DNA from: Massilia polaris
Lineage (GTDB): Bacteria; Pseudomonadota; Gammaproteobacteria; Burkholderiales; Burkholderiaceae_D
Assembly (NCBI RefSeq): GCF_012927275.1
Contig: NZ_JABBGG010000005.1
Span: 124,001-188,000, forward strand
DNA length: 64,000 bases
Reading direction: 5' to 3'
In this document: piece by piece, positions 1-64,000 of the stretch
How the letters are laid out: each line of letters begins with the position of its first letter
Position numbering within the stretch: the stretch's first letter is position 1
The notes under the pieces: model-generated
The model's database searches: none
What the model was told of the DNA's origin: nothing
Seen by the model: the letters and a program-made list of their open reading frames with translations, nothing else
Made by a program: the position numbers and the translations under genes

Positions 1-48
1 GCGCTCCAGCCGTTGTGCGTAGTCCAGCGAGTCAAATTGGGTTGTCAT
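1..48 (-). CDS. 5' end of a DUF1640-like coiled-coil protein (partial)
   Basis: Only the first 16 codons are in the window, reading MTTQFDSLDYAQRLER from an ATG at 48. The opening F-D-[ST]-L-x-x-A-x-x-L pattern resembles the start of DUF1640/CCDC90-type proteins, which are small coiled-coil proteins with a C-terminal membrane anchor. A related small protein lies at 9358-9690. The gene is divergent from leuS with about 130 bp between them. The identification rests on very few residues, and another family is possible. Confidence 0.35.
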   Translation of the reverse strand, partial: MTTQFDSLDYAQRLER

Positions 49-123
49 AATCGTTAGACACGCCCCATCCCCCATAGTTCAGCCCACCAGTTCGCTGCAC
101 CGCCGCAAGGAATGCTGAACCAG

Positions 124-129
124 TATAAT
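124..129 (+). promoter_or_regulatory. Probable -10 box of the leuS promoter
   Basis: A perfect TATAAT lies 51 bp upstream of the leuS ATG in the divergent intergenic region. No good -35 hexamer is visible at 17 bp upstream, so the promoter may depend on an activator or be weak. Confidence 0.4.
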
Positions 130-155
130 GTCTTGTTCATATCCTCCACTTTTAG

Positions 156-2825
<2,670 letters not shown>

Positions 2826-2828
2826 GCG

Positions 2829-3341
2829 ATGAACGCCCTCCGCCAGGCGCTGCCGCGCGCCGTCGCCCTGATCGTACTTGCTGCATCGTTGACCGCGTGC
2901 GGCTTCCACCTGCGCGGGTCGGACGGCCGCTTCAACATGCCGTTCCAGAGCATCTACCTGGCCTTCCCCGAGACCTCGCCGCTCGGCACTGAGCTCAAGC
3001 GCAACCTGCGCGGCGGCGACACCAGGGTGGTGGCCGAGGCGGACCAGGCGCAAGCCCGTTTCGACGTGCTGTCCGAATCGCGCGGCAAGGCTATCCTGTC
3101 GCTGAACAGCCAGGGCCGCGTGCGCGAATACCTGCTGACCTACACGCTGGTGTTCCGCGTGCGCGACGCCGCCGGCGCCGAGCTGCTCGGGCCCACGGAG
3201 ATCAGCCTGAAGCGCTCGATCACGTTCAACGAAACCGAACTACTGGCCAAGGAATCGGAAGAAGCGCTGCTGTACCGCGACATGCAGACCGACCTGGTAC
3301 AGCAGATCCTGCGCCGCCTGGCCGCGATCAAGCCAGTGTAA
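2829..3341 (+). CDS. lptE: LPS-assembly lipoprotein LptE
   Basis: This is the outer-membrane lipoprotein that plugs the LptD barrel and helps insert lipopolysaccharide. The first 24 residues form a lipoprotein signal peptide with the lipobox LTAC, followed directly by the family-typical GFHLRG motif after the acylated cysteine. The length of 170 residues fits. It sits between leuS and holA, as in many beta- and gammaproteobacteria (the old rlpB position), with only 3 and 9 bp gaps. Confidence 0.95.
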   Translation: MNALRQALPRAVALIVLAASLTACGFHLRGSDGRFNMPFQSIYLAFPETSPLGTELKRNLRGGDTRVVAEADQAQARFDVLSESRGKAILSLNSQGRVREYLLTYTLVFRVRDAAGAELLGPTEISLKRSITFNETELLAKESEEALLYRDMQTDLVQQILRRLAAIKPV

Positions 3342-3350
3342 GGACAGGCG

Positions 3351-4367
3351 ATGCAACTGCGGTTTGACGCACTCGAAGGACACCTGGCCAAATCGCTCGC
3401 GCCGCTGTATGTGATCAGCAGCGACGAGCACCTGCTGGCGCTGGAGGCGGCCGACAAGATCCGCAAGGCCGCGCGCGCCAACGGTTATTCCGAGCGCGAC
3501 GTGCTGACGGTGGAACGCACCTTCAAGTGGGGCGAGCTGCTGGCCGCGAACAATGCGATGTCGCTGTTCGGCGACAAGAAGCTGATCGAACTGCGCATCC
3601 CGACCGGCAAGCCGGGCAAGGACGGCGGGGCGGCGCTGCAAAGCTACGCCAAGGACCTCAATCCCGACAACCTCACGCTGATCACGCTGCCGAAGCTGGA
3701 CTGGCAGACCGCCAAGGCGGCCTGGGTGGCGAACCTGCAGCAGGCAGCGGTGTATATCGAGATCCCGACCATCGAACGCGCGCAGCTGCCGGGATGGATC
3801 GGCGCCAGGCTGGCGGCGCAAGGGCAGAGCGCGGACCGCCAGGGACTGGACTTCATCGCCGACCGGGTCGAGGGCAACCTGCTGGCCGCGCATCAGGAAA
3901 TCCAGAAACTGGGGCTGCTGCATGAGCCGGGCAAGCTGAGCTTCGAGCAGATTCACGACGCGGTGCTGAACGTGGCGCGCTACGACGTGTTCAAGCTCAG
4001 TGAGGCGATGCTGTCGGGCGATGCGGCGCGGCTGGTGCGCATGCTGGAGGGTTTGAAAGGCGAGGGCGAGGCGCTGCCGCTGGTTTTATGGGCCGTCGCC
4101 GAGGAAATTCGCACGCTGTTAAAATTGAAGTCCGGGATGGCGCAGGGAAGGCCGCTCGGCGTGCTGCTCAAGGAGTACCGGATCTGGGGTCCGCGCGAGC
4201 GCATGATGGAGCCGGCGCTGCGGCGCATCAGTCTTCCAACGCTGGAAGCGGCGATGCGCGAGGCGGCGCAGGTCGACAAGATGATCAAGGGCCTGCGCGC
4301 CAGGGCGTTCGCGGGCGATGCGTGGGATGCGATGCTGCAGCTGGCTTTGAAGGTGGCCAGGGGCTGA
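3351..4367 (+). CDS. holA: DNA polymerase III delta subunit
   Basis: This clamp-loader subunit opens the beta sliding clamp. The 338-residue protein begins with the typical L-x-x-L-A-P-L-Y-x-x-x-S-x-E sequence (residues 12-26). It carries the E-R-x-V/L, L-F-G-D-K-K-L-I-E-L and A-x-[FA]-x-G-D-A-W motifs expected along HolA. It is third in the leuS-lptE-holA run, and an AAGGACAGG ribosome binding site precedes its ATG. Confidence 0.96.
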   Translation: MQLRFDALEGHLAKSLAPLYVISSDEHLLALEAADKIRKAARANGYSERDVLTVERTFKWGELLAANNAMSLFGDKKLIELRIPTGKPGKDGGAALQSYAKDLNPDNLTLITLPKLDWQTAKAAWVANLQQAAVYIEIPTIERAQLPGWIGARLAAQGQSADRQGLDFIADRVEGNLLAAHQEIQKLGLLHEPGKLSFEQIHDAVLNVARYDVFKLSEAMLSGDAARLVRMLEGLKGEGEALPLVLWAVAEEIRTLLKLKSGMAQGRPLGVLLKEYRIWGPRERMMEPALRRISLPTLEAAMREAAQVDKMIKGLRARAFAGDAWDAMLQLALKVARG

Positions 4368-4444
4368 TCGAATCGGTGGAAGAGCGCAGGGCTCGGCGCC
4401 CCCCCCGTACATCCGCCGAATAGCTGCATAAAGAACCGCACACT

Positions 4445-5710
4445 ATGAACATCACCGAATACATGCAAACCACCGGCCGCCAGGCCCGCGCCGCATCGCG
4501 CGCGATGGCCCGCGCCGACACCGCCACCCGCAACCGCGCACTGCTGCTGATCGCCGACGCCATCGTTCGCGACGCCGCCCTGCTGCGCGCCGCCAACCAG
4601 CTCGACCTCGACGCAGCCATGGCCGCCGGCCTCGATCCCGCCATGATCGACCGACTGACCCTGTCCGACGCCGCCATCGCGACCATGGTCGAAGGCCTGC
4701 GCCAGATCGTCTCGCTGCCCGATCCGGTCGGCGAGATCTCGAACATGAAAGTCCGCCCGAGCGGCATCCAGGTCGGCCAGATGCGCGTGCCGCTGGGCGT
4801 GATCGGCATCATCTACGAAGCGCGCCCGAACGTCACGGTGGACGCGGCCGGCCTGTGCATCAAGAGCGGCAACGCCACCATCCTGCGCGGCGGCTCGGAA
4901 GCGATCAACTGCAACCGCGCGCTGGCCAAGATTGTCGCCGAAGGCCTGTCCGGCGCCGGCCTGCCTGCGCACGGCGTCCAGATCGTCGACACCACCGACC
5001 GCGCCGCGGTCGGCGCCATGATCACCATGCCGGAGTACGTCGACGTCATCGTCCCGCGCGGCGGCAAGGGCCTGATCGCGCGCCTGATGGCAGAGGCGAC
5101 GGTCCCGATGATCAAGCACCTCGACGGCATCTGCCACGTCTACATTGACGCCAAGGCCGACCTCGACAAGGCGGTGCCGGTGGCGTTCAACGCCAAGTGC
5201 CACCGCTACGGCACCTGCAACACGATGGAGACGCTGCTGGTCGAGCGCAGCATCGCGCCCGCCGTGCTGCCGGAACTCGCGCACCTGTACGCGGCGAAGC
5301 AGGTGGAACTGCGCGCCGACCCGGAGGCGTACGCGCTGCTGGCCGGCTACCCGCACCTGGTTGAAGCGGTTGAAGAGGACTGGAAGACCGAATACCTGGC
5401 GCCTATCCTCGCCGTCAAAATCGTGGCTGGCCTCGACGAGGCGATGGACCACATCTCCGCCTATTCGTCGAAGCACACCGAATCGATCATCACCGAGGAC
5501 TACAGCGCCGCGATGCGCTTCCTGCGCGAGGTGGACTCCGCATCGGTGATGGTGAATGCCTCGACCCGCTTCGCCGACGGCTTCGAATATGGCCTCGGCG
5601 CCGAAATCGGCATCTCGAACGACAAGCTGCATGCGCGCGGCCCGGTCGGACTGGAAGGCCTTACTTCCCTCAAGTACGTCGTGTTCGGACACGGCGAAGT
5701 ACGTAACTAA
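4445..5710 (+). CDS. proA: Gamma-glutamyl phosphate reductase
   Basis: This enzyme catalyses the second step of proline synthesis, NADPH-dependent reduction of gamma-glutamyl phosphate to the semialdehyde. The 421-residue protein has the aldehyde-dehydrogenase fold signature [17 protein letters not shown]. It also has the catalytic-cysteine segment [12 protein letters not shown] at about residues 256-267. The C-terminal [20 protein letters not shown] block is diagnostic. proB is not adjacent. The gene follows holA after 77 bp. Confidence 0.97.
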
Positions 5711-5727
5711 CCTAAGACTGGACCCAC

Positions 5728-6138
5728 ATGCTCTGGATTAAAGCGCTGCACATCGTTTTCGTTATCTCCTGGTTCGCCGGCCTGTTCTACCTGCCGCGCA
5801 TCTTCGTGAACCTGGCGCAGGAAACCGAAACGGTGGCGCATGCGCGCCTGCTGCTGATGGCGCGCAAGCTGTATCGCTTTACGTCGATGCTGATGATTCC
5901 CGCGCTGGTGTTCGGCGTCTGGCTGTGGCTCGGCTACGGTTTCAAAGGCGGCTGGCTGCACGCCAAGCTTGCGCTGGTCGTGCTTGCGATCGGCTACCAT
6001 CATGCATGCGGTTCGCTGCTGAAGAAGTTCGAGAACGCCGCCAACAAACGCAGCCACACCTGGTACCGCTGGTTTAACGAGGTGCCGGTCGTGCTGCTGC
6101 TGGCGATCGTCATCCTGGTGGTGGTCAAGCCTTTCTGA
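5728..6138 (+). CDS. hemJ: HemJ/CopD-family membrane protein (protoporphyrinogen oxidase-like)
   Basis: The 136-residue protein is predicted to have four transmembrane helices. It starts with WIKALHIVFVISWFAGLFYLPR, whose His and W-F-A-G-L-F-Y-L-P-R motif are hallmarks of the HemJ (UPF0093) family. That family oxidises protoporphyrinogen IX to protoporphyrin IX in the membrane. The gene begins 17 bp after proA. A haem role agrees with hemH elsewhere in the window, although the two are not linked. The general label CopD family is the safe fallback. Confidence 0.8.
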   Translation: MLWIKALHIVFVISWFAGLFYLPRIFVNLAQETETVAHARLLLMARKLYRFTSMLMIPALVFGVWLWLGYGFKGGWLHAKLALVVLAIGYHHACGSLLKKFENAANKRSHTWYRWFNEVPVVLLLAIVILVVVKPF

Positions 6139-6150
6139 TGAGGTGATGAG

Positions 6151-6750
6151 GTGAGCAAAAATGTCGAGTATTTCCTGTCGCCGCAGTCGCCGTGGTGCTA
6201 CCTGGGCCACCAGCGCCTGGTGGACCTGGCGCGCGAAACCGGCGCGCAGGTCGAACTGAAGCCTTTCGACCTCGGCAAAGTATTCAGCGTGTCCGGCGGA
6301 CTGCCGCTGGCCAAGCGCGCACCGCAGCGCCAGGCCTACCGCCTGGTCGAGCTGGAGCGCTGGGCGACATTCCTCGGCGTGCCGATGAATACGCAGCCGC
6401 AGTTCTTCCCGGTGTCGCCGGATGCGGCATCGACCCTGGTCATCGCGGCACGCACCAGCCTGGGCGCCGATGCGGCGCTCGACCTGTCGGGCGCCATCAT
6501 GCGCGCGCTGTGGGCCGAAGAGAAGAACATCGCCGACGAGGACACGCTGGCGCAGATCGCCAACCTGTGCGGCTTCGACGGCCGCATGCTGCTCAAGTCG
6601 GCGCAGACGCCGGGCGTGCAGGAACAGTATGAACGTAATACCGAGGAGGCCATCGCGGCCAACATCTTCGGCGTGCCCTGGTACGTCGTCGATGGCGAGG
6701 GCTTCTGGGGGCAGGACCGCCTCGACTTCGTCAGGCGCGCGCTGGAATAG
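6151..6750 (+). CDS. 2-hydroxychromene-2-carboxylate isomerase family protein (DsbA-fold)
   Basis: The 199-residue protein begins VEYFLSPQSPWCYLGHQRL, the active-site start of the kappa-class GST/HCCA isomerase family. It keeps the late NIFGVPWYVVDGEGFWGQDRLDF block, which carries the cis-proline. The likely reaction is glutathione-dependent isomerisation in aromatic degradation, but many members have no known substrate. I chose the GTG start at 6151 because a purine-rich GATGAGG precedes it and no in-frame ATG lies before the domain. It is 12 bp behind the HemJ-like gene. Confidence 0.8.
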   Translation: MSKNVEYFLSPQSPWCYLGHQRLVDLARETGAQVELKPFDLGKVFSVSGGLPLAKRAPQRQAYRLVELERWATFLGVPMNTQPQFFPVSPDAASTLVIAARTSLGADAALDLSGAIMRALWAEEKNIADEDTLAQIANLCGFDGRMLLKSAQTPGVQEQYERNTEEAIAANIFGVPWYVVDGEGFWGQDRLDFVRRALE

Positions 6751-6792
6751 ACAGCGCAAGACTTCATTTTTACAACGGATAAAGGGTACACC

Positions 6793-7995
6793 ATGGCTTC
6801 ATATTTTTGCCCATGCCCACGCGGCATGGAAGCGGCGCTGGCCGAGGAACTGGGCGAGATCGCCCAGCAAAGCACCACCATGAAGGTGCACAACCAGGTG
6901 CCGGGCGGCGTGCACTGCTCCGGCGACCTGACCGACTCGTACCGCATCAACCTGCACTCGCGCATCGCGTCGCGCGTGCTGATGCGCATGGGGCATTCGA
7001 GCTATTCGAACGAAAACGACATTTACGACCTCGTGATGGCGCAGCCGTGGGAGGACTGGTTCGATGTCGACCACACGATCCGCGTCGATGTCACCGCGGT
7101 CAAGTCGCCGCTGCGCAGCCTCGAATTCACCACGCTGAAGATCAAGGACGCCGTGTGCGACCGTTTCCGCGACCAGTTCAACAAGCGTCCGTCGGTCAAC
7201 ACCCGCGAGCCTGACATGCGCATCGTCGGCTTCCTCGACCAGCGCAATTTCACCATCTACCTCGACACCTCCGGCGAAGCGCTGTTCAAGCGCGGCTGGC
7301 GCGAAGAGACCGGCGACGCGCCATTGCGCGAAAACCTTGCCGCCGGCATGCTGCGCGTGTCGGGCTGGAAGCCTGGCATGGTGCTGTTCGACCCGATGTG
7401 CGGTTCGGGCACCATCCTGGTCGAAGCGGCCCAGCAGGTGCAGGGCATTCCCTCCGGCGCGCGCCGCAAGTTCGCGTTCGAGAAGTTCCACACCTTCGAT
7501 CCGGCCCCGTGGCTGGCGATGAAGCACGCGATCAAGCCTGATCCGCTGCCTGAGTCGCCGACCATTTTCGGTTCCGACATTTCGGGCGACATGGTCGCGA
7601 TGACGCGCCATAACCTGAAAATGGCCGGCATCATGTTCGATGTGCCGCTCAAGCAGATCGAGGCGCAGGAAGTGAAGCCGCCGACCGAGCAGCCGGGCAT
7701 CCTGCTGACCAACCCGCCGTACGGCGAACGTATCGGCGTGCGCGGCGACAGCACTATCCCGGCCGACGAGATGGCGGTCGGTTTCTATTCGGCGCTCGGC
7801 ACCACGCTCAAGCAGCGCTTCGCCGGCTGGACGGTGTTCCTGTTCACCGCCGACCTGTCGCTGCCAAAGCTGCTGCGCCTGAAGGAAGCGCGCAAGACGC
7901 CTTTCTTCAATGGTGCGCTGGAGTGCCGCCTGTTCAGGTTTGACATGGTCGCCGGCTACAACCGCCGCGAAGAAGCCAAGCCTAAACAGGACTGA
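6793..7995 (+). CDS. rlmL: RlmL-type THUMP-domain rRNA (guanine-N2) methyltransferase
   Basis: The product is a class I SAM-dependent RNA methyltransferase. The N-terminal third is a ferredoxin-like/THUMP RNA-binding region that opens MASYFCPCPRGMEAALAEEL. The catalytic part has the SAM-binding segment DPMCGSGTILVEAA near residue 200 and the NPPYGERIG tetrapeptide region near residue 313, which is typical of N2-guanine methylation. At 400 residues it matches the single-domain RlmL form, not the fused RlmKL of E. coli. The target (23S rRNA G2445) is inferred from the family. Confidence 0.88.
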   Translation: MASYFCPCPRGMEAALAEELGEIAQQSTTMKVHNQVPGGVHCSGDLTDSYRINLHSRIASRVLMRMGHSSYSNENDIYDLVMAQPWEDWFDVDHTIRVDVTAVKSPLRSLEFTTLKIKDAVCDRFRDQFNKRPSVNTREPDMRIVGFLDQRNFTIYLDTSGEALFKRGWREETGDAPLRENLAAGMLRVSGWKPGMVLFDPMCGSGTILVEAAQQVQGIPSGARRKFAFEKFHTFDPAPWLAMKHAIKPDPLPESPTIFGSDISGDMVAMTRHNLKMAGIMFDVPLKQIEAQEVKPPTEQPGILLTNPPYGERIGVRGDSTIPADEMAVGFYSALGTTLKQRFAGWTVFLFTADLSLPKLLRLKEARKTPFFNGALECRLFRFDMVAGYNRREEAKPKQD

Positions 7996-7996
7996 G

Positions 7997-9265
7997 ATGT
8001 TCCCGACGCAGCCGCCGAATATCCCGCCAGATCCGGTAACCCCGGTGCCGCTGCCGCCCGCGCACAAAATCGCAATGCTGGGCGCGACAGGGCTGGCGAC
8101 GCTTTTGGCGGCGCTGTCGATGCTCGGTCCATTTTCCATCGATGCCTACCTGCCTGCCTTCCCGAACATTCAGGCGGCGCTGCACGCCACCCAGATCGAG
8201 GTCCAGCAGACGCTGACTGCCTACATGCTGGCGTTTGCCGTCATGGTGCTGTGGCATGGCGCGCTGGCCGACGCTTTCGGCCGCCGCAACGTGATCCTGG
8301 TGTCGATGGTGGTGTTCGCGATCGGCACGCTCGGCTGCGCGTCGGCGCATTCGGTGCACTACCTGTGGGTTTTCCGCATCATGCAGGGGGTGTCGGCGGG
8401 CGCCGGGGTGGTGGTCGGGCGCGCCATCATCCGCGACCTGTATTCAGACGCGCCGGCCGCGCGGCTGCTGTCGCTGGTGACGATGATCTTCTCGATCGCG
8501 CCCGCGATTGCGCCGGTGCTGGGCGGCTGGATCGTCAAGTTTTTCGACTGGCGCACGATTTTCCTGGCGCTGCTTGGCTACACCATCGTGCTGACCTGGT
8601 TCTGCTACAAGCGCCTGCCCGAGACGCTGCCGAAGGAAAAACGCCAGCCATTCAATCCTGGCTACGTCGCCCAGAATTACTGGGCGATTTTCAGTTCGCC
8701 GCTGTTCCACATGAAGGCGGGAGTCGTAGCGGCGAACTTCGCCGGCATGTTCCTGTATATCGCCGCGGCGCCGGTGATGCTGCCGCAGCACTTGGGCCTG
8801 GGTCCCGACCAGTTTGCGTGGCTGTTCATCCCGACCGTCGCAGGCTTGTTCCTCGGATCGCTCGCAGCCAACCGCATGGCCGGGAAATCGACCTTCGGCC
8901 GCCAGGTGGCGCTGGGCTTTGGCTTCATGTTGTCCGCGGCCGCCGCCAACGTGCTGTATCACGTGTTCATGCCGCCCGCCGTGCCCTGGTCGGTCGCGCC
9001 GATGTTCTTCTACACCTTCGGCAGTTCGCTGATGGCGCCCGCCGTCACGCTGCTGGCGCTCGACATGTTTCCGCATATCCGCGGCACGGTCGCGTCATGC
9101 CAGTCGTTCGCGGTGACGCTGCTTGGAGCCCTGGTGGCCGGCGTGATCGCACCCTTCCTGTCGCATTCGGTGTTGTGGCTCGCCAGTGGACAGCTGGCGT
9201 TTGCCCTGTTTTCGCTGGTGCTTTGGTCGGCATCAAGGCGCTACCGCAGCCGCCGTTTGGCATAG
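7997..9265 (+). CDS. Bcr/CflA-family MFS multidrug efflux transporter
   Basis: The 422-residue inner-membrane protein is predicted to have 12 helices. Its opening LSMLGPFSIDAYLPAFP is the family signature of Bcr/CflA drug:proton antiporters. It is followed by the MFS loop motif DAFGRRNVIL and the R-x-x-Q-G-x-x-x-x-x-G helix. A longer reading frame is open upstream but lies inside the rlmL gene. The ATG at 7997, one base after the rlmL stop, is the sensible start. The drug specificity cannot be read from the sequence. Confidence 0.9.
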   Translation: MFPTQPPNIPPDPVTPVPLPPAHKIAMLGATGLATLLAALSMLGPFSIDAYLPAFPNIQAALHATQIEVQQTLTAYMLAFAVMVLWHGALADAFGRRNVILVSMVVFAIGTLGCASAHSVHYLWVFRIMQGVSAGAGVVVGRAIIRDLYSDAPAARLLSLVTMIFSIAPAIAPVLGGWIVKFFDWRTIFLALLGYTIVLTWFCYKRLPETLPKEKRQPFNPGYVAQNYWAIFSSPLFHMKAGVVAANFAGMFLYIAAAPVMLPQHLGLGPDQFAWLFIPTVAGLFLGSLAANRMAGKSTFGRQVALGFGFMLSAAAANVLYHVFMPPAVPWSVAPMFFYTFGSSLMAPAVTLLALDMFPHIRGTVASCQSFAVTLLGALVAGVIAPFLSHSVLWLASGQLAFALFSLVLWSASRRYRSRRLA

Positions 9266-9357
9266 GATTCCGGTCGCGGGGGCGGAACTGCAAGGGGGCG
9301 CGCCAGTCTAATTGGTATGTCTGCGAATTCCGTGGGTCGCCTCGAACGGAGCTTAAG

Positions 9358-9690
9358 ATGAACAACGGTGTCCCGCCAGATGTACTTAAGCTCGTCGAGC
9401 GCCTCGAGGGCGGCGGCGTCCCGCATGAGCAGGCCAAGGTTCTAGCGGATGTAATCAGCGCGGAGCGCAAGTGGGCTGATGCGCGCTACCTGCCACGCGA
9501 CGACCTCGCCTACGAGCTTTTGCCACTCAAGGCCAGCATCGATAAGGTCGATGCAAAGGTCGATCGCCTCGAGATGAAGATCGATAAGTCAGCCGCCGAG
9601 CTCAAGATCGAAATCATGCGCTGGACCGTCGCATTGTGGTTTTTACAGGTCGGATTCGTCACGGCGCTCGTATTTAAACTCACGGGATAA
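9358..9690 (+). CDS. DUF1640/CCDC90-like small membrane-anchored coiled-coil protein
   Basis: The 110-residue protein has an N-terminal helix PPDVLKLVERLEGGGVPHEQAKVLADVI, then a heptad-rich coiled coil (about residues 60-80, KASIDKVDAKVDRLEMK) and one C-terminal transmembrane segment. This arrangement is typical of bacterial DUF1640 proteins, whose role is unknown. The ATG at 9358 follows a GGAGCTTAAG ribosome binding site. The gene stands alone, with 92 bp before it and 228 bp after it. The partial gene at the left edge of the window looks distantly related. Confidence 0.65.
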   Translation: MNNGVPPDVLKLVERLEGGGVPHEQAKVLADVISAERKWADARYLPRDDLAYELLPLKASIDKVDAKVDRLEMKIDKSAAELKIEIMRWTVALWFLQVGFVTALVFKLTG

Positions 9691-9918
9691 AACCCTTCAT
9701 TGTCGCCCACGGGGCACCGTGGCAAACTAGCGACTATTTTCCGAAAGTAATGTTCTTACAGTCAACTTTCGTGTATATATGCTAATATAAGTTATTCAAG
9801 GCGTGGAACAGGGGCCCAAAGACTGCCCTGTTCGTTAAAACTACAAAAAAACATCGTGGCCGCTTCGCCGTTAGCGCCACCCCGAATCCATCGACAATTG
9901 GCGGCTGTTCCCTGAGAC
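9691..9918. other. Intergenic region upstream of the HDOD kinase with two inverted repeats
   Basis: No gene is visible in these 228 bp. Near 9702-9722 there is a CCACGG/CCGTGG hairpin with a GGCA loop, which could end transcription of the preceding gene although no T-tract follows. Further on, GAACAGGG (9806-9813) and CCCTGTTC (9836-9843) form a perfect 8-bp inverted repeat. The AT-rich stretch 9770-9800 (TATATGCTAATATAAG) is the best place for a promoter of the downstream signalling operon. Confidence 0.4.
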
Positions 9919-12066
9919 ATGCATCAATCGGACCATGATATTCGCAATCGCTTGCTGATTGCCCGTCTGCCGGCCATGCCGCAGATACTGATCAAGTTGA
10001 TAGAGCACCTGCAGGCCGATGATCTGGGCATGCAGGAGCTTGCCGCATTGATTTCCACGGATGCGGGTATGACGACCAAGATCCTGGCCGTCTCCAACAG
10101 CTCCGCCTACCACCGCAACAGCCGCACGGTCGGACTTGAGCAGTCGCTCGTCACGCTCGGCACGGACATGATCAAGACGCTGGTCATCAGCGAGTCGGTG
10201 TTCCAGACCTTTAATAACTTCCCTCATTCCGGCAGCACCGACCTGCGCGCTTTCTGGAAAAGCTCGCTGACGGCGGCGGTCATCGCGCGCGAGCTGGCCA
10301 AGAAAATGGAATACGCGCAGGTGGAAGAAGCGTACCTGGCAGGGCTGCTGCACAACGTCGGCCGCCTGGCGCTGCTGGCGACGGCGCCGAAGGAATACGC
10401 ATTCAATTTCTGCGCGCGCGACGACGAGGACCTGTGCGCGGTCGAGCAGCGCACGCTGCAGATCACGCACTCGGAAGCAGGCGCCTGGCTGGTCGAACGC
10501 TGGCACCTCGATTCCTTCCTGGCCGACTCGGTGCTGTACCACCACGAGCCAAGCAGCCGCCTGGCGCAAGCCCATCCCCTGATCCGCATCGTGCGCGTGG
10601 CGCACCTGCTGTCGACGCGCGACGTCGACCAGGAAGAAGTGCGCGGCGCGCTCGGCCTGTGCGGCCTGGAGGAGGACGACGTCGGCCGCCTGCTGGCGCT
10701 GGCATCGCGCCAGGTCGACAAATCGGCGGCGCACCTGGGCATCGACCTGACGGGTGCGGACGACGTCCCGCAGCCGCCCGCATACGCGCCGCAAGTCATG
10801 CAGGACCCGGTGCAGCAGCGCCTGTCCGAAGAAGTGCGCAACCTGGTGCTGGTGTCTGAAGTAGGGCAGGCGTTCGCGCGCCAGCAGGGCGAGAACGGCC
10901 TGCTCGAATCGATGACGCGCTCCGCGCGCATCCTGTTCGACTTCGATAACACCGTCATCCTGCTCGAAAACCCGACCGGCCATGCGCTGGTTGGCATGCC
11001 GACCGGCGAACAGCAGCGCATCGCCGAATTCTCGATACCGCTCGAAAAAGGCAACGCAGTGGCCGATGCGGCGATCGAACGCCGCCTGGCATTCGTGCGC
11101 CGCGACCAGCCTTCGCTCGGACTGGCCGAAGAGCAGCTGTTCCGCATGCTCGGCACCGACAGCCTGGTATGCCTGCCGCTGGTCTCCGGCGCGCGCTGCC
11201 TTGGCGTGATGGTCGGCGGCCTCGCATCGTGGCAGGTGGCGTCATGCCAGAAGCGCGAGCGCTTCATGCAGTCGTTCGGCGCGCAAGCGGCGAGTGCGCT
11301 GGAAACCGCGCTGGCCGAACGCGGCTACGCGCGCCGCCAGATCGCCCACGTCGCCGAAGAATACCGTGAAGCCTCGCGCCGCGTGGTGCACGAGGTGAAC
11401 AACCCGCTGTCGATCATCAAGAATTACCTTTCTGTCCTCGACGACAAGCTGGCCAAGCGCGAACCGGTGGTCGGTGAAATGTCGATCCTGAACGAGGAAA
11501 TCGACCGCGTCGGCCAGCTGATCAACGGCCTGGCCGACCTCAAGCCGACGCCGGTCAACCGCGCCACCGACGCCTCCAAGGTCGTCGACGACGTGCTGCG
11601 CCTGTTCCGCGCCACCGACTTCGTGCCGCCGGGCGTGCACGTCGCCGTCGACATGCACGGCGCCCCGTCCGACATCGAGGGCGACGCCGACATCCTCAAG
11701 CAGATCCTGGTGAACCTGGTGAAGAACGCCGTCGAGGCGCTTGGCGGAAGCGGGCGTATCAATATCTCGAACCGCGGCCACGTCAACCGCGAACGAAAGC
11801 TGTACCTCGAGCTGGTTGTCAGCGATACTGGGCCCGGCATGTCGCCCGAAGTGCTGGCCAACCTGTTCTCGCCTGTGCGCAGCACCAAGGAAGGCCCGCA
11901 CCACGGCCTCGGCCTGTCGATCGTGCACGGCCTGGTCAAGCAGCTGGGCGGCTTGATCAGCTGCCGCAGCGGCAGCGCAGGAACGACGTTTGAAATCCTG
12001 CTGCCCGCACGCAGCAGCGCGAATATGATCGCCAGCGCACCAGCGCAGGCGGTGGACTCAGTTTAA
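9919..12066 (+). CDS. HDOD-GAF sensor histidine kinase
   Basis: This 715-residue cytoplasmic protein has no transmembrane segment. Residues about 10-210 form an HDOD domain (LPAMPQILIKLIEHLQ...GLLHNVGRLALL). Residues about 310-460 look like a GAF domain. After it come a HisKA-type phosphoacceptor helix with H in VVHEVNNPLSIIKNYL and an HATPase domain with the N box NLVKNAVEAL, G1 SDTGPGMS and G2 HGLGLSIVHGL. It probably phosphorylates the receiver encoded 4 bp downstream. The signal is not evident, so a soluble cue or redox-type cue is a guess. Confidence 0.9.
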   Translation: MHQSDHDIRNRLLIARLPAMPQILIKLIEHLQADDLGMQELAALISTDAGMTTKILAVSNSSAYHRNSRTVGLEQSLVTLGTDMIKTLVISESVFQTFNNFPHSGSTDLRAFWKSSLTAAVIARELAKKMEYAQVEEAYLAGLLHNVGRLALLATAPKEYAFNFCARDDEDLCAVEQRTLQITHSEAGAWLVERWHLDSFLADSVLYHHEPSSRLAQAHPLIRIVRVAHLLSTRDVDQEEVRGALGLCGLEEDDVGRLLALASRQVDKSAAHLGIDLTGADDVPQPPAYAPQVMQDPVQQRLSEEVRNLVLVSEVGQAFARQQGENGLLESMTRSARILFDFDNTVILLENPTGHALVGMPTGEQQRIAEFSIPLEKGNAVADAAIERRLAFVRRDQPSLGLAEEQLFRMLGTDSLVCLPLVSGARCLGVMVGGLASWQVASCQKRERFMQSFGAQAASALETALAERGYARRQIAHVAEEYREASRRVVHEVNNPLSIIKNYLSVLDDKLAKREPVVGEMSILNEEIDRVGQLINGLADLKPTPVNRATDASKVVDDVLRLFRATDFVPPGVHVAVDMHGAPSDIEGDADILKQILVNLVKNAVEALGGSGRINISNRGHVNRERKLYLELVVSDTGPGMSPEVLANLFSPVRSTKEGPHHGLGLSIVHGLVKQLGGLISCRSGSAGTTFEILLPARSSANMIASAPAQAVDSV

Positions 12067-12070
12067 GGCC

Positions 12071-14326
12071 ATGATGAACGCGAACACTGCCAGCGCTACT
12101 TCGGCAATGACCCCGGCTGCAGGCGAGCCAACCCAGATTTCCCAATCGGAGACGGTCACCCTGCCGCGCATCCTGCTGGTGGATGACGAGCCGCGGCTCC
12201 TGTCCTCGCTGTACGAACTGCTGCGCGGGCGCGACTACAACCTGGTGACGGCCACCTGCGGCAGCGAAGCGCTTGCGCACCTGTCGAAGATGCGCTTCGA
12301 CCTGGTCCTGCTCGACCTGCGCCTGCCGGACGTCAGCGGCCACCAGATCATGGACTTCATCAACGACAAGGGCATCGACGCCGACGTCATCGTGATGAGC
12401 GGCGAAGTCGGCATCGATGCGGCCATCGGCGCGCTCAAGCGCGGCGCCTACGATTACCTGCGCAAGCCGTACAGCCGCGAAGAGCTGCTCAAGACCGTGG
12501 CCAACGCGCTGCAGCGGCGCCGGCTCGAGATGGCCAACCGGCGCATCGCGTCGCAGCTCGAAACCTCCGAAAAGCTGTACCGCTACCTGGTCGACAGCTC
12601 GCCGGACATCATCTATACGCTGAACCACGAAGGCAAGTTCACCTTCATCAACGACCGCGCCTACCAGCTGCTCGGGTTCTCGCGCGATGAACTGATCGGC
12701 AAGCACTACTCGATCCTGGTGCACGAAGAAGACCTGGAGCGCGCGCGCTACGTGTTCAACGAGCGCCGCGTCGACGAACGCGCTTCGCGCAACGTCGAAC
12801 TGCGCCTGAAGTACCACAGCGGCGGCGGCCAGGACCGCACCTTCAACAATACCCTGATGACGATCTCGCTCAACTCGATCGGCATGCACGTGCCCGACCT
12901 GGAGGTGAAGAAGCTCGAATTCTTCGGCACCTATGGCGTCGCGCGCGACATCACCGACCGCAAGCGCGCCGAAGAAGTCATCTCGTACCAGGCTTACCAC
13001 GATATCCTGACCGACCTGCCTAACCGCATGCTGTTCAAGGACCGCCTTGGCCTCGCCGTCATCCAGGCCAAGCGCAAGCTGACCGAACTGGCGGTGATGT
13101 TCATCGACCTTGACCGCTTCAAGCTGGTCAACGATACGCTCGGCCATGTCAAGGGCGACGAGCTGCTGCAGCAGGTCGCGCTGCGCCTGAAGGACTGCCT
13201 GCGCCGCGGCGACACGCTGGCGCGCCAGGGCGGCGACGAATTCACCATCGTGCTGCCGGAGCTGCGCGACCGCGAAGACGCCAAGGCGATCGCCGACAAA
13301 TTCCTCGAATGCCTGCAAAAACCGTTCGACCTCGATGGCCACCAGGTGCACATCTCGGCCAGTATCGGTATTGCGATCTACCCCGGCGACGGCGAGTCGA
13401 TCGACGAGCTGCTTCGCCATGCGGACATCGCGATGTACCAGGTCAAAGCGCTGGGCAAGAACGGCCACAGCTTCTATCACAACTCGATGCTGGATGTATC
13501 GCACCAGAAGATCGCGCTGGAACAGAGCCTGCGCAAGGCGCTCGAACAGAACGAGCTGGAAATGTACTACCAGCCGCAGATCGACGTCATCACCGGAAAA
13601 ATCGTGGGCGCCGAAGGCCTGATGCGCTGGAACCATCCGCAGCGCGGCTTGCTGACCGCGGGCGAGTTCCTGCCGTTCGCCGAAGAGAATGGCCTGATGC
13701 TGCCGATTTCGGACTGGATGATCGGCGCGCTGTGCCGCGACATGCTGCTCTGGAACGCGGCCGGCGGCGAAAGCATCCGCCTGTCGCTGAACCTGTCGCC
13801 GCAATACCTCGACCGCGGCGACTTCTTCGAGAAGATGCGCGGCGCGCTGGTGCGCTACGGGATTTCGCCGGCCCAGATCGAGTGCGAAATCACCGAGAAC
13901 ATCTGCATCCGCAACCCGCAATACGCGATCGAACAGCTGAACAAACTGTGCCAGCTGGGCGTGTCGGTGGCGATCGACGATTTCGGCACCGGCTATTCGT
14001 CGCTGTCGTACCTGCACCGCTTCCCGATCCACACCATCAAGATCGACCAGTCGTTCGTCAAGGAGATCCACGACGAGCATGGCCACTACCCGGTCATCCT
14101 GGCGATCATCTCGATTGCGCGCGGGCTTGGCCTGCACCTGATCGCCGAAGGCGTGGAAACCGATATCCAGGCGCGCTACCTGAAGGCCAACGGCTGCCTG
14201 ACGATGCAGGGCTACTTCTTCCACCGCCCGATCTCGCTGCCGAATTTCATCACTGTGCTGCAGGTACAGGACGGCCGCGAACCTGCGCCAGTGCCGGCGC
14301 CAGCGCCAGCCGCAATCCAGGCCTGA
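12071..14326 (+). CDS. Response regulator with PAS, GGDEF and EAL domains
   Basis: The 751-residue protein has a receiver domain (about residues 30-150, phospho-Asp in VLLDLRLPD). A PAS domain (about 170-300), a GGDEF domain (about 310-475) and an EAL domain (about 485-740) follow. The cyclase motif is an intact GGDEF with an upstream RRGD inhibitory site. The phosphodiesterase part reads E-G-L instead of E-A-L but keeps NLSPQ, ECEITE, DDFGTGYSSL, KIDQSFVK and AEGVET. Both c-di-GMP activities are therefore possible. It starts 4 bp after the kinase gene, which suggests a cognate pair. Confidence 0.93.
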   Translation: MMNANTASATSAMTPAAGEPTQISQSETVTLPRILLVDDEPRLLSSLYELLRGRDYNLVTATCGSEALAHLSKMRFDLVLLDLRLPDVSGHQIMDFINDKGIDADVIVMSGEVGIDAAIGALKRGAYDYLRKPYSREELLKTVANALQRRRLEMANRRIASQLETSEKLYRYLVDSSPDIIYTLNHEGKFTFINDRAYQLLGFSRDELIGKHYSILVHEEDLERARYVFNERRVDERASRNVELRLKYHSGGGQDRTFNNTLMTISLNSIGMHVPDLEVKKLEFFGTYGVARDITDRKRAEEVISYQAYHDILTDLPNRMLFKDRLGLAVIQAKRKLTELAVMFIDLDRFKLVNDTLGHVKGDELLQQVALRLKDCLRRGDTLARQGGDEFTIVLPELRDREDAKAIADKFLECLQKPFDLDGHQVHISASIGIAIYPGDGESIDELLRHADIAMYQVKALGKNGHSFYHNSMLDVSHQKIALEQSLRKALEQNELEMYYQPQIDVITGKIVGAEGLMRWNHPQRGLLTAGEFLPFAEENGLMLPISDWMIGALCRDMLLWNAAGGESIRLSLNLSPQYLDRGDFFEKMRGALVRYGISPAQIECEITENICIRNPQYAIEQLNKLCQLGVSVAIDDFGTGYSSLSYLHRFPIHTIKIDQSFVKEIHDEHGHYPVILAIISIARGLGLHLIAEGVETDIQARYLKANGCLTMQGYFFHRPISLPNFITVLQVQDGREPAPVPAPAPAAIQA

Positions 14327-14332
14327 GCAGGC

Positions 14333-15928
14333 ATGCAGAACGCGAGCGCGCGCCAGCCTGACGCCGCCCGTGGGCACACGGTCGAATACCTGCGCGTGAA
14401 GGCGCTGGCCGAGCGCGGCGTCGCCAATGCGCAGCACAGCCTCGGCTTCATGTACGTGAACGGCCAGGGCGTGCCGCAGGACTTCGCGCTGGCGGTCGAG
14501 TGGTACCTGAAGGCCGCCAACTCCGGCCTCGAACATGCGCAATACAACCTCGGCGTGATGTACCAGAAGGGCCAGGGCGTGGCGCAGGATTACGCGCAGG
14601 CCGCCGCCTGGTACGAACGCGCCGCCGTGCAGGGCTACGCCGCCGCGCAGTACAACCTGGGCTGGCTGTACGCCAAGGGCCAGGGCGTCGGGCACGATGT
14701 ACAGCAGGCCATGCACTGGTTCAGCCAGGCCGCCGACCAGGGCGACGCCGGCGCGCAGAACAACCTCGGCATGATGTACGAAACCGGCAAGGGCGTGCCG
14801 CAGGACTTCAAGCAGGCGATCCTGTGGTACCGCAAGGCGGCCGAACAAGGCTACGCGCGCGCCCAGTTCAACCTCGCGCTGCGCTACGATAATGCGCAGG
14901 GCGTGCCGCTCGACCAGCAGCAGGCCATCTCGTGGTTCCGCAAGGCGGCCGAGCAGGGCTATGCGCCGGCGCAGTTCAACCTCGCGCTGCGCTTCGACAA
15001 AGGCCAGGGCGTGCCGCAGAACAGCCAGAAGGCGATCAGCTGGTACCGCCGCGCCGCCGAACAAGGCCACGCCAGTTCCCAGTTCAACCTCGCGCTCCTG
15101 TACGACAGCGGCCATGGCGTGCCGCGCGACGAGGAGCTGGCGCTGGAGTGGTACCGCAAGGCCGCCGGCCAGGGCCACGCGGGCGCGCAGGACAACCTCG
15201 GACTGCGCTACGAACATGGCCAGGGCGTCGGGCAGGACTTCGAACAGGCGCAGGCCTGGTACCGCAAGGCGGCCGAGCAAGGCTTCGCCAGCGCCCAGTA
15301 CCACCTTGGCTTGCTGTTTGACGCCGGCAGCGGCGTCGAGCGCGACGCGTCAGAAGCGATCGCGTGGTTCGGCAAGGCGGCCGAACAAAGCCACGTGCGC
15401 GCGCAGTTCGAACTCGGCCTGCGCTACGAAAGCGGCATGGACGTGCCGCGCGACTACCGGCACGCGATGGCGTGGTACCGCCGCGCGGCCGACCACGACT
15501 ACGCTCCGGCGCAGTTCATGGTCGGCGCGCTGTTCGACAGCGACGAAGCGGGCATGCTCGACAGCCGCGAGGCGTACAGCTGGTACCGCAAGGCGGCGGA
15601 CCAGGGTTACGCGCGCGCCCAGTTCGCACTGGGACTGCGGCACGACAGCGGGCAGGGCGTCGCGCGCGATTACGAGGCCGCCTATTTCTGGTACCTGCAG
15701 GCTGCGCGACAGGGCCACGCACGCGCGCAATTCAACCTCGGCCTGATGCACGCCGCCGGCCACGGCGCCGTCCCTGACCTGGTCCAGGCGATGACCTGGC
15801 TGCAGCAGGCCGAACTTGCAGGCATCGCCGCCGCCGCCCGGTACGTCAAGTCGACCGCGGCGCGCATGAATCCGAGCCAGCTGGCGCAAGCGCGGTGCCT
15901 GGCCGTGCGAGCCGAACTGGCGGCCTGA
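14333..15928 (+). CDS. Sel1-repeat protein (13 repeats)
   Basis: The 531-residue protein is almost wholly built of 36-residue Sel1-like repeats of the form A-Q-[FY]-N-L-G-x-x-Y-x-x-G-x-G-V-x-x-D. I count 13 copies between residues about 25 and 500. Such alpha-solenoids act as protein-binding scaffolds. No signal peptide or membrane segment is seen, so it is likely cytoplasmic. It follows the GGDEF-EAL gene by 6 bp and is probably co-expressed. This makes it a candidate adaptor for the c-di-GMP pathway, which is inference from position only. Confidence 0.88.
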   Translation: MQNASARQPDAARGHTVEYLRVKALAERGVANAQHSLGFMYVNGQGVPQDFALAVEWYLKAANSGLEHAQYNLGVMYQKGQGVAQDYAQAAAWYERAAVQGYAAAQYNLGWLYAKGQGVGHDVQQAMHWFSQAADQGDAGAQNNLGMMYETGKGVPQDFKQAILWYRKAAEQGYARAQFNLALRYDNAQGVPLDQQQAISWFRKAAEQGYAPAQFNLALRFDKGQGVPQNSQKAISWYRRAAEQGHASSQFNLALLYDSGHGVPRDEELALEWYRKAAGQGHAGAQDNLGLRYEHGQGVGQDFEQAQAWYRKAAEQGFASAQYHLGLLFDAGSGVERDASEAIAWFGKAAEQSHVRAQFELGLRYESGMDVPRDYRHAMAWYRRAADHDYAPAQFMVGALFDSDEAGMLDSREAYSWYRKAADQGYARAQFALGLRHDSGQGVARDYEAAYFWYLQAARQGHARAQFNLGLMHAAGHGAVPDLVQAMTWLQQAELAGIAAAARYVKSTAARMNPSQLAQARCLAVRAELAA

Positions 15929-15967
15929 CAGCCGCGCCCTCCATCTCCCCTCCGTACAGGTGACTAC

Positions 15968-18751
15968 ATGAAGCATACGATGCTGATGTCCGTCGCGCTT
16001 GGCCTTTCGCTGGTCACGCCCGTTTCCATTCCCGCGAGCGCCGCAACCGCGGTGCAGGCCAGCGTCAGCGCGCCAGCGGTATTCGACCGTAAGCCCTACA
16101 CGATCCCGCACAAGAAATTCGTGCTGGCCAATGGCCTGACCCTGATCGTCCATGAAGACCGCAGCACGCCGGTCGTCGGCGTCAACGTCTGGTACCACGT
16201 CGGATCGCGCAACGAGGCGCGCGGCAAGACCGGCTTCGCGCACCTGTTCGAACACTTCTTCTTCAACGGTTCCGAAAACTATCCGCACGGCTTCCGCGAA
16301 GCGATGGACGACCTCGGCGCCAACAACCGCAACGGCACCACCAACACCGACCGCACCAACTTCTTCGAAGACGTGCCGGTGTCGGCGCTGGAGCGCACGC
16401 TGTTCCTCGAATCGGACCGCATGGGCTTCCTCGCCAATTACATTTCGAAGGAGATGCTCGAGCGCGAGCGCGGCGTGGTGCAGAACGAAAAGCGCCAGGG
16501 CGACAACCAGCCGTATGGCCGCGTGCATTACGAGATCGACGCCAAGATGTACCCGTATTCGCACCCGTATTCGTGGTCGCCGATCGGCAGCATGGACGAC
16601 CTGAACGCGGCGTCGCTGGAAGACATCCGCAACTGGTACCGCACCTACTACGGCCCGAACAATGCGGTGCTGTCGCTGGCTGGCGACATCACGCCGGAGC
16701 GTGCGCTTGAACTGGTGAAGAAGTACTTCGGCGCGATTCCGCCGGGCCCTCCGTTGCCGCGCACCGAGACCTGGATTCCAAAGCTCGACCGCGACATCCG
16801 CGACGAGATGGAAGACCAGGTGCCGCAGGCGCGCATCTACCGCAGCTACCACGCACCATCCTGGAAAGACCCGGAACTGCAGCACCTTGGCCTGTTCGTC
16901 GGTGCGCTGGCCGGTTCGCGCGCCTCGCCGCTGCCGCGCCGCCTGGTGTACGAGAAGGGCCTCGCGACCGCCGTGAACAGCTACGTCGACGATGCCGAAC
17001 TTGGAAGCAGGTTCAACATCGTCGTTACCGTGAAGCCGGGTGTCGATCCGGCCGAAGTCGAGCGCGAAATGGACGCCGTGCTCAATACGCTGATCGAGAA
17101 TGGGCCGGCGCCTGAGCCGGTGCGCCGTTCGCAGACCGGCAACCTTGCGGCCTTCTCCCGTTCGATCGAGCGGCTGGGCGGCTTCGGCGGACGCTCTGAC
17201 GTGCTGGCCGAGCACATGACGTATGCCGGCCAGCCCGACGCCTACCTCAACCGCCTTGAAGCGATGGCCACCGCGACGCCGGCCCAGGTCAGGGCCGCCG
17301 CGCAGAAATGGCTGCGCGCACACCACTACACGATGACGGTGCGGCCGTTCGCCAAACTGGCTGCCGATAAATCGGCGCTGGACCGCAAGGTGCTGCCGGC
17401 ACTGGGCGCCGCGCCCGACGTCAGCTTCCCCGCCATCCAGCGCGCCACCTTGTCGAACGGCCTGAAAGTGGTCCTGCTCGAACGCCATTCGGCGCCGATC
17501 GTCAACGCGGCCCTGGTGGTCGATGCCGGCACCGCCTCCGACAGCGCGGCCAAGGCAGGTACTGCCTCGCTCGCGCTCGACCTGTTCGACAAGGGCAGCA
17601 AATCGCGCGACGTCTTCACGCTGGCCGACGACCTGGCCTCGCTGGGCGCGAACCTGTCCACCTCGACCGGGACCGACCTGTCGATCGTGCGCCTGCAGTC
17701 GATCACGGCGGCCTTGCGCCCATCGCTCGCGCTGATGGCCGACGCGTCACTCAATCCGGCGTTCCCGGCCGACCAGTTCACGCTGCAGAAGCAGCGCAGG
17801 CTGGCGCAGATCGCGCAGGAACGCGCGCAGCCGAACGCGCTCGTCCAGCGCATCCTGCCGGGTCTTCTGTACGGCGAAGCGCATGCGTATGGCAAACCGG
17901 CTACCGGGTACGAGGCGACGGTAGCGAAGATCACGCGCGACGACCTGGCGCGCTGGCATGCCAGCTGGTTCAAGCCGGGCAATGCCACCATCATCGTCAC
18001 CGGCGACACCACGCTGGCGCAGCTGGTGCCGGCGCTGGAAGCGAGCTTCGGCGGCTGGAAGGCCGGGACCGCGCCAGCGAAGCAGGTCGGCACGGTAGCG
18101 CGCACGCAGGGCAAGAAGCTGTACCTGATCGACAAGCCGGGTGCGCCGCAATCGACCATCGTCGCCGCGCACGTATCCGAGACGCCGGGCCAGCCGGAAG
18201 ACCTGGCGATGGAGCCGGTGATGCAGAACTTCGGCGGCATGGCGACGTCGCGCCTGAACCGCAACCTGCGACTCGACAAGCACTGGAGCTACGGCACCTC
18301 GGGCGAGTTGACGATGCCGCGCGGCCAGCGCGCTTTCATCGTGGTCGCGCCGGTCCAGACCGACAAGACCAGGGAGTCGATGCTGGAAGTGGCGAAAGAG
18401 ATCAAAGGCGTTGCAGGTGAGCGCCCACTTGCGGGCCAAGAGTACACCAGCATCATGCGCAACATGACGTCGCGGCTGGCCGGGCGCTTCGCGACCCTCA
18501 GCGCGCTGGAGTCGGCGGCGATCACCTCGCTCAACCTTGGGCTGCCGGACAGCTACTGGTCGGCTTACGCCGGCAAGATCCGCGGCCTGACCGAACCGCA
18601 ACTGAACGCGGCGGCAAGCAAGTTCGTCCGGCCCGGTGAAGTGGTGTGGCTGGTCATCGGCGACCTGCGCAGGATTGAAGCGGGCGTGCGCGAGCTTGGC
18701 TGGGGAGAAGTCACGACCCTGAACGCGGACGGCACGCCAGCGGCTCGATAG
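15968..18751 (+). CDS. M16-family zinc peptidase (pitrilysin type), tandem
   Basis: The 927-residue secreted protein has a signal peptide ending near ASA-A (residue 26). The first M16 half carries the inverted zinc motif HLFEH at residues 92-96 and the downstream E-R-E-R-G-V-V-x-N-E block that supplies the third zinc ligand. The second half (from about residue 480) has the same fold but no HxxEH and should be the inactive partner domain. Such periplasmic or outer-membrane-associated peptidases degrade peptides. The gene stands 39 bp after the Sel1 gene with its own AGGTG ribosome binding site. Confidence 0.92.
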   Translation: MKHTMLMSVALGLSLVTPVSIPASAATAVQASVSAPAVFDRKPYTIPHKKFVLANGLTLIVHEDRSTPVVGVNVWYHVGSRNEARGKTGFAHLFEHFFFNGSENYPHGFREAMDDLGANNRNGTTNTDRTNFFEDVPVSALERTLFLESDRMGFLANYISKEMLERERGVVQNEKRQGDNQPYGRVHYEIDAKMYPYSHPYSWSPIGSMDDLNAASLEDIRNWYRTYYGPNNAVLSLAGDITPERALELVKKYFGAIPPGPPLPRTETWIPKLDRDIRDEMEDQVPQARIYRSYHAPSWKDPELQHLGLFVGALAGSRASPLPRRLVYEKGLATAVNSYVDDAELGSRFNIVVTVKPGVDPAEVEREMDAVLNTLIENGPAPEPVRRSQTGNLAAFSRSIERLGGFGGRSDVLAEHMTYAGQPDAYLNRLEAMATATPAQVRAAAQKWLRAHHYTMTVRPFAKLAADKSALDRKVLPALGAAPDVSFPAIQRATLSNGLKVVLLERHSAPIVNAALVVDAGTASDSAAKAGTASLALDLFDKGSKSRDVFTLADDLASLGANLSTSTGTDLSIVRLQSITAALRPSLALMADASLNPAFPADQFTLQKQRRLAQIAQERAQPNALVQRILPGLLYGEAHAYGKPATGYEATVAKITRDDLARWHASWFKPGNATIIVTGDTTLAQLVPALEASFGGWKAGTAPAKQVGTVARTQGKKLYLIDKPGAPQSTIVAAHVSETPGQPEDLAMEPVMQNFGGMATSRLNRNLRLDKHWSYGTSGELTMPRGQRAFIVVAPVQTDKTRESMLEVAKEIKGVAGERPLAGQEYTSIMRNMTSRLAGRFATLSALESAAITSLNLGLPDSYWSAYAGKIRGLTEPQLNAAASKFVRPGEVVWLVIGDLRRIEAGVRELGWGEVTTLNADGTPAAR

Positions 18752-18807
18752 CGCCAGACCGGCGGACGCGTGAGCGCCGCAATCATCATCTAGAAGGAAT
18801 GCCATTC

Positions 18808-19809
18808 ATGTTCAAGCATTATGTTCCACTACTGTGCCTGGGTTTCCTCGCCGTTCCCGCATGGGCGCAGTCCGAACCAGCGCCGGAGCCGTCCGCGGCG
18901 GAACCGGCGCCGGAGAAAATTTTGGTGCTCGGTCAACGCCCGGGTCCCGGCCTGTGGAAAATCAGCAAGGGCGAGCACGTGTTGTGGGTATTCGGCGCCT
19001 ATTCGCCGCTGCCGGAGAAGATGGAGTGGCGCGCGCACGAGGTCGAGGCGAAGCTATCTCAATCGCAAGAGTTCCTGTCCCAGCCATCGACCGGTATAGC
19101 CGCCGGTTATAGCGCGGTGACCGCGCTGCCGTTCATGGTCGGTTTCAAGAACAATCCGGATGGCGCCAGGCTGCAGGACGTGGTGCCGGCCGAGGTTTAC
19201 GCGCGATGGCTTCCGCTGAAGGCGAAGTACATCGGCGACAACGACGGCATCGAGCGCGAGCGGCCGATGTTTGCTTCGGATGAACTGTTTCGCAAGGGCC
19301 TGGCACACGCGGGACTGTCGGGAAATACCGGCATCGATAAGCAGCTTTACGCCATTGCAAAGAAATACAAGGTCAAGACGACGTGGACGGGGGTTACCAC
19401 AGAGGTCGAGTCTCCGGTAAAAACCATCCGCGCGTTCAAGAAGTCGACGCTGAACGACGTAGTTTGTTTTTCCCGGGCCATCGAACGACTTGAGACTGAC
19501 CTGGACGCTATGCGGGTTCGCGCCAACGCCTGGGCCAAGGGGGACATTGCCGTGATCGAAAGCCTGAAATTTGCCGACCGCGACGAGGCCTGTGCCGACG
19601 CGGTCATGACCAGCGTTGTCGCCGATATCCAGCCGGAGATCCGTACGATGAAGGTGCGGGCGCGGGAAAAATGGCTCGCGGCCGCCGAAAAATCGCTGGC
19701 GATCAACAAGTCCACCTTCGCGATGCTCAGCATGAAGGAAATCCTTGACCCGAACGGCTTGGTCGCCGCGATGCAGGCGCGAGGCTATATGGTCGAAAAA
19801 CCGGAGTAA
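18808..19809 (+). CDS. TraB/GumN-like periplasmic protein, paralog 1
   Basis: This 333-residue protein has a clear signal peptide (LLCLGFLAVPAWAQ). Its conserved core begins G-Q-R-P-G-P-G-L-W-K and V-L-W-V-F-G. It resembles proteins annotated TraB/GumN, but the usual G-x-x-H metal motif after W-V-F-G reads GAYS, so metalloprotease-like activity is doubtful. I prefer the ATG at 18808 over 18799. The AGAAGG site is too close to the earlier ATG, and the paralog at 23829 starts at the same GCCATTCATG context. Function is unknown. Confidence 0.7.
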   Translation: MFKHYVPLLCLGFLAVPAWAQSEPAPEPSAAEPAPEKILVLGQRPGPGLWKISKGEHVLWVFGAYSPLPEKMEWRAHEVEAKLSQSQEFLSQPSTGIAAGYSAVTALPFMVGFKNNPDGARLQDVVPAEVYARWLPLKAKYIGDNDGIERERPMFASDELFRKGLAHAGLSGNTGIDKQLYAIAKKYKVKTTWTGVTTEVESPVKTIRAFKKSTLNDVVCFSRAIERLETDLDAMRVRANAWAKGDIAVIESLKFADRDEACADAVMTSVVADIQPEIRTMKVRAREKWLAAAEKSLAINKSTFAMLSMKEILDPNGLVAAMQARGYMVEKPE

Positions 19810-19943
19810 GGAGCTGCGGAAGCGCCGTCTCATACGGGCCGCAGTGGCGCGCACGGCAACACGGTGCGCCCCTCCCTCATTGTGCTAGCATACTGTATAT
19901 ATATGGGGTATCCATTTAGCTCCAGTGAAGTTAGAATCACTGT

Positions 19944-20936
19944 ATGGATATCCATATATTAGCCCCAAAAGCGGGCGAAGACTACCCCACCGACTGGAAC
20001 GAATTCCTGACTTGGTTTGCGTCCGAAGAAGCCTGTCTTTCGTATCTGGAAAGATTGCGGTGGCCGGCCGGATTCGTGTGCCCTGCGTGCAGCTGCATTG
20101 ACCAGCCCTACAGGTCAAGCCGCGGTCGCATGGTATGCCGGGACTGCGGCCATCAGTGCACTGTCACCGCCGGCACGATCTTTGAAAAGACGCGCACGCC
20201 GCTGCGAGTGTGGCTCGCTGCTGCGTGGTATTTGACCAGCCAGAAGCAAGGCGTGAATGCCCTGGGTTTGCAGCGCGTTCTGGGCCTGGGAAGTTACCAG
20301 ACGGCTTGGGCGATGCTGCACCGCTTCCGCGCAGCGATGGTGCGTCCCGGACGCGAACGGCTTCATGGCAAGGTTGAAGTCGACGAGACCTACCTGGCCA
20401 TTAGCGATCGTCAAAACCCGGTCGCTGCGAAGGGACGCAAGAACAACACCGCCAAGACGCTCATAGTCATCGCAGTGGAAATGCTTGAACCTAAAGGCTT
20501 CGGGAGAATCCGCCTGCAGCGCATCGGCGATGACTCCGCTGCCAGCGTTCTTCCCTTCGTTGAGCAGGCCATTGAACCGGGCGCCACGGTGCATACGGAT
20601 GGGTCTGCTGCCTACCGCACGCTGCGCGAGCTTGGCTACCTCCACCAACGCACCGTGCTGCTCGGATTGGACATCGCCGCCCATGCTTCCATGCCGGGTG
20701 TGCATCGCGTCGCAGCGCTGCTCAAGCGCTGGATCTTGGGCACACACCATGGCGCGGTGCAGCCCGCACACCTCGATGCTTATCTGGATGAATTCGTGTT
20801 TCGCTTCAATCGGCGCAGCTCAAGCTCGCGTGGGATGCTCTTCTACAGATTGCTCCAGCAAGCCGTCGTGACGAGCCCCGTCACGTACGGCGATGTGGTC
20901 AAAAAAACGCGCGCGCGGTCGAAAAATTCGGAGTAG
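19944..20936 (+). CDS. IS1595-family (ISXO2-like) transposase
   Basis: The 330-residue transposase begins with a zinc ribbon (CPAC ... CRDC, about residues 50-75). A DDE-type catalytic region of the ISXO2-like domain follows. Likely catalytic carboxylates are in KVEVDETYL (about residue 150) and HTDGSAAYR (about residue 220). The C-terminal part has T-H-H-G-A-V-x-x-x-H-L and F-x-F-R-F-N-R-R, which are typical of the family. No frameshift or stop interrupts it, so the element could still be active. The stop codon lies within a perfect AGTAGTATACTACT palindrome (20932-20945). Confidence 0.9.
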   Translation: MDIHILAPKAGEDYPTDWNEFLTWFASEEACLSYLERLRWPAGFVCPACSCIDQPYRSSRGRMVCRDCGHQCTVTAGTIFEKTRTPLRVWLAAAWYLTSQKQGVNALGLQRVLGLGSYQTAWAMLHRFRAAMVRPGRERLHGKVEVDETYLAISDRQNPVAAKGRKNNTAKTLIVIAVEMLEPKGFGRIRLQRIGDDSAASVLPFVEQAIEPGATVHTDGSAAYRTLRELGYLHQRTVLLGLDIAAHASMPGVHRVAALLKRWILGTHHGAVQPAHLDAYLDEFVFRFNRRSSSSRGMLFYRLLQQAVVTSPVTYGDVVKKTRARSKNSE

Positions 20937-20970
20937 TATACTACTGTATGTATATCCAGTGGTTCGGTGA

Positions 20971-20999
20971 TTGTGGAGCTAACTGGATACCCATTATAT
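20971..20999 (+). promoter_or_regulatory. Possible outward promoter at the right end of the IS
   Basis: TTGTGG (20971-20976) and TTATAT (20994-20999) are separated by 17 bp and point out of the insertion sequence. They would start transcription about 15 bp before the ATG of the radical-SAM gene. The -35 hexamer is inside the element and the -10 is at its AT-rich edge. Confidence 0.35.
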
Positions 21000-21020
21000 A
21001 TCTACAGTAGATAGCCCGAA

Positions 21021-22250
21021 ATGGAACTGACGGACAAGCTGGAAATTTTGGCCGATGCGGCCAAGTACGATGCATCCTGCGCAAGCAGCGGCGCGCCGAA
21101 GCGCTCGTCCGAAGGCAAGGACGGGTTCGGCGCAACCAGCGGCATGGGCATCTGCCACAGCTATACGCCGGACGGGCGCTGCGTTTCGCTGCTCAAGATC
21201 CTGCTGACCAATTTCTGCGTTTACGACTGCCAGTACTGCGTCAACCGGCGCACCTCGAACGTGCCGCGCGCCCGCTTCTCGGTGGCCGAAGTGGTCAAGC
21301 TGACCACTGACTTCTACCTGCGCAACTACATCGACGGGCTGTTCCTCAGCTCGGGCATCATCCAGTCGGCCGACTACACGATGGAGCAGTTGGTCGCCAT
21401 CGCGCGCGAACTGCGCGAGGTGCACCAGTTCCGCGGCTACATCCACCTGAAAACCATTCCCGACGCCGACCCGGCGCTGATCGCCGCCGCCGGCCGCTAT
21501 GCCGACCGCCTCAGCGTCAACATCGAGCTGCCGACCGAAGCGGCCGTCAATCGTCTCGCGCCCGAAAAAAGCGTCCACACGATCAAGCTGGCGATGGGCG
21601 CGATCCGCCGCAAGCTGGACGAAAAGGCGGAGGAGCCCCGGTCACCCAAGTTTGCTCCGGCAGGGCAGAGCACGCAAATGATCGTCGGCGCGGACGCCAG
21701 CGACGACCAGACCATCCTGTCGACGGCGGAAACGCTGTACGGCAGCTACAAGCTCAAGCGCGTGTACTACTCGGCGTTCAGCCCGATCCCGCAAAGCCCC
21801 GGCAGCGTGCCGCTGGCGCCGCCGCCGATGCAGCACGAGCACCGCCTGTACCAGGCCGACTTCCTGCTGCGCAGCTACGGGTTCCAGGCAAACGAGCTGC
21901 TGCCCGGGGCGGGCAACCTCGCGCTCGACATCGACCCCAAGCTGGCCTGGGCGCTGGCGCACCGCGAGCATTTCCCGCTCGACCTGAACATGGCCGAGGA
22001 GAGCATGATTTCGCGCGTACCCGGCATCGGCCTGCGCAATGCGCGCCGCCTGGTCGAGCTGCGCCGGCTGCGCCGCATCCGCTACGCCGACCTGGTGCGG
22101 CTGCGATGCAGCATGAAGAAAATCGCGCCCTTCATCGTCGCGGCCGACTATCGACCGGTGCAAGGCGCCGCCGCATCGGAGGTGCTGCGCCGCTCGATGG
22201 CCGAGCAGCCGCGGCAGCTGGACCTATGGACGGAACTTCAGGCCGCGTGA
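21021..22250 (+). CDS. Putative DNA modification/repair radical SAM protein
   Basis: The 409-residue protein opens KLEILADAAKYDASCASSG, typical of the radical-SAM family annotated as putative DNA modification/repair protein. The [4Fe-4S] cluster motif is C-x3-C-x2-C (C66, C70, C73 in CVYDCQYC). A C-terminal helix-hairpin-helix-like DNA-binding part (SRVPGIGLRNARRLVELRRL) fits a DNA substrate. It is followed, with overlap, by a DUF4130-UdgX fusion, its usual partner. The substrate is unknown. The IS element ends only 11 bp upstream, so the native promoter may be lost. Confidence 0.85.
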   Translation: MELTDKLEILADAAKYDASCASSGAPKRSSEGKDGFGATSGMGICHSYTPDGRCVSLLKILLTNFCVYDCQYCVNRRTSNVPRARFSVAEVVKLTTDFYLRNYIDGLFLSSGIIQSADYTMEQLVAIARELREVHQFRGYIHLKTIPDADPALIAAAGRYADRLSVNIELPTEAAVNRLAPEKSVHTIKLAMGAIRRKLDEKAEEPRSPKFAPAGQSTQMIVGADASDDQTILSTAETLYGSYKLKRVYYSAFSPIPQSPGSVPLAPPPMQHEHRLYQADFLLRSYGFQANELLPGAGNLALDIDPKLAWALAHREHFPLDLNMAEESMISRVPGIGLRNARRLVELRRLRRIRYADLVRLRCSMKKIAPFIVAADYRPVQGAAASEVLRRSMAEQPRQLDLWTELQAA

Positions 22251-23740
22251 GCGCGGCAGCCGCGGTGGCGGCTGGCCGACCGGTACTGGTCAACTCCTTC
22301 GGCCAGTGGCGCGGCGCGGCGCGCGACCTGCTCGCGCACAAGGTTGAACCGCACTCGGTCCAGTGGGTATCGAGCAAGGACGATGCCGACCTGTTCTCCA
22401 ACCCGGTCGCCTGCGTCGATGAGGAAGAAGAACCTGCGGGCGCCGGGAAGGCGGGCGACGCGCCGCCCGATGCAGCTACCAGTACGGTACGCATATCGCG
22501 CGAACTGATGGAGATGCTGCAAACCGCCGCATGCTGCCGCGTGCCGAACCGCTGGGCCTTCCTGTACCTCGTTCTGTGGCGCTGGGGCCGGGGTGAAAAA
22601 GACGTGATCTCCGCAGCCGACGAAGACGGCGCCAGGCTGCACTCGATGGTGAAGGCGGTTCATCGGGAAGAGCACGACATGCACGCCTACATCCGGTTCC
22701 GCGAACGACGCGAAGACGCGGGGCCGCCGCGCTTTGTCGCCTGGTTCGAGCCGAGCCATGACGTATTGCCGCAGGTGGCGCGCCACTTCGCGAGCCGCAT
22801 GGGCCGCGTCACCTGGATGATCGCCACGCCCGATGCGAGCGTCATGTGGGATGGCGCGAACCTGCACACCACCGGCCCGCTGATGCGCGGCCCCGAAGAA
22901 ATCGACGACGCCGGCGAAGCGTTGTGGCTGACGTATTATCGCAGCATCTTCAACCCGGCACGGCTCAACGCCGACCTGCTGCACTCGCACATCCCCTCGC
23001 GCTTCTGGAAGAACCTGCCCGAAGGCAGCATCGTGCCGGAGATGGTGACGCAGGCCGCCGCCGGCGCCCGCAGGGTCGGGCAAACGAAAAGCGTCGGGCA
23101 GCGGACGGGAACGGCAATCCCGATCTCCGCCAGCAAGGCCCAGCCGCAGCGCGACGCACCGACCTCGCTGGACCAGTGCCGCCGCTGCGACCTGTGGACG
23201 AATGCGACGCAGGCGGTGGGTGGCGCCGGCCCCAGGCGCGCGCGCATCATGCTGGTGGGCGAACAGCCCGGCGACCAGGAAGACCTGGCCGGCGAGCCGT
23301 TTGTCGGGCCGGCGGGCAAGCTGCTCGACCGCGCGATGGCCGACGCCGAACTCGACCGCAGCAAAGTTTACCTCACCAATGCGGTAAAACACTTCAAATG
23401 GGAACCGCGCGGCAGGCGTCGCCTGCACAAGACGCCGGCCCAGCGTGAGGTCGAGGCGTGCAGTTACTGGCTCGAACGCGAGTTGAAGCAGGTCGCGCCC
23501 GGCGTCATTGTGGCGATGGGCAGCACCGCGCTCAAGGCCGTGACCGGTGATTCGCATGCCACGCTCAAGGACGCGATAGAGCGCCCATTCATGCACGAGG
23601 GCAGGTGGGTCGTTGCCGTCTATCATCCGAGCTACGTGCTGCGGGTGCCGGGGGAGGATGCCAAGGCCCAGGCATTTGCCGCGATGGTCGCGGGATTCAG
23701 GCAGGCCGTCGCACTCCTTGCTGCGGCGCCGGCGGATTGA
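22226..23740 (+). CDS. udgX: DUF4130 (probable DNA metabolism) - UdgX uracil-DNA glycosylase fusion
   Basis: The first 230 or so residues are the TIGR03915-type domain found next to the radical-SAM protein. The rest is a family-4-like uracil-DNA glycosylase. It has Fe-S cysteines beginning CRRCDLW (C318), motif GEQPGDQED (345 onward), the R-loop RRRLHKTP with H401, and the late HPSYVLR (H467). In UdgX the R-loop His becomes covalently linked to the abasic sugar after uracil is removed, and that His is present here. The start is ATG 22226 or, with a 4-bp GTGA overlap, GTG 22247. The gene overlaps the radical-SAM gene. Confidence 0.87.
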   Translation: MDGTSGRVSAAAAVAAGRPVLVNSFGQWRGAARDLLAHKVEPHSVQWVSSKDDADLFSNPVACVDEEEEPAGAGKAGDAPPDAATSTVRISRELMEMLQTAACCRVPNRWAFLYLVLWRWGRGEKDVISAADEDGARLHSMVKAVHREEHDMHAYIRFRERREDAGPPRFVAWFEPSHDVLPQVARHFASRMGRVTWMIATPDASVMWDGANLHTTGPLMRGPEEIDDAGEALWLTYYRSIFNPARLNADLLHSHIPSRFWKNLPEGSIVPEMVTQAAAGARRVGQTKSVGQRTGTAIPISASKAQPQRDAPTSLDQCRRCDLWTNATQAVGGAGPRRARIMLVGEQPGDQEDLAGEPFVGPAGKLLDRAMADAELDRSKVYLTNAVKHFKWEPRGRRRLHKTPAQREVEACSYWLERELKQVAPGVIVAMGSTALKAVTGDSHATLKDAIERPFMHEGRWVVAVYHPSYVLRVPGEDAKAQAFAAMVAGFRQAVALLAAAPAD

Positions 23741-23828
23741 GCTTGCGCGCATATGCATTGAAAACAATTTTGAACACGGCGGTAAAGAAGGTACTCTCAG
23801 CGCTCCGGAATCAATAGGACCGCCATTC

Positions 23829-24869
23829 ATGTGGAAACGCTTCGTTGCCGCAGTTATCGCCAGTCTTCTTGCCGCGTCGGCGCTGGCCCAAACCGCCGCT
23901 GGCGCCACCGTCGCCGATGCGCAGCTGGCAGCGCAGGCGGCGGAGCAGCAGGCTGCGCCGGAGGAGGCTGCTCCGGAAAAGATACTGGTCGTCGGCCAGC
24001 GGCCCGGCCCCGGTTTGTGGAAGGTGTCGAATGGCGATCATGTGTTGTGGGTGTTCGGCACCTACTCGCCGCTGCCGAAGAAGATGGAATGGCGTTCGCA
24101 AGAGGTCGAGGCCATCCTCGCGAAGTCGCAAGAAATGTTGTGGCCCCCGTCGCCGAAGGTTCCGCTGTTCCAGATCGCCCGGGCGTTGCCGTTCGCCATA
24201 GGCGCCGATAAGAACCCCGATGGCGCATTGCTGAAAGATGTGCTGCCGCCGGACATGTACGCGCGCTGGATACCCCTGAGGGACAAGTACATCTGGAACC
24301 ATGAGCGCATCGAACGCCGCAGGCCGGTCTTCGCCGCGGGCGACCTGTTCGGCAACGCGCTCGACAAGCATGGCCTGGCGTCCGGCCGCGACGTGACGGA
24401 AGCCATCGCCAGGCTCGCCGAGAAAAACCGGCTGAAGATCACCAAACCCCAGGTCGACCTGTCGTTCGATAGTCCGGTCCAGTCAGTAAGGAATTTCAAG
24501 AAATCGTCGCTTGACGACCTTGCGTGCTTTTCCAAGACGATCGAACGGCTTGAAACGGACCTCGAGGCGATGCGCATCCGCGCGAACGCCTGGGCCAGGG
24601 GCGACCTCGAAACGATCCGCAAGCTTGTGTTTGTGGACGGTGGCGAGGCCTGTCACTCAGCCATCATGAACAGCGCCATGATGAAGGATCAGCCGCAGGT
24701 TCAGAGCCTGGACGCACGCATGCAGCAAGCGTGGGTCGCTGCAGCGGAGCTGGCGCTGGCGAACAACGCGTCGACCTTCGCGGTGATGCCGCTCAAGAGA
24801 ATCCTGGATCCGAAGGGCGTACTGGCCGATCTTCAAGCCAGGGGGTATCAGGTCGAGGCCCCCGAGTGA
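23829..24869 (+). CDS. TraB/GumN-like periplasmic protein, paralog 2
   Basis: The 346-residue protein is clearly related over its whole length to the product of 18808-19809. Shared features include G-Q-R-P-G-P-G-L-W-K, W-V-F-G-x-Y-S-P-L-P, S-P-V-x-x-[IV]-R-x-F-K-K-S and a matching C-terminal G-Y-x-V-E-x-P-E. It has a signal peptide (residues 1-20, ending ALAQ) and an Ala/Glu-rich linker. As in paralog 1, G-T-Y-S replaces the TraB G-x-x-H. An upstream extension is open, but the start at 23829 has the signal peptide and an AGGACC site. Function is unknown. Confidence 0.7.
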   Translation: MWKRFVAAVIASLLAASALAQTAAGATVADAQLAAQAAEQQAAPEEAAPEKILVVGQRPGPGLWKVSNGDHVLWVFGTYSPLPKKMEWRSQEVEAILAKSQEMLWPPSPKVPLFQIARALPFAIGADKNPDGALLKDVLPPDMYARWIPLRDKYIWNHERIERRRPVFAAGDLFGNALDKHGLASGRDVTEAIARLAEKNRLKITKPQVDLSFDSPVQSVRNFKKSSLDDLACFSKTIERLETDLEAMRIRANAWARGDLETIRKLVFVDGGEACHSAIMNSAMMKDQPQVQSLDARMQQAWVAAAELALANNASTFAVMPLKRILDPKGVLADLQARGYQVEAPE

Positions 24870-24877
24870 CACGGTGG

Positions 24878-24913
24878 TAAAACAAAAGGCCGGCCCTGGG
24901 AAACAGGGCCGGC
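24878..24913 (-). terminator. Rho-independent terminator of ahpCF
   Basis: GCCGGCCCTG (24889-24898) and CAGGGCCGGC (24904-24913) form a perfect 10-bp stem with a 5-base loop. Read on the minus strand, the stem is followed by CTTTTGTTTTA, a T-tract that suits termination just after ahpF. Confidence 0.85.
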
Positions 24914-24926
24914 GTGGGTAGCGCGC

Positions 24927-26522
24927 TTACGCCGCTACCGCTTCTTCAACGGACTCAGCCGGCACGTCCACCGGCTGGCGGATCAGATAGTCAAACGCGC
25001 TCAGCGCAGCCTTGGAGCCTTCGCCCGCAGCGATAACGATCTGCTTGTACGGCACCGTCGTCACGTCGCCGGCCGCGAACACGCCAGGCAGGCTGGTGTG
25101 GCACTTGGCATCGACGACGATCTCGCCGAATTTGCTCAGCTCCAGAGTCCCTTTCAGGAACTCCGTATTTGGCACCAGGCCAATCTGCACGAACACGCCT
25201 TCCAGCTCCACGTGGTGGATCTCGCTGCTGACCCGGTCCTTGTAGCTGATGCCGTTGACCTTCTGGCCGTCGCCGGTGATTTGCGTGGTCTGGGCGTTGA
25301 CATGGATGGTGACGTTGGCCAGGCTTTTCAGCTTGTTCACCAGCACCGCGTCGGCCTTGAGCGCGTCGGCGAATTCGATCACCGTCACGTGCTGCACAAT
25401 GCCGGCCAGGTCGATGGCCGCCTCGATGCCGGAGTTGCCGCCACCGATCACTGCCACGCGCTTGCCCTTGAACAGCGGGCCGTCACAGTGCGGGCAATAC
25501 GCCACGCCCTTGTTCTTGTACTCCGCTTCGCCTGGCACGTTCACGTTGCGCCACCGCGCGCCGGTGGAGACGATTACGCTGCGCGAATGCAGTACGCCGC
25601 CGTTTGCCATGTGCACGGCCACCAGGCCGCCCGGCGTCGGCGCCGGCACGATACGGTCGGCGCGCTGCAGGTTCATGATGTCCACGTCGTAGTGGCGCAC
25701 CTGCGCCTCCAGCGCGAGGGCGAATTTCGGACCATCCGTCTCGAGCACGGAGATGTAGTTTTCAATGGCCATGGTGTCGTTGGTCTGGCCGCCGAAGCGC
25801 TCCGCCGCCACGCCGACACGAATGCCCTTGCGTGCTGCGTACACCGCAGCTGCCGCGCCAGCCGGGCCGCCGCCGACGATCAGCACGTCGAACGGCGCTT
25901 TTTCGTTCAGCTTCGTGGCTTCGCGGTCGGTGGAATTGACGTCCAGCTTGGCGACGATTTCTTCCAGCGTCATGCGGCCGGAACCGAACAGGTTGTTGTC
26001 CTTGAACACCATCGGGACCGCCATCACCTGGCGGGTTTCGACTTCGGCCTGGTACATGCCGCCATCGATGATCACGGTGTTGATATTCGGGTTGTAGATT
26101 GCCATCAGCGCGGCGGCCTGCACCACGTCCGGGCAGTTGTGGCAGGAGAGGGACATGTACACCTCGAAGTCGCCGCCATCGAAGGACTTGATCTGGTCGA
26201 GCACTTCCGCTTCGACTTTTGGCGGATGGCCGCCGGTCCACAGCAGGGCCAGCACCAGCGAGGTAAATTCGTGGCCCAAAGGAATCGCGGCGAAGCGAAC
26301 GCCACGGATTTCGCCTTGTCGGGCGATGACGAACGACGGCGAACGGCTGTCGCTGCCCGATTCGTCGACACTGACTTTGTCGGACAGACTGGCGATGTCG
26401 GCCAACAGTTCACGCAGTTCCGCACTTTTGGCGCTGTCGTCCAGCGTGGCAATGAGCGTGATCGGGCCGCGCAGGTTCTGCAAATAGGCCTGCAACTGAG
26501 TTTTTAAGGTGGCGTCAAGCAT
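24927..26522 (-). CDS. ahpF: Alkyl hydroperoxide reductase subunit F
   Basis: This FAD- and NADH-dependent disulfide reductase recycles AhpC. The 531-residue protein has the N-terminal tandem thioredoxin-like domain with C-H-N-C near residue 130. A thioredoxin-reductase-like part follows, with the FAD motif [11 protein letters not shown] and the redox pair in CPHCDGPL near residue 345. I place the start at the ATG giving [10 protein letters not shown], the family N-terminus, since the open extension upstream has no similarity. It lies 108 bp downstream of ahpC. Confidence 0.96.
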
Positions 26523-26630
26523 GTCGGTATCCGTATGAAAGTGCCTTGCAGTTCGAAGCGCGGGCCCGTGCAAAGGGCCCCGAGGGGCAGAAGGACGGCA
26601 AGGCAGCGCGCCCTTCTGTACCGGTACTAT
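26523..26630 (-). other. ahpC-ahpF intergenic spacer with two hairpins
   Basis: The 108-bp spacer contains CCTTCTG/CAGAAGG (26612-26618 with 26588-26594) and GGGCCC/GGGCCC (26575-26580 with 26562-26567). Neither has a T-tract. They could stabilise the ahpC transcript or reduce ahpF read-through. Confidence 0.35.
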
Positions 26631-27194
26631 TTAGATCTTGCCGACCAGGTCCAGCGATGGGGTCAAGGTCTTGGCGCCTTCGTTCCACTTGGCAGGGCAA
26701 ACCTGGCCAGGGTGGGAGGCAACGAACTGGGCAGCCTTCAGCTTGCGCAGGGTTTCCGTGACGTCGCGGGCGATCGCGTTGTCATGGACTTCCAGGGTCT
26801 TGATGACGCCTTCCGGGTTGACGATGAAGGTGCCGCGCAGTGCCAGGCCTTCTTCGTCGATGTGCACGTCGAAAGCGCGGGTCAGCGCGTGGGTTGGGTC
26901 GCCAACCAGTGGGAACTGGGCCTTGCCGACGGCTGGCGAGGTCTCGTGCCAGACTTTGTGCGAGAAGTGGGTATCGGTGGTGACGATGTACACCTCAGCG
27001 CCGGCTTTCTGGAACTCGGCGTAGTTGTCGGCCGCATCTTCCACTTCGGTTGGGCAGTTGAAGGTGAACGCCGCAGGCATGAAAATGATGACCGACCACT
27101 TGCCTTTGAGGGTTTCGTTGGAAACTTCAACAAATTTACCGTTGTGGAAAGCCTGGGTTTTGAACGCAGGAACTTGAGTATTGATCAGTGACAT
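26631..27194 (-). CDS. ahpC: Alkyl hydroperoxide reductase subunit C (2-Cys peroxiredoxin)
   Basis: This peroxiredoxin reduces hydrogen peroxide and organic peroxides in the cytoplasm. The 187-residue protein has the peroxidatic Cys47 in FTFNCPTE (most relatives have V-C-P-T-E) and the resolving Cys166 in QVCPAKW. The G-T-F-I-V-N-P-E-G block is also present. It is transcribed ahead of ahpF with a GAGGATCTCCC ribosome binding site. Regulation by an OxyR-type protein is usual for the family; a candidate operator lies upstream. Confidence 0.97.
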   Translation of the reverse strand: MSLINTQVPAFKTQAFHNGKFVEVSNETLKGKWSVIIFMPAAFTFNCPTEVEDAADNYAEFQKAGAEVYIVTTDTHFSHKVWHETSPAVGKAQFPLVGDPTHALTRAFDVHIDEEGLALRGTFIVNPEGVIKTLEVHDNAIARDVTETLRKLKAAQFVASHPGQVCPAKWNEGAKTLTPSLDLVGKI

Positions 27195-27236
27195 GGGAGA
27201 TCCTCGTGATTAGGTGCCGGTTAATAAAAACTATCG

Positions 27237-27253
27237 AATGAGAAGAACTCATT
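27237..27253 (-). promoter_or_regulatory. Candidate LysR-type operator upstream of ahpC
   Basis: AATGAG-N5-CTCATT is a perfect 6-bp inverted repeat 43 bp before the ahpC ATG. It fits the T-N11-A frame of LysR-type regulators such as OxyR. The OxyR-typical ATAG/CTAT quarter sites are only partly present (CTATCGAATG nearby), so the assignment is tentative. The rest of the 259-bp gap (27195-27453) shows nothing else clear. Confidence 0.35.
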
Positions 27254-27453
27254 GGAATCATGATACCCCAATATGCAGCTGCGCCTGATTGGTTGTATTA
27301 ATCGGTGTGATTGAAAATGCTATTGAGCTGTTGCTACTGGGCATGACGCGGCCAGCTCTGCTGCTGGCGCGTTGGAATTTGGCTGACAGGATTGGACACG
27401 CACATGATGTGGTGTCCGCAGGTAGCGTTTAAAGGTGGAGCCGAAGCTCCCTT

Positions 27454-29496
27454 TTAGAATACGACCTTGCTTCCCGTTGGGGTTGGAATTTTCGTCGCGA
27501 ACTGCACCGCGTGCATGTTCGTCACCGGATAGCTACCTCCGGTGGACCACAGCAGGATCGCTGGTTTTCCGCCGAGTGTTACCGGGATCCCGCCAAAAAC
27601 CTGTTCGTGGATGCCGTCGACCTTCGGCACCAGCGTCAGGAATTCATCGGTGAATTCGACGAACCCACCCTTGCAGTTATTAAGGAAAACGCGCGGCTGC
27701 TTGCGGTTATTGGCGTCCCCCCGCAATACGATGTCCTGGCAGCCGTCGCTGTTCAGATCAAAGGGGAGGGCGTGAACATAGCCGCCCTCCAGGTCAGTCA
27801 TGTTCTTGCCAAAGTACGCTTGCGTGGCGTCTTCGAAGGAGAGACTGCCCCGGTTGATCAGGATTTGCGGATACGATCCGGTGAAGTTGCGGCCGGCTAC
27901 ATCGGTCCCATACACATGGTGCGTGACGACCAAATCCGTCCGTCCATCGCGATTGAAGTCTGCAGCATCGATCTGCTTGACGGTCAGGCTTGAGCAATCG
28001 GTCTTTTGATAGCAGTCGCGTTTCGCAAACGGGCCGTTGGGCAGGGCCAGCGGCTGCGCCTGCGCGAAACTTCCGTTGTGGTCCTGGCGAACGATCACTG
28101 TGTGGATCTTGTTGAGTGCTGGATTGGTATGTTCCGCAGTCCAGTTAAACAGGGTGCCGACGACCAGCTCCTCGACGCCATCGCCGTCCAGGTCGACCCC
28201 CAGGGCCGCTGTCGTTCCCATGTCGGCAGCGGAGCCGCCCCATGAGAGCGCGGTGCGCTTCCCAAGGAAGGCCGGAAGCGCATTGGCCGCGATCGCCAGC
28301 TGTCCGCTGCTGCCCAGGTCGACGAGATAGGACGGGCCATATGTGTAATCGCCGATGTATATGGACCTCGTCGCCGTGCCGCGGCGCTGGACGGTGGTCA
28401 GGCCATGGGCCCACGGAAAGGCATCGGGTGTCAGCGCGCCGTTTGGCACCAGAAGGCGCTCATACGCCGTCCCTTTGCTGAGCAGGACATAACTTGGCTC
28501 ACTTTTCACGCCCTCGCCATCGGGACCGTTGCCGCCGAGGATAATGTCAGCGGTTCCGTCATGGTTGATGTCGCCGACGGCGCCCGAGATTTCGGCCTGG
28601 TACATGGCCGGGATGCCACCAGCGACAATCGCGGAATTGTCGACCATGCGAGTAGCGTCCCACTTGAGCAGGTACTGGGGTCCTGCGCGAAAACGGTCGG
28701 CACCGGCGCGGCCGAAATCCCAATAGGCGGATGTCAGGACGAAGCTGTCGGTTCCAAGTTGCTTGACGCCGACCACTACCTGGGTATGCGTATCGACCGG
28801 TGGCGAACCGAAAATGTTGGTTCTGACAGCGACATGATCGGTCAGCTTGCGGTAGGGCGCGAAGTCGAGTCCTGCGACAAAATCGGGGCTGACGTTCAAC
28901 TTGTTCTCGCCACTGTCGCTAAAGCCGACCAACACATCCACTCGTGCTGTGCCAGCTGCCAAAGTTCCCATCCACCAGTCAAGTCCCCCGGCGTCGGGCT
29001 CGCGATGAAGGACGTTCTTGTAGACGCGCACCAGGAAACTTTGCGTGTCGCCGCTGCCATATAGCGCTGCAAATTCCGGACTGGCCATGAAGCCTTCGGC
29101 GATAACTCTCAGGCTCGCCCCTTTGCGGGCCGCGTCGATCCAGAATCCCAGTCCATGCGCATCGGGCTTGCGGTCGAATGCCGCCTGGTACAAGCGGTAC
29201 ACCGCGGCCTCGATGCCGTCTGTGCTCAACACCGTCACGCGGTCGATGAATTCAAGCTGCTCGATGCTGCCGTACGTTGTTGCTGCGCCCGAGGCGCGAT
29301 GGACAACCCGGACGCCGTCGCCTGCAAGGGTGACATCATACGCTGCACGGTAACCGTCCACCTTTACGGACGTGAGCGTGGACTGACTTGTTTTGGACGA
29401 GCTCCGACTCTCAACCAGTGACGCTTTCTCTACTGCATCCTGGTCGCCGCATCCGAGCAATAAAAGCATAAGGGACGCGAGGAGCGTGTTTTTCAT
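27454..29496 (-). CDS. DUF4214 / FG-GAP repeat lipoprotein
   Basis: The 680-residue protein has a lipoprotein signal peptide with lipobox LLGC. Residues about 100-200 hold a DUF4214 domain (YRLYQAAFDRKPDAHGLGFWID and a second copy VYKNVLHREPDAGGLDWWMG). The rest shows FG-GAP/VCBS-like beta-propeller segments with D-x-D/N-x-D-G calcium motifs (GDINHDGTADIILGG, DLDGDGVEELVVG, DFNRDGRTDLVV, DLNSDGCQDIVLRG). A cell-surface adhesive or carbohydrate-related role is likely, but no enzyme is implied. The ATG at 29496 is chosen for the signal peptide. Confidence 0.75.
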   Translation of the reverse strand: MKNTLLASLMLLLLGCGDQDAVEKASLVESRSSSKTSQSTLTSVKVDGYRAAYDVTLAGDGVRVVHRASGAATTYGSIEQLEFIDRVTVLSTDGIEAAVYRLYQAAFDRKPDAHGLGFWIDAARKGASLRVIAEGFMASPEFAALYGSGDTQSFLVRVYKNVLHREPDAGGLDWWMGTLAAGTARVDVLVGFSDSGENKLNVSPDFVAGLDFAPYRKLTDHVAVRTNIFGSPPVDTHTQVVVGVKQLGTDSFVLTSAYWDFGRAGADRFRAGPQYLLKWDATRMVDNSAIVAGGIPAMYQAEISGAVGDINHDGTADIILGGNGPDGEGVKSEPSYVLLSKGTAYERLLVPNGALTPDAFPWAHGLTTVQRRGTATRSIYIGDYTYGPSYLVDLGSSGQLAIAANALPAFLGKRTALSWGGSAADMGTTAALGVDLDGDGVEELVVGTLFNWTAEHTNPALNKIHTVIVRQDHNGSFAQAQPLALPNGPFAKRDCYQKTDCSSLTVKQIDAADFNRDGRTDLVVTHHVYGTDVAGRNFTGSYPQILINRGSLSFEDATQAYFGKNMTDLEGGYVHALPFDLNSDGCQDIVLRGDANNRKQPRVFLNNCKGGFVEFTDEFLTLVPKVDGIHEQVFGGIPVTLGGKPAILLWSTGGSYPVTNMHAVQFATKIPTPTGSKVVF

Positions 29497-29589
29497 GGAG
29501 GCTTTCGGCAGTAGCGTGCGCAGCACATCATTGCATCACGTTTTGGTTGGTCTAAGGAAACAGTCCATCATATCTGCCGTGTTGGAAAT

Positions 29590-29619
29590 TTGTCAAACAT
29601 GCCATAAGCCGCGTAAAAT
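29590..29619 (+). promoter_or_regulatory. Promoter of tRNA-Gly
   Basis: TTGTCA (29590-29595) and TAAAAT (29614-29619) are separated by 18 bp and place the start of transcription a few bases before the tRNA at 29629. Confidence 0.65.
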
Positions 29620-29628
29620 GCAGTGTCC

Positions 29629-29702
29629 GCGGGTGTAGCTCAATGGTAGAGCAGAAGCTTCCCAAGCTTACGACGAGGGTTCGATTCCCTTCACCCGCTC
29701 CA
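29629..29702 (+). tRNA. tRNA-Gly(CCC)
   Basis: A full cloverleaf is visible. The acceptor stem is GCGGGTG/CACCCGC, the D arm GCTC/GAGC, and the anticodon loop TTCCCAA gives anticodon CCC. The T loop is TTCGATT and CCA is encoded at the 3' end. It closely resembles E. coli tRNA-Gly(CCC). It sits alone between a lipoprotein gene on the other strand and a DUF4019 gene. Confidence 0.96.
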
Positions 29703-29777
29703 TCGGATATTTCCGGGTACGGATACAGCCTGCGTCCGAACCTGCCGACGCCAGCGTCACCTCGCCGCCTGCGCGGC

Positions 29778-29783
29778 TATAAT
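29778..29783 (+). promoter_or_regulatory. Probable -10 box upstream of the DUF4019 gene
   Basis: TATAAT in the context GGCTATAATCGG lies 39 bp before the GTG start at 29822. The -35 region is poor. Confidence 0.35.
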
Positions 29784-29821
29784 CGGATCGACCTGCACTC
29801 CTTTGCAGGCGCGAGGTAGTC

Positions 29822-30244
29822 GTGAAAATCATTGCCGCCATTGTTGTCGTCTGCGCGAGCATGCTTGTCGCGCCGCCTGCAACAGCCCAGCGCGCCAGCG
29901 CGGTCTACAAAGGCCAGGAGGCGGCGGTCGCATGGCTCGGCCTGCTTGATTCCGGCCAGTATGCAGCAAGCTGGGACCAGGCTGCACCTCAACTCCAGCG
30001 TGCAGTGTCACGCCCGCGCTGGAAAGCCAGCGTGCCTGCTCAACGCGCGCCGCTCGGTCCCGTCGTCGCCCGGCGCCTCAAGTGGGCCAATTACGCAGAA
30101 ACGCTTCCCGACCTTTCCGCCGGACAGTACGTCATCCTTGAATACGAAACACGCTTCGCAAACAGGGTAAGTGCCGCGGAAACCGTCACGCCCATCAAGG
30201 ATGCGAATGGCATATGGAAGGTGGGCGCATATGGCATCCGCTGA
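29822..30244 (+). CDS. DUF4019 domain secreted protein
   Basis: The 140-residue protein has a signal peptide cleaved near ATA-Q (residue 23). A DUF4019 domain follows, recognisable from A-V-A-W-L-x-L-L-D-x-G-x-Y-x-x-S-W-x-x-A-A and the late Y-V-I-L-E-Y-E-T-x-F block, and the protein ends W-K-V-G-A-Y-G-I-R. Function of the family is unknown. The start is GTG at 29822, because no ATG precedes the signal peptide. The product is probably periplasmic. Confidence 0.7.
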   Translation: MKIIAAIVVVCASMLVAPPATAQRASAVYKGQEAAVAWLGLLDSGQYAASWDQAAPQLQRAVSRPRWKASVPAQRAPLGPVVARRLKWANYAETLPDLSAGQYVILEYETRFANRVSAAETVTPIKDANGIWKVGAYGIR

Positions 30245-30308
30245 CTGGGCGGGCAGGGTTACGCTCCGCATTCCGCTTGCGCGGCCCGGAACGGTCTTTT
30301 GCGTAGGC

Positions 30309-30314
30309 TATAAT
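30309..30314 (+). promoter_or_regulatory. Probable -10 box of the trmB promoter
   Basis: TATAAT in GGCTATAATGGCGG lies 56 bp upstream of the trmB ATG. No strong -35 is visible. Confidence 0.4.
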
Positions 30315-30369
30315 GGCGGTCCCGTACAGCCCGCGCTGGCTGTTTTCCAGTTCCTGAATTCCGCATTCC

Positions 30370-31089
30370 ATGTCCTCTGATACGCCACCAACCGGCCCGA
30401 ACCGGCCGATGCTTTACGACCCAACCGAACACCGCATCCGCAGCTTCGTCACGCGGGCCGGCCGCCTGTCGGTGGCGCAGGCGCGCGCGCTCGAAGAACT
30501 GGGACCAAAATTCCTGATCGAATACACCAAGGCGCCGCTCGATTACGAGCAGGCGTTCGGCCGCAAGGCACCGGTGATCCTCGAGATCGGCTTCGGCATG
30601 GGCGACACCACGTCGCACATCGCGCGCGCGATGCCGGAGAAGGACTTCATCGGTGTCGAAGTGCATACGCCGGGTGTCGGCAGCCTGCTCAAACAGATCG
30701 GCGAACAAGGGATCGCCAACCTGCGCCTGATCCAGCATGACGCGGTCGAGGTGCTGAACCAGATGATTCCGGACGGGTCGCTGGCGGGTGTCCATGTGTT
30801 TTTCCCGGACCCATGGCACAAGGCGCGCCACAACAAGCGCCGCCTCATTCAGGGGCCGTTCGTCAAGCTGCTGGCGCAGAAGTTGGGGCCGGGCGGCTAC
30901 CTTCACTGCGCGACCGACTGGGAAGATTATGCGGTGCAGATGCTGGAAGTACTGGGCGCAGAGCCGATGCTGGAGAATACCGCAGAAGGCTATGCGCCGC
31001 AGCCGGCATACCGTCCGCTGACCAAGTTCGAGAACCGCGGCCTCAAGCTCGGGCACGGCGTGTGGGACCTGGTGTTCGTTAAGAAATAG
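30370..31089 (+). CDS. trmB: tRNA (guanine-N7-)-methyltransferase
   Basis: This enzyme makes m7G46 in tRNA. The 239-residue protein shows the family signatures R-S-F-V-T-R-x-G-R near the N-terminus, the SAM-binding [12 protein letters not shown] (about residues 73-84), [12 protein letters not shown], and the catalytic V[17 protein letters not shown] block (about residue 150). Length is normal. It ends 170 bp before the defence-like operon, so trmB marks the edge of the conserved chromosome there. Confidence 0.96.
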
Positions 31090-31258
31090 CGCGCGCCTTA
31101 CGCTGCACAGCTGCAAGCCGGCCGGCGGCGTTGCGCACGCAACGATTTTTCGCGAATCACTATTGTAATTTTCCAATCACCTGCCAAACTGATGCGTAGA
31201 CCGCGTGGCGCTACGGGCATCGGGCCACCACACACCTGTTGGCCACCGGAGGCAGATC

Positions 31259-32149
31259 GTGAATCGACACCTGATTTTCGTGCACGGGCGCGCGCAGCAC
31301 CAAAAAGACTCGTTGGCCCTCAAGAATGAATGGATCGATTCGCTCAAAGCTGGGCTTGCGAAAAGCGGTCTCACATTAGCCCTGCCCGATGAGCGGATCC
31401 GCTTTCCTTATTACGGGGACACGCTGGATCAAATGGCGCACGGCCTCAGCAGCAACGATGCTGCCGATGTGGTTGTTCGCGGTCTCGACCTTTCTGCGAG
31501 TGAAGAGGAATTCTTTGAAGCCTACCTTGCCGAGATGGTCAGCGCGGGCAAGCTTTCCCAGGCCGAGATCGAGGCGGCAACGCGCGGCCTCGACATCAGG
31601 CGGGGCCCGTTGAATTGGGGATGGGTGCAGGCGATCCTCAGCGTGCTGGATAAAACGGCGCCGGGAGTCAGCGCAGCCAGCGTGGCATTGTTCACCAACG
31701 ACGTCTATCAATACCTTCACCAAACACCGTTTCGCATCGAAATGGATAAAGGCGTCAGGTCCGCGTTCTTGCCGGACAGCGAAGCCGTCGTTGTGAGCCA
31801 TTCGCTCGGCACCGTCATCGCCTATAACGTGCTGAGCAATGACGATGCCGCACCGGCGCTGCGCGTTCCTTTGTTTGTTACGCTCGGATCCCCGCTCGCG
31901 GTCAGTGCAGTAAAGGCGAGGTTGCCGCCCGTCGCCCATCCGAAAAACGTCGATCACTGGTACAACGCGATGGACAAGCGCGATGTGGTATCGCTGTTCC
32001 CGCTGACGTCGGATCATTTTGCGGTTTTCCCGCAAGTTGAAAACAACACCGGTGTGAACAATCCCACGGCCAACCACCACGGCATATCCGGCTACCTCGA
32101 AGACCAACATGTCGCAAGGCGCATCTACAACGCGCTGGTCGCGCCTTAG
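31259..32149 (+). CDS. Alpha/beta hydrolase of a putative CHAT/SIR2-STAND defence operon
   Basis: This 296-residue protein begins HLIFVHGRAQ, the oxyanion-hole strand of alpha/beta hydrolases. The nucleophile elbow is S-H-S-L-G with Ser182 in VVSHSLGTVIAYNVL. Later DKRDVVSLFP and NHHGISGYL could supply Asp and His. No signal peptide is seen. I chose GTG 31259 because GGAGG lies 7 bp before it. The next gene on the same strand, 65 bp on, encodes a CHAT protease, so the hydrolase could be its substrate or an effector. Lipase, esterase or peptidase activity cannot be told apart here. Confidence 0.75.
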   Translation: MNRHLIFVHGRAQHQKDSLALKNEWIDSLKAGLAKSGLTLALPDERIRFPYYGDTLDQMAHGLSSNDAADVVVRGLDLSASEEEFFEAYLAEMVSAGKLSQAEIEAATRGLDIRRGPLNWGWVQAILSVLDKTAPGVSAASVALFTNDVYQYLHQTPFRIEMDKGVRSAFLPDSEAVVVSHSLGTVIAYNVLSNDDAAPALRVPLFVTLGSPLAVSAVKARLPPVAHPKNVDHWYNAMDKRDVVSLFPLTSDHFAVFPQVENNTGVNNPTANHHGISGYLEDQHVARRIYNALVAP

Positions 32150-32214
32150 ACCAAGGGGATGCATTGCGATGGGTGCCCGGCGCGGCCGGCTAATAACAAG
32201 AAGAGGGCAGTCCA

Positions 32215-34434
32215 ATGGTACCCCCCGAGAGCAGCGATACGGCGTTTAATGGAGAAAATCCTTCCGGCACGGGCCGAGTCGAGGTGATAGTAGGCAATGC
32301 CGATCTGCGCTTTACCGAGCAAACGCTGCTGGTGGGGCACTATCGATCGGCGATGCTGACCGGTGCGGAAGCGGTGATCGATGGGCTTCTTGGCGGCCGC
32401 ATGAGCCGCGCGATGCTTGCAGGAGTCTATCCGGGCGCGCCCGGCTCGCATCAGGTATTTCGTAATCCTTGCGATCGTGAGGACGGTGCGGGCCCGGTCT
32501 GCCTGCCCACCGTGGTTGTCGCCGGTTTGGGCGATGAAGGCGAGTTGCGCGCAGCTGACCTTGTTCATAGCGTTCGCCAGGCAATCCTGGCCTATGCGCA
32601 ACGCTTATCCGAGGCGCATCCCGATTCGCCGCTATTGGAATTTTCCATGGCGGCGACCCTGGCCGGCAGTGGCGGAAGTGGCATCACCGCGGCCAGTTCT
32701 GCGCTGGCCATTGTCCAGGCCGCGCATGAGGCCAATTCGAAGCTGCGGCTGGTCGAGGGGTGGCCACGGTTGCGCCGGCTGACCCTGGTAGAACTGTACC
32801 TCGAGCGAGCCATCGAGGCCTGGCACGCGCTGCATATGCAGGAGCTGGCGGATCGGAACATGCTGACCTTGGTCGGGAAAATCCATGCTGGCCCTGGCGG
32901 ACTTCGCCGTTTGCCCGACACCAGTTACCGCGGCACGAGTTACGATTTCATCAGCGCCCTCCAGTTCGCCGGGCCGGCCGCGAAATATCCGGGCATCGCG
33001 TATACGCTCGACACCAGGCGTGCCCGGGCAGAGGTGCATGCGCACCGTGCGCAAGCCACGCTGGTCCGCGAGCTGGTAGCGAAAGCGTCGAACGAACCCG
33101 CCACCAATCCGGAAATCGGGCGCACCCTGTTCAATTTGCTGATTCCGGTCGAAATGGAACCGTTCCTCGGCGGCTCCAGCGAACTGGTTATGGAGCTTGA
33201 CCGCGCTACTGCCGGCATTCCCTGGGAACTGCTGGATACGAATGCCGATGTGGATGCCGCCGACAAGCGGCCGTGGTCTATTCGCAGCAAGCTCGTTCGC
33301 AAGCTGCAGCTCAACGATTTTCGCCCAATCCTTCGTCCCGCCGGTCTCGGCGATAAAGTGCTGATCATTGGCGATCCGAAAACCAGTTCGCCGGCCTATC
33401 CGCCGCTGCCCGGAGCAAAGCGCGAAGCACTTACCGTTGCCGAACAGCTGACCCGCAGCGGGGGTATTCACCGGAACCAGGTGACATTACGCGCCGATCA
33501 GAACGACGCCAACGCCATCCTGATCGCATTGCTGAAAGATCCTTACCAGATCGTTCACGTGGCCGGCCATGGCGAGCCGGACGAGCACGGTGGCGTGGTG
33601 CTGTCAGGCGACGGGGCTTTTCTGGGCGCCAGTGAGATCAATGCGATGCGTAACATTCCGGACCTGGTTTTCCTTAACTGCTGTCATTCGGCAGGGCGCG
33701 ATGCGTCGGCCGTCCTGGTGCCCTACGACCGTGCGCAATTCGCTGCGAATATCGCCGAGGCCCTGATCCGGATCGGTGTGCGCTGCGTAGTCGCCGCCGG
33801 ATGGGCTGTCAACGACAACGCAGCAGAACGCTTCGCCACCGAATTCTATGTCGCATTGCTCAACGGTTCGCGTTTCATCGAGGCGGTCGGCCAGGCGCGC
33901 GCGGCCACGTGGACTGCCTATCCTGGCTGCAATACATGGGCGGCCTATCAATGTTACGGCGATCCCGACTGGCGCTGGCGCAGCGCGCGTGCGGCCGACA
34001 CGGCCAGGCGTCTGGCAATTCCACTGAGCGAAGAGTTCAGCGTCATCTCCTCGCCAGTGTCGCTGGCAATGGCGCTTGAGACGATCGCCGTGCAGGGCAC
34101 GCTCGGCGGCAAGCCGCACGAGGTGCTGCTGGCCAAGCTGGAATACCTGGAGACCGAATTCGCCAGCCTTTGGGGCGATATCGGCTCCATCGCCGATGGC
34201 TTTGGCCGTGGCTACGCCAGTGTGCGGCATGCCGACAAATCGATCGAATGGTACCGCAGGGCAGTCTGCGCGGCCGACGGCAGCGCTTCGATGCGCGCCG
34301 CCGGTGCGCTTGGAAACCTGCTTCAGGCGCGCGCCGGCGCCTCGTCCGCCGCAGGCGAGGGCGATGCCGCCGAAGCGTCGGGCTGGACAGAGCGCGTCGC
34401 TGCACTTCAACAGTATTGCCCGGCTAAAAGCTGA
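32215..34434 (+). CDS. CHAT-domain caspase-like protease
   Basis: The 739-residue protein ends in a CHAT (caspase HetF associated with TPRs) protease domain, about residues 380-620. The dyad is His452 in VAGHGEPDEHGG and a Cys in LNCCHSAG; Cys490 aligns with the usual L-S-A-C-x-x-G. The N-terminal 300 residues are not a known domain to me. The stretch VVVAGLGDEGEL and the helix after it recall the N-terminal domain of leucyl aminopeptidases. About 100 further residues follow the CHAT domain. The ATG follows AGAGGGCAG. A SIR2-STAND gene comes 52 bp later. Confidence 0.85.
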   Translation: MVPPESSDTAFNGENPSGTGRVEVIVGNADLRFTEQTLLVGHYRSAMLTGAEAVIDGLLGGRMSRAMLAGVYPGAPGSHQVFRNPCDREDGAGPVCLPTVVVAGLGDEGELRAADLVHSVRQAILAYAQRLSEAHPDSPLLEFSMAATLAGSGGSGITAASSALAIVQAAHEANSKLRLVEGWPRLRRLTLVELYLERAIEAWHALHMQELADRNMLTLVGKIHAGPGGLRRLPDTSYRGTSYDFISALQFAGPAAKYPGIAYTLDTRRARAEVHAHRAQATLVRELVAKASNEPATNPEIGRTLFNLLIPVEMEPFLGGSSELVMELDRATAGIPWELLDTNADVDAADKRPWSIRSKLVRKLQLNDFRPILRPAGLGDKVLIIGDPKTSSPAYPPLPGAKREALTVAEQLTRSGGIHRNQVTLRADQNDANAILIALLKDPYQIVHVAGHGEPDEHGGVVLSGDGAFLGASEINAMRNIPDLVFLNCCHSAGRDASAVLVPYDRAQFAANIAEALIRIGVRCVVAAGWAVNDNAAERFATEFYVALLNGSRFIEAVGQARAATWTAYPGCNTWAAYQCYGDPDWRWRSARAADTARRLAIPLSEEFSVISSPVSLAMALETIAVQGTLGGKPHEVLLAKLEYLETEFASLWGDIGSIADGFGRGYASVRHADKSIEWYRRAVCAADGSASMRAAGALGNLLQARAGASSAAGEGDAAEASGWTERVAALQQYCPAKS

Positions 34435-34486
34435 ACGATGGCGGCTGGCCCGCCGGTGCGCCGGCGACTTCCTTCAAGGGGACCGT

Positions 34487-37441
34487 ATGTCCAAGAACTA
34501 TGCAATCGATCCGGTTCTGGTGGAGCGCTTCGCGCATGGAAATGGCACCATTTTTGTCGGCGCCGGCATCTCGCTCGGGGCACGATTGCCATCCTGGTCG
34601 AAACTGATGGCGCCGCTACGCAAGGACTTGGGCGCCGAGGTCGGCGAGGGGGCGAGCTATCTCGACATCGCCGAGCTGTATGAGACCAAGCACAGCCGCG
34701 GAGTCCTGATTCAATACCTGAAGGACCAATTGGGTGACGTCCGGTTCCAGTTGACGCAGACTCATGAGCTGATTGTGAGCATGCCGGTCCAGCGGATCTA
34801 CACAACGAATTTCGACAGCCTGTTGGAACAGGCGTCGCGCAAAAAACAGATCAACCGAAACGTCATCTTCAACGCGTCGCACGTGGGATTTTCGGACACC
34901 TCCACCTTGTCGATCGTGAAGCTGCACGGCGACCTGGACGATGCGGATTCGCTGGTGATCAGCGCCAAGGATTACTACAGCTATTTCAACCGCAATCCGG
35001 CTGTGGCAGATCTCCTCAAGGTCGAACTGCAAACGCACACGGTGCTGTTTCTCGGCTATAGCTTCAGCGACCCGAACTTCGGGATGGTTTTAGGTAAAGT
35101 CGCCGCGCAGTCGGGTTCGGTCCGGCCCTTGCTGTACAGCCTGCAGTTGCAGCCGACGGCGCTGGCGATGCAGGCGCTGCATGCACGCGGTGTCAAGGTC
35201 ATTCCGATACCCGAAAAAGGCGGCACACCGAAGGCCGATGAAGAGATCGAGCAGTGGTTGCGTTGCTTCCGGAAGGCGTTGATTCGCTATGATCGTCGCA
35301 AATCATGTGGGCAACTGACCGGGGATGGCGTGCGTGGCCAGTTCGCGGCCCCGCAGTTTCCGCATTCGACATTCCGGATGCACACGCGCAGTCGCATTGA
35401 AGCAGGCCTGCAATCGGATTTTCGGGTGGTTGTCGTCAAGGGCGAAGCCGGCGTCGGCAAGACGACCCTGGTCGCCGCCGCTGTGGCCGACTGCGTGCAT
35501 AGTGGCGGGATTATTTCGATAACCGATGCGTTCGAGCAGGTGATCTGGGTGGGGAGTTCCGTCAACCAAGACCAGTGTGATCATTCAACTCCCCGCCATG
35601 AAGAGGGTTGCGCCGCATGCAAGGAGCAGCGGGCGGCGCACCAGGTCGCCCATCTTGAGCGCATCCTCGATGCGATCGCCCTCGCGCTCGATGAATTTAC
35701 CGCGCCCGGGAAGGCTCGGGAGTTGGACGCTGATCGGATAAAGCGCAAGCGTTTGCGGATCAACGGACTGCTCCAGGAACGCAAGGTCATCGTGGTGCTG
35801 GAAGACCTGCCGCGCGATGCCGAAGAGGTCAAGCATTGGCTCGAGAACGCCGGGCCCTATGCGAATCCGAAAAGCCGGATTATTGTGACATCCCGTACTG
35901 CTGTCGTGACCGGCTTTGTCGTCGAGGTCGAGCGCTTGTCGCATGAAGAAGCCGTCGAGATGGTGGGCGAGTGCGCGCGCTCGCTGATGCTGCGGCGGCA
36001 TATTGCGGCCGGACTCAGTGAGGAACTGGTTCAGCGGCTGGCGCGTGAAACCTGTGGCAACCCCCAGACAATCCGGATGGCCGTCGGACTGATTGTAGGG
36101 ACCGGCAAACTCGACGCGGCATGCCTTGGCGATGCCGACAACTGGGCCCGGGGTGGCGATTCGAATATTGGCCGCTTGTTTGATATTTACATCGCACGGA
36201 TATGGGATGCAATGACTGCCAGCGCGTGCACTGTCTTAAGCGCAATGCTCGCGTTTCCGGACAGCGTGCCAGTGCCTTCGCGCTTGCTGCGCAAGGCCGC
36301 GGCGCTCGATGCCACCCTCTTCAGCAAGGGCGCGGAGCTCATTGTCCGCTTCGGCATTGTCGAGCGTGATGTGGCCAACGATACGTTCCGGATGCAGTCG
36401 ATCCTGCGCGATTATCTGCAAAAGTTCGTGGATCAGCGAAGCGTGGACGAAGCATGCGACGCATTGGCGAAACACCTGCTCACCTTTCTCGGCGACAGGA
36501 ACGTTCTGTGCCGGCCCGAGATCGATGCCCCGTACTGGAACACGCTGGTGCGCGACGAAATGGCAAAGGTGGATCCGTACTGGCCGATTATCCGCCATGT
36601 CATGCAGCGCGCTGTCGCGAAAGGATGCGTAGCGAAATTTGTCATGTTGCTGACCCATTACATGGATAGCCGATTCCTGAATACCGACCGGCTGGCATTC
36701 CTTGGAAATGCGCTTGCCGAGATGGATGGGGCTGATCCGCATTTGGCGGCCCTGCTTCGCATCGATGCGCTGGCCTGGACCTACATCGAGGAGGGCTTGC
36801 ACAAACAGGCGCAAGACGAAATCAAGAAGGGCCTGGAACTACTCAACGGCAACCATGGTGTGGAACTTCGCGCGATTGCCGACGCATGGTTTGCACGCAT
36901 AGAGGGATCGAGCGGGCGATTTGTGAACGCCACTCAAAAAATCGCTGATGCGATCGCATTGGCAAAAACCATTCCAACACAATATTGGATCGAGGCGCGC
37001 GTGAAAATGATCGCGGGCGATCTGGAAATGATGCAAAAGAACGCGAGCTGCGCCCTGGAACTGTACAGGGAGGCCGAGGCGCTTGCCGAACAGTACGGTG
37101 GCGAGGGACACGGGTACCAGACCCGGCCCCGCATCGGGATTGCATTACTGGAACTGAAACGCGATTCCGAAGCGCGCCGTATCTTCAAGACGCTCGAGGA
37201 GAACGCCAAGGTGGCGACTGGGCGCCTGTACGGCGAATATGGGCTGGCGCTGGCCGACGCGCGTGCCGAGGCTACCCCGGCATCCTCGCTTCGATTACGG
37301 AATGTACGCCGCGAGATCGCACGCCGCGACAGCGGCAATGTGTTGATGGGTCTCGCCAATCGCCTGTATCAAGAGATTTCGTCGGAAAGTATGGTAAGCG
37401 CCGAGGCACGGCCGCCGGCCGCTGTCCTGTTCCCGAACTGA
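34487..37441 (+). CDS. SIR2-STAND NTPase with TPR-like C-terminus
   Basis: The 984-residue protein starts with a SIR2 domain: FVGAGIS (from about residue 23), YTTNFDSLLE with N108, and KLHGD with H147, so the NAD-binding and catalytic residues are intact. A STAND/NB-ARC-type ATPase follows, with P-loop GEAGVGKTT at 319-327 and Walker B KVIVVLED at 433-440. A winged-helix-like part and an alpha-helical TPR-like region (about 720-960) come after it. This matches the SIR2-STAND (Avs5-like) layout known in anti-phage proteins. An AAGGGG site precedes the ATG. Base composition looks a little less GC-rich than in its neighbours. Confidence 0.85.
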   Translation: MSKNYAIDPVLVERFAHGNGTIFVGAGISLGARLPSWSKLMAPLRKDLGAEVGEGASYLDIAELYETKHSRGVLIQYLKDQLGDVRFQLTQTHELIVSMPVQRIYTTNFDSLLEQASRKKQINRNVIFNASHVGFSDTSTLSIVKLHGDLDDADSLVISAKDYYSYFNRNPAVADLLKVELQTHTVLFLGYSFSDPNFGMVLGKVAAQSGSVRPLLYSLQLQPTALAMQALHARGVKVIPIPEKGGTPKADEEIEQWLRCFRKALIRYDRRKSCGQLTGDGVRGQFAAPQFPHSTFRMHTRSRIEAGLQSDFRVVVVKGEAGVGKTTLVAAAVADCVHSGGIISITDAFEQVIWVGSSVNQDQCDHSTPRHEEGCAACKEQRAAHQVAHLERILDAIALALDEFTAPGKARELDADRIKRKRLRINGLLQERKVIVVLEDLPRDAEEVKHWLENAGPYANPKSRIIVTSRTAVVTGFVVEVERLSHEEAVEMVGECARSLMLRRHIAAGLSEELVQRLARETCGNPQTIRMAVGLIVGTGKLDAACLGDADNWARGGDSNIGRLFDIYIARIWDAMTASACTVLSAMLAFPDSVPVPSRLLRKAAALDATLFSKGAELIVRFGIVERDVANDTFRMQSILRDYLQKFVDQRSVDEACDALAKHLLTFLGDRNVLCRPEIDAPYWNTLVRDEMAKVDPYWPIIRHVMQRAVAKGCVAKFVMLLTHYMDSRFLNTDRLAFLGNALAEMDGADPHLAALLRIDALAWTYIEEGLHKQAQDEIKKGLELLNGNHGVELRAIADAWFARIEGSSGRFVNATQKIADAIALAKTIPTQYWIEARVKMIAGDLEMMQKNASCALELYREAEALAEQYGGEGHGYQTRPRIGIALLELKRDSEARRIFKTLEENAKVATGRLYGEYGLALADARAEATPASSLRLRNVRREIARRDSGNVLMGLANRLYQEISSESMVSAEARPPAAVLFPN

Positions 37442-37468
37442 GCGTGTGCCGCAACTGGATGCCGCGCG

Positions 37469-39289
<1,821 letters not shown>

Positions 39290-39291
39290 TT

Positions 39292-40125
39292 CTAGTGCAC
39301 CCAAACTACCCATCCGTAATGCGAGCTGGCGAGCACGATCAGCCCGAACACGATGCGGTACCAGGCGAATACCGTGAAGTCATGGGTGCTGATGAAGCGC
39401 AGCAGCCAGCGCACGCACATGAATGCGGAAATGAAGGCCGAGATCGAGCCGAGCGTGAACATCGGCAGGTCGGCCAGGGTCAGGATGTGGCGCTCCTTGA
39501 TCAGCGAGTACACGGTGGCCAGCATCAGCGTCGGGATCGCGAGGAAGAACGAAAATTCGGTGGCGACCCGGCGCGGCAGGCCGAAGGCCATGCCGCCGAT
39601 GATGGTGGCGCCGGAGCGGCTGGTGCCCGGAATCAGCGCGGCGGCCTGGGCGATGCCGACCTTGAACGCGTCGGTGATGCTCATGTCGTCGACGCTTTCG
39701 AAGCGCACCGCCGGCGGGCACAGCTTGTGGTGGCGCTCGACGATCAGGATCACGATGCCGCCGATGATGAACGCCAGCGCGACCGGCACCGGCGAGAACA
39801 GCGCGGCCTTGATCGCATTGCCGAAAATTAGCCCGAGCAGCGCCAGCGGCAGGAAAGCCACGAAGACATTCAGCACGAATTTCTGTGCCTTCCGGTCATG
39901 AGTGATGCCGCTGAAGATCGACACGATGCGCTTCCTGTACTCCCAGCACACGGCGAGGATGGCGCCGGCCTGGATCACGATTTCGAAAACTTTCGCCTTT
40001 TCGTCGGTAAAGTTCAGCAAGCTGCCCGCCAAAATCAGGTGGCCGGTGGAGGAAATGGGGAGAAATTCGGTCAACCCTTCGACCACGCCCATGAGGATGG
40101 CTTTTACCGCGATGATGATATCCAT
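39292..40125 (-). CDS. uppP: Undecaprenyl-diphosphatase UppP/BacA
   Basis: This integral membrane phosphatase recycles undecaprenyl pyrophosphate for cell-wall synthesis and gives bacitracin tolerance. The 277-residue protein has the first motif G[16 protein letters not shown] near residue 20 and the second P-G-T-S-R-S-G near residue 165, with about eight membrane helices. It is upstream of recQ on the same strand. The 246-bp gap before it (40126-40371) holds no gene that I can see. Confidence 0.97.
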
Positions 40126-40371
40126 GTATTCGGCGAAAACGTGCGTCTGTGTTGAGTAAAGAAAGACCGGAAGGCGTTACGGTGCGGGCTCGAAGCTTAC
40201 CACGACTAGCCCGCTCGCTATGGTTCTGGAGCAACAGCGACCGGATGTTTCGCCGCTTTCTCAACCTTGTGATTGTATTCGCAAGCCCCGGGCGGCGCAT
40301 TGACGATTAATCAACGCATACGCAGCTGGGTCGACCCTTGCCGAACCCATTATTGCCCGCATCTGTTGACG

Positions 40372-40575
40372 ATGATGAAACACAAGCTCAATTGGAAGCG
40401 GCCGCTTTTCTATCTGCTGCTGCCGATATTTTTCGTGATGGTGTTTCTTGGCTTTCCGCTACCCGTCGCGCCGCCGCCGGCGCTCAAGCCGGCCCAGGAG
40501 CAAACCGAAATGATCAAGAAGAAGAAACGTGTCCGCCTTACCGGACGCATCCCGGAAGACAGCACCGGAGAGTGA
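40372..40575 (+). CDS. Small single-pass membrane protein, hypothetical
   Basis: The 67-residue product has one transmembrane helix (about residues 11-28, FYLLLPIFFVMVFLGF). A Pro-rich segment follows, then a basic tail K-K-K-K-R-V-R. The start is either of two ATGs (40372 or 40375). No ribosome binding site is strong. It converges with the YkgJ-like gene, the two stops being adjacent. I do not recognise a family. Confidence 0.45.
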   Translation: MMKHKLNWKRPLFYLLLPIFFVMVFLGFPLPVAPPPALKPAQEQTEMIKKKKRVRLTGRIPEDSTGE

Positions 40576-40576
40576 A

Positions 40577-40858
40577 TCAAGCCTGCGGCGCCGTCGCCCG
40601 TTCCAGGTCGCTCAACCACTGGAGCGCATATTCCCTCGATGGGCCACACATTTCTGCGGAGGCCTGCAGGCCGGCGCAAAAGGCCGGTCGGTCGGGGTGG
40701 CCGAAGATCGCGCAACCGTTGTCGTCGTTCAGCTGAACGCAGCGCACGCCAGCCGGTTTACCGTTCGGCATGCCGGGAATCGGCAAGGTGATCGAGGGAG
40801 CGGTGCAGCATGCGCCGCATCCTGCACGGCAGCTGACTTTGTTTGCACTGGCGGACAT
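40577..40858 (-). CDS. YkgJ-family cysteine cluster protein
   Basis: The 93-residue protein has the opening cluster C-R-A-G-C-G-A-C-C, and further cysteines in RCVQL, GCAIF, FCAGL and MCG. This is the pattern of the YkgJ/UPF0153 metal-binding family, some members of which bind zinc or Fe-S clusters. The ATG giving [10 protein letters not shown] is preferred to a longer open form because the cluster then starts at the usual distance. Function is unknown. Confidence 0.75.
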
Positions 40859-40951
40859 GGGCAAGTTCGGAAAGAGGGTGCGACAGTATATCTTGGGGCC
40901 GATGCGCATGCCGCTCTGCCGTGCTACGTAATCTGTTTGAAATTGCGTGCG

Positions 40952-41668
40952 TTATTGTCCCGATAACAGCGCGGCGATCGCCCCCGCAGGGGCTTGTGCC
41001 TGTACAGTCAGGTCGCTCCGCTTTTCCTCCCAGCTAGCAACGAATTGTTCTGCCCGCTCAAGTTCCTGCGGCGACATTTTCGCGGCCAGCAGGGTTAAGG
41101 TGGTCTGGGCGCTTGCACTGACGGACTTTTCCGATATCAGTTTCGACAGTTTGAAGTAGGCATACGCCATCGCATGATCGACCGGACCGACGCGGCCCGA
41201 ACCGTGCAGATTGGCCAGGTTGTAGGCCGCGATCGCATTGCCCTGATCCGCTGCCAGTTTCCACCATGTCGCGGCGCGTTCGTAGTCACCGCGCTTGTAG
41301 CTGATGATCGCGACATCGGACTGGGCTAGCGAGTAACCCGCCTTGGCCGCGATGAGCTTGTACGAATAGGCGCGATCTTCATCGACGGCGACCACCCCGG
41401 GGAACTGGCCCGCGAAATAGCATCCGAGCTTGTACGCTCCCAATGGGTCGTTCCCCTCTGCTGACTTCTGAAACCACGCGAATGCCTTTTTTGGATCCTT
41501 CGTTACGCTGCCAATTCCATTGTTGTACAGCATTCCCAAGTGATACTGCGCGGCCCGATTGCCTTGCTCAGCCAACGAGCGCAGCCGTGCGGACATGCTT
41601 TCGTCGAAAGCGATCGTGGGCGAAGCGAAGGCAAGCAGGATTGCAAACAGATAGAGCCGAAGTTTCAT
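40952..41668 (-). CDS. Secreted Sel1-repeat protein
   Basis: The 238-residue protein has a signal peptide ending near TIA-F (residue 20). About four Sel1 repeats follow (AAQYHLGMLYNNGIG, PLGAYKLGCYFAG, IAAYNLANLHGSG and neighbours). It is likely periplasmic and protein-binding. It stands alone, 232 bp from the divergent TetR gene. It is not closely similar to the 13-repeat protein at 14333. Confidence 0.75.
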   Translation of the reverse strand: MKLRLYLFAILLAFASPTIAFDESMSARLRSLAEQGNRAAQYHLGMLYNNGIGSVTKDPKKAFAWFQKSAEGNDPLGAYKLGCYFAGQFPGVVAVDEDRAYSYKLIAAKAGYSLAQSDVAIISYKRGDYERAATWWKLAADQGNAIAAYNLANLHGSGRVGPVDHAMAYAYFKLSKLISEKSVSASAQTTLTLLAAKMSPQELERAEQFVASWEEKRSDLTVQAQAPAGAIAALLSGQ

Positions 41669-41836
41669 GGGGACGTCCGTATAGGGTAAAAGGAAAGTAC
41701 GCGGGGCAAAGAATCGTCCCTAATCGCATGGGCGTCAACCCAAGGCGCAAAAGGTGGCGTCCGATGGCGCTGTGGGGGGGGCGTCCTGCGGTACTTGTTA
41801 ATCTGTTCAAGAAGTAAGAACAAGCGGGCAGAATGC

Positions 41837-41865
41837 TTGACGACCAGTTAACGCCAGTCTATATT
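41837..41865 (+). promoter_or_regulatory. Promoter of the TetR-family gene, with possible operator
   Basis: TTGACG (41837-41842) and TATATT (41860-41865) are separated by exactly 17 bp. Just downstream, GTAAGTAAGTTAC (about 41875-41887) has inverted GTAA/TTAC ends and could be the binding site for autoregulation. Confidence 0.6.
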
Positions 41866-41900
41866 AATGACTCGTAAGTAAGTTACCCGGATGGCAGCAC

Positions 41901-42551
41901 ATGGATTGCTCTTTCAATATGAAACCGCGCTGGGAGCGCCGCAAGGACGCGCGCCCCCAGGAGCTTCTGGCGGCTGCGCTGGACTTGTTCGTCGAACGCG
42001 GTTTCGCCTCCACCCGGCTGGAAGACGTCGCCAAGCGCGCCGGCGTGTCGAAGGGCACGCTCTACCTGTACTTCACGAACAAGGAAGAACTGTTCAAGGC
42101 AGTGGTCCGCAACAGCGTCGTGCCTGCCATCGACGCTGCCGAGGAAGACATCGCCGGCTTCTCGGGCCATAGCGCAGAGCTGCTGCGCCGCGTCGTGCAT
42201 GGCTGGTGGGACCGCATGGGCAAGACCAACGCCTCCGGCATCATCAAGCTGGTGATGGCCGAAGCGGGCAACTTCCCCGACCTTGCGAAGTTTTATCAGG
42301 AAGAAGTCATCGTGCGCGGCACCCGCGCCATGGCCACGATGCTCGATCGCGCCGTCGCGCGTGGCGAGTTCCGTCCGATCGACATCAATGTGATGACCCA
42401 GGTGCTGGTCGCACCGGTCTTGATGCTGATGACCTGGAAGCATTCGGTCGGCCCGTGCGCCCATGACCAGCTCGACCCCACTGCCTTCATCGATGCCTTC
42501 CTCGACATGGCGCTCAACGGCCTGTTGCCGCCTCCTGCAGTCCAGCCGTGA
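41901..42551 (+). CDS. TetR/AcrR-family transcriptional regulator
   Basis: The 216-residue protein has the N-terminal TetR helix-turn-helix (ELLAAALDLFVERGFASTRLEDVA, then AGVSKGTLYLYFTNKEELF). A helical ligand-binding half follows. The ATG at 41901 gives a short MDCSFN extension; the ATG at 41919 (MKPRWERRKD) is an equally plausible start. It lies upstream of the pcm-like/rhodanese/tolC genes with 162 bp between, so it might control the TolC channel. That link is inference from position. Confidence 0.88.
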   Translation: MDCSFNMKPRWERRKDARPQELLAAALDLFVERGFASTRLEDVAKRAGVSKGTLYLYFTNKEELFKAVVRNSVVPAIDAAEEDIAGFSGHSAELLRRVVHGWWDRMGKTNASGIIKLVMAEAGNFPDLAKFYQEEVIVRGTRAMATMLDRAVARGEFRPIDINVMTQVLVAPVLMLMTWKHSVGPCAHDQLDPTAFIDAFLDMALNGLLPPPAVQP

Positions 42552-42713
42552 GTTGCAAAAAGCGCCAGGTCGGCGTTTTCGCGGGTTCATTCCCTTTAAA
42601 CTGCAGACTGTCGCAATTTCTCGCTGTCTACGAACCCAGATCGCTAAGATGTGGGTTCTGAGGCCGTTCAACGATAAAATATCGGATTATTATTTTCCCA
42701 CCGAGTCATAAAG

Positions 42714-43367
42714 ATGAATATCGAACAAGCCCGCTTTAACATGATTGAACAGCAGATCCGTCCATGGAACGTGCTGGACCAGGACGTGCTCGACCTGCTG
42801 GTAGTCGTCAAGCGCGAGGAATTTGTTCCGGCAGCTTGCAAGGCCTTGGCGTTCGTCGACACCGAAATCCCGCTGCCAGGCGGCGAGGCGATGTTCACGC
42901 CGAAGATGGAAGCGCGCATTTTGCAGGAAGTTATGCTCAAGAAGCATGAAACTGTGCTGGAAATCGGCGCGGGCTCCGGCTACATGGCTGCACTGCTGGC
43001 GCACAAGGGCCGCCACGTGACGACCGTCGAGATCTCGCCGGAACTGAAAGCGCTGGCTGAGGCGAACCTGGCGCGTGCCGGCGTGGCCAACGTCAGCGTC
43101 GAAGAAGGCAACGGCGCTGCCGGCTGGGACAAGGGCGCGCCGTTCGACGTCATCGTGATCTCGGGCGCGCTGGAAGTGCTGCCGGAAGCCTTCCTCAAGC
43201 AGGTCAAGGTGGGTGGCCGCATCGCCGCGATCATCGGCGTCGCGCCTGTGATGTCGGTAAACATCATCACCCGCGTTTCGGACACGGCCTACGACACGGT
43301 CAAGGTCTTCGAGACCAGCGTCAAGCCGCTGGCCGGTGCGCAAGCTGTGTCGCACTTTACGTTCTAA
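42714..43367 (+). CDS. pcm: Protein-L-isoaspartate O-methyltransferase family protein
   Basis: The 217-residue SAM-dependent methyltransferase begins FNMIEQQIRPWNVLD. It has the REEFVP motif and the SAM site VLEIGAGSGYMAALLA (about residues 80-95), as in protein isoaspartyl methyltransferases. In the paralogous form common in betaproteobacteria near tolC, repair of isoaspartate is assumed but not proven. It is followed after 12 bp by a rhodanese gene. Confidence 0.85.
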   Translation: MNIEQARFNMIEQQIRPWNVLDQDVLDLLVVVKREEFVPAACKALAFVDTEIPLPGGEAMFTPKMEARILQEVMLKKHETVLEIGAGSGYMAALLAHKGRHVTTVEISPELKALAEANLARAGVANVSVEEGNGAAGWDKGAPFDVIVISGALEVLPEAFLKQVKVGGRIAAIIGVAPVMSVNIITRVSDTAYDTVKVFETSVKPLAGAQAVSHFTF

Positions 43368-43379
43368 GGCGGCCTGGCA

Positions 43380-43703
43380 ATGAAACACGTCACCGCACCC
43401 GAGCTCGCAGAGTGGCTGGCCGATCCGTCGCGCCCGCGCCCCGTGCTGCTGGACGTGCGTGAGGGATGGGAATGCGAGACCTGCAAGATCGATGGCTCGA
43501 CCCTGATCCCGATGAACACCGTTCCTGCGCGATTGCAGGAACTCGATGACGATGCCGAGATTGTCTGCATCTGCCATCACGGCGCGCGCAGTGCGGCGGT
43601 TGCGACCTTCTTGGAACGCAACGGCTTCACGGATGTGACCAATTTGACGGGCGGAATTCACGCCTGGGCTATGCAGGTCGATAGCACGATGCCGAAGTAC
43701 TGA
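43380..43703 (+). CDS. Rhodanese-like domain protein
   Basis: The 107-residue single-domain protein has the rhodanese start LLDVREGWECETC and the active-site loop CHHGARSA, with the catalytic Cys in C-H-H-G-A-R-S. The family carries sulfane sulfur or otherwise acts in sulfur transfer. It lies between the pcm-like gene and tolC on the same strand, an arrangement common in related bacteria. Confidence 0.9.
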   Translation: MKHVTAPELAEWLADPSRPRPVLLDVREGWECETCKIDGSTLIPMNTVPARLQELDDDAEIVCICHHGARSAAVATFLERNGFTDVTNLTGGIHAWAMQVDSTMPKY

Positions 43704-43779
43704 TCGTCAGCGCTTCGGAATCGGAAACAAGTCAGCTGCAAATTTACTTAACCTTTTGATGACTCCAACGGAGAATGCA

Positions 43780-45132
43780 ATGCAGAAATCCCTTATCGCC
43801 GTGCTGATTGCCAGCGCTGTTGTCTCGCTCAATGCACAGGCGGCCGACCTCCTCGACGTGTACAAGCAGGCACTGGCAAACGACGCGGTGTTCGCCAGCG
43901 CGCGTGCCTCGGCGGCGGTAGGCAGGGAAAGGGTTCCGCAAGGGCGTTCGCTGTTGTTGCCGACAATTGGCGCAAACGGCGCGATCGTCAAGAACGATAC
44001 CGATGTCTCGCCATGGAATGAAGGCGCTCCCCTGCCGAACGGCGCGATCGGCACGGTTCCTGGCAGCGCCAGCAACCTGCGCACCAACGAATACACGCTG
44101 TCGCTGGTGCAGCCGCTGTTCCGCTGGGCCAACTGGCAGACCTACCAGCAGAGCAAGCTGCTGCAGGCCGTCAGCGAAGCGCAGTTCGCGCAGGCACAGC
44201 AAGACCTGATCACCCGCGTGGCGCAGGCTTACTTCGACGTGCTGGCCGCTGAAGACACGCTCGAATCGACCCGCGCGCAGAAGACCGCGACCACCGAACA
44301 GCTGGCGTCGGCCAAGCGCAACTTCGAAGTCGGCACCCAGACCATCACCGACACCCACGAAGCTCAGGCCGCGTTTGACCTGGTCGTGGCGCAGGAATTC
44401 GCTGGAGTCAATGATCTGGAAGTCAAGCGCACCGCGCTGCAAGCCATTATCGGCACCGCACCATCGGCGCTGGCGCCGCTCAAGCTGGGCGTCGCACTGG
44501 CCTCGCCCCAGCCTGCGCTGATCGATCCGTGGGTATCGTCGGCAGAGAGCCAGAACTACGGCGTCGTAGCAGCCCAGCTGGCGCTGGAGTCCGCCAAGCG
44601 CGACATCTCGAAGAACCGCGCCGGCCACTACCCGACGCTGGACCTGGTTGCCAACTCGACCCACCGCAAGGTCAATGGCCAGGTCAACGCTTCGGGCACC
44701 ACGCAGAACAACGCCATTGGCGTGCAGTGGAACATCCCGATCTTCAACGGCTTCGCTGTAACCAGCCGCGTGCGTGAATCGATCGCGCTGGAAGACAAGG
44801 CCCGCAACGACCTCGAAGCCACGCGCCGCAACGCAGCACAGTTCGCCCGCCAGGCTTACCTGGGCGTGAACAGCGGGCTGGCGCAAGTCAAGGCGCTGGA
44901 AGCGGCCGAAGTGTCGAGCAACTCGGCGCTGGAATCGAACAAGCTGGGCTACCAGGTTGGCGTGCGCATCAACATCGACGTGCTGAACGCGCAGCGCCAG
45001 CTGTACTCGACCCGCCGCGACCTGTCGCGCGCGCGTTACGACACCATCGTCAACGGCCTGCGCCTGAAAGCGGCGGCTGGTTCCCTGCGTGAAGACGACC
45101 TGATCCCGGTGAACAACCTGCTGCAGAAATAA
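43780..45132 (+). CDS. tolC: TolC-family outer-membrane efflux channel
   Basis: The 450-residue outer-membrane channel component of type I secretion and drug efflux has a signal peptide ending NAQA-A. It shows the TolC repeat start L-L-D-V-Y-K-Q-A-L-A-N-D, the long coiled helices, and L-x-x-A-x-x-D-x-x-x-A-x-x-D-x-x-x-x-Q patterns. The ATG at 43780, with ACGGAG in front, gives the signal peptide; an in-frame ATG 24 bp upstream is less likely. A strong terminator follows. Confidence 0.94.
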   Translation: MQKSLIAVLIASAVVSLNAQAADLLDVYKQALANDAVFASARASAAVGRERVPQGRSLLLPTIGANGAIVKNDTDVSPWNEGAPLPNGAIGTVPGSASNLRTNEYTLSLVQPLFRWANWQTYQQSKLLQAVSEAQFAQAQQDLITRVAQAYFDVLAAEDTLESTRAQKTATTEQLASAKRNFEVGTQTITDTHEAQAAFDLVVAQEFAGVNDLEVKRTALQAIIGTAPSALAPLKLGVALASPQPALIDPWVSSAESQNYGVVAAQLALESAKRDISKNRAGHYPTLDLVANSTHRKVNGQVNASGTTQNNAIGVQWNIPIFNGFAVTSRVRESIALEDKARNDLEATRRNAAQFARQAYLGVNSGLAQVKALEAAEVSSNSALESNKLGYQVGVRINIDVLNAQRQLYSTRRDLSRARYDTIVNGLRLKAAAGSLREDDLIPVNNLLQK

Positions 45133-45148
45133 GCGGCAGTGCAAGGAG

Positions 45149-45172
45149 AAAACGGCGCCGCGGCGCCGTTTT
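45149..45172. terminator. Bidirectional terminator between tolC and gloA
   Basis: A 24-bp perfect palindrome has arms AAAACGGCGCCG and CGGCGCCGTTTT. It lies 16 bp after the tolC stop and 6 bp before the gloA stop. The A- and T-runs at both ends suit termination from both sides. Confidence 0.85.
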
Positions 45173-45178
45173 CTTGTT

Positions 45179-45586
45179 TCAGAGGCCCGCGCCGCGGCCG
45201 CTGTCCTTACGCTCGATAAGCTCGATCTTGTAGCCGTCAGGATCGGTGACGAAGGCGATGACCGTGCTGCCGCCCTTGACCGGACCCGGCTCGCGCGTGA
45301 CGTTGCCGCCGTTGGTCCGTACCGAGTCGCAGGCTGCGTAGATATCTTCCGCCGAGATCGCGAGGTGCCCGTAGGCCGTGCCCGGTTCGTACCTGTCCAC
45401 GCCCCAGTTGTAAGTCAGTTCCAACTCGGCGTGATCCGGGTTGTTACCGTAGCCCACGAACGCGAGCGTGTACTTATACTCAGGATTTTCGCTGGTGCGC
45501 AGCAGTTTCATGCCGAGCACCCGGGTGTAGAAGTCGATAGAACGCTGCAGGTCGCCGACCCGCAGCATGGTGTGCAGGATACGCAT
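45179..45586 (-). CDS. gloA: Lactoylglutathione lyase (glyoxalase I)
   Basis: This metalloenzyme turns the methylglyoxal-glutathione hemithioacetal into S-lactoylglutathione. The 135-residue protein has the metal ligands in [10 protein letters not shown] (His5) and in ELELTYNWG, and the later GYGHLAI-like [11 protein letters not shown] and [12 protein letters not shown]. The sequence [20 protein letters not shown] is diagnostic. It is a single gene transcribed toward tolC. Confidence 0.96.
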
Positions 45587-45688
45587 CCTTGCTCCTTGGC
45601 TATGTAAAGTAATTCAAGATTCTAAGCGCAAGGGCGAATTCCTGCCGACGCCAGATTCGTCGCTCCCGTACAGGAATGCTCAGCATGG

Positions 45689-45708
45689 GTTCCCGCGTGC
45701 GCGGGAAC
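45689..45708. repeat. REP-like palindrome
   Basis: GTTCCCGCGT followed by GCGCGGGAAC is a near-perfect palindrome (one central mismatch) in the 129-bp gap between gloA and osmC. Its CGTTCCCGCG...CGCGGGAAC form resembles dispersed intergenic palindromes common in betaproteobacteria. Only one copy is seen in this window. Confidence 0.45.
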
Positions 45709-45715
45709 GACGATT

Positions 45716-46141
45716 TCAGGCTTCGAGGCGAGCGTCGAGCGTGATTTTTGCGTTGAGCAGTTTCGACACAGGACAGTTGGCCTTCGCGTCCTGCGCAGCG
45801 GCGTCGAAAGCTTCCTGGCTGGCGCCTGGAATCTGTGCAACCAGTTGCAGGTGGACTGCCGTGATGGCAAATCCGCCGTCGACTTTATCGAGCGTGACGG
45901 TGGCGGTGGTGGCCAAATGCTTGGCGGTCATGCCCGCTTCGCCGAGCCTGCCCGACAGGGCCATCGTAAAGCAGCCCGCGTGCGCGGCGCCGATCAGTTC
46001 TTCGGGATTGGTGCCCGGGCCGTTTTCAAAGCGCGTGTTGAAGCCGTACTGCGTGTTGTCGAGTACGCCGCTTTGGGTCGAGATGAACCCTTTGCCGTCT
46101 TTGAGTCCGCCACTCCATGCTGCTGATGCTGAACGTTTCAT
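45716..46141 (-). CDS. osmC: OsmC-family peroxiredoxin
   Basis: This thiol peroxidase of the OsmC/Ohr fold reduces organic peroxides. The 141-residue protein has NPEELIGAAHAGCFTMALS with the first catalytic Cys, and AKANCPVSKLL with the second. The start MKRSASAAWSGGLKDGKG is the usual OsmC N-terminus, so I use the ATG at 46141 instead of a longer open form. It is monocistronic. Confidence 0.93.
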   Translation of the reverse strand: MKRSASAAWSGGLKDGKGFISTQSGVLDNTQYGFNTRFENGPGTNPEELIGAAHAGCFTMALSGRLGEAGMTAKHLATTATVTLDKVDGGFAITAVHLQLVAQIPGASQEAFDAAAQDAKANCPVSKLLNAKITLDARLEA

Positions 46142-46233
46142 TGGTGCCTCCATGGCTTTTTGGTTTCTAAAGTCATAGAGTGCCACGCTCGCGGCGCGGG
46201 AACTGTACGGGGACGCACAGAACCCTGCTGCCG

Positions 46234-47601
46234 TTATTTTCGCGCTGCGGTGGCTGGCGCCATTGCTGCCGGCGCCGCTGCTGGCGCACCGGCAGGCGTG
46301 ATGCGCCAGACGATGTTGCCGACATCGTCAGCAAACAGGATCGCGCCGGTCTTGTCGATCGCGACGCCAACCGGGCGGCCGTATGCGCGTTCGTCCTTGC
46401 TGAGGAATCCGGTCACGATATCTTGCGGCGGACCGTTCGGCATGCCGCCCGCGAACGGCACATAGATCAGCTTGTAGCCGGAATGCGGCTTGCGGTTCCA
46501 CGAGCCGTGCTGGCCGACCAGCGCGCCGTTCTTAAACTGCGGCATCAGGTTGCCGTCGTAGAACGCGAGGCCGAGCGAGGCCGTGTGGGCGCCCAGCGCG
46601 TAGTCGGGCTTGATGGCTTTCGCCACCAGGTCCGGGCGCGGCGGCTGCGGACGCGTGTCGACGATCTGGCCGTAGTAGCTGTACGGCCAGCCGTAGAAGC
46701 CGCCATCCTTGACGGACGTCATGTAGTCGGGCACGAGGTTGTCGCCCAGTTCGTCGCGCTCGTTGACGCTGGTCCAGAGTACCTTGCTCTCCGGATGGAA
46801 TGCCATGCCGACCGGATTGCGCAAGCCGCCCGCGAAAACGCGGCCCTTGCCGCTGGCGCGGTCGAATTCCCAGATCGCGGCGCGGCCTTCTTCCTTGTCC
46901 ATGCCGTTTTCACCGACGTTGCTGTTCGAGCCGACCGACACGTACAGCTTGCTGCCGTCGGGGCTGGCCACCAGGCCTTTGGTCCAGTGGTGGTTCATGC
47001 CCGCTGGCAGGTCGGCCACCTTGGTGGCTTTCGCGGTGATGCGGGTGTCGCCTTCCTTGTACGGGAATTTGACCAGCGCGTCGGCGTTGGCGATGAACAG
47101 TTCATTGCCGACCAATGCCATGCCGAAGGGCGAGGTCAGCCCGTCCAGGAACACCGTGCGCGAGGTGGCCTGGCCGTTCGGCCCGATGCCGCGCAGCAGC
47201 GTGATGCGGTTGGCGGAGGGCACGCCGGCGCCGGCCTTTTTCTGTTGCTGCGCCATCACCGCGCCCTTGATCTTTTTGACCACGCCGTCAGGCTTGTGTT
47301 CTTCCTTCTTCGGCGGCTTGTTGGTTTCGGCAACCAGTACGTCGCCGTTCGGCAGCACGTACAACCAGCGCGGGTGGTCGAGGCCGCCCGCATACGCATT
47401 GATCGCCAGGCCCGCGGCCGCGACGGGACGGGTGCCTTTCGGCCACGGCTGCGCCTTCGCCACGTTCACCGTCGGGATCAGCTGCTCTTCCGGCGCCGGC
47501 AGCGTCGGGTTCGGCCCGAAACCGGGTGGCATGGTTTGCGCAACGGCGGCTGCGCAGAGGGCGCTCAGGGCGAGGCCTTTGATCAATACGGCTGGCTTCA
47601 T
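46234..47601 (-). CDS. Sorbosone/PQQ-type soluble sugar dehydrogenase
   Basis: The 455-residue secreted beta-propeller protein has a signal peptide (cleavage near AVA-Q, residue 22) and a Pro/Ala-rich tail. Motifs are typical of the L-sorbosone dehydrogenase/GSDH family: GLDHPRWLYVLPNGDVLVAETN, ASPDGSKLYVSVGSNSN, GLRNPVGMAFHP and FYGWPYSYYG. The cofactor is probably PQQ and the action periplasmic. Its ATG overlaps the stop of the upstream small gene (ATGA), and GGAGG lies inside that gene, so translation is coupled. Confidence 0.88.
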   Translation of the reverse strand: MKPAVLIKGLALSALCAAAVAQTMPPGFGPNPTLPAPEEQLIPTVNVAKAQPWPKGTRPVAAAGLAINAYAGGLDHPRWLYVLPNGDVLVAETNKPPKKEEHKPDGVVKKIKGAVMAQQQKKAGAGVPSANRITLLRGIGPNGQATSRTVFLDGLTSPFGMALVGNELFIANADALVKFPYKEGDTRITAKATKVADLPAGMNHHWTKGLVASPDGSKLYVSVGSNSNVGENGMDKEEGRAAIWEFDRASGKGRVFAGGLRNPVGMAFHPESKVLWTSVNERDELGDNLVPDYMTSVKDGGFYGWPYSYYGQIVDTRPQPPRPDLVAKAIKPDYALGAHTASLGLAFYDGNLMPQFKNGALVGQHGSWNRKPHSGYKLIYVPFAGGMPNGPPQDIVTGFLSKDERAYGRPVGVAIDKTGAILFADDVGNIVWRITPAGAPAAAPAAMAPATAARK

Positions 47602-47906
47602 TGTTTTTTTCCTCCGGTTGGGGTGACGGTGTCGTGGTGACGCATGCCTTTGGCGGCATCGGCCCGCGGTATTGCCTGGCCGGATCCACCGCCGTGTGGG
47701 ACGGCCTCTTCGATGCCGCGGACACCGTGCAGGTCGGTGTCGACCAGTCCCTGTTCGAGGTCGCTGGCGGCTTGCTCCATGACCCCGCGCGGTTTGGCGT
47801 CCTGCCCATCCGGCGACTCGTCGCGTTCGTGCGGCAGGCGCTTGACCCCGTCATTCCTCGATTTGGCGTCGGTGTTGACCCTGCGGTCGCGTGCTTCGGT
47901 AACCAT
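47598..47906 (-). CDS. Conserved small hydrophilic protein, hypothetical
   Basis: The 102-residue protein is charged and probably disordered. It contains K-R-L-P-H-E-R-D-E-S-P-D-G-Q and a V-D-T-D-L-x-G-V-R-G-[IV]-E block. I have the impression of such sequences in small conserved hypothetical proteins of related bacteria. No domain or signal peptide is seen. It is translationally coupled to the sugar dehydrogenase by a 4-bp overlap. Function is unknown. Confidence 0.6.
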   Translation of the reverse strand: MVTEARDRRVNTDAKSRNDGVKRLPHERDESPDGQDAKPRGVMEQAASDLEQGLVDTDLHGVRGIEEAVPHGGGSGQAIPRADAAKGMRHHDTVTPTGGKKQ

Positions 47907-48005
47907 GTCTGCTCCCTCGCTGCTTGCGGTTCAATTGTGCAAAGGGTATCGCTTTGCCAAGAACCCGGTCGCCCAATTGGGCGCGGCCGCGCGAGGTAGC
48001 GGCGG

Positions 48006-48383
48006 TCAGGCCGAAGCGGTCGGTTCCCAGAGTTCGACCTTGTTGCCGTCGGGATCGATAAACCAGCCGAAGCGGCCGTACTCGTAGGAGGCGATGTCGC
48101 CTGCCAGGGTGCCACCGGCTTCGGCGACCTGCTTGAGTGCCCCGTCGAGGTCGTCGACGACCAGGTTGAACATGAAGCTGCTGGCCGATGGCGCAAAATA
48201 TTCGGTGTCCAGCATGAAGGGGCTGAACACGGTGCAGCCGCCGGCCGGCATCGCGGTCGGGAAGAAGGTCGCGTAGTCGGGCGATTCCGACGGCACGCCG
48301 AGCGCGCGCTGGTACCACGCCAGCAATGCTTTCGGGTCTTTCGATTTGAAGAAAATACCGCCAACGCCAAGTGCTTTTGCCAT
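48006..48383 (-). CDS. VOC-family (glyoxalase-fold) protein
   Basis: The 125-residue single-domain protein has the VOC fold repeat: GGIFFKSKDPKALLAWYQRALG, FNLVVDDLDGAL and WFIDPDGNKVELWEP. The family includes dioxygenases, bleomycin-type resistance and glyoxalase-like proteins, so no substrate can be given. The ATG at 48383 is chosen because MAKALGVGGIFFKS is the usual beginning. It is divergent from nadK. Confidence 0.85.
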   Translation of the reverse strand: MAKALGVGGIFFKSKDPKALLAWYQRALGVPSESPDYATFFPTAMPAGGCTVFSPFMLDTEYFAPSASSFMFNLVVDDLDGALKQVAEAGGTLAGDIASYEYGRFGWFIDPDGNKVELWEPTASA

Positions 48384-48542
48384 GTGTGTCTCCGTGAGGT
48401 TTGTTGTTGTCTTGCCGGAAACCGGCGCCACGCCCTATACTGTGCATTCATACAGCCTTCGGAGCGCCGGGGCGAAGTAGCAGCCGCAGGCATTATCGGG
48501 TAATCTCCTGCGTGACGCCATCAATCAAACGCCGAGACTTCT

Positions 48543-49445
48543 ATGCCCGATACGCCTGACATGCAGAAAACCATCGCGCTGGTGGTGCGTCCGAATACCG
48601 CAGGTATCGAGCAGCCCGTGCAGCAGCTGGTGGACTTCCTGCAGCACAGCGGCTACCACGTGGTGTTCGAGGCGGCCACCGCCGGGCACCTTGCGCTGCC
48701 GGGCGTCGAGGCGATGAGCGCGGACCAGATCGGCGCCACCGCCCAGACCGTGGTGGTGTTGGGCGGCGACGGCACCATGCTTGGCATCGCGCGCCAGCTG
48801 GCGCCGTACAACGTGCCGCTGGTCGGCATCAACCTCGGGCGCCTCGGCTTCATGACCGACATTTCGGTCGAGCGCATGATCCCGGCGCTGGACGCTATCC
48901 TGGGCGGCAAGGCGCGCTCGGAAAAGCGCACCATGCTGGAAGGTTGCGTCAAGCGCAACGGCGAAACCATCCATTGCGGCCAGGCCGTCAACGACGTGGT
49001 GGTGGCGCGCGGCGCCGGCGCCGGCATGATCGAGCTGAAGGTGACGGTCGACGGCAGTTTCATGTACAACCAGCGCTCCGACGGCCTGATCATCGCGACG
49101 CCGACCGGGTCGACCGCGTACGCGCTGTCGGCCGGCGGCCCGCTGCTGCATCCAAGCCTGGGCGGCATCGCGCTGGTGCCGATCGCGCCGCACGCGCTGT
49201 CGAACCGGCCGATCGTGGTGCCCGACACCAGCACCATCACGATCGAAATCGTGGCCGGGCGCGACACCAGCATCAACTTCGACATGCAGACGTTCGCCAG
49301 CCTGATGCACGGCGACCAGATCATCATTTCGCGCTCGCCGCACTACATGACCTTCCTGCATCCGGAAGGCTGGACCTACTACGACACGCTGCGCGAAAAG
49401 CTGCACTGGAACGAATACCCGGCGGGCGACTGCCGGCCGAAATAA
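48543..49445 (+). CDS. nadK: NAD kinase
   Basis: This enzyme phosphorylates NAD to NADP using ATP or polyphosphate. The 300-residue protein has the GGDGT motif (VVVLGGDGTMLGIAR, about residues 72-86), the NLGRLGFMTDI block, and GSTAYALSAGGP with the NE/D-type substrate site. It heads a plus-strand run nadK-recN-hemH. In many relatives hrcA lies just upstream of nadK; here a VOC gene on the other strand lies there instead. Confidence 0.97.
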   Translation: MPDTPDMQKTIALVVRPNTAGIEQPVQQLVDFLQHSGYHVVFEAATAGHLALPGVEAMSADQIGATAQTVVVLGGDGTMLGIARQLAPYNVPLVGINLGRLGFMTDISVERMIPALDAILGGKARSEKRTMLEGCVKRNGETIHCGQAVNDVVVARGAGAGMIELKVTVDGSFMYNQRSDGLIIATPTGSTAYALSAGGPLLHPSLGGIALVPIAPHALSNRPIVVPDTSTITIEIVAGRDTSINFDMQTFASLMHGDQIIISRSPHYMTFLHPEGWTYYDTLREKLHWNEYPAGDCRPK

Positions 49446-49462
49446 CAGAAGACCCCACCTAC

Positions 49463-51127
49463 ATGCTGCGTACACTTTCCATCCGCGACTTCGTCATTGT
49501 CGATTCGATCGAGCTTGAATTTTCCAGTGGTTTTTCCGTCTTCACCGGCGAGACCGGCGCCGGCAAGTCGATCCTGATCGATGCGCTGCAGCTGGCGCTG
49601 GGCGGGCGCGGCGACGCCAGCGTGGTGCGCGAGGGCGCGGCCAAGGCCGACATCACGGCCGACTTCAGCGCCAGCGGCGCTGCCCAGGACTGGCTTGCGC
49701 AAAACGAATTCGCGCTTGACGACGGCGGCGCGCTGCTGCGCCGCGTGATCGATAACGCGGGACGCTCGAAGGCCTACATCAACGGCGTCCAGGCCACCGC
49801 CACCCAGCTGCGCGACCTCGGCGAACTGCTGGTCGACATCCATGGCCAGCACGCGCACCAGTCGCTTCTGAAACTCGACGCGCAGCGCGCGCTGCTCGAC
49901 AGCCAGTCGGTGGCGAAGGAGGGCGGCGGCGAGCGGCATGCGCAGGACGTGGCCGCCGCGTACAAGGCGTGGCGCGCGCTATCGCGCCAGCGCGAGGAAT
50001 TCGAAACCAATGCGAAGAATGTGCTGGTCGAGCGCGAACGTCTCGAGTGGCAGGTGAACGAGCTGGAAAAGCTGGCGGTCAAGCCGGGCGAGTGGGCCGA
50101 CATCACTAACGAACACAGCCGCCTTTCGCACGCGGCCAGCCTGCTTGAAGGCGCGCAGGAAGCGCTGACCGCGATTTCCGAATCCGAGCATCCGATCCTG
50201 TCGCAGATTTCGTCGCTGAACCAGAAGCTGGGCAAGCTGGTCGACATCGACGCGCAGCTGCAGCCGGTGCTCGATTGCATGGAGCCGGCCCGCATCCAGT
50301 TGCAGGAAGCGGTGTATGCGCTTAACGATTACCTCGACCGGGTCGACCTCGATCCGGATCGCTTGCGCCAGGTGGAAGGACGCCTTGAAGCGATCCACAG
50401 CAGCGCGCGCAAGTTCCGCGTGACGCCCGATGAGCTGCCGGAAGAACACGCGAGCCTGTCAGAAAAACTAAGGCAGCTGGCCGACGCCAGCGATATCGAC
50501 GGCCTGCGCAAGCAGGAGGAAAAGCTGAAGGCCGAGTACGTGGCCGCGGCAAAAAAACTGTCCGTGGTCCGTACCGGCGCGGCCAAATTGCTGGGCACGC
50601 AGGTGACGGCCGCGATGCAGGAACTGAACATGACCGGCGGCAGCTTCGTGGTCGCGCTCAATCCGGTGGATGCTACGGCGCACGGCGTCGAGCAGGTCGA
50701 GTTTTTGGTGGCCGGCCACGCGGGCGTGGCGCCGCGTCCGCTGGCCAAGGTGGCGTCGGGCGGCGAACTGGCGCGTATCGCGCTGGCCATCTCGGTGATC
50801 ACGTCGAATTCGGCCACCACGCCGACCCTGATTTTCGATGAGGTCGACAGCGGCATCGGTGGCGGTGTCGCGGAAGTGGTCGGCCGCCTGCTCAAGCGCC
50901 TTGGACAGGAACGGCAGGTGTTGTGCGTCACTCATCTGCCGCAGGTGGCCAGCCAGGCCAACCAGCATTTCCAGGTCGCCAAGGGCACGACGGGTGCCGG
51001 CAAGACCGTGTCCCGTATTGACGTACTCGACAATAAGGCACGGGTGGAAGAGGTCGCGCGCATGCTCGGCGGAATAGAGATCACCGCAACAACAAGAAAG
51101 CATGCCCGCGAACTATTGGCGTCCTAG
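49463..51127 (+). CDS. recN: DNA repair protein RecN
   Basis: This SMC-like ATPase acts in double-strand-break repair. The 554-residue protein has Walker A GETGAGKSILIDAL near residue 30, a central coiled coil (about 160-370), and the C-terminal ABC signature VASGGELARIALAI. Walker B LIFDEVDSGIGGG follows the signature, then VCVTHLPQVAS-like CVTHLPQVASQAN. The start at 49463 gives MLRTLSIRDFVIVD, the family N-terminus; the frame is open upstream inside nadK. The gap from nadK is 17 bp. Confidence 0.97.
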   Translation: MLRTLSIRDFVIVDSIELEFSSGFSVFTGETGAGKSILIDALQLALGGRGDASVVREGAAKADITADFSASGAAQDWLAQNEFALDDGGALLRRVIDNAGRSKAYINGVQATATQLRDLGELLVDIHGQHAHQSLLKLDAQRALLDSQSVAKEGGGERHAQDVAAAYKAWRALSRQREEFETNAKNVLVERERLEWQVNELEKLAVKPGEWADITNEHSRLSHAASLLEGAQEALTAISESEHPILSQISSLNQKLGKLVDIDAQLQPVLDCMEPARIQLQEAVYALNDYLDRVDLDPDRLRQVEGRLEAIHSSARKFRVTPDELPEEHASLSEKLRQLADASDIDGLRKQEEKLKAEYVAAAKKLSVVRTGAAKLLGTQVTAAMQELNMTGGSFVVALNPVDATAHGVEQVEFLVAGHAGVAPRPLAKVASGGELARIALAISVITSNSATTPTLIFDEVDSGIGGGVAEVVGRLLKRLGQERQVLCVTHLPQVASQANQHFQVAKGTTGAGKTVSRIDVLDNKARVEEVARMLGGIEITATTRKHARELLAS

Positions 51128-51133
51128 AAAACT

Positions 51134-51139
51134 TATAAT
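51134..51139 (+). promoter_or_regulatory. Possible -10 box of hemH
   Basis: TATAAT in the context ACTTATAATAGCGGG lies just after the recN stop and 33 bp before the hemH ATG. No matching -35 was found. Confidence 0.4.
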
Positions 51140-51172
51140 AGCGGGCTTTCCGCCCTCATTTTCCGGACCTTC

Positions 51173-52279
51173 ATGCCCTTCCGTAACGAACCACCTTACA
51201 TTCACGGTGCCGTGGCCAGCAGCGCCGTCGTGCTCGTCAATCTCGGCACGCCCGACGCGCCGACCCGCAAGGCCGTGCGGCGCTACCTGAAGGAGTTCCT
51301 GTCGGATCCGCGCGTGGTGGAAATCCCGCGCCTGGTGTGGTGGTTCATCCTGAACATGATCATCCTGCCTTTCCGCTCCGGCAAGTCCGCGAAGAAGTAC
51401 GCGATGATCTGGACCCGCGAAGGTTCGCCGCTGAAGGTGCACACCCAGAAGCAGGCCGCGCTGCTGCGTGACATGCTGGACGAGCGCGGCCACGGCGACG
51501 TCGAGGTAGTGATGGCGATGCGTTACGGTTCGCCGTCGCTGCCGGAGGTACTCGACCAGCTGAAGGCGAAGAATGTCGAGCGTATCGCCATCCTGCCGGC
51601 CTATCCGCAATATTCGGGTACCACCACCGCGTCGATCTACGACGCCGTGTTCGCCCACTACGCCGGCGTGCGCAACCTGCCCGAGCTGCGCATGGTGCGC
51701 AACTATCACGACAACGAGGCCTACATCACCGCGCTGGAAGAGAGCATCCACGCGTACTGGGAAACGCACGGCCGCGGCGACAAGCTGGTGATGAGCTTCC
51801 ACGGCGTGCCGAAACGCACGCTGCTGCTGGGCGACCCGTATCACTGCGAGTGCTACAAGACGGCGCGGCTGCTGGCCGAACGCCTGCGCCTGACGCCGGA
51901 CCAGTACCTCGTGACCTTCCAGTCACGCTTCGGCAAGGCCGAGTGGCTGCAGCCGTACACGGCGCCAACGCTGGAACAGCTGGCGCGCGAAGGCGTGGCG
52001 CGGGTCGACGTGGTTTGCCCGGGCTTTACCAGCGACTGCCTGGAAACCCTGGAAGAAATCTCGATGGAAGCGCGCCACGCATTCGAAGCGGCTGGCGGCA
52101 AGGAATTCAATTACATCCCGTGCCTGAACGAATCGCCGGCATGGATCACGGCGCTGGCGGAAATCACCGAGCAGCACATCATCGGCTGGCCGACGATGCT
52201 GACCCAGTCGCAGCGCGACGCGCGCCAGAGCGATGCCGCAACCGGACGGGCGAACGCCGCGGCCATGGGTGCGAGCTAA
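51173..52279 (+). CDS. hemH: Ferrochelatase
   Basis: This enzyme inserts Fe2+ into protoporphyrin IX, the last haem step. The 368-residue protein has [12 protein letters not shown] at the N-terminus and the catalytic His in the [25 protein letters not shown] region. The family signature is [23 protein letters not shown], followed by [15 protein letters not shown]. The Cys residues in HCEC are of the kind seen in many proteobacterial forms. It follows recN after 45 bp. Confidence 0.97.
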
Positions 52280-52330
52280 GCCACCGTCGGGATGACGCCC
52301 GGCTATAAAGGGCTCGCTGGTCCTGCACAA

Positions 52331-52370
52331 TTGACAACCCACATTTACAGCCTGTTAAAATAGCAGGCTG
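52331..52370 (+). promoter_or_regulatory. TTGACA/TAAAAT promoter-like pair overlapping a stem-loop
   Basis: After hemH, TTGACA (52331-52336) and TAAAAT (52356-52361) are separated by 19 bp and face grpE. CAGCCTG (52348-52354) and CAGGCTG (52364-52370) form a 7-bp stem around the -10. The stem lacks a T-tract, so it is a poor terminator. The two reads compete, and either or both may be real. Confidence 0.3.
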
Positions 52371-52388
52371 ACATGCATAATTCCCGCC

Positions 52389-52478
52389 TTATGGAAAAGC
52401 CAGCTCGGCATAGCAGAGCCATGCCACAGTAAGGACGGTATAGGCGAAGACGCTAGCGGCGAGCAGTGACAGCTTCAT
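52389..52478 (-). CDS. Putative 29-residue single-pass membrane peptide
   Basis: An ATG at 52478 on the minus strand, 6 nt after GGAG, opens a 29-codon frame. It encodes MKLSLLAASVFAYTVLTVAW and then LCYAELAFP. It would be one hydrophobic helix. It lies in the otherwise empty 422-bp hemH-grpE gap and is divergent from grpE. The ribosome binding site and hydrophobic pattern support it, but its small size means chance is possible. Confidence 0.35.
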   Translation of the reverse strand: MKLSLLAASVFAYTVLTVAWLCYAELAFP

Positions 52479-52547
52479 GACGAACTCCGGTTGATAATTC
52501 AATATTAGTTCGTTCCGTCTGCACAAGATTGCTCAAATTGGTAAGAC

Positions 52548-52565
52548 TTGTAACCGTAGTTACAA
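52548..52565. promoter_or_regulatory. TTGTAAC/GTTACAA operator-like inverted repeat
   Basis: A perfect 7-bp inverted repeat with a CGTA spacer lies 8 bp before the CIRCE element in the grpE upstream region. I do not recognise a cognate regulator. Confidence 0.35.
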
Positions 52566-52572
52566 CTTGCTT

Positions 52573-52599
52573 TTAGCACTCATCGCGACAGAGTGCTGG
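52573..52599 (+). promoter_or_regulatory. CIRCE element (HrcA operator)
   Basis: TTAGCACTC (52573-52581), nine bases, then GAGTGCTGG (52591-52599) matches the CIRCE consensus TTAGCACTC-N9-GAGTGCTAA at 16 of 18 arm positions. It lies directly upstream of the sigma-32 promoter for grpE, so HrcA repression is expected. Confidence 0.85.
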
Positions 52600-52606
52600 T
52601 AATGCC

Positions 52607-52634
52607 CTTGAAGTTGTAGGCTAAAGCCCCATCT
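52607..52634 (+). promoter_or_regulatory. Sigma-32 heat-shock promoter of grpE
   Basis: CTTGAA (52607-52612) and CCCCATCT (52627-52634) match the sigma-32 consensus CTTGAA / CCCCATNT, with a 14-bp spacer. It lies about 68 bp before the grpE ATG. Confidence 0.85.
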
Positions 52635-52702
52635 GCGGGAAAGTGTAGTTAGCAAGACACGTCAAACCACCATCCAAGTCATTGATAGTAGGAGCTTTTT
52701 CG

Positions 52703-53251
52703 ATGCAAGACCAAGAAAACAAGGATGTGTCCAGCACGCCCGACGACGAAACCATCCAGGTAACGCCGGCAACCGGTGCGGACGAAGGCGTCTCGAACCT
52801 GGAAGAGCAACTGAGCGCCACCGAAGCAAAACTGGCTGAAACGCACGACGCGTTCATGCGCGCCAAGGCCGAGGCCGAAAATATCCGCCGCCGCGCCCAG
52901 GAAGACGTCAGCAAGGCGCACAAGTTCGCCATCGAAGGCTTCGCTGAAGCCATGGTGCCGGTGCGCGACAGCCTGGAAATGGCGCTGAAAGTCGAAGCGC
53001 CGACGGTGGAATCGCTGAAGGAAGGCGTCGAATTGACGCTGAAGCAGCTGAGCGCGGCATTCGAACGCAACCGCCTGATCGAAATCGTTCCGGCAGTGGG
53101 CGACAAGCTTGACCCGATGAAGCACCAGGCCGTGGCCGTCGTGCCAGCCGACCAGGAAGCGAACACCGTCGTCAACGTGTTGCAAAAAGGTTACATGATC
53201 GCCGACCGCCTGTTGCGCCCGGCCATCGTCACAGCGGCACAAGCGAAATAA
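52703..53251 (+). CDS. grpE: Nucleotide exchange factor GrpE
   Basis: GrpE releases ADP from DnaK. The 182-residue protein has an acidic disordered N-terminus, then a long helix ([35 protein letters not shown]). The beta-domain block [43 protein letters not shown] is diagnostic. The ATG at 52703 has TAGGAG 8 nt before it; an earlier in-frame ATG lacks a site. It is controlled by the CIRCE and sigma-32 signals just upstream. Confidence 0.97.
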
Positions 53252-53275
53252 ATACGCGACGAGGCTTCGTAAGCT

Positions 53276-53303
53276 CTTGAAAGCGCGAAGTTTTTCCAAA
53301 TAT
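53276..53303 (+). promoter_or_regulatory. Possible second sigma-32 promoter, upstream of dnaK
   Basis: CTTGAAA (53276-53282) is a full -35 match. CCAAATAT (53296-53303) is a partial match to CCCCATNT, with a 13-bp spacer, in the 92-bp grpE-dnaK gap. It would allow dnaK to be induced apart from grpE. Confidence 0.45.
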
Positions 53304-53343
53304 CCGAATCATCTGAAAACATAGTAATTAAAAGGACAACATC

Positions 53344-55287
53344 ATGGGCAGAATTATCGGTATCGACCTGGGGACCACTAACTCCTGCGTCGCGATCATG
53401 GAAAATGGTCAGCCAAAGGTAATCGAAAACGCTGAAGGCGCGCGTACCACGCCTTCCATTATTGCTTACCAGGATGACGGCGAAATCCTCGTCGGTGCGC
53501 CGGCCAAGCGCCAGGCAGTCACCAACCCGAAGAACACGCTGTTCGCAGTCAAGCGCCTGATCGGCCGCAAATTTGACGAGAAAGAAGTGCAGAAGGACAT
53601 CGGCCTGATGCCTTACTCGATCAACAAGGCGGACAACGGCGACGCATGGATCAGCGTGCGCGACAAGAAACTGGCGCCGCCGCAGATCTCGGCTGAAGTC
53701 CTGCGCAAGATGAAGAAGACCGCTGAAGACTACCTCGGCGAAGAAGTCACCGAAGCGGTCATCACCGTTCCGGCTTACTTCAACGACTCGCAGCGCCAGG
53801 CAACCAAGGACGCCGGCCGCATCGCCGGCCTGGACGTCAAGCGCATCATCAACGAGCCGACCGCGGCCGCGCTGGCATTCGGCCTGGACAAGACCGACAA
53901 GGGCGACCGCAAGATCGCCGTGTATGACCTCGGCGGCGGTACCTTCGACGTGTCGATCATCGAAATCGCGGATGTGGACGGCGAAAAGCAGTTCGAAGTG
54001 CTGTCGACCAACGGCGACACTTTCCTGGGCGGCGAAGACTTCGACCAGCGCATCATCGACTACATCATCGACGAGTTCAAGAAGATCAACGGCCTCGACC
54101 TGAAGAAGGATCCGATCGCACTGCAGCGCATCAAGGCGTCGGCCGAGCGCGCGAAGATCGAACTGTCGTCGTCGCAGCAGACCGAAATCAACGAGCCGTA
54201 CATCGCCATGGCGAACGGCGCGCCGGTCCACCTGAACCTGAAGATGACCCGCGCCAAGCTGGAATCGCTGGTTGAGGAACTGATCGACGCGACCATGGAG
54301 CCATGCCGCATCGCGATCAAGGATGCCGGCGTCAAGGTTTCGGACATCGACGACATCATCCTGGTCGGCGGCATGACCCGTATGCCTAAGGTGCAGGAAA
54401 AGGTCAAAGAATTCTTCGGCAAGGACCCGCGCAAGGACGTCAACCCGGACGAAGCCGTCGCAGTTGGCGCGGCGATCCAGGGCTCGGTGCTGTCGGGCGA
54501 GCGCAAGGACTTGCTGTTGCTGGACGTTACCCCGCTGTCGCTGGGTATCGAAACGCTGGGCGGCGTGATGACCAAGATGATCCACAAGAACACCACGATC
54601 CCGACCAAGTTCAGCCAGGTGTTCTCGACCGCGGACGACAACCAGCCTGCGGTGACCATCAAGGTCTTCCAGGGCGAGCGTGAAATCGCCGCCGGCAACA
54701 AGGGCCTGGGCGAGTTCAACCTCGAAGGCATCCCGCCAGCATCGCGCGGCACGCCGCAGATCGAAGTGACCTTCGACATCGACGCCAACGGCATCCTGCA
54801 CGTCGGCGCGAAAGACAAGGCTACCGGCAAGGAAAACAAGATCACCATCAAGGCGAACTCTGGCCTGACGGAAGAAGAAATCCAGAAGATGGTCAAGGAC
54901 GCCGAGCTGAACGCGGAAGAAGACAAGAAGGTCAAGGAACTGGCGGAAGCGCGCAACCAGGGCGACGCCCTGGTGCACTCGACCCGCAAGTCGGTGACCG
55001 AATACGGCGACAAGCTCGAAGCCGGCGAGAAGGAAAAGATCGAAGCGGCGATCGCCGACCTGGAAGGTTCGCTGAAGTCGGGCGACAAGGCCGAGATCGA
55101 CGCCAAGGTGGCGGCACTGTCGACCGCGTCGCAGAAGCTGGGCGAGAAGATGTACGCCGACATGCAGGCGCAGCAGGCAGCCGGCGGTGAAGGCGGCCAG
55201 GGCGGCCAGCCAGGCGGCGAGCAGCAGAAAGCCGACCAGGACGACGTCGTCGATGCCGACTTCAAGGAAGTCAAAGACGCGAAGTAA
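53344..55287 (+). CDS. dnaK: Chaperone protein DnaK (Hsp70)
   Basis: The 647-residue Hsp70 has the three family signatures: [11 protein letters not shown] at the N-terminus, [13 protein letters not shown] near residue 200, and [13 protein letters not shown] near residue 340. The substrate-binding domain follows ([15 protein letters not shown]), then a helical lid and a Gly/Gln-rich tail ending in the conserved [18 protein letters not shown] precedes the ATG. It works with GrpE and DnaJ, encoded on either side. Confidence 0.99.
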
Positions 55288-55333
55288 GCAATATAATGGA
55301 GGGCGGGCGCGAAGGCAGCGCCCACGAACATGG

Positions 55334-55372
55334 CCGAGCCGGTGACCTTTTGGTTCGCGGCTCGGTTTTTTT
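55334..55372 (+). terminator. Terminator between dnaK and dnaJ
   Basis: CCGAGCC (55334-55340) and GGCTCGG (55359-55365) form a stem followed by seven Ts (55366-55372). It may attenuate dnaJ relative to dnaK. A TATAAT (55292-55297) lies before it. Confidence 0.7.
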
Positions 55373-55417
55373 GCATGATGAAGTAAGTTAGCAGATAGAC
55401 AGCAAGGTGCCCGACAT

Positions 55418-56542
55418 ATGGCAAAGCGTGATTTTTACGAGATCCTCGGGGTCGCCAAGAATGCTTCGGAAGAAGAGATCAAGAAGGCTTATCGCAAGCT
55501 CGCGATGAAATACCATCCGGACCGCAATCCTGACAGTAAAGAATCGGAAGAGAAGTTCAAGGAAGTTAAAGAAGCCTACGAGATGCTGACCACGCCGGAA
55601 AAGCGCGAGGCATACGACCGTTACGGCCACGCAGGCGTCGACCCGAACATGGGTGGCGGCGGCGGATTCGGCGGCGGCGGTTTCGCCGACAGCTTCGGCG
55701 ACATTTTCGGCGACATCTTCGGCGGCGGCGGCCGCGGCCGCAATGCCGGCCCGCAGGTGTACCGCGGCGCCGACCTGCGCTACAACCTCGAGATCACCCT
55801 CGAGCAGGCCGCGCACGGTTTCGACACCACCATCCGCGTACCAAGCTGGGACAAGTGCGACACCTGCCACGGCAGCGGCGCCAAGCCAGGCACCTCGCCG
55901 ACCACTTGCACCACGTGCGCCGGCCACGGCCAGGTCCGCATGCAGCAGGGCTTCTTCAGCATCCAGCAAACCTGCCCGAAGTGCCATGGCAGCGGCAAGG
56001 TCATCACCGACCCGTGCGCGCCATGCGGCGGCCAGGGGCGCATCAAGCGCAACAAGACGCTGGAAGTGAAGATCCCGGCCGGTATCGACAACGGCATGCG
56101 CATCCGCTCGTCGGGCAACGGCGAGCCGGGCACCAACGGCGGACCGCCGGGCGACCTGTATGTGGAAATCCACATCAAGCCGCACGCCGTGTTCCAGCGC
56201 GAAGGCGACGACCTGCACTGCGAAATGCCGATCTCCTTCGTCAAGGCGACGCTGGGCGGCGAGATCGAAGTACCGACCCTGTCGGGCAAGGTATCGTTTA
56301 CGATTCCCGAAGGTACCCAGTCGGGCAAGACCTTCCGCCTGAAGTCGAAGGGCATCAAGGGCGTGCGTTCCGGCTACGCGGGCGACCTGTTCTGCCACGT
56401 GGTGGTCGAGACGCCGGTCAAGCTGACCGACAAGCAGAAAGACCTGCTGCGCGAATTCGAGCGCCTGACGGTCGAAGGCGGCGCCAAGCACAGCCCGCAA
56501 AGCAAGGGATGGATGGACAAGGTCAAGGACTTCTTCGAGTAA
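55418..56542 (+). CDS. dnaJ: Chaperone protein DnaJ (Hsp40)
   Basis: The 374-residue type I J-protein stimulates DnaK. It has the J domain ([23 protein letters not shown] in KYHPDRNPD), then a G/F-rich stretch (about residues 75-110). Four C-x-x-C-x-G-x-G zinc repeats follow ([42 protein letters not shown]), then the C-terminal substrate-binding domains. AAGG sits upstream of the ATG. It follows dnaK after 130 bp. Confidence 0.98.
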
Positions 56543-56555
56543 GAAGCGATCACCG

Positions 56556-56591
56556 AACCGCTGGCGCCGAAGGGCGGCCAGCGGTTTTTTT
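56556..56591 (+). terminator. Terminator after dnaJ
   Basis: CCGCTGGC (56558-56565) and GCCAGCGG (56577-56584) form a perfect 8-bp stem, followed by a run of Ts (56585-56591), just after the dnaJ stop. Confidence 0.88.
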
Positions 56592-56609
56592 ACGAACAAA
56601 GGAAATAAG

Positions 56610-57290
56610 ATGAGCAACGACCAGAAACCGCACGGCCTGACCACCGAAGAACTGTTCAAGCGCAACCAGGACTGGGCCGCGTCGCGTGTCGCCGAAGACC
56701 CGGGCTACTTCAAGAACCTGGCCTCGCAGCAGACCCCGGAATACCTGTGGATCGGCTGCTCCGACAGCCGCGTGCCCGCCAACGAGCTGCTCGGCATGGC
56801 GCCGGGCGAACTGTTCGTACACCGCAATATCGCCAACGTGGTCGTGCATTCCGACCTGAACTGCCTGACCGTGCTGCAGTTCGCGATCGACGTGCTGAAG
56901 GTCAAGCACATTATCGTTTGCGGCCACTACGGCTGTTCGGGCGTGCACGCCGCGATGGTCAACCGCCGCGTGGGCCTGGCCGACAACTGGCTACGCCATG
57001 TGCAGGACGTCAACCAGAAGCATGAACGTTACCTCGGCGACGTCTTGCCGAGCAAGGAAAGGGCGGAGCGCCTGGTCGAGCTGAACGTTGTCGAGCAGGT
57101 GGTCAACGTCGCCCAAACCACGATCGTGCAGGACGCGTGGGAACGCGGCCAGCCGCTGACCGTGCACGGCTGGGTGTACGGCCTGCAGGACGGCTTGCTG
57201 CGCGACCTCGGCATGAACGTCAGCGGCGCCGAAGAGCTTGCGCCGCAGCTGAAGGCGCGCATGGAAATGTACGAAGCATCGATGCAATGA
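56610..57290 (+). CDS. can: Beta-class carbonic anhydrase
   Basis: This zinc enzyme interconverts CO2 and bicarbonate. The 226-residue protein has the zinc ligands and dyad in CSDSRVPA (Cys, Asp, Arg) and HYGCSG (His, Cys). It also has GELFVHRNIANVV and VHGWVYGLQDGLL. AAAGGA precedes the ATG. Its stop overlaps the ATG of the MazG-like gene (ATGA), so the two are co-translated. Confidence 0.97.
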   Translation: MSNDQKPHGLTTEELFKRNQDWAASRVAEDPGYFKNLASQQTPEYLWIGCSDSRVPANELLGMAPGELFVHRNIANVVVHSDLNCLTVLQFAIDVLKVKHIIVCGHYGCSGVHAAMVNRRVGLADNWLRHVQDVNQKHERYLGDVLPSKERAERLVELNVVEQVVNVAQTTIVQDAWERGQPLTVHGWVYGLQDGLLRDLGMNVSGAEELAPQLKARMEMYEASMQ

Positions 57291-57658
57291 GCAACGACCT
57301 GCACGCCATTCGCGACGCGGTTCGTACCTTCGTGGACGAGCGCGACTGGGACCAGTTCCACACGCCGAAGAACCTGGCGTGTGCGCTGTCGGTGGAAGTG
57401 GCGGAGCTGCTGGAACACTTCCAGTGGCTGCAGGCCGGCCAGCGCGAGGAGCTCGGCGAAGCGAAGCTGGAACAGGTGCGCCACGAGATGGCCGATGTGA
57501 TGGTCTACCTGGTGCGCATTGCGGACAAGCTCGACGTCGATCTCGGCGCAGCGGTGATCGAAAAGATGGCGCTGAACCGCGCCAAGTATCCCGCCGATAT
57601 GGTGCGTGGCGACGCGCGCAAATATCACGAATACAAAGATCGAGGTATCAACCCATAA
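57287..57658 (+). CDS. MazG-like nucleotide pyrophosphohydrolase
   Basis: The 123-residue protein is an all-alpha NTP pyrophosphatase of the MazG/dCTPase type. Its metal motifs are ALSVEVAELLEHFQW (E-x-x-E-like) and EMADVMVYLVRIAD (E-x-x-D), and it ends NRAKYPADMVRG. Such enzymes clean up non-canonical dNTPs. The ATG overlaps the carbonic anhydrase stop by 4 bp, indicating translational coupling. The exact nucleotide substrate is not known. Confidence 0.9.
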   Translation: MSNDLHAIRDAVRTFVDERDWDQFHTPKNLACALSVEVAELLEHFQWLQAGQREELGEAKLEQVRHEMADVMVYLVRIADKLDVDLGAAVIEKMALNRAKYPADMVRGDARKYHEYKDRGINP

Positions 57659-58052
57659 GAGGAAGGGTGGTTAGTCGGGCGAAATTATTGTGAATACCTT
57701 AGGCGCCTTAAACATCGAAGGCATTGACACGATGACGACGACTGACCGAGTCCCCAATTCGGTGACTAACTCATGCGCGCGTCGCCAATGTAGCGTATCT
57801 GTCCTTTGGCGCAAGCTCCTAGCATTCCAGTATGTCCATTTCGGCTATCAATTACGGGAGCCCTCAAAATAGTGGGACGTTATCCATAGCGCATAAGCGC
57901 TATGGATAACGTGGCCATTAACGTGATCCGTCCCGTCCTCTAAGCATTGGCATCATCTTTTCGGATGGCTAGACTGCAGTTTTGATGCTATTCTTGGCTG
58001 AATTATCGCGCACTATTTATGGAAGTTTTCGCGATCCACGAAAGGGGAAGTA
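57659..58052. other. 394-bp gene-free gap before an accessory gene
   Basis: I see no supported gene here. A short open frame near 57690-57872 has no recognisable features. Base composition drops from the neighbouring GC-rich genes, which suggests acquired DNA. The one striking element is the long hairpin listed at 57877-57912. Confidence 0.6.
57877..57912. repeat. Perfect 16-bp inverted repeat with 4-base loop
   Basis: ACGTTATCCATAGCGC (57877-57892), loop ATAA, then GCGCTATGGATAACGT (57897-57912) form an uninterrupted hairpin. No T-run follows on either strand, so it is not a simple terminator. It lies 140 bp upstream of the accessory gene at 58053 and could be an operator, recombination site or RNA structure. 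Confidence 0.8.
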
Positions 58053-59459
58053 ATGCTGTCATTCTCTACCGAATTTCCTGTGCCACCCTCAGTGTCACGT
58101 CAAGAATTCTGCGATCTGGTAAAAACGTGGATTTCAGGTTCGCGCTACACTCGATTTAAATTTCAGGCCATTTCTGATCTCGGGGCTGGCGAAAGCTGGG
58201 AGGCAATTGAAGATAGTGAAATAATTGAATCCCTGGCCGAGGTCACTGCGGACACCGAATCAGTTGCGATAACTTATAGAAAGCAAGACGCGGATTTCGA
58301 GTGGATATCGACGGTTGTTCTTGCGATTTTGCCGTCGTCATCATGGATCAGCGTAAGAGTTGAGTGTGAGCCACTCCATCCCAGAGCTAGAGTACCGAAC
58401 GCTCGAAAACCGGTTTTGGTTAAGCTACTATTGGAAAAATTCGGTGGAGGAGTCGATGGTGCCTTTAAAGTAGGTGCTGCACCAATAGTTCTTACCCAAT
58501 CCGAGCTAGACCTCGCAACCAAGTGCATCGAAGGCGACACGGGTTCGTACTTGCCGATTGTGTATGTAAGTGCTGCTTTTAACGGGGTTCACCTCGTTGA
58601 TCCCCATGACCTGGCGAGGGATTTAGCCGGAATGGCCCACGTCGTAGTGGAGCCAGATCGAGCGTTTTCCTTGAACTTGATGGAAGAGGTTCAGCGGAAG
58701 AATCCGTACGGAGGAACGATTGCGCTTTATTGGCCAGAGGGAGGCGGGCGCCGTTCGTTCTTTGCGCGACCGGGAACCGAAACGCCTGACCATTTACTCG
58801 AAGCGATTTTTGACGAGATTCGTCTTTCGATGATAAACCGCAGGCCGTTGACCCGGTGTACGTTAGCAGCCGTAAAAGAATTAAAATCAAGGCGGCTTAT
58901 CAATGCTTTGAAGGACGTTGGATCCGCAGAGGTTGATAAATATATTGAGGCGTTCGAGGCCGACCTTCAATCAAAAATTGCGTCTCTCCAGGCAGCAGAA
59001 TCGGAGATTGATCGACTGAAAGCGGAAATCCGCCGATACGAAGCGCAGGAAACGGCAGCGGTCGGTCTGGCGTTGAATACCGGAGCAGAGCGCGATTTTT
59101 ACGATGGAGAACTGCATGGTATCGTTCATGACGCAATCTCGGCGGAAATTTCGCGCGTCCCAGCAGATAGCCGCCGACTCCACGTTCTTCAAGCGCTTCA
59201 AGCCGCAAACGCAATCGCAGAAGGAAGGACTAACTATCGCGAAAAGATAAAAGAGCTCCTGCGTGGGTATCAGAGTATGGATAACCGTACAAAGAGGGAG
59301 CTTGAAATGATCGGATTTACGATTACCGAGCAGGGAAAGCACAATAAACTTGTATATCGGGACGATGACCGATATACGTTTACGCTGGCTAAATCGGGAA
59401 GCGACCATCGGGGCGGACTGAACGCGGCTGGGGATATAAGCCGACTTCTGTTTTCGTAG
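58053..59459 (+). CDS. Unrecognised accessory protein with coiled coil and HicA-like C-terminus
   Basis: I do not recognise the 468-residue protein as a whole. The N-terminal half has alternating strands and helices (WISTVVLAILP, LPIVYVSAAFNGVHLVDP, AHVVVEPDRAFS, GTIALYWPEGGGRRSFF). Residues about 300-345 form a coiled coil. The C-terminal 60 residues (TITEQGKHNKLVYRDD ... FTLAKSGSDHRGGLNA) look like a dsRBD/HicA-like fold. A very good AAAGGGGAAG site precedes the ATG. Codon use and base content are AT-richer than the neighbours. No partner gene is adjacent. Confidence 0.65.
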   Translation: MLSFSTEFPVPPSVSRQEFCDLVKTWISGSRYTRFKFQAISDLGAGESWEAIEDSEIIESLAEVTADTESVAITYRKQDADFEWISTVVLAILPSSSWISVRVECEPLHPRARVPNARKPVLVKLLLEKFGGGVDGAFKVGAAPIVLTQSELDLATKCIEGDTGSYLPIVYVSAAFNGVHLVDPHDLARDLAGMAHVVVEPDRAFSLNLMEEVQRKNPYGGTIALYWPEGGGRRSFFARPGTETPDHLLEAIFDEIRLSMINRRPLTRCTLAAVKELKSRRLINALKDVGSAEVDKYIEAFEADLQSKIASLQAAESEIDRLKAEIRRYEAQETAAVGLALNTGAERDFYDGELHGIVHDAISAEISRVPADSRRLHVLQALQAANAIAEGRTNYREKIKELLRGYQSMDNRTKRELEMIGFTITEQGKHNKLVYRDDDRYTFTLAKSGSDHRGGLNAAGDISRLLFS

Positions 59460-59644
59460 GTTTGTTACGGTTGTACGCCATCCCGATGCCAACTATGGAG
59501 GAGGGGAGCGCGAATGCCCGTCGGTGATTCCTTGTGCGTTAGCGCGAATATATGTCACCGATCGTTCGCCGTGCGACCGATTTTTTTGGACCCTAGAGGT
59601 ACGGGCCGCGCAGAGGTCAGGGGTGCAAAAAGCTAAGAACAATA

Positions 59645-60040
59645 ATGAATAAAAATATGCAATCGGGCTCACCAATCGCAGCCGTGCAGGCCCAGCTGGA
59701 CGCTTTCAATGCCCGCGACATTGATGCCCTGATGGCCGCCTACGCGCCTGATGCGGAGCAGTACCAACTGCACGGCGACCTGCTGGCGCGCGGCCACGAA
59801 CAGATGCGTCCGCGCTTCCTGCTACGGTTCCAGGAGGCGGACCTGCACGCCCGGCTGATCTCGCGCACGGTGATGGACAATGTCGTCGTCGATTTCGAAA
59901 TCATCACGCGTAACTTCCCTGAGGGACTCGGAACAATTGAGATGCTGTGTGTTTACGAGGTCAGCGGCGGACGTATCCAGAAGGCGTCGTTTGCTTCTGG
60001 CCGCACCACGTTAGCGCGTGCTCAAGGAGCTTCGATTTAA
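59645..60040 (+). CDS. NTF2/SnoaL-like (steroid isomerase family) protein
   Basis: The 131-residue protein has the start V-Q-A-Q-L-D-A-F-N-A-R-D-I-D-A-L-M-A-A-Y-A-P-D-A, typical of the SnoaL-like/NTF2 cone fold. This family includes isomerases and many proteins with no known substrate. No close enzyme motif is seen, so only the fold is claimed. GC content returns to the genome average here. Confidence 0.75.
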   Translation: MNKNMQSGSPIAAVQAQLDAFNARDIDALMAAYAPDAEQYQLHGDLLARGHEQMRPRFLLRFQEADLHARLISRTVMDNVVVDFEIITRNFPEGLGTIEMLCVYEVSGGRIQKASFASGRTTLARAQGASI

Positions 60041-60135
60041 CTTGGGAAGTGTCGCGGAAGCGGGATAGCGAACAGAACGACGAATTAAAAGAGTGATACG
60101 GTCGGGCTTGGTTCTAACGACACAAAGCCAAACCC

Positions 60136-60746
60136 ATGTTCGAATTCATCGTCGATTTTCTCATTAGCAGTGGCTACCTCGTAGTATTCCTCTTGATGGG
60201 GCTGGAAAACATCTTCCCGCCAGTCCCTTCTGAAATGATCATGCCGTTTGCCGGCTTCATCGTCGCCCGTGGCGACCTTGGGCTGGTAGGTGTGCTGCTG
60301 GCCGGAACGGCAGGCTCGGTCATCGGAACCTTGCCGTGGTTCTATGCCGGCAAGGCATTCGGCCACGAGCGCCTGCGCCGTCTGTCCGCGCGCTGGGGAC
60401 AGTGGCTGACCGTGACGCCCGACGAAATGGACAAGTCGCTGGCGACCTTCGAAAAGCACGGCACCAATGCAGTATTGTTTGGACGCCTGTTGCCAGCCAT
60501 CCGCACCTCGATCTCAATCCCGGCAGGCATGCGGAAATGCGCGCGCTGCTGTTCCTCGCATGGTCGACGATTGGCTCGCTCGCGTGGTGCGGCGTGCTGA
60601 CCGGCGCCGGATTCGTCCTGGAAGCGAACTACGAGGCGGTCGCGAAGTATGTCGATCCGTTTTCCAAGGGCATCCTCGGAATCCTGGTTGCGTACCTGTA
60701 TCGCCTCGTGACATTCCGGGCCGAACCCGCAAGCCGGCCCGATTGA
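60136..60746 (+). pseudogene. DedA-family membrane protein, frameshifted
   Basis: The first part, 60136 to about 60531, encodes a DedA/SNARE-associated membrane protein (FLLMGLENIFPPVPSEMIMPFAGF, then GRLLPAIRTSISIPAGM). Reading then leaves the family and stops at 60600. The second part continues in another frame from 60534 (EMRALLFLAWSTIGSLAWCG, then AGFVLEANYEAV) to 60746. One base missing around 60532, where the sequence is ATG-CG-GAA-ATG, explains the break. The repaired protein would be about 203 residues, normal for DedA. It is either a recent pseudogene or a base-call error. Confidence 0.85.
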
Positions 60747-60749
60747 ACC

Positions 60750-62204
60750 TTACACGCCGCCCATGCAGATGTACTTGATGACGAGGTAATCGTCCATCCC
60801 GTACACCGATCCCTCGCGCCCGAGACCGGATTGCTTGACGCCGCCGAACGGCGCGACTTCGTTCGAAATCAAGCCGGTATTCACGCCAACCATCCCGCTC
60901 TCGAGCGCCTCGGCCACGCGCCACACGCGCCCGATATCGCGTGAATAGAAATACGCGGCCAGGCCGAATTCCGTATCGTTGGCCATCGCAATGACTTCGT
61001 CCTCGGTCGTAAAGCGGAACAGCGGCGCCAGTGGGCCGAAGGTCTCTTCTCCCGCCACCTGCATCGACGTGGTGACATCCGCCAGCACGGTCGGCTGGAA
61101 GAAGCTGTGCCCCAGTTCGTGGCGTTTGCCGCCGGCCATCAGGCGCGCGCCTTTCGACAGCGCGTCGGCGATGTGCTGCTCAACCTTGACCACTGCCTTT
61201 TCCTCGATCAGCGGGCCTTGCGTCACGCCAGCTTCCACGCCGTTGCCGACCTTCAGCTTGCCGACTGCGGCGACCAGCTTCTCGGCGAATTTCTCGTAGA
61301 TTCCGTCCTGCACGTACAGGCGGTTCGCGCATACGCAGGTCTGCCCGGCATTGCGGTACTTCGACGCGATCGCGCCTTCCACAGCGGCATCGACATCGGC
61401 GTCGTCGAACACGATGAACGGCGCGTTGCCGCCCAGCTCCAGCGACAGTTTCTTGATGGTCGACGCGCATTGCTGCATCAGGATGCGGCCGACCTGGGTC
61501 GAACCGGTGAAGCTGACCTTGCGCACGATCGGGTTGCTGGTCATCTCCAGGCCGATGGCCTTGGAGTCGCCCGTCAGCACGCTGAATACGCCTTTCGGCA
61601 GGCCGGCGCGTTCGCCCAGCACGGCCAGCGCCAGCGCCGAGAACGGCGTCAGCTCGGCCGGCTTGACGACGATCGGGCAGCCCGCAGCCAGCGCAGGGCC
61701 CACCTTGCGGGTGATCATCGCCGCAGGGAAGTTCCATGGCGTAATCGCCGCGCACACGCCGATTGGCTCCTTGGTGACAACGATGCGGCGGTCCGGCCAT
61801 GGCGACTGCAGCGTATCGCCGGCAACGCGCTTGCCTTCCTCCGCGAACCATTCGATGAAGGAGGCCGCATAGGTGATTTCGCCCTTGGCTTCGGCCAGCG
61901 GCTTGCCCTGTTCCGCGGTCATGATCAGGGCGAGGTCGTCCGCGTTTGCCAGCATCAGGTCGTTCCAGGCGCGCAGGATCGTGCTGCGTTCCTTGGCGGT
62001 CTTCTTGCGCCACGCCGGCCATGATGCGTTGGCAGCCTCAATGGCGCGCCGGGTTTCGGCCTGGCCCATGTGCGGCACGGTGCCGAGGCGCTCACCCGTC
62101 GCCGGGTTGATCACGTCGATGGTGCTGGCGTCGTCCGCGTCGCACCATTCGCCGTCGATGAAACTTTGCTGGCGCAGCAGGGAAGGGTCTTTCAGGTTCA
62201 GCAT
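60750..62204 (-). CDS. gabD: Succinate-semialdehyde dehydrogenase (NADP+)
   Basis: This enzyme oxidises succinate semialdehyde to succinate in GABA and putrescine breakdown. The 484-residue aldehyde dehydrogenase has the NADP-binding ITPWNFPAAMITRK and FTGSTQVGR segments. The general base Glu is in LELGGNAPFIVFDDAD and the catalytic Cys in NAGQTCVCANR. The product begins MLNLKDPSLLRQQSFIDGEW, the GabD N-terminus. It is divergent from the puuD-type gene, which fits one catabolic pathway. Confidence 0.94.
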   Translation of the reverse strand: MLNLKDPSLLRQQSFIDGEWCDADDASTIDVINPATGERLGTVPHMGQAETRRAIEAANASWPAWRKKTAKERSTILRAWNDLMLANADDLALIMTAEQGKPLAEAKGEITYAASFIEWFAEEGKRVAGDTLQSPWPDRRIVVTKEPIGVCAAITPWNFPAAMITRKVGPALAAGCPIVVKPAELTPFSALALAVLGERAGLPKGVFSVLTGDSKAIGLEMTSNPIVRKVSFTGSTQVGRILMQQCASTIKKLSLELGGNAPFIVFDDADVDAAVEGAIASKYRNAGQTCVCANRLYVQDGIYEKFAEKLVAAVGKLKVGNGVEAGVTQGPLIEEKAVVKVEQHIADALSKGARLMAGGKRHELGHSFFQPTVLADVTTSMQVAGEETFGPLAPLFRFTTEDEVIAMANDTEFGLAAYFYSRDIGRVWRVAEALESGMVGVNTGLISNEVAPFGGVKQSGLGREGSVYGMDDYLVIKYICMGGV

Positions 62205-62381
62205 GGCATTTCCTCAATCATGTTCGACAGTTCAGATATCACATACTAGCCCGTTTTTACGCTGCAGGTTGGCGGCAGCCCCCGGACATTGTTGGCGTTG
62301 AGAAAGTAATCAAAGCGATAACTTGAGTGTTGGCATTGTTCTCCGCTTCCCGGTAAGCTCTACCTTCATACCCGTCACACT

Positions 62382-62395
62382 TTGACGTGGATCAA
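62382..62395 (+). promoter_or_regulatory. FNR/Anr-type box
   Basis: TTGAC-GTGG-ATCAA matches the FNR consensus TTGAT-N4-ATCAA at 9 of 10 positions. Its centre is about 41-42 bp before the likely start site set by the TAGGAT -10 at 62419-62424. That is the position of an FNR-activated class II promoter. Confidence 0.6.
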
Positions 62396-62403
62396 GAGCT
62401 ACT

Positions 62404-62443
62404 CGCGTTCAGTCGAGATAGGATTTAAGATGGGCTGAACGCG
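62404..62443 (+). promoter_or_regulatory. CGCGTTCAG/CTGAACGCG operator-like repeat over the -10
   Basis: CGCGTTCAG (62404-62412) and CTGAACGCG (62435-62443) are a perfect 9-bp inverted repeat spaced by 22 bp. It spans the predicted TAGGAT -10 (62419-62424) and start site, so a repressor could block the promoter. A 5'-leader hairpin is the other reading. Confidence 0.45.
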
Positions 62444-62464
62444 ACACTAACGGAAAGGTGAGAG

Positions 62465-63226
62465 ATGCGCCGCCCCATCGTTATCGTTCCAGCCTGCATG
62501 CGCGACATCGGGGAGCATCCCTACCATGCCGTCCAGTACAAGTACATCGACGCAGTTGTCCAGGGAGCTGGCTGCGCACCGCTGATCGTGCCGGCGCTTG
62601 GCGACGCCTTCGATCTCGACACCGTGCTTGCCAGTGCCGACGGCATCATGCTGACCGGTTCTGCGTCCAACGTGCACGCCAGCTATTACGCGCAGGACGT
62701 GCGCGACCCAGCCTTGCCGCTCGACCCGGCGCGCGACGCCACCACCTTGCCGCTGATCCGCGCCGCCATCAAACGCGGCGTGCCGATCTTCGCGATCTGC
62801 CGCGGCTTCCAGGAAATGAACGTGGCGCTTGGCGGCAGCCTGCACCAGGCGGTGCAGGAAGTGGCTGGCATGATGGACCACCGCGAAAATCCCGACGACT
62901 CGCTCGACAACCAGTACGGGCCGAAACACCCGATCGAATTGGTCCCGGGCGGGCTGCTGTCGCGCATCCTCGGCGGCGTCGACGAAATCGTCGTCAACTC
63001 GCTGCACGGCCAGGGTATCGACCGCCTCGGCGTCGGCATCGTCATTGAGGCCACCGCCCACGACGGGCTGGTCGAAGCGTTCTCGGTGCCGTCGGCGCCG
63101 TTTGCATTGGCGCTTCAATGGCACCCGGAGTGGCGCCTCCTCGAGAACCCCGATTCGGTGAAACTGTTCGGCGCTTTCGGGCAAGCGTGCCAGGCGTACC
63201 AGGAACGACGTTTGGGACTGAAATGA
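62465..63226 (+). CDS. puuD: Gamma-glutamyl-gamma-aminobutyrate hydrolase (class I amidotransferase-like)
   Basis: The 253-residue protein belongs to the peptidase C26/PuuD family. It has the nucleophile elbow FAICRGFQEMNVALGG (catalytic Cys near residue 118), NSLHGQGID and the late His-Glu in LQWHPEWR. PuuD frees GABA from gamma-glutamyl-GABA in putrescine catabolism. The glutamine-synthetase-like gene that follows and the gabD gene beside it support this role. A GGAAAGGTGAGAG site precedes the ATG. Confidence 0.88.
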   Translation: MRRPIVIVPACMRDIGEHPYHAVQYKYIDAVVQGAGCAPLIVPALGDAFDLDTVLASADGIMLTGSASNVHASYYAQDVRDPALPLDPARDATTLPLIRAAIKRGVPIFAICRGFQEMNVALGGSLHQAVQEVAGMMDHRENPDDSLDNQYGPKHPIELVPGGLLSRILGGVDEIVVNSLHGQGIDRLGVGIVIEATAHDGLVEAFSVPSAPFALALQWHPEWRLLENPDSVKLFGAFGQACQAYQERRLGLK

Positions 63227-63345
63227 TGAACCCCTGCCAGGAATGGGCCGCCTGCCGCGTGCCCTAGCGCCGCTCTCATCCACGCCGATCCACGCGCGCG
63301 CGGCCGATGCCGGCCCGCCGCCCCGAGCATGACACTAGAGAGAGC

Positions 63346-64000
63346 ATGATGGCAATTCGCGAAAACTTTACTTATACCGATATGGATTTGTGGCTCAATG
63401 AAAAGCGAGTCACCGAAATCGAATGCCTGGTTCCCGACCTGACCGGCGTCGCCCGCGGCAAGATCCTGCCGCGCGCGAAATTCACGCAAGACCGCGGCAT
63501 GCGCATCCCGGAAGCGGTGCTGGGCATGACCGTGACGGGCAACTACCCGGTCAATGACGGCCCGTACGACCGCGCCATTTCCGCCACCGACCGCGACATG
63601 ATCCTGAAGGCCGACCCGACCACCATCACGATGGTGCCGTGGGCCGCCGATCCGACCGGGCAGGTGATCCACGACTGCTATTTCGCCGACGGCAAACTGG
63701 TCGACTTCGCGCCGCGCACGGTGCTGCGCCGCGTGCTGAAGCTGTACGAAGAGAAGGGCTGGAGGCCGGTGGTCGCGCCGGAACTGGAGTTCTACCTCAC
63801 CGCCAAGAACATCGACCCGGACCTGCCTTTGAAGCCGCCGATCGGCCGCAGCGGCCGCGCCGAGACCAGCCGCCAGGTGTATTCGATCGACGCGGTCAAC
63901 GAGTTCGACCCGCTGTTCGAGGACATCTACGACTACTGCGAAATGATGAACCTCGACGTCGACACGCTGATCCACGAGATCGGCGCCGGCCAGATGGAGA
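63346..64000 (+). CDS. Glutamine synthetase family protein, PuuA-like (5' part)
   Basis: The reading frame runs to the window edge, with 218 codons visible. It opens MMAIRENFTYTDMDLWL and has the beta-grasp domain segment VTEIECLVPDLTGVARGKILP, PTTITMVPWAADPTGQVIHD and the catalytic start APELEFYL. Adjacency to puuD suggests gamma-glutamylputrescine synthetase (PuuA), as opposed to housekeeping GlnA. The start is ATG 63346 or 63349 with AGAGAGAG before it. The C-terminal half, which would confirm this, is outside the window. Confidence 0.8.
   Translation, partial: MMAIRENFTYTDMDLWLNEKRVTEIECLVPDLTGVARGKILPRAKFTQDRGMRIPEAVLGMTVTGNYPVNDGPYDRAISATDRDMILKADPTTITMVPWAADPTGQVIHDCYFADGKLVDFAPRTVLRRVLKLYEEKGWRPVVAPELEFYLTAKNIDPDLPLKPPIGRSGRAETSRQVYSIDAVNEFDPLFEDIYDYCEMMNLDVDTLIHEIGAGQME

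Follow-up and report, generated by a model that had tools for sequence, protein, structure and literature searches.

A hydrolase–CHAT protease pair with an optional SIR2-STAND protein in Massilia polaris: a candidate two-module defence cassette

Do the three genes that lie between trmB and recQ in the soil bacterium Massilia polaris constitute a single anti-phage system, or are they a conserved pair with an occasional companion? In the 64,000-nucleotide stretch of contig NZ_JABBGG010000005.1 that we analyzed (hereafter the window), these genes are all on the forward strand and encode an alpha/beta hydrolase (P0001, 31259..32149, 296 aa, with a GTG start at 31259 behind GGAGG), a CHAT protease (P0002, 32215..34434, 739 aa, with an ATG start at 32215) and a SIR2-NB-ARC-TPR STAND protein (P0003, 34487..37441, 984 aa, with an ATG at 34487 behind AAGGGGA). 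An earlier note on this DNA described three intact same-strand genes with intact hydrolase, CHAT, and SIR2/Walker motifs, and our analyses agree on both points: all three reading frames are open with plausible starts, separated by 65 bp (hydrolase to CHAT) and 52 bp (CHAT to SIR2-STAND), and the catalytic residues are conserved across the homolog alignments. A terminator-like hairpin 3' of trmB (31129..31144, + strand), identified by pattern match only, may mark the left-hand boundary of the transcription unit; ten such sites were found in the region vs. 6.1 expected in shuffled sequences.

An insertion between trmB and recQ

The identities of the flanking trmB and recQ genes were confirmed with NCBIfam. 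Only 215 bp separate these two genes in genome G001, and 3 bp in G011, and the block is therefore an insertion relative to both genomes, which bears out the island-like placement proposed in the earlier note. A compositional island was rejected, as the GC content of the block (0.59–0.62) is not outstanding. G011 has its own trio at another chromosomal site, adjoining gpx-like and PAS kinase-like genes, with identities to the window trio of 59, 60, and 67% for the three proteins, and the order, strand and adjacency of the genes are the same at these two unrelated loci. The cassette proteins diverge fast beside a trmB of 92–97% identity, and the distribution of the pair is patchy, with carriage of related pairs on plasmids and on a viral contig too. 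The cassette probably moves horizontally and probably has an anti-phage role.

The hydrolase–protease pair

The only Pfam match of the hydrolase was sub-threshold, to PGAP1 (0.028), and a PDB sequence search returned only five matches, at 0.25–0.34; the protein had no match to Pfam DDHD at E<=1 or to PHROGs. The best PDB match of its predicted fold, the DDHD domain of Nir2, is weak (E 1.4e-4, TM 0.46). Residues H181, S182, G184, D242, and H274 are invariant in 18 aligned hydrolases and D239 is kept in at least 90% of these sequences, and the catalytic triad is likely S182, D242 (or D239) and H274. In the predicted structure, an insertion at approximately residues 56–135 contains low-confidence stretches.

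The CHAT protein matches the Pfam CHAT domain (4.6e-32) and carries the His/Cys dyad of that family. It has an N-domain (approximately residues 22–215) of predicted macro/LAP-N-like fold, the CHAT domain (300–583) and a helical TPR-like tail. Residues H448, H452, C489, and C490 are invariant across 43 CHAT homologs; which histidine and which cysteine are catalytic is presumed from the CHAT family pattern. A PDB sequence search with this protein returned nothing at E<=1, and a PHROGs search returned one weak match only (0.035).

A protease gene is adjacent to, or fused with, the hydrolase gene in 23 of 25 close-family loci (14 caspase-like, 5 CHAT, and 4 trypsin-like) in a sample that is not unbiased, comprising the window and 24 other loci with a hydrolase HMM match of E<=1e-60 among those fetched, after removal of L197 (=L170) and L199 (=L172) as duplicate contigs. 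Plasmids contribute eight of the 25, regions taken from 59 records found and chosen from a listing that already named a protease under some of them (H10, H11); with these set aside the count is 15/17. The training sequences of both HMMs come from the set itself: 18 of its members for the hydrolase HMM and 11 of the partner proteases for the caspase HMM. Three caspase assignments (L165, L187, and L198) come from the caspase HMM alone and two (L146 and L171) have Pfam C14 matches just below the curated cut-off, while four (L162, L163, L164, and L166) bear the name "caspase family protein" in their own records; the CHAT assignment for L168 is from Pfam and the record. The two unpaired loci are L147, cut off by the end of its contig, and L149, whose 715-aa neighbor is without a Pfam match. 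At another 27 loci, whose hydrolase matches are weaker and where few neighbors were put to Pfam and other protease classes would be missed, the HMMs found a protease neighbor in three (L190, L188, and L204). L188 is a broken pair whose pieces were scored separately.

The genes of these pairs often overlap by 4 bp, and in L167 a member of the hydrolase family is fused to a trypsin domain. Most members of the family are from Proteobacteria; Bacteroidota (L164) and Actinomycetota (L167) contribute one example each. At 55 of 66 loci, proteins related to the CHAT protease are fused to a different alpha/beta hydrolase (DUF7379, LCAT-like), and nine of the 66 contain a caspase-like ORF. Kinship of the small hydrolase with these fused hydrolases was considered and rejected, since the alignment from a profile comparison (prob 79) covered no more than 53 columns, those surrounding the nucleophile elbow; they perhaps share a fold, and we make no family claim. 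Judged from gene neighborhoods and fusions, the hydrolase and the CHAT protease belong together as a real pair.

By eye, both members of the plasmid pairs L162 and L163 have Tat-like N-termini, the Tat-like stretch of the L163 hydrolase lying upstream of its annotated start. Based on these N-termini, some related pairs may act outside the cytoplasm.

The SIR2-STAND protein as an optional partner

The SIR2-STAND protein comprises a SIR2 domain (N108, D110, H147; SIR2_2, 5e-25), an NB-ARC STAND NTPase (P-loop 319–326; NB-ARC, 1e-12) and a helical TPR-like C-terminal part, in which TPR is only weakly matched (TPR_12, E=0.75). The three SIR2 residues and the P-loop GEAG(V/I)GKT are kept in three homologs. 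The closest solved SIR2 domains are those of ThsA, KomC, and DSR2, and the protein resembles Avs5, ThsA, and DSR2 in carrying a SIR2 NADase domain on the N-terminal side of a sensor, but differs from them in its NB-ARC type NTPase and in having no SLOG match. Membership in each of these families was rejected. The earlier description of the protein as "Avs5-like" holds for architecture only, as the PADLOC Avs5 model matches at E=0.02 over residues 95–195, within the SIR2 part (5.3e-4 over residues 111–211 for the G011 homolog). Thoeris ThsA combines SIR2 with SLOG and has ThsB as its partner; here residues 12–217 alone match ThsA (8.3e-41), the remainder matching NB-ARC, and a Pfam search of the three cassette proteins found no TIR domain. 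Scores of 62.2 (Dsr2) and 32 (Dsr1) bits are far below the NCBIfam cut-offs of 1400.

Near full-length homologs of the SIR2-STAND protein were found in three genomes among 294 sampled of the taxonomic family, with the pair beside them in the window genome and in G011 and without the pair nearby in G291. No relative turned up in a peptide-pattern scan of viral contigs or in a search of plasmids at E<=1e-30. The earlier note had proposed a three-gene system and a test of it by co-occurrence of the three families; the pairing of hydrolase and protease stands, but the outcome that the note named as refuting, homologs of the three seldom co-occurring, is half borne out, as the SIR2-STAND gene is present in only two of the four genomes that have a pair of the window type and is alone in G291. 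On gene content, the cassette is a protease–hydrolase pair with an optional, putative STAND NADase, not an obligate trio.

This distribution bears on whether the third gene shares a mechanism with the pair. The operon may hold two independent defence systems, a complete hydrolase–CHAT pair and a stand-alone SIR2-STAND NADase with no mechanism in common, a reading that we consider possible and that gains from the pair loci of two close relatives, M. agrisoli (L013/G003) and M. soli (L014/G005), where tblastn over 22 kb detected no SIR2-STAND remnant and whose genomes have no SIR2-STAND elsewhere at E<=1e-20, as well as from the solitary gene in G291. Consistent with it, no SIR2-STAND-like ORF was found in 52 of the 53 hydrolase loci scanned, the only one with such an ORF being L079 (G011), or in the 64 CHAT loci L015–L078, some on short contigs. 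Against the same reading, the trio keeps its order, strand and adjacency at two unrelated loci. In addition, the window pair has its nearer kin in M. agrisoli and M. soli, the G011 pair being more distant, from which it follows most simply that the trio is old, with one loss.

A candidate mechanism and its relation to known systems

As the best explanation we tentatively favor a two-module abortive defence cassette in which the CHAT protease licenses the lipase-like hydrolase; its role in defence, direction of activation, lipid substrate and module coupling are what we infer. In the first module, the lipase-like serine hydrolase would be held inactive, whether by the partner protein or by the flexible insertion close to its active site, until the caspase-superfamily CHAT protease is triggered and cleaves or releases it to attack membrane lipids. 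In the second, the C-terminal part of the SIR2-NB-ARC-TPR protein would sense a phage product, the STAND NTPase would drive oligomerization and the SIR2 domain would cleave NAD. In cassettes that hold both modules, the most economical scheme has the STAND oligomer providing or strengthening the trigger of the protease, and NAD loss and membrane damage together would stop the infected cell.

It is unlikely that the pair serves a non-defence function, such as stress-induced lipid remodeling or programmed lysis, with the SIR2-STAND gene as a passenger. While the Tat-like N-termini of the two plasmid pairs would suit such a function, as would the PADLOC result (no match for the hydrolase and a weak one only, SAVED_CHAT at 9.2e-5, for the CHAT protein), the patchy distribution, the carriage on plasmids and a viral contig, and the fast divergence next to trmB all count against it, as do the type I restriction-modification genes that adjoin a related caspase–hydrolase pair on viral contig L170.

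We doubt still more a closed relay, in which a STAND-controlled SIR2 domain makes an ADP-ribose-type signal, the CHAT protein reads it through its macro-like domain, and the protease, once switched on, unlocks a DDHD-like phospholipase: the CHAT model does match macro folds (2dx6, TMt 0.75; macroH2A, 0.68), the N-domain has glycine-containing loops (41–52 and 149–156) strongly conserved across 43 homologs and a NADase gene is adjacent, but by sequence the N-domain is leucine-aminopeptidase-N-like (PF02789, M17_N, in 15 of 43 members; Macro not among the best 25 of 26 families) and is conserved in the 43 homologs, while loci L015–L078 have no SIR2-STAND-like ORF in the DNA covered. Were this relay true, a caspase-family protease would take its signal from a sirtuin, and the killer activated by proteolysis would be a lipase.

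The favored two-module cassette has parallels among known systems. Bacterial gasdermin and CARD-NLR systems combine an NLR-like sensor, a protease and a membrane-damaging effector. The Massilia cassette likewise has an NLR-like sensor, a protease and a putative membrane-damaging effector, but it is without a Pfam-recognized CARD, a CHAT protease replaces the trypsin-like protease and the NLR-like protein bears SIR2. The CHAT protein has Csx29 (the TPR-CHAT of Craspase; E 2.8e-9) and SAVED-CHAT (E 6.2e-6) among its top fold matches; however, the cassette has no recognized CRISPR or SAVED part, having the macro/LAP-N-like domain instead.

The pairing of a hydrolase with a caspase is already in print: in Kaur et al. 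(2020, eLife, PMC7159879), VMAP ternary conflict systems pair a caspase with an alpha/beta-hydrolase and joint action is suggested. Our cassette is similar in that a caspase-superfamily protease adjoins an alpha/beta-hydrolase gene. It differs from those systems in that VMAP, vWA, and MoxR are absent from its immediate neighbors (the trmB and recQ flanks), in its protease, which is a CHAT with a macro/LAP-N-like domain, and in the added SIR2-STAND gene. Tuck et al. (2025, Science, PMC12799240) describe pro-nuclease/protease pairs in Hachiman, AVAST, Lamassu, and canu, which the present pairs resemble in having an effector gene next to a protease whose class varies by locus and a flexible insertion close to the effector active site. 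The effector of those pairs is an MBL nuclease, whereas ours is a lipase-like alpha/beta hydrolase that is putatively protease-activated. No description of the trio was found in the open-licence PMC literature, a scope in which subscription papers may be missed.

One lipase-like enzyme family is found beside three protease types, caspase-like, CHAT, and trypsin-like. If cleavage turns the lipase on, this would be a parallel to caspase activation of gasdermin, with lipid hydrolysis replacing pores. Massilia cassettes with and without the SIR2-STAND gene provide a natural comparison for asking whether the protease takes its cue from an NLR-like NADase.

Genes, partners and fusions

The earlier note had described three ORFs on the same strand with spacers of 65 bp (hydrolase/CHAT) and 52 bp (CHAT/SIR2-STAND), and these were borne out: an alpha/beta hydrolase of 296 aa (31259-32149; GTG start preceded by GGAGG), a CHAT protease of 739 aa (32215-34434) and a SIR2-STAND protein of 984 aa (34487-37441; ATG start preceded by AAGGGGA). 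The trio is flanked by trmB and recQ, and a terminator-like hairpin (31129-31144, a pattern match only) lies 3' of trmB. Pfam identified CHAT in the second ORF (4.6e-32) and SIR2_2 (5e-25) and NB-ARC (1e-12) in the third; for the hydrolase it gave PGAP1 alone, sub-threshold (0.028).

The pairing of hydrolase and protease is established by genomic context. Within 25 loci from hydrolase searches (HMM E<=1e-60, window included; not an unbiased sample), reading of the neighbouring genes found a protease adjacent to the close hydrolase, or in one ORF with it, in 23. These partners were caspase-like (14 loci), CHAT (five) or trypsin-like (four), the gaps were short and a 4-bp overlap was frequent. 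At these 23 loci caspase genes lie 5' of the hydrolase and CHAT and trypsin genes 3', except at L167, a single ORF with the trypsin part ahead of the hydrolase. Since the CHAT partner in Sinorhizobium fredii (L168) was unmatched by the profile of the window CHAT family, CHAT was perhaps recruited to the hydrolase more than once. H181, S182, G184, D242 and H274 were invariant in 18 aligned hydrolases, the pattern that an active serine hydrolase should show.

The trypsin partners at L116, L148, L189 and L190 have an N-terminal TPR-S domain, which also matches the tail of four of the five CHAT relatives scanned (two over the curated cut-off) and is probably a sensor-like part common to unrelated proteases. 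Another locus, L188, holds a disrupted caspase-hydrolase pair (interrupted reading frames) that is preceded on its strand by a trypsin-like ORF, and one ORF with TIR and FGE-sulfatase-like domains (L147:2182-3696, - strand) lies near a hydrolase of the window family.

This CHAT family is linked to hydrolases in a second way, by gene fusion. CHAT relatives at 55 of 66 loci are encoded in a single long ORF (about 1,850 aa in most), in which CHAT is 3' of two other alpha/beta hydrolases; this widespread architecture comprises a DUF7379 hydrolase, an LCAT-like hydrolase, a macro/LAP-N-like domain and CHAT. The DUF7379/LCAT-like hydrolases are a separate adjoining gene at one locus, the CHAT ORF is interrupted by a contig end at five, and five have no hydrolase of this type: the two Massilia pairs, L043, where a caspase precedes CHAT and a weak hydrolase match follows it, and two loci (L069 and L070) with no recognisable hydrolase. 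One fused protein (L015) had no PADLOC match at E<=0.001.

A further caspase-like ORF was present in the sequence around nine of the 66 CHAT loci (L016, L020, L024, L031, L041, L043, L045, L065 and L077), sometimes immediately adjacent, so that caspase and CHAT protease may work in series. The L043 caspase shares 30-68% identity with the other eight. In this Acidobacteria MAG locus (L043:1094-6039) the caspase gene is followed by one for a macro-like CHAT protein and then by the hydrolase-like ORF (weak match), a further row of three genes in which two encode caspase-fold proteases.

The SIR2-STAND protein and the history of the site

Co-occurrence of the three genes, a check named in the earlier note, was supported for the hydrolase-CHAT pair and only in part for the SIR2-STAND gene. 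Near full-length SIR2-STAND homologues were found in three genomes of the 294 sampled from the family (the window genome, G011 and G291), and in the class sample in one of 369, the window genome alone. Neither hydrolase nor CHAT lies within about 8 kb of the G291 gene; of the 294 genomes searched, six gave a hydrolase match at E<=1e-10, and G291 was not one of them. A similar ORF was present in only one of 53 hydrolase loci scanned, that of G011 (L079). N108, D110 and H147 are conserved in the homologues, as is the P-loop. The nearest matches to the SIR2 part are ThsA, KomC and DSR2; model searches rejected Avs5, ThsA and DSR for the protein, which had previously been called Avs5-like.

We viewed the surroundings of trmB in ten congeneric genomes. 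Adjacent recQ and trmB occur in five (G001, 215 bp; G011, 3 bp; M. agrisoli, 271 bp; M. soli, 131 bp; G015, about 110 bp), about 3 kb of other sequence separates them in G007, G012, G014 and G016, and recQ was not recognised in the trmB stretch viewed in G010. M. agrisoli and M. soli carry a hydrolase-CHAT pair without SIR2-STAND at the opposite side of trmB, 13 bp 3' of a conserved gene that encodes about 140 aa; the two are taken as genomes G003 and G005 of the sample, given agreement in contig coordinates and identities. The complete trio of G011 is at a different locus, adjoining gpx-like and PAS histidine kinase-like genes (named by eye).

Protein identities between the window and M. agrisoli are 71% (hydrolase) and 76% (CHAT) vs 97% for both trmB and recQ; for G011 they are 59% (hydrolase), 60% (CHAT) and 67% (SIR2-STAND) vs 92% (trmB) and 85% (recQ). 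The pair has thus moved or diverged fast, whereas the genes around it are stable. The window pair is nearer to both species lacking SIR2-STAND than to G011, and so the simplest reading is an old trio with one loss of SIR2-STAND; the alternative would be two separate gains.

Predicted folds

The AlphaFold2 model of the hydrolase (nine sequences, mean pLDDT 82) is least confident inside a helical insertion that spans roughly residues 56-135 (minimum at 112-119), within which residues 81-100 are well predicted. Its best solved fold match, the Nir2 DDHD domain (E 1.4e-4, TM 0.46), is only suggestive of a DDHD-like fold. The CHAT protein model (43 sequences, mean pLDDT 82, pTM 0.56) matches Csx29, separase and SAVED-CHAT, as well as leucine aminopeptidase and macro-domain entries (2dx6, TMt 0.75; macroH2A, 0.68). 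We assigned the macro-like match to roughly residues 22-215 based on target length, secondary structure and a Pfam M17_N stretch (40-143). M17_N matched 15 of the 43 CHAT homologues, and Macro was not among the 25 Pfam families listed out of the 26 matched. Two strongly conserved loops of the N-domain, GHYRSAMLTGAE and GSGGSGI in the window sequence, fit a putative ligand site but are not proof of one.

A possible role in defence

A putative defence role is suggested by context: a related caspase-hydrolase pair on a viral contig (L170) adjoins type I restriction and methylation genes, and others are carried on plasmids. Plasmid-borne pairs of Sinorhizobium and Bradyrhizobium (L162:6103-8864 and L163:6014-8867) have, by eye, Tat-like twin-arginine N-termini on both caspase and hydrolase (upstream of the annotated start for the L163 hydrolase). 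A periplasmic site of action is therefore possible for some pairs, which counts against a purely intracellular role. Elsewhere in the window, a 468-aa ORF (58053-59459, + strand) in the lowest-GC part (about 0.52) has a weak PADLOC match to HEC-07 (4.4e-7) and is possibly a second defence gene.

In the scheme that we consider most likely, the CHAT protease would control the hydrolase, the hydrolase would damage membranes, and SIR2-STAND would contribute phage sensing and NAD loss; the direction of activation, the hydrolase substrate and the defence role of the cassette are what we infer here. No description of the trio was found in the literature searched (open-licence PMC; subscription papers were possibly missed). 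Passages of Kaur et al. (2020; PMC7159879) state that VMAP with a caspase-superfamily domain always has an alpha/beta-hydrolase gene as a neighbour, and passages of Tuck et al. (2025; PMC12799240) present a pro-enzyme logic for nucleases and suggest further enzyme classes. Set against these passages, the locus is a new variation on a known theme, in which CHAT is paired with the hydrolase and SIR2-STAND is an optional addition.
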